Assembly: GCA_039908345.1 (NCBI GenBank)
Contig: JAMOBD010000063.1
Location: 1 to 32,995 of the forward strand
DNA: 32,995 nucleotides
Direction: 5' to 3'
Source: Magnetospirillum sp. WYHS-4
GTDB taxonomy: Bacteria > Pseudomonadota > Alphaproteobacteria > Rhodospirillales > GLO-3
This document shows, in pieces, positions 1-32,995 of this stretch. The position numbers were made by a program, and so were the translations under genes. The notes beneath the pieces were generated by a model. The model was not told the origin of the DNA. It worked only from the letters and a program-made list of their open reading frames with translations, and searched no databases. Position 1 is the first letter of the stretch; every line of letters begins with the position of its first letter.

Positions 1-1
1 G

Positions 2-250
2 GCCCTCGACCCCCGCCAGCCGCGCCCGCGCACCGACCGTTGGATAGCCCTGCTGGCGGCGGTGGACGCCTGGCGCGAACCCGCATTCCCCTTGCTGGGC
101 CGCGACGTGCTGGACCGGGGCATCCCGCGCGGCCCCGACGTGGGGCGGCTGCTGAAGGCGGTACGCCAGTGGTGGGAAGACGAAGACTACCGCCCCGACC
201 GCCCCGCCTGCCTGAAGAAGCTGAAGGCGGAAGCGGGGACGGAGGCGTAG
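2..250 (+). CDS. CCA-adding tRNA nucleotidyltransferase / poly(A) polymerase family, C-terminal end (partial)
   Basis: Only the last 82 codons are in the window; the reading frame is open from base 2 to the TAG at 248-250. The tail contains FPLLGRDVLDRGIPRGPDVG followed by a Trp-Trp helix (VRQWWEDEDY). That is the characteristic end of class II CCA-adding enzymes and poly(A) polymerases of alphaproteobacteria, where a G.D(V/L)...G...GP.(V/I)G...L motif precedes the final helix. Known family role: adding CCA to tRNA 3' ends from CTP and ATP, in the cytoplasm. The nucleotidyltransferase head lies outside the window, so CCA-adding and poly(A)-adding activity cannot be told apart. No clear terminator follows. 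Confidence 0.8.
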   Translation, partial: ALDPRQPRPRTDRWIALLAAVDAWREPAFPLLGRDVLDRGIPRGPDVGRLLKAVRQWWEDEDYRPDRPACLKKLKAEAGTEA

Positions 251-326
251 GCGGGACCGGGCGGTCGCTTGCCATCCGGGCAGGGACGTGGTCTCCTGCC
301 AGGGATGGGAGACCGGGGGAAGGGCG

Positions 327-833
327 ATGGCGGACGACGGGCGGCGTAAATGGGTCTGGGTTTCCGACCCCGACAGCTACGCGGGCGGCGTCCCCTCGGT
401 CCTGGCCGCTTTCGAGGTGGCGTTCGCCCTCTGGCTCTATTGGTGGGCCATTCCCCGGTATTTCGAAACCGACATCCACCTCCGCATCTCCGTCCTCGTC
501 GCCCCCCTGCTCCTCCTGCGGTCCCCGGCGTCCGTCCAGGCGGCGCTGGCGGCGTTCGAGCGATACGACAAGGCGGAGGAAGATTCCCTCCGGTCGCCCC
601 TTGCCTGGGCGGCGATCGGTCTGGGGGGCCTGGCGGGCGCCATGGCCGCAGGGCTGCTGGCCCACGGCTGGCTACCGGGCCACCAAGGATGGGACCTCTT
701 CTGGCGGGCCGCCGTCGTCGGTTGGGCCGGCTTGGAGGTTGCTGTAGCTGTAGCCGGAGGCGTAGTCATGGCAGGTCCTCGGCATTATGTAGCAAGCACA
801 CCTAAGCCCGCGATAGGCACGGCGCCGCCTTGA
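327..833 (+). CDS. Hypothetical membrane protein, probably 3'-truncated
   Basis: I do not recognise this family. I chose the ATG at 327 because GGGGGAAGGG lies just upstream; an in-frame GTG at 288 has no comparable site. The 168-residue product has a short polar start (KWVWVSDPDSYAGG) and hydrophobic stretches around residues 24-42, 54-65, 92-112 and 125-145, so it is probably an inner-membrane protein. After the last hydrophobic stretch the protein turns into an unconvincing polar tail (HYVASTPKPAIGTAPP). The final 32 bases of the ORF overlap the 3' end of vsr on the other strand. The simplest reading is that the original 3' end was replaced when the restriction-modification module arrived, and that the present stop codon belongs to the incoming DNA. 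That is inference. Confidence 0.55.
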   Translation: MADDGRRKWVWVSDPDSYAGGVPSVLAAFEVAFALWLYWWAIPRYFETDIHLRISVLVAPLLLLRSPASVQAALAAFERYDKAEEDSLRSPLAWAAIGLGGLAGAMAAGLLAHGWLPGHQGWDLFWRAAVVGWAGLEVAVAVAGGVVMAGPRHYVASTPKPAIGTAPP

Positions 834-1251
834 TCGCCGTCACCAACTCCTCCACCTTCGCCTGACTTTCCGCCTCGCACTCCCAAAGAACAATCACGGC
901 CCAGCCGGCGGCGGCCAGCGCCGCCCGCACCTCAGCGTCCCGCTTCTTGTTGCGGTTGATCTTGGCTGTCCACCATTCGACCCGGCTCTTGGGAATGCGG
1001 TGGCGGGGGCATCCTTCGTGACCGTGCCAAAAGCATCCATGGACAAGGACGGCTATGCGCCTGGAAGGGAATACAATGTCCGGCCGACCGGGCAGCATCT
1101 TGGCGTGCAGGCGATAGCGTAGGCCAGCGGCCCACAGCGCCCGCCTGACCCTCATCTCAGGGCCGGTATCCTTGCCGCGCACCCTGGACATGACTTGGGA
1201 GCGTGTCATTGGCAGGCGCCGGCCTTTGGATTTCCGGCGCTGCCCCGTCAT
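802..1251 (-). CDS. vsr: Very short patch repair (Vsr) endonuclease
   Basis: The 149-residue product has the full Vsr signature: a start helix (SQVMSRVRGKDTGPE), then LPGRPDIVFP with the metal-binding catalytic Asp near residue 58. This is followed by VHGCFWHGH near 70-78 with the zinc and active-site His/Cys, a W..KI.RN..RD block near 94-105, and GWAVIVLWECE near 116-126. Known role: Vsr nicks next to the T of T:G mismatches that arise when 5-methylcytosine deaminates, and so protects sites methylated by a partner C5-methyltransferase. The start at 1251 is chosen because its ATG overlaps the TGA of the endonuclease gene (ATGA coupling); the frame is open to 1332, but that would add 27 unrelated residues. 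It is the last gene of the four-gene module. The usual Asn of the PKTN motif is replaced (PKSR). Confidence 0.93.
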   Translation of the reverse strand: MTGQRRKSKGRRLPMTRSQVMSRVRGKDTGPEMRVRRALWAAGLRYRLHAKMLPGRPDIVFPSRRIAVLVHGCFWHGHEGCPRHRIPKSRVEWWTAKINRNKKRDAEVRAALAAAGWAVIVLWECEAESQAKVEELVTAIKAAPCLSRA

Positions 1252-2084
1252 CGGATCACTGAGAGGGCGAAGTCGTAATCGACGCGCTCCCGATAGAGTA
1301 TCACACGGTCGGGGAAAATCGTCGCCTGCCATTGGTCGGCGGGTAGAGCCGCGACGATGGCGCTCATGGCCTGCCTCGTCGTAATCGGACCGGTGGGAAT
1401 GGTCAACCTGCTTTCCCGTTGCTCAAAATGGCCAACATTGGCGGCGGCTGGACGCATCCTGCCATTCTGCCCGGGGACAAGATCGGTTTCGAACCGAATC
1501 AGGTACGGTAGCTTCTCTTTGAGTAGCAGCAGAACTTGGTGGGCGCTGTAGTCGCCGGGCGGCACGACGTCCAATTCCCTGTCAACGTCCACGGGGTGCA
1601 TTCGATCGAAGTCGGCTGGTTCCTGCCGTTCGCGGTTATGGCCCGGGTCATTCGAACCGAACCCCGAGTCGTTCCATGTGAGCTGCCGTTCTCCGCGCGC
1701 TCGCATCTCGTCGATGAGGATCGCCTCGACGTCAAACGTGGAGAACACCATCACGCGAACCGCCTTGAACGTCATGTCGTCCGGCTCCAGGCCGATGCGA
1801 TGTTGGATGGTGTCCGAGTGCCTTTCCAAGCGATCGCGGAAGCCGTGCCGCGCGTCGGTCTTGCCGGCGTAAACGGGGTGCCCCTGGTGCAACAGGAGGT
1901 AGGCGCCCTTCGCTCGCTCCGGAATCGCCATCACATGTTCACGCGTCAGCGGCGCTGACTCTACGCCATCGAAAAACATCGGCAACTGCTCTTTCAGCAC
2001 GCGCACGACATCCATTTCGAATTCGTCGTAACCTGGAATCCTGGCTACTACGACTTCGCCGGCTGGCCTTGGACGCCGGGCCAT
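1248..2084 (-). CDS. Type II restriction endonuclease, GIY-YIG nuclease fold, Eco29kI family
   Basis: The 278-residue product carries a GIY-YIG core: AYLLL (Tyr62), VYAGKT (Tyr72), RDRLERH (Arg85, His89), VEAILIDE (Glu120) and TWND (Asn138). It is followed by GFGSNDPGHNRERQ and a D..HP block near 159-164. The spacing and the GFG..DPG..R stretch match the Eco29kI group of restriction enzymes, which cleave CCGCGG. Specificity here is therefore inferred, not shown. The gene starts in TGATG overlap with the methyltransferase and ends in ATGA overlap with vsr, so the three are translated as a unit, methyltransferase first. Residues from about 180 to 278 (starting YSAHQVLLLLKEKLPYLIRF) go beyond the usual length of roughly 210-215 residues and have no fold I can name. 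All catalytic residues are present, so it is probably active. Confidence 0.85.
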   Translation of the reverse strand: MARRPRPAGEVVVARIPGYDEFEMDVVRVLKEQLPMFFDGVESAPLTREHVMAIPERAKGAYLLLHQGHPVYAGKTDARHGFRDRLERHSDTIQHRIGLEPDDMTFKAVRVMVFSTFDVEAILIDEMRARGERQLTWNDSGFGSNDPGHNRERQEPADFDRMHPVDVDRELDVVPPGDYSAHQVLLLLKEKLPYLIRFETDLVPGQNGRMRPAAANVGHFEQRESRLTIPTGPITTRQAMSAIVAALPADQWQATIFPDRVILYRERVDYDFALSVIR

Positions 2085-3235
2085 CAGGCCGCCCGCCGTG
2101 TCGGATGCGCGTCACCGAGGGTCCGAGCCATCCACTCGCCCAGGGATTGGGCCAGTTCCACCGGAACGGCGTTGCCGAGCTGCCGCATGCTCTCGCTCCA
2201 CGAAGACAGGAACGACCAGTGGTCGGGCAAGCCTTGCAGGCGCGCGGCCTCCCGAATGGTGAAATACCGCACCGAACCGTCGTCCCGGACCATCATGTTT
2301 TCGCCGCCAGGTACACCATGGTCCCCCGCCTTGAGCGCCTTGGCCGGCTCGTCCAACGGGCTGCCGGTATGGCCAGGATAGACCTTGGCGCCGTCCTGCC
2401 GAACATGGTTGTTCAGCCCGTTCGGCTCGCCCAGGTTGGTGATCGTGTCCCGAACGGTTCTCCACGCGGCCTCCTTAGGCCGCTGGTTGTTGGAGCGCAT
2501 GCGCGCTACGGCGCGACGGTCAGCGTCGGCCTGGGGGCCGGCGGCCGGCATCCGCATCCCGTGCCGCTCCCAATATTCTCCCGAAATCCACTGGTCCCAA
2601 AGGAGGCGATCACGGGAATGGGTGGGGGTGGGCTCCTCCAGGTTAATGCCGAGGTCGCGCCGAACGCCGGCCACCACCACGCGATGTCGCTTCTGGGCTG
2701 CGCCGTAGTCCGCAGCGTTGACCTTGACCACGATCACGTCGTACTCGGCTGGGGCCTTGACGAGACGCGCCAAGTGGGCGGCGTGTTCCTCGCCCTCGCG
2801 ACGCGTCAGGCCGGGAACCGCGAGATGGGCCTTGATCCAGGCCAGGTAGTCGGCGAAGGCCGGACGGGCAAGCCCTCGGACGTTTTCGAACAGGAAGGCG
2901 CGCGGGCGCAATTCGCGCACGGATCGGATGGCTTCGGGCCACATGTCGCGGGCGTCGTTGTCGCCCTTGTGCTTGCCGCCGATCGAGAACGGTTGGCAAG
3001 GGGGGCCTCCAGCGGCCAGCCAGACTTCCCCGCCGATCTCGGACCAATCGATGGCGCGCACGTCGCCCTGGACGAAGGGCCAGTCGCGGGCGTGTTCAAC
3101 CCCTCTGGCCTTGTTGTGCTCCAGCGTGGCGCAGGCGTCGGCGTTCCACTCCACCATCTTGGCGTGCTCGAAGCCGGCGCGGGCCGTGCCAAGCGCCAAA
3201 CCACCGCAACCACTGAATAGCTCGACGCTGCGCAT
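2084..3235 (-). CDS. DNA (cytosine-5) methyltransferase of the restriction-modification module
   Basis: All ordered motifs of m5C methyltransferases are visible in the 383-residue product. Motif I is ELFSGCGGLALG (residues 5-16); motif IV is GGPPCQPFS with catalytic Cys80; motif VI is ENVRGL. Motif VIII is QKRHRVVVAG, motif IX is RYFTIREAARLQGLP, and motif X is QLGNAVPVELAQSLGEWM. The variable target-recognition region lies between VIII and IX. It transfers a methyl group from S-adenosylmethionine to a cytosine in the target, presumably CCGCGG given the linked nuclease. I chose the ATG at 3235 because GGAGG sits five bases upstream; an ATG at 3256 overlaps the regulator's stop (ATGA) but has no ribosome site. 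The gene lies between the regulator and the endonuclease, so methylation should precede restriction when the module enters a new cell. Confidence 0.93.
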   Translation of the reverse strand: MRSVELFSGCGGLALGTARAGFEHAKMVEWNADACATLEHNKARGVEHARDWPFVQGDVRAIDWSEIGGEVWLAAGGPPCQPFSIGGKHKGDNDARDMWPEAIRSVRELRPRAFLFENVRGLARPAFADYLAWIKAHLAVPGLTRREGEEHAAHLARLVKAPAEYDVIVVKVNAADYGAAQKRHRVVVAGVRRDLGINLEEPTPTHSRDRLLWDQWISGEYWERHGMRMPAAGPQADADRRAVARMRSNNQRPKEAAWRTVRDTITNLGEPNGLNNHVRQDGAKVYPGHTGSPLDEPAKALKAGDHGVPGGENMMVRDDGSVRYFTIREAARLQGLPDHWSFLSSWSESMRQLGNAVPVELAQSLGEWMARTLGDAHPTRRAA

Positions 3236-3252
3236 TTTCCCCTCCAGCGTGT

Positions 3253-3429
3253 TCATTTGAACGGCAGTAGCGGGCCGCCCTCGGCCTTCTCTATGAGGTC
3301 ATCGACCGCCCGTTTGATCAGCCAAGCGATCTCGACCTTGTTCGCCTTCGAAATGCGCTCCAACGCCTCGCGCTGCTCCACAGTGAAGGTGGTGGTGATC
3401 CGCCTGGCGTTCTTACCGTCCTTACCCAT
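3253..3429 (-). CDS. Small ribbon-helix-helix (CopG/Arc-like) DNA-binding protein, putative controller of the RM module
   Basis: The 58-residue protein from the ATG at 3429 begins with a basic tail (GKDGKNARR). A short beta strand with alternating residues follows (ITTTFT), then two helices (VEQREALERISKANK and VEIAWLIKRAVDDLIEKAE). This is the CopG/Arc/MetJ pattern of dimeric regulators that insert a beta ribbon into the DNA major groove. It is the first gene of the minus-strand module, directly behind the promoter and the CCGCGG palindrome, and its TGA overlaps an ATG of the methyltransferase frame. I infer that it regulates the module. The frame is open to 3501, but those codons cross the palindrome and are unlikely to be translated. 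Most known RM controller proteins are helix-turn-helix C proteins, so this type would be unusual. Sequence similarity in so short a family is weak evidence. Confidence 0.72.
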   Translation of the reverse strand: MGKDGKNARRITTTFTVEQREALERISKANKVEIAWLIKRAVDDLIEKAEGGPLLPFK

Positions 3430-3452
3430 GGGCCGAGTCTCCCTGCGGGAAT

Positions 3453-3489
3453 CCGCGGTGGTTGTCAGTACTCCGCGGATATCCGCGGA
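3453..3489. promoter_or_regulatory. Putative operator: three CCGCGG sites, two in an 18-bp palindrome
   Basis: CCGCGG occurs at 3453-3458, 3473-3478 and 3483-3488. The last two lie inside TCCGCGGATATCCGCGGA (3472-3489), which is identical to its own reverse complement. All three share the longer word ATCCGCGG: direct at 3451-3458, inverted at 3473-3480, direct at 3481-3488. The array begins where transcription from the candidate promoter at 3497-3525 would start and ends about 20 bases before the regulator's ATG. It could be the binding site of the ribbon-helix-helix protein, a methylation-sensitive switch acted on by the methyltransferase, or both. The pattern is seen directly; the function is inferred. 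Confidence 0.6.
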
Positions 3490-3496
3490 CCTCGGC

Positions 3497-3525
3497 AGCA
3501 TCCCTCTTTAGGGTTGTAGCGTCAA
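3497..3525 (-). promoter_or_regulatory. Candidate promoter of the RM module
   Basis: On the minus strand a TTGACG -35 element (3520-3525) is separated by 17 bases from GATGCT (3497-3502), a poor -10. The predicted start is near 3490, immediately before the CCGCGG palindrome. The good -35 with a weak -10 fits a regulated promoter, but the -10 assignment is uncertain. Confidence 0.4.
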
Positions 3526-3705
3526 CCCTTCGTGCACCAGATGTGGCGCACGACAAGGAGCACCATAAGAACATTGCGGTCTGTTGTCAATATGTTCCAC
3601 ATAGAGGTGGGGAGGCGCGACATCCTCACCAACCCGTCAACGGGAGAAATACTGCCTGCGGACACAGCCCGGCGCGGAAGGATCGACGACCATCCCTCAA
3701 TCAGT
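3526..3705. other. Gene-free junction between the RM module and a gene remnant
   Basis: I see no convincing gene here. One plus-strand frame is open from an ATG at 3532, but its product has no recognisable domain and no good ribosome site. The stretch from about 3540 to 3610 is visibly richer in A and T than its surroundings, which suggests foreign DNA at the edge of the island. I found no tRNA, integrase, insertion sequence or clear direct repeat. Confidence 0.45.
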
Positions 3706-3837
3706 CGGGCCCGCGACCGCCTGGCCGCCCTGGCGGGAGCCGAAGTCCGGCTGGCGGCGGTGGCTGCCGACAAATACGGCGGGCGGGTGCTGGCCGCGGT
3801 GGCCGATGGAGGGGGCCGCCAGTCCTGGTGCCCCTGA
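3706..3837 (+). pseudogene. Remnant of a thermonuclease (SNase)-like protein C-terminus
   Basis: The plus-strand frame reads RARDRLAALAGAEVRLAAVA, then DKYGGRVLA, then after a shortened stretch GGGRQSWCP and a stop. In staphylococcal-nuclease-like proteins of this group, AR..L..L..G..V.L..V..DKYGGRVLA is followed by about 20-25 residues (a V..DG.DVG..L...GLARPY-type segment) before DGGRR..WC. Here that middle segment and the whole N-terminal nuclease half with its catalytic residues are missing. I read this as a decayed gene carrying both a 5' truncation and an internal deletion. The match rests on the DKYGGRVLA and GGGRQSWC words only, so it is tentative. Confidence 0.45.
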
Positions 3838-3849
3838 GGCGCCCGCCGC

Positions 3850-4530
3850 TTACCCCCGCCACCCGCAGGCTTTCAGCGCGGTACGCATGTGCAGGGGGGG
3901 CGGGGCTTCGGCGGCGACGGGAGGCCTGTCGGTGTAGAGCGGCAGGGAGATGGACCGGGCGTGTAGATGCAGGGGCGTGGCCGCCGCGCCCTCGGTGCCG
4001 CCGTAGACCGCGTCCCCCAGCACCGGGCAGCCCATGGCCTGGCAATGAACGCGGATCTGGTGAGTGCGGCCGGTGCGGGGCTTCAGTTCCAGCCAGGACA
4101 GCCCCATGCCCGCACCCAGAACCCGGTAGTCGGTGACCGCCGTCTGGCCGTCGGCGGCGACGACCATCTTCCAGCCGCGCTTGGGTGTCAGCTTCTTGAG
4201 CGCCAGGTCGATACGCCCTTCGGCCGCCGGGGGGCCGCCGATCACCACCGCCCAGTAGGTCTTTTCCACCCGGCCGGAGGAAAACAGCTTGCCCAGCTTG
4301 CGCAGCGCCTTGTGGTGACGGCCCAGAACCAGGCAGCCGCTGGTATCGCGATCCAGACGGTGGGCAAGCGCCGGCGGACGCGGCAGGCCGAAGCGGAGCG
4401 CGTCGAAGAACTGTTCCAGGTTCTCCCCGCCGCCGGGGCCCGGATGCACCGGCAACCCGGCGGGCTTGTCGAGGATCACGACAAGCGGGTCTTGGAATAG
4501 CACGCGGGCCTGGATGTCTTGCGGCGTCAT
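3850..4530 (-). CDS. RluA-family pseudouridine synthase (no S4 domain)
   Basis: The 226-residue protein contains the family signature HRLDRDTSG with catalytic Asp near residue 60. It also has VVILDKPAGLPVHP near 17-30, KTYWAVV, the ELKPRTGRTHQIRVHC motif near 163-178 and GCPVLGDAVYGG. The enzyme converts uridine to pseudouridine in rRNA or tRNA. The target cannot be assigned: there is no N-terminal S4 RNA-binding domain, which points toward RluA/TruC-type short members rather than RluC/RluD. I chose the ATG at 4530; the frame stays open to 4902, but that would put the start inside the divergent neighbour, and the extra residues are unrelated. A TATAAG element on the minus strand at 4540-4545 lies so close that the mRNA leader would be very short. 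Confidence 0.9.
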   Translation of the reverse strand: MTPQDIQARVLFQDPLVVILDKPAGLPVHPGPGGGENLEQFFDALRFGLPRPPALAHRLDRDTSGCLVLGRHHKALRKLGKLFSSGRVEKTYWAVVIGGPPAAEGRIDLALKKLTPKRGWKMVVAADGQTAVTDYRVLGAGMGLSWLELKPRTGRTHQIRVHCQAMGCPVLGDAVYGGTEGAAATPLHLHARSISLPLYTDRPPVAAEAPPPLHMRTALKACGWRG

Positions 4531-4547
4531 GGGGGAGGCCTTATAGC
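4519..4547 (+). promoter_or_regulatory. Candidate promoter for the 145-aa gene and M48 protease
   Basis: TTGCGG (4519-4524) and TATAGC (4542-4547) are separated by 17 bases, about 30 bases before the ATG at 4576. The -35 lies inside the start of the divergent rluA-type gene. Both elements match the consensus only in part. Confidence 0.3.
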
Positions 4548-4575
4548 ATGGGGAACATTGCGAAGGGAGAAGACC

Positions 4576-5013
4576 ATGGCGACGCTTTTCGTGGCGACCA
4601 GCAAGGCGGCCGGCAAGTGGGGCGGCGACGTGGGGATCGGCAAGCACCTGTACAAGGTCGGGCTGACCGACGGCAAGGCCGACGAGGCCGTGAAGGCGCT
4701 GAACGACGGGAACTTCGCCGGGGCGACCGACTGGAAGCTGGCGCGCAAGGCCGAGACCGACGCGACCGACGAATCCGCGCTGATCGCCAAGGTGGCGCGC
4801 CGCGAGAAGATGGTCGACCCCACCTACTACCCGCGCCTCAAGGGCGAACGCGGGCTGTTCAGCATCAAGCTGGCCAATGTGGAAAACCACATGCTGTTGC
4901 AAATGAGCCTGGCCAACGAACAGCTCAAGCTAGTCAATCCCAAGGCCGCCGATATCGCCGACTACATGATCCACCTGGCGGCGCGGGAGCTTCCTTCCAA
5001 GCCGGAGGAGTGA
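4576..5013 (+). CDS. Conserved-looking hypothetical protein, 145 aa
   Basis: I do not recognise a family with confidence. The ATG at 4576 follows a GGGAGAAG ribosome site, and the stop is two bases before the next gene's ATG, so the pair is probably one operon. The product is soluble and charged, with no signal peptide or membrane segment. It contains HLYKVGLTDG near residues 24-33, which loosely recalls the YK(V/I)G.T strand of GIY-YIG/T5orf172 domains. A later helical part (KMVDPTYYPRLKGERGLFSI and NVENHMLLQMSLANEQLKLV) follows. The nuclease resemblance is too weak to assign a function: the first GIY motif and a clear catalytic Arg/Glu pair are not evident. Confidence 0.7.
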   Translation: MATLFVATSKAAGKWGGDVGIGKHLYKVGLTDGKADEAVKALNDGNFAGATDWKLARKAETDATDESALIAKVARREKMVDPTYYPRLKGERGLFSIKLANVENHMLLQMSLANEQLKLVNPKAADIADYMIHLAARELPSKPEE

Positions 5014-5015
5014 CC

Positions 5016-7052
5016 ATGGATTGTCCTGCCTGCGAATCCGTCACGCTGCAACCCCAACTCGCCCGCCGGGGCGTCGAGGTGGACGTCTGTCCGTCCTGCG
5101 GCGGGACGTGGCTGGACAAGGGCGAGATCTTCCTGTTCGCCAAGGATGCCAAGGCGGTATCCGAACGCCTGCGGGCCGGCCTCGCCCAGTCCCGCGCCTC
5201 GGACCGGCTGTCGCCCCGTTCCGGCAAGCCCATGCAGGAATTCGACTATCCGGGCGGGCCGAAGCTGGAATTCTGCACCCACTCGGGCGGCCTGTGGCTG
5301 GACAAGGGAGAACTGGAAGGCGTGACGGGGCTGGAGCCCGACCGTCCCCGCCGCCAGGCCTTCGGACGGATCAAGGGCCTGCTGCCCCTGCCCAACCTGG
5401 GGCTGCGCGCCGTCGCGACCTTGGGCACCCTTTACGGCATGCTGACGGCGATCCTGATCGCCGTCTCCCTGGTCGCCGACATCCCGACCTGGCCGATCCT
5501 GGCGGCGGGGGGACTCGCGTCGCTGTTCCATTTCCTGATCGGGCCGTGGCTGATGGATATCAGCCTGCGTTGGCTCTACAGCCTGACCTGGGTCGAACTG
5601 GACGCCCTGCCCCCCCATTTGCAGGCTTTCCTGCGCAAGCTCTGCCACGAAAAGGGCATCCCCGTGCCGCGAATGGGCTTGATCGCCGACGGCGCCCCCC
5701 AGGCCTTCACCTACGGCCACACGCCCCGGAACGCCCGCATCGTGATCTCGGAAGGCCTGATCGAACGGCTGGAGCCGGAGGAACTGGAAGGCGTCGTCGC
5801 CCACGAGGTCGGCCACGCGGTCCATTGGGACATGGCTTTGATGACCGTGGCGCAACTGGTGCCGCTGTTCCTCTATTCCCTCTACCGCGCCCTGATCCGC
5901 ATGAAGGGCAACAGCAAGGAATCCGGCCCCCGGCTGGCGGTGGCGGTCGGCGCCTACCTGCTCTATATCGTCAGCGAATACTTGGTGCTCTGGCTGTCGC
6001 GGACCCGCGAGTACTACGCCGACCGCTTCGGCGGCGAGGCGACGGGCAATCCGGGGGCGCTCGCTTCCGCACTGGTCAAGATCGCCTACGGCCTGGCCGG
6101 GCAGGAGCCGCGCGCCGCCGCCGACGAAAAAGCCCCGCAACGCAATCCGCGCCTGGAAGCCGTCGGGGCGCTCGGCATCTTCGATGCCGGCACCGCCCGC
6201 GGCCTGGCCCTGGCCGCCTACAACCCCAAGGCGGCGCGGGGCCGCAACCCCGTGGACCCGGAACTTCTGGCCGGGGCCATGCGCTGGGACCTGTGGAACC
6301 CCTGGGCCACTTGGTTCGAACTGAATTCCACCCACCCCCTGACCGCCAAGCGGCTGCTGCACCTGTCGGACCAGGCCCGGCACCTGGGCCAGGAACCCTA
6401 TGTGGTCTTCGACGAACGCCAGCCCGAGTCCTACTGGGACGAATTCCTGGTCGACCTGCTGGTCTACCTGGCGCCGGCGGTGGCGTTGCTGGTCCCGCCC
6501 GCCGCCATGCTCTGGGCCGGCGGCGGCCGGGGCGACCCCAACCATCTGCTGGGCCTGGCCGCCATCGCCTGGGCCATGGCCTACGTCGGACAGCTGCTGT
6601 TCATGTACCGCGACCGCTTCTTTCCCGAGTCCAGCGTCGCCGCCCTGCTCAAGGCGGTGAAGGTGTCGGCGGTACGCCCCGTCCCCTGCACCCTGACCGG
6701 AACCATCGTCGGGCGCGGCGTGCCCGGCTACATCCTGAGCGAGGATTTCGTCGTCGACGACGGCACGGGCATCCTGTTCCTCGACTTCCGCCAGCCCTTG
6801 GCCATCTGGGAAGCCCTGTTCGGCTTCTTCCGGGCCGAGAAATTCCAGGGCCGGCGCGTCACCGTGACCGGCTGGTACCGCCGCGCCCCGGTGCCCTTCA
6901 TGGAAATCCGCGACATCGTGGCCGAGGACGCCACCCGCTCGCGCAGTTGGCTGGTCTTCGCCAAGATGGGCGTGGCCCTGGCGGGAGCCATCGGCGGGAC
7001 CTGGCTGTTGCTGGCCGAGCCCTTGGACGGGGTTTTCCGCCTTCCCCTCTAA
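5016..7052 (+). CDS. Zinc-ribbon / M48-family (HtpX-like) membrane metalloprotease fusion
   Basis: The 678-residue protein starts with a zf-TFIIB-type ribbon (Cys3, Cys6, Cys25, Cys28; CPSCGGTWLDKGE). A second degenerate copy near 65-98 has lost its first cysteine pair but keeps GGLWLDKGE. Hydrophobic segments lie near 133-155 and 160-178. The M48 catalytic domain has HEVGH at 263-267, a likely third zinc ligand in REYYADRFGG (Glu332), and STHPLTAKR near 438. Further membrane segments are near 276-292, 306-328, about 475-495 and 505-525, with one at the very C-terminus. Between the last segments is a soluble beta-rich domain (GTIVGRGVPGY and VVDDGTGILFLDF). Known role of the catalytic family: degrading membrane or misfolded proteins. 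Start is fixed by GGAGG just before the ATG. Its stop abuts the stop of the convergent tyrA-like gene. Confidence 0.85.
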   Translation: MDCPACESVTLQPQLARRGVEVDVCPSCGGTWLDKGEIFLFAKDAKAVSERLRAGLAQSRASDRLSPRSGKPMQEFDYPGGPKLEFCTHSGGLWLDKGELEGVTGLEPDRPRRQAFGRIKGLLPLPNLGLRAVATLGTLYGMLTAILIAVSLVADIPTWPILAAGGLASLFHFLIGPWLMDISLRWLYSLTWVELDALPPHLQAFLRKLCHEKGIPVPRMGLIADGAPQAFTYGHTPRNARIVISEGLIERLEPEELEGVVAHEVGHAVHWDMALMTVAQLVPLFLYSLYRALIRMKGNSKESGPRLAVAVGAYLLYIVSEYLVLWLSRTREYYADRFGGEATGNPGALASALVKIAYGLAGQEPRAAADEKAPQRNPRLEAVGALGIFDAGTARGLALAAYNPKAARGRNPVDPELLAGAMRWDLWNPWATWFELNSTHPLTAKRLLHLSDQARHLGQEPYVVFDERQPESYWDEFLVDLLVYLAPAVALLVPPAAMLWAGGGRGDPNHLLGLAAIAWAMAYVGQLLFMYRDRFFPESSVAALLKAVKVSAVRPVPCTLTGTIVGRGVPGYILSEDFVVDDGTGILFLDFRQPLAIWEALFGFFRAEKFQGRRVTVTGWYRRAPVPFMEIRDIVAEDATRSRSWLVFAKMGVALAGAIGGTWLLLAEPLDGVFRLPL

Positions 7053-7928
7053 TCAAGCCTGCTTGGCGTCGATGACGCCGCGGCGGATGGCGCGGGCGCG
7101 GACGAAGGCCTCGTGCAAGGTATCGCCCTCGCCGCGCCGGATGGCGCGCTGCAGGGCGGTCAGGTCCTCATTGAAGCGCTGCAGGACTTCCAGCACCGCT
7201 TCCCGGTTCTTGAGGAAGATATCGCGCCACATCACGGGGTCGGAAGCCGCGATGCGGGTGAAGTCGCGAAAGCCGCCGGCCGAGAACTTGATGACTTCCT
7301 GCTGCAGGTCGCCGGCCAGGAAGGTCGCGGTATCGACGATGGTATAGGCGATCAGATGCGGCAGGTGCGAGGTGATGGCCAGCACCAGATCGTGGTGACG
7401 GGCGTCCATGAATTCCACCATGCTGCCGCAGCTTCGCCAGAGTTCGGCCACCTTGTCGACCGCCGCCCGGTCGGTTTCCGCCTCGGGTGTGAGAATGCAC
7501 CAGCGGCCCTCGAACAGGCTGTCGAACCCGGCTTCGGGGCCCGAATGTTCCGTGCCCGCCACCGGATGGCCGGGCACCAGATGCACGCCGGCCGGCAGCA
7601 GCGGCTTGACTTCGTCGATCACCGACTGCTTGGTCGAGCCCACGTCGGTGACGATGGCGCCGGGCTTGAGGACGGGAGCGATGGCTTCAGCCACCTTGGC
7701 GAACACTCCCATGGGGGTGCAGAGCACCACCAGATCGGCATCTCTGGCCGCTTCCGCCGGATCGGGGCTGTAGGAATCGCCCAGCCCCAGGCCGCGCGCC
7801 TTGTCCAGGGTCTCCCGGCTGCGGGTGGAAACGGCAACATGGCCGGCCAGCCCATCCTTGCGCATCCGGCGCGCCAGCGACGAGCCGATCAGCCCGATGC
7901 CGATCAAGGCGACCTTCGCGAAGATCAT
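7053..7928 (-). CDS. tyrA: Prephenate/arogenate dehydrogenase
   Basis: The 291-residue protein begins with a Rossmann motif (ALIGIGLIGSSLARRM, residues 7-22). It continues with VVLCTPMGVF, VTDVGSTKQSV and the substrate-site block LVPGHPVAGTEHSGPEAG near 117-134, and the helical dimer domain with TSHLPHLIAYTIVDT. It oxidises and decarboxylates prephenate (or arogenate) toward tyrosine using NAD(P)+. Its ATG overlaps the TGA of the aminotransferase gene, making it the last gene of the aromatic run. There is no ACT domain. Which of prephenate or arogenate is the substrate cannot be read from sequence. It converges with the M48 gene with no base between the two stop codons. Confidence 0.93.
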   Translation of the reverse strand: MIFAKVALIGIGLIGSSLARRMRKDGLAGHVAVSTRSRETLDKARGLGLGDSYSPDPAEAARDADLVVLCTPMGVFAKVAEAIAPVLKPGAIVTDVGSTKQSVIDEVKPLLPAGVHLVPGHPVAGTEHSGPEAGFDSLFEGRWCILTPEAETDRAAVDKVAELWRSCGSMVEFMDARHHDLVLAITSHLPHLIAYTIVDTATFLAGDLQQEVIKFSAGGFRDFTRIAASDPVMWRDIFLKNREAVLEVLQRFNEDLTALQRAIRRGEGDTLHEAFVRARAIRRGVIDAKQA

Positions 7929-9016
7929 TTCGCCATGAACTCCTTCAGCGCATCGACGCAGGCGGTCATTTCGTCTTCGTAGCCGATGGAGATGCGTAGC
8001 GATTCGGGCAGCCCGTAGCCCGCCATGCGGCGCGCGATGATCCCCTTGGAGCGCAAGAAGGCGTCGGCGTCCAGCGCCGTCCTGCCGGCGGCCGTCGGGA
8101 AGCGGGCGAGCACGAAGTTGCCTAGGCTTTCCGGAACGTCCAAGCCGATCTTGCGCAACTCGTCCGTGGTCCAGCGCAGCCAGACGGCGTTGTGTCGGCG
8201 GGCCTTGTCGACGAAGTCCTCGTCCGCCAGGGCGGCGAGGCCCGCCACCTGGGCGGGCGAAGGTACGTTGAAGGGATTGCGCACCCGGTTCAGCACGTCG
8301 GCCACGTTGGGCGGGCAGTAGGCCCAGCCCAGGCGCAAGCCGCCCAGGGCATAGATCTTCGAGAAGGTACGAGTGACCACCGTGTTTCCGCCCGCGTCCA
8401 CCAGATCGTTGCCCGGCGAATAATCGTCGCGCTCGACGAATTCGGTATAGGCGGCGTCGATCACCAGCAGCACCTGTTCGGGCAGTCCCTGGCGCAGGCG
8501 GGCCATCTCGGCCTTCGTCAGGTAGGTGCCGGTGGGATTGTTGGGATTGGCGATATAGACGATGCGGGTCCGTTCGTTGACCTTACCGAGAATTTCGTCC
8601 ACGTCGGCCGCCAAGTCCCTTTCCGGCGCCGCCACCGGGGTGGCGCCCGCGGTCAGGGCGGCGATGGGATACATCAGGAAACCGTGCTCGCTGTAGACCA
8701 CCTCGTCGCCGGGGCCGGCATAGGCGCGGGCCAGAAGGCCCAGCAGTTCGTCGGAACCGGCGCCGCAGACGATGCGGGCCGCGTCCAGTCCCCAGCGGTC
8801 GCCAAGGGCTTGGCGCAGCTTGGTGCAACCGCCGTCTGGATAGCGGTGCAGGTCGGCCGACATGGCCTCGAAGGCCTTCATCGCCTTGGGGCTGGGGCCG
8901 AAGGCGCCCTCGTTGGAGGCCAGTTTGATGACCCTCTTGAACCCCGCCAGTTCGGACTCGCCGCCGACATAGGGATTGATCTTCATGATGCCGGGACGGG
9001 GCTCGGGCAGGCGCAT
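7925..9016 (-). CDS. hisC: Histidinol-phosphate / aromatic aminotransferase, PLP-dependent fold type I
   Basis: The 363-residue protein has the HisC hallmarks: KLASNEGAFGPSP near 31-44, HRYPDGG near 57-63 and CGAGSDELL near 84-92. Further on are ANPNNPTGT near 156-164, IDAAYTEF near 186-193, and the PLP lysine in TFSKIYALGGLRLGW (Lys220). Known reaction: imidazole-acetol phosphate plus glutamate to histidinol phosphate. Many alphaproteobacterial HisC enzymes also transaminate prephenate or hydroxyphenylpyruvate. Placement between chorismate mutase and prephenate dehydrogenase, with ATGA coupling to the latter, favours an aromatic role, possibly shared with histidine synthesis. There are only four bases between the chorismate mutase stop and this ATG. 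Confidence 0.9.
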   Translation of the reverse strand: MRLPEPRPGIMKINPYVGGESELAGFKRVIKLASNEGAFGPSPKAMKAFEAMSADLHRYPDGGCTKLRQALGDRWGLDAARIVCGAGSDELLGLLARAYAGPGDEVVYSEHGFLMYPIAALTAGATPVAAPERDLAADVDEILGKVNERTRIVYIANPNNPTGTYLTKAEMARLRQGLPEQVLLVIDAAYTEFVERDDYSPGNDLVDAGGNTVVTRTFSKIYALGGLRLGWAYCPPNVADVLNRVRNPFNVPSPAQVAGLAALADEDFVDKARRHNAVWLRWTTDELRKIGLDVPESLGNFVLARFPTAAGRTALDADAFLRSKGIIARRMAGYGLPESLRISIGYEDEMTACVDALKEFMAK

Positions 9017-9020
9017 GGGG

Positions 9021-9944
9021 TCAGGCTCCTTCGGGAACGGGGGCGAGTTCTTCGGCGGTCAGGGGTTCGGCGTAGCCGCCCAGCAGCAGGGTGCGGCTGA
9101 CCGGCTTGCCCAGGAAGGCGCAGCAACGGACGAGGCGTTGGTCGTCGCCGGCCACGTAGCCCTTCACCTCCACCAGGGTCAGGAAGACGCCGGGGATGTG
9201 AACGTCGTGCCAGGTATCCAGGAAGGTCGGTTCGAATCCGGCCCCGGTGAGGGCCTCGCCGAAGCGACCGCCGCGCACTTCCTCCTTGGTCTCGAAGACC
9301 AGGAAGGAGCGGTCGCGGCCTGTGGGCTGGCGGTCGATGGGGCAGATCACCAGGGCTTCCATGCGGTCGCCGCCCCGGGCGTTGCCCATGCCGGAAAAAG
9401 GCAGACGGGCGATGATGCGCGGCGCGTCGGCGCTAGGGGTGGCCAGATGGCGCCACCAGGGATTGGTGTCGTCCTGGCGCGGCAAGGGCAATACGCCGAC
9501 CGTGGACTCCTGGGTGCGCACGGCCTCGATCACCCGGTGGAACGAGGTGTGCGCCGTCATCGGCGTGTAGCTGCCGTAATAGTCGCGCGCCAAGTCCCAG
9601 GCGGCGGAAGAATCGCCGGCCATGTAGACGGCCACCGAGAAGGGTCCTTCGAAACCAAGGGTGGCGACGATCATCTCGCGCCACATGCGCACCAACTCGG
9701 CCTTGGGAAAGTGGCCGCGGTGACGGGCGACCAGACGACAGACGATCTGGTCCTCGCGGGCCGGCCGGATCTTGATCCGGTCGCCCTGCTTCAGGTCGCG
9801 CACGCTTTCGACGATGCGGGTCCGTTCCATGATGAGGTCATGGATCTGGTCGTCGATGGCGTCGATGCGCTGGCGCAGGCTCTCCAGGCTGGCGGGACCC
9901 TTGCGCTTGCGCGGCGTGGCTGGCTTTTTCTCGGTCGTCGTCAT
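9021..9944 (-). CDS. AroQ chorismate mutase with a degenerate prephenate-dehydratase-like C-terminal domain
   Basis: Residues 19-97 of 307 form the three-helix AroQ mutase ([26 protein letters not shown], split by conserved Arg and Asp). They convert chorismate to prephenate. The remaining 200 residues begin [20 protein letters not shown] and continue with [20 protein letters not shown]. This pattern recalls the periplasmic-binding-like fold of prephenate dehydratase. The dehydratase TRF motif is not present, so dehydratase activity is unlikely and the tail may be regulatory. I chose the ATG at 9944; the frame is open to a TTG at 10004, but that lies in the promoter region. It is the first gene of the chorismate mutase-aminotransferase-dehydrogenase run and supplies its substrate. 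Confidence 0.85.
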
Positions 9945-9975
9945 GATACAAACCCCGGGGGCAAGGCGACCGCCA

Positions 9976-10004
9976 GTGATAGCGGCAGGCCCGATCAAAA
10001 GCAA
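9976..10004 (-). promoter_or_regulatory. Candidate promoter of the aromatic amino-acid run
   Basis: On the minus strand TTGCTT (9999-10004) is followed after 17 bases by TATCAC (9976-9981), giving a short leader before the ATG at 9944. It lies back to back with the metX promoter in the 106-base divergent gap. Matches to consensus are partial. Confidence 0.35.
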
Positions 10005-10012
10005 AGAAAACC

Positions 10013-10041
10013 TTGACGCCTTTTCCCGTCTTTCCTGCTAT
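10013..10041 (+). promoter_or_regulatory. Candidate metX promoter giving a nearly leaderless transcript
   Basis: TTGACG (10013-10018), a 17-base spacer and TGCTAT (10036-10041) lie directly before metX. The expected start, about seven bases downstream, falls within two or three bases of the ATG at 10051, and no Shine-Dalgarno sequence is seen. The -35 is good; the -10 is weak. Confidence 0.4.
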
Positions 10042-10050
10042 GTAGAACCC

Positions 10051-11223
10051 ATGAGCGCCAACGCCTGCCCGACCATCGATACCAGCGTCCTGCCTTGCCA
10101 ATATGTCACCTTGGGCACGGACCGTCCATTGCGCCTGGACAGCGGCACCGAGATGCGCGACATCCGGGTCGCCTACCGCACCTACGGAGAACTCAACGCG
10201 GACCGGAGCAACGCCATCCTGGTCTGCCACGCCCTGACCGGCGACCAGTTCGTTGCCGACGTCCACCCGGTGACCGGCAAGCCGGGCTGGTGGGAGGAAG
10301 TGATCGGCCCCGGGCGGATCGTCGACACGGAACGCTATTTCATCGTTTGCGCCAACATCCTGGGCGGCTGCATGGGAACCACCGGGCCGAAGGAGATCAA
10401 TCCCGCGTCAGGCAAGCCCTGGGGCCTGGATTTCCCCGTCATCACCATCGGCGACATGGTACGGCTGCAGGCCGTGCTGGTCGACCACCTGGGCATCGAC
10501 CAGTTGTTCGCGGTGATCGGCGGGTCCATGGGCGGCATGCAGGTGCTCGAATGGGCGGCATCCTACCCCGAACGGGTCTTCGCCGCAGTGCCCATCGCCA
10601 CCGCCGCCCTGCATTCGGCGCAGAACATCGCCTTCCACGAAGTGGGCCGCCAAGCCATCATGGCGGACCCGGACTGGCGGGATGGCGACTACCTGAACCA
10701 GGACACCCGCCCGCACCGGGGTTTGGCGGTGGCGCGCATGGCGGCACACATCACCTATCTGTCGGAAGCCTCGCTGACCCGCAAGTTCGGTCGCCGCCTG
10801 CAGAACCGCGACGCCATCACCTTCGGATTCGACGCCGACTTCCAGGTGGAAAGCTATCTGCGCCATCAGGGATCGACCTTCGTCGACCGATTCGACGCCA
10901 ATTCGTACCTCTACATCACGCGGGCCATGGACTACTTCGACTTGGCGGCACGGACCGGGGGCATGCTGCCCGAAGTCTTCCGCAACACCAAGACCCGCTT
11001 CTGCGTTCTGTCCTTCACCAGCGACTGGCTCTACCCCACCGCCGAAAGCCGCCAGATCGTCCAGGCCCTGAATTCGGTGGCGGCCAACGTCAGCTTCGCC
11101 GAGATCGTTTCCGACCGCGGCCACGACGCCTTCCTGCTGGACGAGCCCGAATTCCACCGGGTGCTGTCCGGATTCCTGGAAGGCGCGGCGGAAAAGCGCG
11201 GGCTGCCGCGGAGGCACGAATGA
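10051..11223 (+). CDS. metX: Homoserine O-acyltransferase (acetyltransferase), methionine biosynthesis
   Basis: The 390-residue alpha/beta-hydrolase has the full MetX pattern: [21 protein letters not shown] near the start, then GPGRIVDT and [17 protein letters not shown]. The nucleophile elbow is GGSMGGMQ with Ser159; the catalytic Asp is in SDWLYP (Asp325) and the catalytic His in RGHDAFLLD (His358). It activates L-homoserine with acetyl-CoA (some members use succinyl-CoA; the difference cannot be settled by eye). It is the first committed step to methionine. Its TGA overlaps the ATG of metW. An upstream in-frame extension exists, but it would run through the divergent gene's promoter, so the ATG at 10051 is preferred even though it lacks a ribosome site. 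Confidence 0.95.
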
Positions 11224-11843
11224 ATTCCGACCACCACCGCAAGGCGATCCGCGTCGACCTGCAGATCATCGCCGACATGATCGAGCCCGGCTCCCGCGTG
11301 CTGGACGTGGGCTGCGGCGACGGCACCTTGCTGGAGTACCTGTCCACCTTTTTGCGCGTCGACGCCCGCGGCATCGAACTGTCCACCGACGGGGTGAAGG
11401 AATGCGTCTCGTCGGGCCTGTCGGTGATCCAGGGCGACGCCGACACCGACCTGAAATACTACCCGGACCACGCCTTCGACTACGTGGTGCTCAGCCAGAC
11501 GCTCCAGGCCATGTTCCAGCCCAAGGACGTCCTGGGGCATCTGGTCCGCATCGGCCGCCACGCCATCATATCCTTCCCCAACTTCGGCTACTGGCGTATC
11601 CGGCTGCATCTGCTGACCCATGGCCGGATGCCGGTGAACGAGTCCCTGCCCTACCAGTGGCACGACACCCCCAACATCCACTTCTGCACCATCAAGGATT
11701 TCGTGACGACCTGCCGCGAGATGGGCATCGTCATCGAGCGCAGCATCGCGCTCGACCGCACCGGAGCGCGCCGCATCATCGGCCCCGGCTCCCGGTCCGC
11801 CAACCTGCTGGGCGAACAGGCGGTGTTCCTGTTGCGGCGCTAA
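11220..11843 (+). CDS. metW: MetW, methionine biosynthesis partner of MetX
   Basis: The 207-residue protein has a methyltransferase-like fold with SAM motif [17 protein letters not shown] near 24-40. It continues with [14 protein letters not shown], the [13 protein letters not shown] block near 87-99, and [20 protein letters not shown], a stretch typical of MetW. Known work shows that MetW is needed together with some MetX enzymes for homoserine acylation; the chemical role of its SAM fold is less clear. Coupling to metX by ATGA supports a complex made in equal amounts. The stop overlaps the stop of the convergent kinase gene by four bases. Confidence 0.94.
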
Positions 11844-13279
11844 CAGGCCGCGGCCGGCAGCGTGAAGCGGAAAACGCTGCCGCCGCCCGGATTGGCTTCC
11901 GCCCAAATGCGTCCGCCGTGGCGTTCGACGATCCGTTTGCAGACGGCAAGGCCGATGCCGGTGCCGGGGTAGGCATGGGCCGTGTGCAGGCGGCGGAAGA
12001 TGGCGAACACGTCCTGGTTCGAGTCTGCGAGGCCGATGCCGTTGTCGGCCACCGAGAAGATCCATTCGCCGTTCGCTTCCTCGGCCCGCACCGCGATATG
12101 AGGCCGCAAGCCCGGCCGGTGGAACTTGAGCGCGTTGCCGATCAGGTTGTGGAAGACCTGGACCAGTTGCACCCGGTCGGCGCGTACCCGCGGCAGCGAT
12201 CCGACATCGAGCACCGCCTGGGTCTCCAGGATGGTCTCCGAGAGGCTCTGGGCGGCGGCGTGACAGGCTTCCATCGATTCCACGGCATCGAAGGGCGTGT
12301 CATTGTCGGCGATGCTGGAATAGGAGACGAGGTCGCGGATCAGATTGTGCATCCGCTTTGCCGCTCCGACCACGAAGTCCAGGTAGCCCTGCGCCTCGCC
12401 TTCCTTGTCGCCCAGGCATTCCTGCTGCAGGCGCTGGCTGTAAATGGAAATGGTGCGCAAAGGCTCCTGGAGATCGTGGGAGGCGACGTAGGCGAAGCGC
12501 TTCAACTCGACGTTGCTGCGGGTGAGTTCGTCCACCGCGCGCCGCAGGTCGTCCTCGCGCCGCCGCTGTTCCCGGTAGGCTTCCTCCAGACGGCCCTGCA
12601 TGGCGTTGAAGGCATCGACCACCTGGCCCAGTTCATCCTCCCCCACGGCCGCCCGATGACGCTCCAAGACCAGGGCCGGCGCCGTCCCGTGGCGCAGGTC
12701 GTAGCGATCCAGGTGGCGGGCGATGGCCGCCAGATGGCGGGTAACCAAGCGATGGACCATGAACAGGATGAACATGGACACCACGAAGGTCTTGATCCCC
12801 TGCGACACCAGGATGACCAGGGCACGGTCGACCAATCGGACGTAAACGCCGTGCAGGGTGGCATCGACGGTCAGGATGCCGAGGGTACGCGGCCCATCCC
12901 GGTCTTCGTGCACGATGGGATACTGGCGGCGGATGGTGCGATGGTCGAGGGGCCGACCGACCGAGACGACCAGGGGACGGCCGGCCTGCGCCGGGGTCTC
13001 GCGCACCTCCAGGGCCTGCATGTCGGGCAGGCGGAGCAGCCCTTCGAGTTGCAGCCGCAGTTGTTCGGCATCCACGTTCCACAGGCTGCGGCCGATACTG
13101 CCCAGATGGCCCTGCTCGACCTCGGCCAAGCGGTCCTCGATGTCCGAGACGTCGCGCCGGTAGTCGATGAACAACTGGGTCGCGGTCAGGATGAGGGTGA
13201 CCAAGGAACTGACCAGCAGGATGCGGACCAGCAGACGAACGCCGATACCGCGGCGAAGAGATGCCCCGGCATCCGTCAC
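11840..13279 (-). CDS. Membrane-bound sensor histidine kinase (HAMP, phytochrome-type transmitter)
   Basis: The 479-residue protein has a membrane segment near 17-38, a sensor region of about 115 residues, a second membrane segment near 153-175 and a HAMP-like linker. A charged coiled coil follows near 230-262. The phosphoacceptor block is FAYVASHDLQEPLR with His268. The ATPase domain has HNLIGNALKFH (N box), VADNGIGL (G1) and GTGIGLAVCKRIVERHGG (G2). The SHDLQEPLR style is that of cyanophytochrome-like kinases. The GTG at 13279 is chosen because GGGAG lies eight bases upstream; a TTG at 13294 is also in frame. No response regulator gene is next to it, so its partner and signal are unknown. 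It is downstream of secA on the same strand with 99 bases between. Confidence 0.85.
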   Translation of the reverse strand: MTDAGASLRRGIGVRLLVRILLVSSLVTLILTATQLFIDYRRDVSDIEDRLAEVEQGHLGSIGRSLWNVDAEQLRLQLEGLLRLPDMQALEVRETPAQAGRPLVVSVGRPLDHRTIRRQYPIVHEDRDGPRTLGILTVDATLHGVYVRLVDRALVILVSQGIKTFVVSMFILFMVHRLVTRHLAAIARHLDRYDLRHGTAPALVLERHRAAVGEDELGQVVDAFNAMQGRLEEAYREQRRREDDLRRAVDELTRSNVELKRFAYVASHDLQEPLRTISIYSQRLQQECLGDKEGEAQGYLDFVVGAAKRMHNLIRDLVSYSSIADNDTPFDAVESMEACHAAAQSLSETILETQAVLDVGSLPRVRADRVQLVQVFHNLIGNALKFHRPGLRPHIAVRAEEANGEWIFSVADNGIGLADSNQDVFAIFRRLHTAHAYPGTGIGLAVCKRIVERHGGRIWAEANPGGGSVFRFTLPAAAC

Positions 13280-13378
13280 GCCCGTTGCTCCCAAGAGACC
13301 ATTCCCATCGCGGCCCCACTCCTCCCCGTCGCCGTCCGGACGGACGATCGATCTGGGCGCCCGCCGAAGCGAAGGAAA

Positions 13379-16051
<2,673 letters not shown>

Positions 16052-16120
16052 GGGCGATCCTTCGGGAAACTCTCGGGCGAGGCCGGCGGTCGCGAATTCC
16101 CCCGCCGCCGGGCGTCAAGA

Positions 16121-16149
16121 GAGATAGAAGGGGGGAGCCCGTCTGTCAA
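16121..16149 (-). promoter_or_regulatory. secA promoter
   Basis: On the minus strand a perfect TTGACA (16144-16149) is followed after 17 bases by TATCTC (16121-16126). The predicted start near 16114 gives a leader of about 60 bases before the secA ATG. It lies in the 132-base gap between erpA and secA. Confidence 0.55.
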
Positions 16150-16183
16150 TGCAAGCGACCGTCGCAACCGCCCATCAGTTGGA

Positions 16184-16525
16184 TCAGACGCTGAAGGAGG
16201 AACCGCAGCCGCAGGTCGATGTGGCGTTGGGGTTCTTGAGGGTGAAGTAGGCCCCCATCAGGTCCTCGACGAAGTCGAGTTCCGAGCCCGAGAGCAGGCC
16301 CAGGGAGGTTTCGTCGACCACAACGCCGACGCCCTGGTCCTCGAAAACCACGTCTTCGGCGTTGCGGTTCTCATCCAGGGAAAAGCCGTACTGGAAACCG
16401 GCGCAGCCGCCGCCCGAGACCGTGATGCGCAACATCAGTCCGGCCTTACCTTCCATCTCCTTGAGTTCGGCGATGCGCCGGCCGGCGCTTTCGCTGACAC
16501 GGATTATGCCGCTGGCTTCGGTCAT
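16184..16525 (-). CDS. erpA: Iron-sulfur cluster insertion protein ErpA (A-type carrier)
   Basis: The 113-residue protein has the three cysteines of A-type carriers: Cys41 in GGGCAGFQYGF and Cys105/Cys107 in CGCGSSFSV. The preceding LKNPNATSTCGCGSSF is typical of ErpA and IscA. It carries [4Fe-4S] or [2Fe-2S] clusters to target enzymes in the cytoplasm. An AGGAG site nine bases before the ATG fixes the start. No isc or suf genes are nearby; it appears to be a single gene with its own promoter. ErpA rather than IscA is favoured by the early part and the ending, but the two are hard to separate by eye. Confidence 0.9.
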   Translation of the reverse strand: MTEASGIIRVSESAGRRIAELKEMEGKAGLMLRITVSGGGCAGFQYGFSLDENRNAEDVVFEDQGVGVVVDETSLGLLSGSELDFVEDLMGAYFTLKNPNATSTCGCGSSFSV

Positions 16526-16553
16526 GGGACGTTCTCCTTGCTTGCCGATCCCT

Positions 16554-16581
16554 TATTTAGTCGCCCGGCGCCGCTTGTCAA
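16554..16581 (-). promoter_or_regulatory. erpA promoter
   Basis: On the minus strand a perfect TTGACA (16576-16581) is followed after 16 bases by TAAATA (16554-16559), about 30 bases before the erpA ATG. It lies in the 87-base gap after the EAL gene. I saw no clear iron-responsive operator. Confidence 0.5.
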
Positions 16582-16612
16582 AGGGGTCGCGGGCGATACC
16601 CGGCGTGCCAGC

Positions 16613-18283
16613 CTATCGCTTCCGCATCAGGAGTTCGCGATTCTGGTAAGGCAGGAAGTCCTTGACCTCGGTGGAGGGCTTGCCGAACAGCCAGCCCTGC
16701 ACGTAGTCGCAGCCACAGTCGCGCACGAAGTCCAGGGAGTCGCGGCTGTCCACCATCTCGGCCACCGTGTCGACCCCAAGGCGTCGGCAAAGCTCGCAGA
16801 GAGCCGAGAGAAAGGCGCGCCCCTTGTCGGCCTTCTGCGCGTTCTTCACCGCGCTGCCGTCCAGTTTGACCACATCCACGTCCAGGCTCGCCAGATACTG
16901 GAAGCTGGCCGCCCCGGCCCCGAAGTCGTCCAGGCAGACCTCGTATCCCGCCCGCCGCAGCCGCTGGATGAAGGTGTTGGCCGCATCCAGGTCGCTCATG
17001 CGCGAGGACTCGGTAACCTCGAAGCTCAGCTTGCCCTCGGTCCAGGAATTGGCCGCCAGCAGCGCGAACAGGCCATCGACGTAGGCCTCCTGCCCGATGG
17101 AATAGCCCGACACGTTGACCGCGACCCGGTACATGGCATTGTTGCGCGGGAATTGGCCGAGCCAGTCCACCACCTTGGCCGCCATGGCGATGTCGAATTG
17201 GTGGATCTGGCCGGTTTCCTCGGCGAAGTTGATGACCTTATAGGGAGAAACGTCCTTGCCCAGGGCGTGGAAGCGGCAAAGCGCCTCGAAATGATGGATC
17301 TCGCCACCGCGCAGCCCGATGATCGGCTGCAGGGCCACGTCGAACTGGCGTTCCGCCACCAACTTGCGAAAGGTGACGATCTGTCCGACCGTCTGGTCGA
17401 CGATGCCGCTCATTCCCGAAGCGAGTATCTGCAAGCTGGCCGCCCCCTCCGCCGATTGCAGCTTCTGCAGCGTATAGAGAAGGCCCTTGGCCAAGTCGGA
17501 CTCGCTGATCGAGCCCGCGTCCCCTACCGGCACGGTGGCCGCCGAAACCTGCACCGTGCCGTCCGGATCGGCCGCAGACACCAGATCGGCCAATTCCCGT
17601 TCCAGGGCCGAGATGCCCTGGCCCTTGGGAGTCAGCAGGGCGAAGCGGTCCGGAGCAACCGCGGCGGCGGTATCGCCGTCCAGCGAATTGGCCCGAATAA
17701 CCATGCCCAGGGTGGCCATCAGGGCTTCCCGGTCTTCTGCGCCCAGGCCCTCGACCAGGCCATCCAGGCCGTCCACCGATACCAGCGCGACGTCCGCCTG
17801 CTGGCCGCTCGCCGCCAGGGATTTCAGCCGTGCCGATGCCAGATTATGAAAGCGGTCGCCGCGATAGAGGCCGGTGGCGTCGTGGCGCTCCACCTCCTTG
17901 TCCAGGCCGCCGGGGAAGCGGAGATAGGTGCGAAAGGCGAGGTACAGGCGATTGCCGGCCCCGGTGCTCAGGCCATGGCCCGTCAGCGACGCCTTGGGAT
18001 GGGTACCACCGGGACCGCACAGCCGGATAGCCGTCTCGGCCACCCGGCCGTGACGCTCCAACAGGTCGCAGACCTCCTCGATCATCCGGCGATCGGCCGG
18101 AGCCACCAGATCCTCGATGGGCTGGCCCGCCAGATCGGCGCCGCGCCGCCCAAGCAAGGGCTCGCAGGCACCCGACGCGAAAACCACCCGACGCCCCTCG
18201 GTCTCGACGATCAGGTCGGCCCAGGCGAAGGCAAAGGCCAAGTAGCGATCCCGCTCGGCCTTTAGGAGGTCGTCCCGGCTCAC
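16613..18283 (-). CDS. PAS / degenerate GGDEF / EAL protein, likely c-di-GMP phosphodiesterase
   Basis: From the GTG at 18283 the 556-residue protein has a PAS-like domain (about 20-100: WADLIVETEGRRVVFASGA...). A diguanylate-cyclase-like domain follows, in which the GGDEF position reads APDRFAL (about 210), so cyclase activity is lost. The EAL domain starts at FEALCRF (about 333) and keeps AVNVSGYS, FEVTESS, LDDFGAGAASF, VKLDGSAV and YVQGWLFGKP. The acid pair usually seen as AEGVE reads AEMVD. Most metal and base residues for hydrolysing cyclic di-GMP are therefore present. The start overlaps the hemerythrin stop (GTGA), which ties the two gene products together. The protein has no membrane segment. 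PAS plus hemerythrin suggests an oxygen- or redox-linked signal, which is inference. Confidence 0.88.
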   Translation of the reverse strand: MSRDDLLKAERDRYLAFAFAWADLIVETEGRRVVFASGACEPLLGRRGADLAGQPIEDLVAPADRRMIEEVCDLLERHGRVAETAIRLCGPGGTHPKASLTGHGLSTGAGNRLYLAFRTYLRFPGGLDKEVERHDATGLYRGDRFHNLASARLKSLAASGQQADVALVSVDGLDGLVEGLGAEDREALMATLGMVIRANSLDGDTAAAVAPDRFALLTPKGQGISALERELADLVSAADPDGTVQVSAATVPVGDAGSISESDLAKGLLYTLQKLQSAEGAASLQILASGMSGIVDQTVGQIVTFRKLVAERQFDVALQPIIGLRGGEIHHFEALCRFHALGKDVSPYKVINFAEETGQIHQFDIAMAAKVVDWLGQFPRNNAMYRVAVNVSGYSIGQEAYVDGLFALLAANSWTEGKLSFEVTESSRMSDLDAANTFIQRLRRAGYEVCLDDFGAGAASFQYLASLDVDVVKLDGSAVKNAQKADKGRAFLSALCELCRRLGVDTVAEMVDSRDSLDFVRDCGCDYVQGWLFGKPSTEVKDFLPYQNRELLMRKR

Positions 18284-18672
18284 GCGGATTTCTCCCAGGC
18301 CGCGTAGGTCTTGTCGAAATCGACGATATGATCGATCAGCCAATGGCGCAGGAACGCCAGCGCCCTCTCGTCGACAGTCGCCGTACCTTCCTTCAAGGCG
18401 CCGATTTCCGACAACAGGCGGCGGTGCTCGCCAGCATGGGATTCCGCCTCGGGAAAGCCGATACGATGTAGATAGGCCTCCTCGCGCCGGAAATGCTCTT
18501 CGGTGCCGACCAGAAGATTGCGCACCAGATCGGCCAGAACCCGGGGCGAGGTGCCACTTTCCGCCGCCACCACGATCTCGTTTAGTTGTTCGGTCAGGGC
18601 ACGGTGGTCGCGGTCGAAGGCACGTACGCCGACGCTCAAATCATCCGACCAGGCAACGACTCGCGTCGACAT
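18280..18672 (-). CDS. Bacteriohemerythrin (O2-binding di-iron protein)
   Basis: The 130-residue protein has the ordered ligands of a single-domain hemerythrin: His23 (FDRDHRAL), His60 and Glu64 (EEHFRREEAY), His79 and His83 (HAGEHRRLL), His115 and Asp120 (WLIDHIVDFDKTY). It begins WSDDLSVGVRAFDRDH as bacterial members do. It binds oxygen at a di-iron centre. I chose the ATG at 18672; an in-frame GTG two codons earlier is possible. The ribosome site is poor. The TGA overlaps the GTG of the EAL gene downstream, so oxygen sensing or delivery may be linked to cyclic di-GMP turnover. Confidence 0.92.
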   Translation of the reverse strand: MSTRVVAWSDDLSVGVRAFDRDHRALTEQLNEIVVAAESGTSPRVLADLVRNLLVGTEEHFRREEAYLHRIGFPEAESHAGEHRRLLSEIGALKEGTATVDERALAFLRHWLIDHIVDFDKTYAAWEKSA

Positions 18673-18718
18673 GCGCACACCCCGGAAGTCAGTCTAGCCC
18701 GAGGAACCACCAAAAGGA

Positions 18719-18743
18719 AAGGGCAGCCCGCCGGGCTGCCCTT
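18719..18743 (-). terminator. Rho-independent terminator of the ribosomal/rpoA superoperon
   Basis: GGGCAGCCC (18721-18729) and its exact complement (18733-18741) form a stem with a three-base loop, extended by two A:T pairs at the base. On the minus strand it is followed by TTTCCTTTT. It lies just after the rplQ stop and before the hemerythrin gene, both on the minus strand. Confidence 0.88.
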
Positions 18744-18769
18744 CCATTTCCGGATATCGGGCCGAAAAG

Positions 18770-19198
18770 TCAGGCGGCGGCGTCGCCGGCGGCTTCGGCA
18801 GCGGCTGCCCGGGCCTTGTCCTCGGCGCCCTTGGCGGCCGGATCGCGGTCCACCAGTTCGATCACCGCCATGGCCGCGGCGTCGCCGTGGCGAAAGCCCG
18901 CCTTGATGACGCGGGTATAGCCGCCCTTGCGTTCCTTGTAGCGTTCGGCCAGCGCGCCGAACAGCTTGGCGACCGCCGCGTCGTCACGCAGCAGGGCGAA
19001 GGCCTGGCGGCGGCAGTGCAACCCGCCCCGCTTGCCGAGCGTGATTATCTGGTCCGCCACCCGCTTGAGCTCCTTGGCTCGCGGCAGGGTGGTGGTGATC
19101 TGCTCGTGCTTGACCAGCGACACCGTCATATTGGACAGCATCGACTTGCGATGGGGCGTCTTGACACCCAGCTTGCGGCCGCTCACACCGTGACGCAT
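18770..19198 (-). CDS. rplQ: 50S ribosomal protein L17
   Basis: The 142-residue protein starts [11 protein letters not shown], followed by [19 protein letters not shown] and [10 protein letters not shown], and has the [17 protein letters not shown] block: all L17 signatures. After about residue 120 an Ala/Glu-rich tail ([15 protein letters not shown]) extends the core, as is common in alphaproteobacteria. It sits on the large subunit near the exit tunnel. It is the last gene of the operon, 45 bases after rpoA, and is followed by the hairpin terminator. Confidence 0.97.
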
Positions 19199-19243
19199 GA
19201 CTTTCTCTCCTTAAACCCCGCCTTGAACGGCGGTATTGGTCGT

Positions 19244-20260
19244 TCAGTAGGGTTCTTCCAGCTTCTTGGCCAGTTCCTCGATGTTGTCGGGGGGCCAATT
19301 GGGAATTTCCATGCCGAGATGCAGGCCCATGTCGCCCAGCACCTCCTTGATCTCGTTCAGCGACTTGCGGCCGAAGTTCGGCGTACGCAGCATCTCCGCC
19401 TCGGTCTTCTGCACCAAGTCGCCGATATAGATGATGTTGTCGTTCTTCAGGCAGTTGGCCGACCGGACGGACAGTTCCAGTTCGTCGACCTTGCGCAGCA
19501 GATTCTTGTTGAACGGAAGATCCTCGCGCCGTTCCTCCGCCGACAAGGTGGAGGGCTCCTCGAAGTTGATGAAGAGCTGCAACTGATCCTGCAGAATGCG
19601 CGCGGCCAAAGCCACGGCGTCCTCGGGAGTCACGGTGCCGTTGCTCACCACTTCGAGCGTCAGTTTGTCATGGTCGGTGACCTGGCCGACGCGGGTATTG
19701 TCGACCTTGTAGGCGACCTTGCGGACCGGCGAGAAGATCGAGTCCACCGGGATCAGGCCGATGGGCGCGTCGTCCGGACGATTCTGGGAGGCCGGCACGT
19801 ACCCCTTGCCGGAGCTGACGGTCAGCTCCATCGAAAGGCGGGCGCCGCGGTCCAGCGTACAGAGCACCAAGTCCGGGTCCATGATCTCGATGTCGTGGCC
19901 GCATTCGATCATGCCGGCCTTGACTTCGCCCGGACCTTCAGCCTTCAGCGAAATGCGCTTGGGGCCCTCGCCGCTCATCCGGAGCGCCATGGACTTGATG
20001 TTCATGACGATGTCGGTGACGTCCTCGCGGACGCCCGGAATCGACGAGAACTCGTGCAGCACGCCGTCGATCTGAATCGACGTCACCGCCGCGCCGCGAA
20101 GCGACGACAGCAGCACCCGGCGCAGCGCGTTGCCCAGGGTCAGACCGAACCCGCGCTCGAGCGGCTCCGCCACCACCTTGGCCGCCCGCTTGGGATCGGC
20201 CCCCGGAATGACTTCCAGCTTGGTGGGTTTGATCAAGTCCTGCCAGTTCTTCTGAATCAC
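19244..20260 (-). CDS. rpoA: RNA polymerase alpha subunit
   Basis: The 338-residue protein has the N-terminal assembly domain ([20 protein letters not shown], near 53-72) and the C-terminal DNA- and activator-binding domain ([22 protein letters not shown] and [12 protein letters not shown]). It dimerises to start polymerase assembly. The start codon is GTG at 20258-20260, with GAGG eight bases before it. Between this gene and rpsK lie 118 bases with three stem-loops rather than the rpsD gene found there in enterics. Confidence 0.97.
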
Positions 20261-20292
20261 GAGAGTGACCTCACGCCCCGATCAATGCCCAT

Positions 20293-20369
20293 GAGGCCCC
20301 GAAGGGCCTCTCGAAATCCACCCGCTCCCGGAAGGGGGCGGACGCCATTAAGAGAGACCCGAAGGTCTC
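20293..20369 (-). promoter_or_regulatory. Three tandem stem-loops between rpsK and rpoA
   Basis: Stem 1 is GAGGCCC/GGGCCTC at 20293-20310; stem 2 is an imperfect eight-base stem at 20322-20341; stem 3 is GAGACC/GGTCTC at 20354-20369. Read on the transcribed minus strand, stems 1 and 3 close with the extra-stable cUUCGg tetraloop, and stem 2 has a UUCC loop with one A-C mismatch. No long U run follows any of them. They may be RNA-processing, stabilising or partial attenuation elements that set rpoA-rplQ levels. The structures are direct reading; the function is inference. Confidence 0.6.
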
Positions 20370-20378
20370 CCGAAGCGA

Positions 20379-20771
20379 TCAGACGCGCCGCCGCTTGCGT
20401 GGCCGGCAGCCGTTGTGCGGCACCGGAGTCACATCGCGGATCGCGGTGATGTTAAAGCCGACGGATTGCAGCGCCCGCAAAGCGGACTCGCGACCCGCTC
20501 CCGGCCCCTTGACCTCGACTTCCAAAGTCTTCATGCCGTGTTCCATCGCCTTGCGGCCGGCATCCTCGGCCGCCATCTGGGCGGCATAGGGAGTCGACTT
20601 GCGCGACCCTTTGAAACCCTGATTGCCGGCCGAAGACCAGGCGATGGTGTTGCCTTGGGCATCGGCGATGGTAATCATGGTGTTGTTGAACGTCGCGTTC
20701 ACATGCGCGACGCCGGACACGATATTCTTGCGCTCGCGACGCCGCGGGCGCTGGGCTACTGCCTTGGCCAT
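20379..20771 (-). CDS. rpsK: 30S ribosomal protein S11
   Basis: The 130-residue protein contains [40 protein letters not shown] split across two stretches, the [15 protein letters not shown] helix and the conserved end [12 protein letters not shown]. It is a platform protein that contacts S7, S18 and the 690 loop of 16S rRNA. It follows rpsM by 12 bases, as in other alpha operons. Confidence 0.98.
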
Positions 20772-20783
20772 CGTAACCTCTTC

Positions 20784-21161
20784 CTACTTGGTGGCCTTCT
20801 TCTTGCCGGCGATCGGCTTGGCCGGCCCCTTGCGGGTCCGGGCATTGGTGTGCGTGCGCTGTCCACGCACCGGCAAGCCGCGCCGATGCCGCAGACCACG
20901 GTAGCATCCCAGGTCCATCAGGCGTTTGATGGTCATCGCCTTCTCGCGCCGGAGGTCGCCCTCCACTTGATATTCCTTGTCGATGACCTCGCGGATACGG
21001 ATCACCTCGTCCTCGGTGAGTTGGTTCACTCGCCGCTGGGACGGGATCCCGACTTTGGCGCAGATCTCCTTCGCCTTGGTCGGGCCGATTCCGTAGATAT
21101 AGGTCAGCGCAATTTCCACCCGCTTCACGGTAGGAATGTTCACGCCAGCGATTCGAGCCAA
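20784..21161 (-). CDS. rpsM: 30S ribosomal protein S13
   Basis: The 125-residue protein begins [20 protein letters not shown], with [13 protein letters not shown] and the basic end [20 protein letters not shown]. It sits in the 30S head and touches the P-site tRNA. The start codon is TTG at 21159-21161; AAGGAG seven bases upstream supports it, and the second codon gives the normal Ala. It is the first gene after the internal promoter at 21228-21255. Confidence 0.97.
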
Positions 21162-21227
21162 AGCTGCTACTCCTTAGACTTTGGTTTTGAACGATAATCG
21201 TGCCCGCCGGGACCCCGAAGAGGCGCG

Positions 21228-21255
21228 ATTATAGGGACAAACCGAACCAAGTCAA
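21228..21255 (-). promoter_or_regulatory. Strong internal promoter for rpsM-rpsK-rpoA-rplQ
   Basis: On the minus strand TTGACT (21250-21255), a 16-base spacer and a perfect TATAAT (21228-21233) form the best promoter in the window. Transcription would start near 21221, giving a leader of about 60 bases before the TTG start of rpsM. An inverted repeat links ATAATCG, overlapping the -10, with CGATTAT in the leader (arms at 21226-21232 and 21194-21200). The leader also has a short CCTC-UUCG-GGGG hairpin. The repeat may be an operator or part of a leader fold. Confidence 0.75.
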
Positions 21256-21266
21256 CCTTCCCGCTG

Positions 21267-21911
21267 TCACCCGAGGATCGCGTTGAGCTGTTTGGTCACG
21301 TCATCGATCGGCGCCATGCCGTCGGTTTCCTTCAGCACGCCCTTCTTTCCGTAGTAGGCGGAGATGGGGGCGGTCTGCTTGTGATAGGCCTCCAGGCGCG
21401 ACCGGACGGTCGCCTCGTTGTCGTCGGCGCGGCGGACGAAGTCGGTGCTGCCGCACTTGTCGCAGACGCCTTCCTTGGCCGGCTTCTCGAACTTGTCGTG
21501 ATAGCCCTTGCCGCATTTGCCGCAGGTATAGCGGCCGCAAATGCGTTCGACCATGGCGTCGTCGTTGACCTTGAGTTCAACGACGTGATCGAGCTTGTAC
21601 CCCTTGTCTTGCAACATGGTGTCCAGGGCTTCCGCTTGCGGAACCGTCCGCGGGAAACCGTCCAGGATGAAGCCCTTCTTGCAATCGGGCTGGTCGATGC
21701 GGACCGAGATCATGGAAATGATCAGGCCATCGGAAACCAGGCCGCCCGATTCCATGATGCTCTTGGCTTGCTTACCCAGTTCGCTGCCCGAAGCGACCTC
21801 GGCGCGCAGCATGTCGCCGGTAGACAGCTGGACCATGCCATACTTGTCCTGGATTCGCTTGGCCTGGGTGCCCTTGCCCGCGCCGGGGGGGCCGAGGAGG
21901 ATGATCTTCAT
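21267..21911 (-). CDS. adk: Adenylate kinase, long form with zinc-binding lid
   Basis: The 214-residue protein has the P-loop GPPGAGKGTQ (8-17), the AMP site LSTGDMLR, DGFPRT (84-89) and an expanded lid with four cysteines (Cys130, Cys133, Cys150, Cys153) placed to hold zinc. It interconverts ATP plus AMP with two ADP. It follows secY by 30 bases, the usual place in the spc operon. The zinc lid is more familiar from Gram-positives but is known in some alphaproteobacteria. Confidence 0.97.
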   Translation of the reverse strand: MKIILLGPPGAGKGTQAKRIQDKYGMVQLSTGDMLRAEVASGSELGKQAKSIMESGGLVSDGLIISMISVRIDQPDCKKGFILDGFPRTVPQAEALDTMLQDKGYKLDHVVELKVNDDAMVERICGRYTCGKCGKGYHDKFEKPAKEGVCDKCGSTDFVRRADDNEATVRSRLEAYHKQTAPISAYYGKKGVLKETDGMAPIDDVTKQLNAILG

Positions 21912-21941
21912 GGTGTGAATGCGCTCCCTAAATCGAGGTCC

Positions 21942-23285
21942 CTACTTGCGGCCCTTGGTCAGCTTCGACTTCTTGATAAGGCCTTCATATTGGTGTGCGA
22001 GCAGGTGCGAATGAACCTGGGCGACCGTGTCCATGGTGACTGAAACGACGATCAACAGGCTCGTGCCGCCGAAGTAGAACGGCACCGAGAATTGCGAGAT
22101 CAGCCATTCCGGCAGAATGCAGACGATCGACAGGTAGCCGGCCCCGATCACCGTCAGGCGGGTCAGCACCTTGTCCAGGTAGTCGGCCGTCGTCTTACCC
22201 GGCCGGATTCCCGGCACGAAGCCACCGTACTTCTTCAAGTTGTCGGCAGTCTCCACGGGATTGAAAACGACCGCCGTGTAGAAGAACGCGAAGAAGACGA
22301 TCAGCAGTACGTAGACCGCCAGATAGACGGGGTGGCCACGGCCCAGATAGGCGGCGACGGTGGACAGCCATTCCGGCCCCTGCCCCGCCGAGAAACCGAT
22401 CACGGTGACGGGCAACAGCAGGATGGAACTGGCGAAAATCGGCGGGATCACGCCCGAGGTATTGAGTCGCATGGGCAGGTGGGAGCTTTCGCCGCCGTAG
22501 ACCTTGTTGCCCTGCTGCCGCTTCGGGTACTGAACGATGATGCGGCGCTGGGCGCGTTCCATGAAGACGATGAAGAATACCACGGCTGCCGCGCCGATCA
22601 GCATGGCGACGATCAACGCCGTGTGCAGGGCGCCGGTGCGGCCCAACTCCAAGGTCCCGGCCAAGGCGCCGGGCAGGCCGGCCACGATGCCGGCGAAGAT
22701 GATCAGCGAGGTGCCGTTGCCGACGCCGCGGGCGGTGATCTGCTCGCCCAGCCACATCAGGAACAAGGTACCCCCAACCAGGGTAATCACGGTGACGAAG
22801 CGGAAGAACATGCCGGGGTCCGGGACCGCCGCCCCCTGGCTCGATGTCATGCCTTCCAGGCCTACCGCGATGCCGTAGGCCTGCAGGGCGGTAATCAGCA
22901 CCGTCAGGTAACGCGTATACTGGTTGATCTTCTTACGGCCCGCCTCGCCCTCCTTCTTCATCGATTCCAGCGACGGCGACACGGTGGTCATCAGCTGCAT
23001 GATGATGGAGGCGGAGATGTAGGGCATGATGTTCAATGCGAAGATCGTCATGCGGCTGAGCGCGCCGCCGGCGATCATGTCGAACATGCCGAGGATGCCC
23101 CCCGCGTTCTGCTTGAACACGTCCTGCAGGACGACGGGATCGATCCCCGGCAAGGGCACGTAGGAACCCAGCCGGTAGACGATCAACGCCCCCAGGGTGA
23201 ACCAGATCCGCTTCTTGAGCTCCGTCGCCTTGGCAAAGGCTCCGAAGTTCAGGTTGGCGACCAGTTGCTCGGCTGCCGAAGCCAT
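21942..23285 (-). CDS. secY: Preprotein translocase channel subunit SecY
   Basis: The 447-residue protein has ten hydrophobic segments and SecY words: LGALIVYRLGSYVPLPGID, GGALSRMTIFALNIMPYISASI (both broken over several segments), the cytoplasmic loop ERAQRRIIVQYPKRQ and the C-terminal loop KKYGGFVPGIRPGK. It forms the inner-membrane pore with SecE and SecG, through which SecA pushes preproteins. It lies between rplO (9 bases away) and adk. Length and motifs are normal, which contrasts with the altered SecA in this window. Confidence 0.98.
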   Translation of the reverse strand: MASAAEQLVANLNFGAFAKATELKKRIWFTLGALIVYRLGSYVPLPGIDPVVLQDVFKQNAGGILGMFDMIAGGALSRMTIFALNIMPYISASIIMQLMTTVSPSLESMKKEGEAGRKKINQYTRYLTVLITALQAYGIAVGLEGMTSSQGAAVPDPGMFFRFVTVITLVGGTLFLMWLGEQITARGVGNGTSLIIFAGIVAGLPGALAGTLELGRTGALHTALIVAMLIGAAAVVFFIVFMERAQRRIIVQYPKRQQGNKVYGGESSHLPMRLNTSGVIPPIFASSILLLPVTVIGFSAGQGPEWLSTVAAYLGRGHPVYLAVYVLLIVFFAFFYTAVVFNPVETADNLKKYGGFVPGIRPGKTTADYLDKVLTRLTVIGAGYLSIVCILPEWLISQFSVPFYFGGTSLLIVVSVTMDTVAQVHSHLLAHQYEGLIKKSKLTKGRK

Positions 23286-23294
23286 GGTTACCTG

Positions 23295-23828
23295 TTATTC
23301 CTTGCTGCCGGACTTGGTTTTGGCCTTCTTGGCCGGTGCCTTGCCCTCGGCAGGCTCTTCCGTCGCCTTGGGCGCGATCACCGTGACCGACCCGCCAGCC
23401 TTTTCGACCGCCGCGACGGCCGCCTTGGAGGCCCCAGCGACTTCGATGGTCAATTTGGCCGTGATGCCGCCCTTGGCCAGCAGGCGCACGCCATCCCGGA
23501 CCCGTCCGACCAGCCCGGCTGCCGCCAAGACGGAAGCGTTCACCGGCTTCCCGGCGTCAAGACGGCCGTCGTCGACGGCCTGCTGCAGACGGCCGGTGTT
23601 CACCACCGCGAAGTCCTTGGCGAAGATATTCTTGAAGCCACGCTTGGGCAGGCGGCGGTAGAGGGGCATCTGACCGCCTTCGAAGCCGGCCAACGCCACG
23701 CCGGACCGGGCCTTTTGACCCTTATGGCCCTTGCCCGATGTCTTGCCCAGGCCGGAACCGATACCGCGGCCGACGCGCTTGCGCGCCTCACGGGCACCCG
23801 GATTGTCGCGAAGCTGATTGAGTTTCAT
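23295..23828 (-). CDS. rplO: 50S ribosomal protein L15
   Basis: The 177-residue protein starts [20 protein letters not shown], with [19 protein letters not shown] and [18 protein letters not shown], all L15 signatures. From about residue 150 it has an extra Lys/Ala-rich tail ([15 protein letters not shown]). It is an assembly protein of the large subunit. It follows rpmD in the standard spc order. Confidence 0.97.
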
Positions 23829-23862
23829 GTCCTTGGTATCCCTAGACTGGAGCCTGCCGGAG

Positions 23863-24054
23863 TCAGCCGGCCTGCTCGACCCGCAGCAGGTGCTTGACCT
23901 TCTCGATCATACCGCGCACGGCCGGAGTATCCTCCAGCTCGCGAGTGCGGTGCATCTTGTTCAGCCCCAGCCCGATCAGGGTGGCGCGCTGATCGTTGCG
24001 CCGCCCGATGGGGCTGTGCACCTGAGTCACCTTTACGGTCTTCTTGGCGGCCAT
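23863..24054 (-). CDS. rpmD: 50S ribosomal protein L30
   Basis: The 63-residue protein contains [24 protein letters not shown] and [17 protein letters not shown] (each read in parts), the L30 pattern. It binds 23S rRNA near the 5S-proximal region. It is five bases downstream of rpsE. Confidence 0.95.
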
Positions 24055-24059
24055 GGCCT

Positions 24060-24749
24060 TTACTCCTTGGCGGCAGCGGCCTGGGCGGCGGCACCGCCGC
24101 CCCGGCGCGAGACGATCTCGCCCACCTTCTTGCCGCGGCGGGTCGCCACGGTGCGCGGCGACATGCAGTTGCCGAGCGCATCGAAGGTGGCACGGATCAT
24201 GTTGTGGGCGTTGGCGGACCCGATCGACTTGGCGACCACGTCCTGCACGCCCATCGTCTCGAAGACGGCACGCATCGGACCGCCGGCGATGATGCCGGTA
24301 CCGGCCGGAGCCGCCCGCACCACCACCTTGCCGGCGCCGTAGCGGCCTTGAACGTCGTGATGCAGCGTGCGGCCCTCGCGTAGCGGAATGCGGACCATGG
24401 CGCGCTTGGCGCGATCGGTGGCCTTGCGGATCGCTTCCGGCACTTCACGGGCCTTGCCCGTACCGAAGCCGACCCGGCCCTTGCCGTCGCCCACCACCAC
24501 CAGGGCGGCAAACGAAAAGCGGCGACCGCCCTTGACCACCTTGGCGACGCGGTTGATATGGACCAGCTTGTCGATCAGCTCGACATCGCCCTCGCCCCCC
24601 CGGTCGCGGGAATCGCGCGACTCGTGGGAGTCGCGGCGCCCCCGGCCCTCGCGGCCCTCGCGGCCTTCGCGCGGCTCGCGGCCTCCCCGGCCACCCCGCG
24701 CTTGGCGCGGCGGACGGGAACCGGGAGCGTTGGCTTCGTTATTCGACAT
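24060..24749 (-). CDS. rpsE: 30S ribosomal protein S5 with an unusual Arg/Gly/Glu-rich N-terminal extension
   Basis: From about residue 57 the 229-residue protein is normal S5: [54 protein letters not shown] and the [16 protein letters not shown] helix. S5 guards decoding accuracy at the mRNA entry side. The first 56 residues are low complexity ([19 protein letters not shown] and DSRDR repeats), longer than the short tails usual in S5. The ATG at 24749 has GGAGC upstream. An internal start near the core is not evident, so the extension is probably real. Confidence 0.95.
24646..24663. repeat. 9-bp tandem repeat in the rpsE extension
   Basis: CCCTCGCGG occurs twice head to tail (24646-24654, 24655-24663), followed by a diverged CCTTCGCGCGG copy. 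On the coding strand it gives repeated Arg-Glu-Gly triplets. Because the unit is nine bases, copy-number slippage would keep the frame. Confidence 0.7.
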
Positions 24750-24761
24750 CGGTTCAGCTCC

Positions 24762-25124
24762 TTAGAACGACAGACCGGCCTCGCGGGCCGCATCAGCCAG
24801 GGCCTGGACCCGGCCATGGAAGCGATAGGCGCCGCGATCGAAGGCGACCTCCTTGATACCGGCGGCCACGGCAAGCGCCGCGATGGCCTTGCCGACTTCG
24901 GTGGCGGCCTCTTTGTTGGCCCCGGTCTTCAGCTTGGCGCGCAGTTCCTTGTCCATGGAACTGGCGGCAGCCAGGGTCACGCCCTTCATATCGTCGATGA
25001 TCTGGGCGTAGATGTGCCTGCCGGAACGGTGCACGGTCAAGCGCAACCGCTCATTGGCACGGCGCTTGAGATTGTACCGGTTGCGCCGCTTGCGGCGCTC
25101 GATCTGCTGATTCGCGTTGGCCAT
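24762..25124 (-). CDS. rplR: 50S ribosomal protein L18
   Basis: The 120-residue protein has [35 protein letters not shown] and the C-terminal [24 protein letters not shown], typical of L18. It brings 5S rRNA to the large subunit with L5. It is twelve bases upstream of rpsE and three bases downstream of rplF. Confidence 0.97.
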
Positions 25125-25127
25125 GGC

Positions 25128-25661
25128 TTACTTCTTCTTGCCTTCCTTGCGGAGGATCGTCTCGTCGTCATACTTGATGCCCTTGCCCTTGTAGGGCTCG
25201 GGACCGCGGTAGGAGCGGATTTCCGCCGCCGCCTGTCCCACCTTCTGCTTGTCGGCACCCTTGATGACGATATGGGTCTGGTCCGGGCAGACGATGGTCA
25301 GGCCGGCCGGAACCGGATAGCGTACCTCGTGGCTGTAGCCGAGTTGCAGCACCAGGTCCTTGCCCTGCATCGCGGCGCGGTAGCCAACGCCGTTGATGTC
25401 CAGGTTGCGGGTGAAGCCGTCGTTGACGCCCTTGACCATATTCCCGATCACGGCGCGCGCAGTTCCCCACATCTTGCGGGAACGCAACGAGTCGGTGCGC
25501 GGCTTGACGATCACCTCGCCGCTGCCGCTGGTGATTTCGACGTCGTCGTTGAAGGCGTGGGCGAGTTCGCCCTGCTTGCCCTTCACGGCGACTGTGTTGC
25601 CCCTGACCTCGACGGTCACGCCGCCGGGGATCTTCACGGGGTGCTTGCCGATGCGCGACAT
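25128..25661 (-). CDS. rplF: 50S ribosomal protein L6
   Basis: The 177-residue protein begins MSRIGKHPVKIPGGVTVEV and carries GNMVKGVNDGFTRNLDINGVGYRA (in parts) and the C-terminal signature RGPEPYKGKGIKYDDE. It lies near the factor-binding site of the large subunit. It follows rpsH after 35 bases. Confidence 0.98.
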   Translation of the reverse strand: MSRIGKHPVKIPGGVTVEVRGNTVAVKGKQGELAHAFNDDVEITSGSGEVIVKPRTDSLRSRKMWGTARAVIGNMVKGVNDGFTRNLDINGVGYRAAMQGKDLVLQLGYSHEVRYPVPAGLTIVCPDQTHIVIKGADKQKVGQAAAEIRSYRGPEPYKGKGIKYDDETILRKEGKKK

Positions 25662-25696
25662 GGTTCCTGCCCTATCCTTTCACCCACCGCACCCGG

Positions 25697-26095
25697 TCAA
25701 AAGACCTGGCACAGCACTTCGCCGCCCACGTTCTGCTCGCGCGCCTCGGCATCCGAGAGCACGCCCCGCGGCGTGGACAGGATGGAAATACCCAGCCCGT
25801 TGTAGACCCGCGGCAGGTCCTTGATCTTGGAGTAGACCCGGCGACCCGGCGTCGAGACGCGGGTGATCCGCTGGATCACCGGGGCGCCTTCCTGGTACTT
25901 GAGTTCGATGGTGAACTCCCGCACCCCGTCGCGCACCTGATGTTCGGAGTAGCCGCGGATATAACCCTCCCGCTGCAGCACGTCCAGCACCGAAGCGCGC
26001 AGCCTCGAGGCCGGAGCCTCTATGGTCGGCTTGCGTGCCTGCTGTCCGTTGCGGATGCGGGTGAGCATATCGCCCAAGGGATCGGTCATCGACAT
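25697..26095 (-). CDS. rpsH: 30S ribosomal protein S8
   Basis: The 132-residue protein starts [20 protein letters not shown] and ends with the S8 signature [22 protein letters not shown] (in parts). It is a primary 16S rRNA binder and, in enterics, the translational repressor of the spc operon. A second ATG lies two codons on. I did not find a convincing S8-binding mimic at the rplE start. Confidence 0.98.
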
Positions 26096-26114
26096 CTGTA
26101 GTGCTCCCTTGTTC

Positions 26115-26420
26115 CTACCAGCTGGCCTTGACCATGCCCGGGATCTGGCCCATCGAGGCCAGGTCGCGCACGGCGATACGGGACAGCTTCAGCTTGCGGT
26201 AGTTGCCGCGGGATCGTCCCGACAGCTCGCACCGCAGTCGCACCCGCCCCGGCGCCGAATTGCGCGGCAGCTCGGCAAGCTTGAGCCGCGCCGCGAACCG
26301 GTCTTCCGGCGACAAATTGGTGTCCTTGGCCAAGGCCTTCAGCTTCGCCCGCTTCGCAGCGAACTTCTTGACCAAGCGTTCCCGCTTCTTGTTCCGCTCG
26401 ATGGCGCTCGTCTTAGCCAT
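26115..26420 (-). CDS. rpsN: 30S ribosomal protein S14, zinc-free type
   Basis: The 101-residue protein has the long non-zinc form (no CxxC pairs) with [39 protein letters not shown] and [20 protein letters not shown]. It is part of the 30S head. It sits between rplE and rpsH, the standard place. Confidence 0.97.
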
Positions 26421-26447
26421 TCGATCCGTCTCCGTCCCACAAAGCCG

Positions 26448-26987
26448 TTAGTTGGCGAACGGCATGTTGAAAGCCTTCAGCAACGCCTTCGCCTCGGCGT
26501 CGGTCTTGGCCGTCGTGCAGATGATGATGTCCATACCCCGGATTTCATCGACCTTGTCGTAGTCGATTTCCGGGAAGACGATCTGCTCCTTCAGTCCCAT
26601 GGCGTAGTTGCCACGGCCATCGAAGCTCTTGCCGTTGACGCCGCGGAAGTCGCGGACGCGCGGCAGAGCGATATTCACCAGCCGATCCAGGAATTCGTAC
26701 ATCCGTTCACGGCGTAGCGTCACCTTGCAACCCAGCATCATCCCTTCACGCACCTTGTAGGTGGCGATGGACTTGCGGGCCTTGGTGATCACCGGCTTCT
26801 GGCCGGCGATCAGGGCAAGTTCCTCGGCGGCGGTCTGGACCTTCTTGCGGTCCGCGACGGCTTCGCCGACGCCCATGTTGATCACGATCTTGTCCAGCTT
26901 CGGCACCTCCATGGGGTTCTGGTAGCCGAACTCCTTCTGAAGGGTCTCGCGGACTTGCGTTTCGTATACCTCGCGCAGGCGTGCCAT
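26448..26987 (-). CDS. rplE: 50S ribosomal protein L5
   Basis: The 179-residue protein begins [20 protein letters not shown] and carries [37 protein letters not shown] and the ending [20 protein letters not shown]. It binds 5S rRNA and the P-site tRNA. I chose the ATG at 26987, which has GAGAGG nine bases upstream; an ATG three codons earlier sits directly against that site and is too close. Confidence 0.97.
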
Positions 26988-27000
26988 GGCGCGCATCCTC

Positions 27001-27324
27001 TCAGCTATCGATGACTTCGCCAGAGCGGCGCGCCACGCGCACCTTGCGCCCGTCTTCCAGCGTCTTGTAGCCGACGCGGGTAGGCTTGCCGCTCTTGGGG
27101 TCGATGAGGGCCAAGTTGGAGACGTGGATCGTCCCCTCCTTTTCCACGATGCCGCCGGCCTGGGCCTGCGTCGGGCGGGTATGGCGCTTGACCATATTCA
27201 CGCCCTGTACGATGGCACGGTTGTCCTGGGGCATGACCTTCAGCACTTCACCGGTCTTGCCCTTGCTCCGGCCTGCGAGGACGACGACACGGTCGCCCTT
27301 CTTGATTTTCACCTTCGTCGCCAT
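27001..27324 (-). CDS. rplX: 50S ribosomal protein L24
   Basis: The 107-residue protein begins [20 protein letters not shown], followed by [10 protein letters not shown] (the KOW motif), [14 protein letters not shown] and [19 protein letters not shown]. It starts large-subunit assembly. Two adjacent ATGs (27327 and 27324) overlap the rplN stop; the second is favoured by spacing from GAGG and by family starts. Confidence 0.96.
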
Positions 27325-27692
27325 CATAGCACCTCGGGCGCCAGGGAAATGATCTTCATGTACTTGCGGGCACGCAGTTCGCGCGTCACCGGTCCGAAGA
27401 TACGAGTACCGATGGGCTCGCCCTGCTTGTTGATCAGCACCGCCGCATTGCGGTCGAAGCGGATCGCCGTGCCGTCGTTGCGGCGGATGTCCTTGGTGGT
27501 ACGCACCACGACGGCACGCAACACCTCGCCCTTCTTGACGCGGCCACGGGGGATGGCGTCCTTGACCGAGACGACGATGATGTCGCCGACGGTCGCGTAC
27601 TTGCGCTTCGAGCCCCCGAGCACCTTGATGCATTGCACGCGCTTGGCGCCGGAGTTGTCCGCGACATCCAAGTTGGTTTCGACCTGGATCAT
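27324..27692 (-). CDS. rplN: 50S ribosomal protein L14
   Basis: The 122-residue protein begins [20 protein letters not shown] and has [20 protein letters not shown], the [18 protein letters not shown] loop and the end [16 protein letters not shown]. It contacts 16S rRNA across the subunit interface. It is the first gene of the classical spc group, 33 bases after rpsQ, with no separate promoter seen, so it is probably co-transcribed with the S10 group. Confidence 0.98.
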
Positions 27693-27725
27693 GGTCTTGT
27701 TCCTTCCAGTCCTTCTGGTCCCGAC

Positions 27726-27962
27726 TTAAACTTCGTCGGAGACCACCTCCCAGGTTTTGCGCTTGGAGATGGGTCGGCACTCGCGGATCTTCACCACGTC
27801 CCCCACCTTGCAGGCGTTGGCCTCGTCGTGGGCCGCATACTTCTTGGTCTGCTTGATGAACTTCTTGTAGACCGGATGCATGACTCGACGTTCGACCATG
27901 ACGGTCACGGTCTTGTCCATCTTGTCGCTGGTCACGACGCCCTGCAGCACTCGCCTCGGCAT
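27726..27962 (-). CDS. rpsQ: 30S ribosomal protein S17
   Basis: The 78-residue protein has [43 protein letters not shown] (in parts) and [20 protein letters not shown], the S17 signatures. It binds the lower body of 16S rRNA. It is 20 bases after rpmC. Confidence 0.97.
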
Positions 27963-27982
27963 GGCTCTCTCTTCCTTTTTCC

Positions 27983-28183
27983 TCAGGCCTTCGCCGCAAC
28001 GCGGCGCTGGCCCAGAACCGTCTTGATGCGGGCGATGTCGCGCCGCACTTGGCGCACCCGGGCCGTGTTCTCCAACTGCCCGGAGGCACGCTGGAAGCGA
28101 AGATTGAAAGCTTCCTTCCGCAGATTGCGGATCGAATCCTTCAGCTCGTCGTCGGTCTTGGTCCGCAGATCGGTGACCTTCAT
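27983..28183 (-). CDS. rpmC: 50S ribosomal protein L29
   Basis: The 66-residue protein begins [20 protein letters not shown] and has [20 protein letters not shown] and [14 protein letters not shown]. It lies at the tunnel exit and helps dock trigger factor and SRP. The start at 28183 has GAGGAG seven bases upstream; an in-frame ATG five codons earlier overlaps rplP and lacks such a site. Confidence 0.97.
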
Positions 28184-28187
28184 CGCC

Positions 28188-28607
28188 TTACTCCTCATCG
28201 CCCAGGCGGGTGACGAACCGGGTTTGCACCGGCAGCTTCGCCGCGGCCAACGCGAAAGCCTCCTTGGCCACCTCGCGCGGCACGCCGTCCACCTCGAACA
28301 TGATCCGGCCCGGCTTGACGCGACACACCCAGTATTCGGGAGCGCCCTTGCCGGAACCCATGCGGACTTCCGCCGGCTTCGTAGAGACCGGCACGTCCGG
28401 GAAGATGCGGATCCACACGCGGCCGGCTCGCTTCATGCAGCGGGTCAGCGCACGGCGGGCCGCCTCGATCTGGCGCGACGTGATGCGTTCCGGCGTGGTG
28501 GCCTTCAGGCCATAGGCACCGAAATTCAACACCGTCCCGCCCTTGGCGGCACCCTTGATGCGGCCTTTGTGGGCCTTGCGGTACTTTGTCCTCTTAGGGC
28601 TCAGCAT
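28188..28607 (-). CDS. rplP: 50S ribosomal protein L16
   Basis: The 139-residue protein begins [19 protein letters not shown] and has [40 protein letters not shown] and the [18 protein letters not shown] loop. It lines the A-site tRNA path. It is four bases before rpmC. Confidence 0.98.
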
Positions 28608-28638
28608 CGCTCTTGTCCTCGATTCCTAAAGGCCGGCG

Positions 28639-29316
28639 TCAGCGTTGCGGCTGCTGGTCGAAGGCCTGCTTATCCATGGCCATGGGATCGTGCGCCATGA
28701 CCTCGCCCTTGAAGATCCACACCTTGACGCCGCAGGCGCCGTAGGTGGTGAAGGCGGTGGACTCGCCGTAGTCGATATGGGCCCTCAGGGTATGCAGGGG
28801 CACGCGGCCCTCGCGGTACCACAACACGCGGGCGATTTCCGCACCACCCAACCGACCCGAGCAGTTCACCCGGATGCCCTGCGCGCCCAGACGCAGGGCC
28901 GACTGCACGGCGCGCTTCATGGCGCGGCGCACGGACACCCGGCGTTCCATCTGCTGGGCGATGCTCTCGGCCACCAGCTGGGCCTCGATCTCGGGCTTGC
29001 GGATCTCGACGATGTTCAGGTGCACTTCCGAACCGGTCATCTTGGTCAGGTCGGAGCGCAGCTTCTCGATGTCCGCGCCCTTCTTGCCGATGACCACGCC
29101 CGGACGGGCCGTATAGACCGTTACCCGCGCCTTCTTGGCGGGACGCTCGATCACCACCCGCGACACGCCGGCTTGGGCCAACTTCTCCTTGAGGAACTGG
29201 CGGATGCGAAGATCCTCGTGCAGGAGGCGCGCATAGTCCGAGTCGGAGAACCAGCGCGAGTCCCAAGTGCGGTTGATGCCGAGCCGAAGCCCGACCGGAT
29301 TGACTTTTTGTCCCAT
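28639..29316 (-). CDS. rpsC: 30S ribosomal protein S3
   Basis: The 225-residue protein begins [20 protein letters not shown], with the KH RNA-binding motif [14 protein letters not shown] and the [15 protein letters not shown] signature. It lines the mRNA entry channel and has helicase activity there. Its ATG overlaps the rplV stop by one base (TAATG). Confidence 0.98.
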
Positions 29317-29696
29317 TACACCGTCTCCTCGCGCTCACGCACTACCACCCGCAGGTTGCTCAGGAACTTCTCGATCCTGCCGACCCGTCCGCGGGCACGG
29401 GCGTGCCAGCGCTTCATCACCACGGCCTTACCCACCGTCGCCTCGGCGACATAGAGCTTGTCGACGTCCAGCTGGTGGTTGTTTTCGGCGTTGGCAATCG
29501 CCGACTGCAGCACCTTCTTGACGTCATGGGCGATACGCCGCTTGGAAAAGGTCAGCTCGGCCAGGGCCTGGCCGGCCTTCAGGCCGCGGATGCTCTGCGC
29601 CACCAGGTTCAGCTTGCGCGGGCTGATGCGGATGTAGGCGGCGCTGGCGATGGCCGCGTTATCCGGGAGCCGGCGCGGGGTTGCCTTCTTGCCCAT
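29316..29696 (-). CDS. rplV: 50S ribosomal protein L22
   Basis: The 126-residue protein contains [20 protein letters not shown], the [18 protein letters not shown] block and the [17 protein letters not shown] loop that reaches into the exit tunnel. It lies between rpsS and rpsC with three bases and one-base overlap respectively. Confidence 0.98.
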
Positions 29697-29699
29697 GGT

Positions 29700-29978
29700 T
29701 TAAGACCTCTTCGCCTTCTTGTCGGCAGCATGGCCGTGGAACGTGCGGGTCGGCGAGAATTCGCCGAACTTGTGGCCGATCATCTCCTCGGTCACCAGCA
29801 CGGGAACGAACTTGTTGCCGTTGTGGACCCCGAAGGTGATGCCCACGAACTGCGGCAGGATGGTCGACCGCCGCGACCAGGTCTTGATGACCTCGTTGCG
29901 ACCAGACGACCGAGACGTCTCGGCCTTCTTCAGAAGGTAGCCGTCCACGAAGGGACCTTTCCAAACGGAACGCGCCAC
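29700..29978 (-). CDS. rpsS: 30S ribosomal protein S19
   Basis: The 92-residue protein has [40 protein letters not shown] and [20 protein letters not shown]. It is in the 30S head beside S13. The start codon is GTG at 29976-29978, with AAGGAG upstream. It follows rplB by 16 bases. Confidence 0.98.
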
Positions 29979-29994
29979 GACCGCTCTCCTTCGC

Positions 29995-30825
29995 TTACTT
30001 GCCGCGGTGACGGCGGCGAATGATCTGGCCGTCCGTCCGCTTGTTGTTGCGGGTCTTCATGCCCTTGGTGCACTTGCCCCAGGGAGTGACCGGGTGCCGG
30101 CCACCCGAGGTGCGGCCTTCGCCGCCGCCGTGCGGGTGATCGATGGGGTTCATGGACACGCCGCGAACCGTCGGGCGAACGCCCATCCAGCGCTTGCGGC
30201 CAGCCTTCCCCAAGTTGATGTTCTGCTGGTCCGGATTGGACACCGCGCCCACCGTGGCCATGCATTCGGCCCGCACGACCCGGAGTTCGCCGGACGCCAG
30301 CCGGAGCTGCGCCAGTCCCTGGTCCTTGCCGACCAGCTGCACGTAGGTACCGGCGGACCGGGCGATCTGACCGCCCTTGCCCGGCTTCATCTCCACATTG
30401 TGGACTACCGTGCCGACCGGAATGTTCTGCAACTGCAGCGCATTGCCCGGCTTGATATCGACCGCCTCGCCCGAAACCACCGTGTCGCCGACGTTCAGAC
30501 GCTGCGGAGCCAGAATGTAAGCCAACTCGCCGTCCTGATACTTGATCAGGGCGATGAAGGCGGTGCGGTTGGGATCGTATTCCAGCCGCTCGACGATGCC
30601 CGGCACGTTGAACTTGCGACGCTTGAAGTCCACCACGCGGTAGCGCTTCTTGTGCCCGCCGCCCTGGTGGCGGACGGTAACGCGGCCGGTGTTGTTGCGA
30701 CCGCCGTGCTTGCGCAGGCCTTCGGTCAGCGACTTTACGGGGTCGCCCTTCCAAAGATCCGAACGGTCGACCAGCACCAAAGCGCGGCGGCTGGGAGTGG
30801 TGGGACGATATTGCTTCAGTGCCAT
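29995..30825 (-). CDS. rplB: 50S ribosomal protein L2
   Basis: The 276-residue protein begins [20 protein letters not shown], has [13 protein letters not shown] and ends in the universal [20 protein letters not shown] followed by an RRRHRGK tail, including the conserved His near the peptidyl transferase centre. It helps join the subunits. Ten bases separate it from rplW. Confidence 0.98.
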
Positions 30826-30835
30826 GGCCTAGCCC

Positions 30836-31144
30836 TCAAATGCCAGTCGTGATGTCGATCGACTGGCCTTCGGCCAGGGTCACGACGGCTTTCTTGGTGT
30901 CGTTGCGTTTGCCGAGATGGCCCCGGAACCGCTTGGTCTTACCTTCGGTGCGGAGGGTGTTGACCGCCGTCACCTTGACTTTGAACAGCCCCTCGACCGC
31001 CGCTTTGATCTCCGGCTTGGTGGCATCCAAAGGAACGGCGAAGGTAACCTGGTTGTGCTCGGACAGCCTGGTCGCCTTCTCGGTGATGATGGGCTTGCGG
31101 ATGATCTCGTACATCCGGCCCAGGCTCATCTTGTTCTGGCTCAT
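30836..31144 (-). CDS. rplW: 50S ribosomal protein L23
   Basis: The 102-residue protein begins [20 protein letters not shown], followed by [17 protein letters not shown] and [20 protein letters not shown]. It is the main docking site for SRP and trigger factor. The start at 31144 overlaps the rplD TGA (ATGA); the frame stays open to 31324, but those codons belong to rplD in another frame. Confidence 0.97.
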
Positions 31145-31764
31145 TTCAGGCGCTCCACAAGCTTCTCCACCGCCGCCTTGGTCAGCACCAGGGTATCGCG
31201 GCGCAGGATGTCGTAAACGTTGGCGCCCTGGCTGGGCAGCGCGTCCAGCCCGACGATATTGGCGGCGGCCAGGCCGAAATTCGCGTCGACGGCGGCGCCA
31301 TCGATCAGCAGAACAGAATTCCAACCGAGGGCCTTGACCTTCTTCACCAAGTCCGAAGTCTTCGGCGCCGCCAGAACGGCACTCTCCAGGACCACCAGCT
31401 TACCCTCGGCCTGCTTGGCCGACAGAGCGGTGCGTAAGGCCAACCGCCGGACCTTCTTGGGCAGGTCGTGTTCATGGCTGCGCAGGACCGGGCCGAAGCA
31501 GGCGCCACCGCCACGATGGTGCGGAGCCTTCTTCTTCGTTCCCTGGCGGGCGCGGCCGGTGCCCTTCTGGTTGAACGGCTTGGCGTTGGAGCCGTTGACC
31601 TCGCTGCGCCCCATGACCTTATGGGTGCCGGCGCGGCGCTTGGCAAGTTGCCAATTGACCATGCGGGCCAGCAGGTCGGTGCGGACCGGAAGACCGAAGA
31701 TGGCCTCGTCCAGGTCGATATCGCCGACCTTCTTGTTTTCGAGATTGATGACGTCGCACTTCAT
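31141..31764 (-). CDS. rplD: 50S ribosomal protein L4
   Basis: The 207-residue protein has [34 protein letters not shown], and the tunnel loop [20 protein letters not shown]. In enterics L4 also represses the S10 operon by an effect on the mRNA leader; that leader would lie upstream of this window or near tuf. Six bases separate it from rplC. Confidence 0.98.
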
Positions 31765-31770
31765 GGCCGG

Positions 31771-32490
31771 TTATTCCTTGCTCGCTTCAGCCTCGGGAGC
31801 CACCGCGTCGGCGGCGGCGGCCTTCAGGCCGGCCGGGAACGGCACGCCCTCGGGAAGGGCCTTCTTGACCGCGTCGCGCACCTTGACATAGGAGCCTTCG
31901 TGGCCTGGCACGGCGCCTTCCAGGAACAGCAGACCGCGGTCGCCGTCGACGCCCACCACCTTGAGGTTCAGGGTAGTGACGCGGCGGTCGCCCATATGGC
32001 CCGCCATCTTCTTGCCCTTGAACACCTTGCCGGGGTCCTGGCGGTTGCCCGTGGAACCGTGGCTGCGGTGGCTGATGGAAACGCCGTGGGTGGCGCGCAG
32101 GCCGCCGAAGTTATAGCGCTTCATGACGCCGGCGAAGCCCTTGCCGATGCTGGTGCCCGTCACGTCGACGAACTGCCCGGCGATGAAATGCGCTGCCGAA
32201 AGCTCGGCGCCCACTTCGACCAGATTATCGGTCGACACGCGGAACTCGGCCAGCTTGCGGCGCGGCTCCACCTTCGCTTTGGCGAAGTGGCCACGCAACG
32301 CCTTTCCGACGCGCTTGGCCTTGGCGGCACCCCAGCCGAGCTGCAGGGCGGTGTAGCCGTCCTTGTCCTGGGTGCGCTGGGCGACGACCTGCAGGCCGTC
32401 CACCTTCAGCACGGTGACGGGCAGATGAGTACCATCTTCGGCGAAGATGCGGCTCATACCCAGCTTCTGAGCGATCAGACCAGTCCGCAT
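31771..32490 (-). CDS. rplC: 50S ribosomal protein L3
   Basis: The 239-residue protein begins [20 protein letters not shown] and has [37 protein letters not shown] and [20 protein letters not shown]. It is an early assembly protein near the peptidyl transferase centre. Start at 32490 is set by the family; the frame extends ten codons into rpsJ. The C-terminus has an Ala/Glu-rich tail ([13 protein letters not shown]). Confidence 0.98.
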
Positions 32491-32500
32491 TGGGGCATCC

Positions 32501-32809
32501 TCAGAGCTTGATTTCCACATCCACGCCGGCCGCCAGATCGAGCTTCATCAGCGCGTCGACGGTCTGCGGGGTGGGATCGATGATATCCAGCACCCGCCGA
32601 TGGGTCCGGATTTCGAACTGTTCGCGCGACTTCTTGTCGATGTGCGGAGACCGCAGCACCGTGAAGCGCTCGATGCGCGTCGGCAGAGGAATCGGGCCGC
32701 GCACTTGGGCGCCCGTACGCCTGGCCGTGCCGACGATCTCGCGCGCGGACTGGTCCAGCACGCGGTGATCGAAGGCTTTCAGTCGGATGCGTATGTTCTG
32801 GTTTTCCAT
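32501..32809 (-). CDS. rpsJ: 30S ribosomal protein S10
   Basis: The 102-residue protein has [40 protein letters not shown] and [19 protein letters not shown]. It also serves in transcription antitermination as NusE. It is the first gene of the S10 group, 65 bases after tuf. Confidence 0.98.
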
Positions 32810-32836
32810 GCTTCAGCCCAATCACTTCCATTGGCT

Positions 32837-32862
32837 GGCCGGCGTCCGGATGGACACCGGCC
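32837..32862 (-). promoter_or_regulatory. Stem-loop between tuf and rpsJ
   Basis: Two 11-base arms (32837-32847 and 32852-32862) pair fully except for one G-U wobble, with a four-base loop. On the transcribed minus strand no U run follows, so it is more likely a processing or attenuation element than a full terminator. Confidence 0.5.
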
Positions 32863-32874
32863 GGTTACCCCTGG

Positions 32875-32995
32875 TTACTTGTCGATCTTGGCGACGACGC
32901 CGGCGCCGACGGTCCGGCCACCCTCGCGGATGGCGAAGCGCAGGCCTTCGTCCATGGCGATCGGAGCGATCAGCTCGACCTGCATGGTCACGTTG
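32875..32995 (-). CDS. tuf: Elongation factor Tu, C-terminal end (partial)
   Basis: The minus strand encodes [20 protein letters not shown] followed by [19 protein letters not shown] and a TAA at 32875-32877, the invariant end of EF-Tu domain 3. EF-Tu brings aminoacyl-tRNA to the ribosome as a GTP complex. The rest lies beyond the window. Placement before rpsJ is standard for alphaproteobacteria (str operon end). Confidence 0.97.

Follow-up and report, generated by a model that had tools for sequence, protein, structure and literature searches.

The stretch of the Magnetospirillum sp. WYHS-4 genome analysed here (32,995 nucleotides, hereafter the window) carries a compact operon with the gene order RHH-M-R-Vsr, all four genes lying on the minus strand (Table 1). 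A small ribbon-helix-helix (RHH) protein heads the operon and is followed by a C5-cytosine methyltransferase (M), a GIY-YIG restriction endonuclease (R) and a Vsr mismatch endonuclease. A cluster of CCGCGG hexamers lies upstream of the first gene, and a sequence-only reading of the locus had proposed that this cluster is an operator made of the restriction system's own target.

Table 1. Positions in the window of the operon genes, the upstream array and the promoter candidates
Feature	Position	Strand	Remark
RHH protein, 58 aa, first gene, presumed autorepressor	3253..3429	-	Pfam RHH_3
C5-cytosine methyltransferase M	2084..3256	-	start at 3235 likelier from homologues
GIY-YIG restriction endonuclease R, Eco29kI group	1248..2084	-	Pfam RE_Eco29kI, active-site residues
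Vsr mismatch endonuclease	802..1209	-	Pfam Vsr, 104.3 bits; open frame from 1332
Probable Shine-Dalgarno sequence of the RHH gene, GGGAG	3438..3442	-	read from sequence
Array unit 1 (gene orientation), CCGCGG	3483..3488	-	half of the 18-bp palindrome
Array unit 2, CCGCGG	3473..3478	-	10 bp from unit 1
Slot 3, in phase, CTGACA	3463..3468	-	degenerate
Array unit 4, CCGCGG	3453..3458	-	20 bp from unit 2
Array unit 5, CCGCAG	3443..3448	-	adjoins the ribosome-binding site
Perfect palindrome TCCGCGGATATCCGCGGA	3472..3489	both
Near-array promoter candidate, TTGACG, 17 nt, GATGCT	3497..3525	-	1 of 500 shuffles as good
Upstream promoter candidate, TTGACA, 17 nt, TATGGT	3562..3590	-	better score

Operon genes and the likely target of the enzymes

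Assignment of the first gene product to the RHH proteins is marginal by profile, with 21.9 bits to RHH_3 against a Pfam cut-off of 21.6 (scanned in the longer 82-aa frame). Among the seven relatives described below, the proteins of L138, L097 and L038 score above the Pfam cut-offs, that of L116 equals its cut-off, those of L115 and L011 fall below, and that of L114 matches no RHH family. The monomer model of the window protein (mean pLDDT 80.6) has two helices and no assigned strand; many of its top-ranked Foldseek matches in the PDB are RHH proteins (ParG, CopASO, PutA, Arc and CopG), all at E 0.35 or worse. Searches of solved structures thus gave no close relative, the best profile match being 6iya (E 0.046) and the best Foldseek match having E 0.35. 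We further note that the presumed strand residues, R-[VI]-T-T-[TS], are nearly constant across the family.

The endonuclease scores 35.0 bits against RE_Eco29kI (Pfam cut-off 30.8), and searches with it matched no PDB entry and no phage record. The active-site residues Y49, R104, H108, E142 and N154 of R.Eco29kI are kept in the window enzyme and in nine aligned relatives (the alignment excluded L018 and the broken gene of L097), and so is Y76, which we take to be a further active-site residue. The five former residues are those described for R.Eco29kI, whose recognition sequence is given as CCGCGG (PMC1952068); its partner M.Eco29kI is described as methylating the second C of that sequence (PMC3039593). 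The window methyltransferase is 44% identical to M.Eco29kI (plasmid pECO29, L016) over 96% of its length and 45% identical in the specificity region, where a block GHTGS..D.P.K.LKAG.HGVPGGENM is conserved, and a search of the assembly with it returned this gene alone at E 0.001 or better. The earlier placement of the endonuclease in the CCGCGG-recognising Eco29kI group is thus borne out by its domain, its kept residues and the related methyltransferase, and homology makes CCGCGG the likely target of the window enzymes.

Two kinds of GIY-YIG endonuclease are found joined to RHH-M pairs, one of about 280 aa (278 in the window, 281 in L268) and one of 311-327 aa (L114, L115, L116, L038 and L010) that scores 100-108 bits against RE_Eco29kI. 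An endonuclease of the shorter kind at L097:5127-5887 matches in two frames and looks frameshifted, apparently broken. Beside the operator region of the window, a short divergent open frame (3592-3837, plus strand) has no Pfam match at E 0.05, and our impression is that its tail resembles the end of a staphylococcal-nuclease-like protein.

The phased array and its candidate promoters

The three CCGCGG sites have starts 10 and 20 bp apart and lie 24-59 bp before the RHH start codon; two of them fall within TCCGCGGATATCCGCGGA, which is its own reverse complement. The clustering and the palindrome had both been reported from the letters alone, and positions and reverse complement agree. To these we add a 10-bp register and a near-copy of the site at 3443. 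The register comprises five slots, four of which match C[ACT]GC[AG][AG] on the gene strand, slot 3 (CTGACA) being the misfit. The near-copy, CCGCAG, differs from CCGCGG by a single change that lies opposite the methylatable cytosine. The phased array stands directly 5' of the RHH gene, and across the window and its relatives the last unit ends 8-13 nt ahead of the ATG.

That a GC-rich hexamer should have grouped here by accident has next to no credence. None of 2000 dinucleotide shuffles of positions 3430-3600 contained a triple with starts within 30 bp, and only one contained a 10-bp pair. When the whole 33-kb window is shuffled, a triple arises somewhere in 3 of 300 cases, which is what can be said for chance, and a 10-bp pair in 23 of 300. 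In the 3.65-Mb assembly, the pattern CCGCGGNNNNCCGCGG occurs at one place, the array itself, compared with nine places for a control pattern read backwards. Relatives carry the same phased array, and these comparative data contradict chance. CCGCGG itself shows no enrichment across the window, with 35 copies where 45.4 are expected. A 433-kb sample of the assembly contained 310 copies against 460 expected (ratio 0.67, rank 15 of 64 palindromes), too mild a rarity for avoidance to argue strongly for an active system. In the same 433 kb, GGATCC, CAGCTG, CTCGAG and CGATCG are rarer than CCGCGG, at 0.18-0.33 of the Markov expectation, and their scarcity may reflect other restriction pressure.

Two promoter candidates precede the array, both scored with an approximate matrix. 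The nearer one is predicted to start transcription about 2 nt ahead of the array; the upstream one, with a predicted start about 67 nt before it, is the best-scoring in the window. Near-array candidates were those whose start fell no more than 5 nt inside the array and no more than 10 nt ahead of it. In all eight lineages with a joined RHH-M pair (see below), the best such candidate has 17-nt spacing and a predicted start from 4 nt inside to 9 nt before the array. Their scores add up to 57.5, whereas shuffled sums average 13.8 and peak at 33.7, none of 500 shuffles being as good. For single lineages 0-61 of 500 shuffles are as good, and the near-array promoter is weak in L138 (61), L114 (52), L097 (33) and L116 (20). 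Better-scoring candidates lie 61-71 nt upstream in the window, L114 and L038, and L268 has one at 38 nt. The array had also been placed at the predicted transcription start of the restriction-modification module, and this placement is supported by the near-array candidate that precedes the RHH-M-R-Vsr operon.

Distribution of the array among relatives

When plasmids, viral contigs and genomes were scanned, seven further lineages emerged in which an RHH gene directly precedes a methyltransferase of this family. The nearest relative (L138/L268) belongs to the same order as the window organism, its methyltransferase being 83.5% and its RHH protein 61% identical. The others are Paraburkholderia fungorum (L114), Sedimenticola (L115), Xanthomonas sp. 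GPE 39 (L116), two contigs from a viral collection (L097 and L038) and four Xanthomonas plasmids (L010-L013), which we counted as one lineage, leaving out a fifth known plasmid. L116 is close to these plasmids (methyltransferase 96.6% identical), although its array differs. In the viral contigs, a first scan gave no confirmed RHH and a second gave only the L097 and L038 contigs; the exact palindrome had no match there, and the pattern CCGCGGATNRCCGCGG occurred in at least 120 stretches, L266, the L097 contig, being among the matches listed.

Units were sought with the pattern C[ACGT]GC[AG][AG], which restricts positions 5 and 6 to A or G and leaves position 2 alone free. The three units read CTGCGG throughout in L268 and CCGCGG throughout in L114 and L097. 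The remaining arrays are mixed: CTGCGA, CAGCAA and CCGCGG in L115; CTGCAA, CAGCAA and CCGCAG in L116; CAGCAA, CAGCAA and CTGCGG in L010 and L011; and CCGCGG, CCGCGG and CAGCGG in L038. Three units stand in phase in seven of the eight lineages, and the window has two plus two around its degenerate slot. Position 2 is C, T or A across the lineages, G not being seen. Fully repeated CTGCGGATCG units may stem from tandem duplication.

The period does not depend on the motif. In a motif-free self-comparison of the 90 bp before the RHH start (lags 6-15), lag 10 was the best in all eight lineages, with 12-16 of 16 columns matching, a level reached by 0 or 1 of 500 shuffles. Among distant RHH genes, two of eight have p of 0.05 or below (L270, 0.036; L273, 0.0), the others being L271 (0.054), L033 (0.086), L032 (0.138), L272 (0.296), L274 (0.592) and L269 (0.88). 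The 10-bp period thus belongs to the close family, and not clearly to all relatives. A further distant RHH, in L102, heads a Vsr-M pair whose methyltransferase is 50% identical; it was kept outside the RHH list, and before it lies a GTGGTGNNNNGTGGTG repeat (GTGGTGAATTGTGGTG, L102:4344-4359) with a lag-10 score that is not significant (p 0.158).

On whether homologous modules keep the CCGCGG array, a check that the sequence-only reading had set for itself, the answer is divided. A phased array with at least two CCGCGG is found in four of the eight lineages, a single copy in one and none in three, the nearest relative included; merging L116 with the Xanthomonas plasmids gives four of seven, one and two. 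The four lineages sit in different branches of the methyltransferase tree. Relatives without CCGCGG keep the phased array, and we therefore rejected CCGCGG as a required part of it. A single origin of the RHH-M pairing was likewise set aside: the tree needs four changes and the pairs do not form one clade, so no claim of descent is made for the pairing.

The array follows the RHH gene rather than the methyltransferase. Upstream regions were taken from 116 sequences, of which 85 were kept (those in which the methyltransferase was identified with its start included and no less than 200 bp before it, without duplicates) and 31 dropped, leaving 11 RHH loci and 74 loci without this RHH. Upstream of the 74 related genes there is no 10-bp CCGCGG pair and no triple within 36 bp. 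Just five of the 74 reach 57% identity to the window methyltransferase, and for one of these the upstream sequence is limited to 316 bp; the contrast between RHH presence and absence therefore rests largely on more distant methyltransferases. In all eight RHH-M lineages, C[CAT]GC[GA][GA] units are preceded by a promoter candidate and followed by the RHH start codon, and the 74 other loci lack the CCGCGG pair; the array goes with the RHH gene. On these comparative grounds the array is a real, conserved regulatory element, whose identity with the system's own target is variable and confined to half of the lineages found.

Proposed control of the operon and its parallels

Because the array goes with the RHH gene, it is most likely the operator of an RHH autorepressor, and we consider it probable that the CCGCGG cluster of the window serves in this way the small RHH product of the gene that heads RHH-M-R-Vsr. 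We infer that RHH dimers would occupy adjacent units cooperatively along a single helical face and would repress the operon as a whole. They might mask the transcription start of the near promoter or, bound downstream of the upstream one, block the RNA polymerase that comes from it; repression of initiation and of elongation both fit the promoter layout. Methyltransferase and endonuclease would then be low at steady state. The unit would tolerate C, T or A at position 2, and with C it can match CCGCGG, which is probably what the methyltransferase recognises. Against the operator reading stand the degenerate middle slot of the window array, the better score of the upstream promoter, the RHH profile score barely above its cut-off, with some relatives below, and the folding of some arrays as RNA hairpins better than shuffles. 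The proposal of an operator made of the system's own target thus keeps its central part, an operator bound by RHH being the best reading, and loses the requirement for CCGCGG.

Two alternatives give the array another role. Hairpins formed by the repeats in the RNA could mask the ribosome-binding site, and CCGCGG units are indeed able to pair with each other; the region folds better than shuffles in L011 (z -3.43), L115 (-3.25) and L116 (-2.19). The scores are inconsistent across relatives, however (L268 +0.59, L097 -0.64, L114 -1.23, the window -1.42, L038 -1.74), the paired regions differ among them, and the exact 10-bp period suits the DNA helix; we rejected a hairpin as the common feature and regard an RNA element as highly improbable. 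Scarcely better placed is control by the methyltransferase itself, whether its methylation of the promoter acts directly on RNA polymerase, as at CfrBI, or it represses by binding. Precedents exist, promoter methylation being reported to control CfrBI, AhdI and LlaDII and some methyltransferases being described as repressing by binding operators (PMC12707154, PMC3874152). The array is nonetheless absent from the 74 methyltransferase loci without this RHH, on which ground RHH-free methylation control was rejected, and it persists without CCGCGG in relatives that bear the RHH gene. Nor does the window methyltransferase have an N-terminal helix-turn-helix extension, aligned homologues starting at or near MRSVELF. 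We hold this account to be very unlikely.

Coupling between methylation and the RHH operator would add to the operator reading rather than replace it. Methylation by M might alter RHH binding, or RHH might block methylation, so that expression follows the methylation state. The window array has three copies of the presumed target, the assembly has the single methyltransferase gene noted above, the base methylated by M.Eco29kI falls inside the unit (PMC3039593), and the four lineages with at least two phased CCGCGG are spread over different branches of the tree. On the other side, CCGCGG is missing from three of the eight arrays, that of the closest relative included, and is single in one, and position 2 varies between C, T and A while the presumed RHH strand residues hardly change, which suggests that the base at the methylated position matters little. 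The CCGCGG units of the window carry methylatable cytosines, so such a circuit is possible in this genome; we think it unlikely, methylation being at most a local addition to the repressor circuit, one that is not conserved.

L268 bears on the direction that any such effect might take. All three of its units have T in place of the methylated C (CTGCGG), and its RHH strand residues match those of the family. Thymine bears the same major-groove methyl group as 5-methylcytosine, a likeness suggesting that RHH either binds with little regard to methylation or prefers methylated sites. T changes at this position could have arisen by deamination of 5-methylcytosine. A more specific, and improbable, proposal is an epigenetic switch in which RHH reads the methyl group of C-5mC-GCGG and represses only once M is active; in-phase units other than CCGCGG would then mimic the methylated state and lock their arrays into a methylation-independent form. 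Of the 13 in-phase units other than CCGCGG, 12 carry either T in place of the methylated base or A across from that base; CAGCGG, in L038, is the exception. Because the search pattern admits only A or G at position 5, the count of A lends weak support to mimicry. The opposite sign, in which methylation blocks RHH and RHH blocks methylation, is equally conceivable. Mutual block between methylation and regulator binding is known from pap and agn43.

The operator reading can be set beside several known arrangements. CopG, Arc and MetJ-type RHH repressors, of the same fold family as the window RHH by profile, bind phased sites in tandem as dimers. The closest analogue found, resembling the window in function with a protein of another kind, is RptR (RMS-proximal transcriptional regulator) of enteropathogenic E. 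coli, an experimentally shown repressor with three 9-bp direct repeats, each holding a 6-bp palindrome, upstream of the start and overlapping the -10 box (PMC12255303). As described there, RptR, like the window RHH, is small and is the product of the leading gene of its restriction-modification locus, with short direct repeats upstream, and two of its sites flanking a non-binding one suffice for repression, a design that the gapped array of the window fits. By description the two are set apart: RptR has 79 aa, a four-helix structure, TAGCTA sites, 9-bp repeats and mostly type I systems (PMC12255303), whereas the window has a 58-aa RHH, 10-bp repeats and a type II 5mC system, and its unit, unlike the RptR site, can equal the system's own likely target.

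The balance of type II systems is described as being set by C proteins, methyltransferase autorepression, promoter methylation and reverse promoters (PMC3874152, PMC12707154, PMC6237814). C proteins are helix-turn-helix regulators, whereas the only Pfam match of the window regulator is RHH_3. C.Kpn2I, bound downstream of its promoter, is reported to repress by an elongation roadblock (PMC6237814) and offers a precedent for the stronger upstream promoter of the window; it differs in being a C protein with a site inside its own coding region. Eco29kI has the gene order R-M with no RHH among the two annotated genes of pECO29 (L016), and its reverse promoters are described as acting on the forward ones (PMC3874152). 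CfrBI had been offered as a precedent. It does share a cognate methylation site in the control region, yet its control acts on divergent, overlapping promoters of M and R (PMC12707154), whereas the window has a single operon, several phased sites and an RHH gene; with all the window genes running in one direction, CfrBI is the looser analogue. Promoter methylation is apparently used rarely, with CfrBI, AhdI and LlaDII being named (PMC12707154).

A partial search of the open-licence literature returned no type II system headed by an RHH repressor whose operator had been characterised, which falls short of a firm absence; within the same limits, searches combining RHH or CopG with restriction-modification, RHH with 5-methylcytosine and CCGCGG with operator did not return this arrangement. 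In the parts of one review covered, the sole mention of RHH concerns toxin-antitoxin regulators (PMC3874152), and RHH domains are reported in 4% of uncharacterised predicted defence clusters (PMC13092281). Among 199 genomes of the order, all seven non-self matches to the RHH protein (L268-L274) lie beside DNA-modification defence genes, namely M-R-Vsr, another C5 methyltransferase, BrxB-BrxC, two other type II methyltransferases, a type III system and PbeA-PbeC. Two plasmid matches outside Xanthomonas (L032 and L033) precede genes annotated as N-6 DNA methylase.

The eight versions of one operator, some methylatable and all faced by near-constant presumed RHH contacts, constitute a natural experiment, and the family makes feedback of a methyltransferase on its own repressor directly testable. 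The occurrence of RHH genes beside BREX, Pbe, type III and other methyltransferase genes indicates that a wider class of defence-operon repressors may exist.
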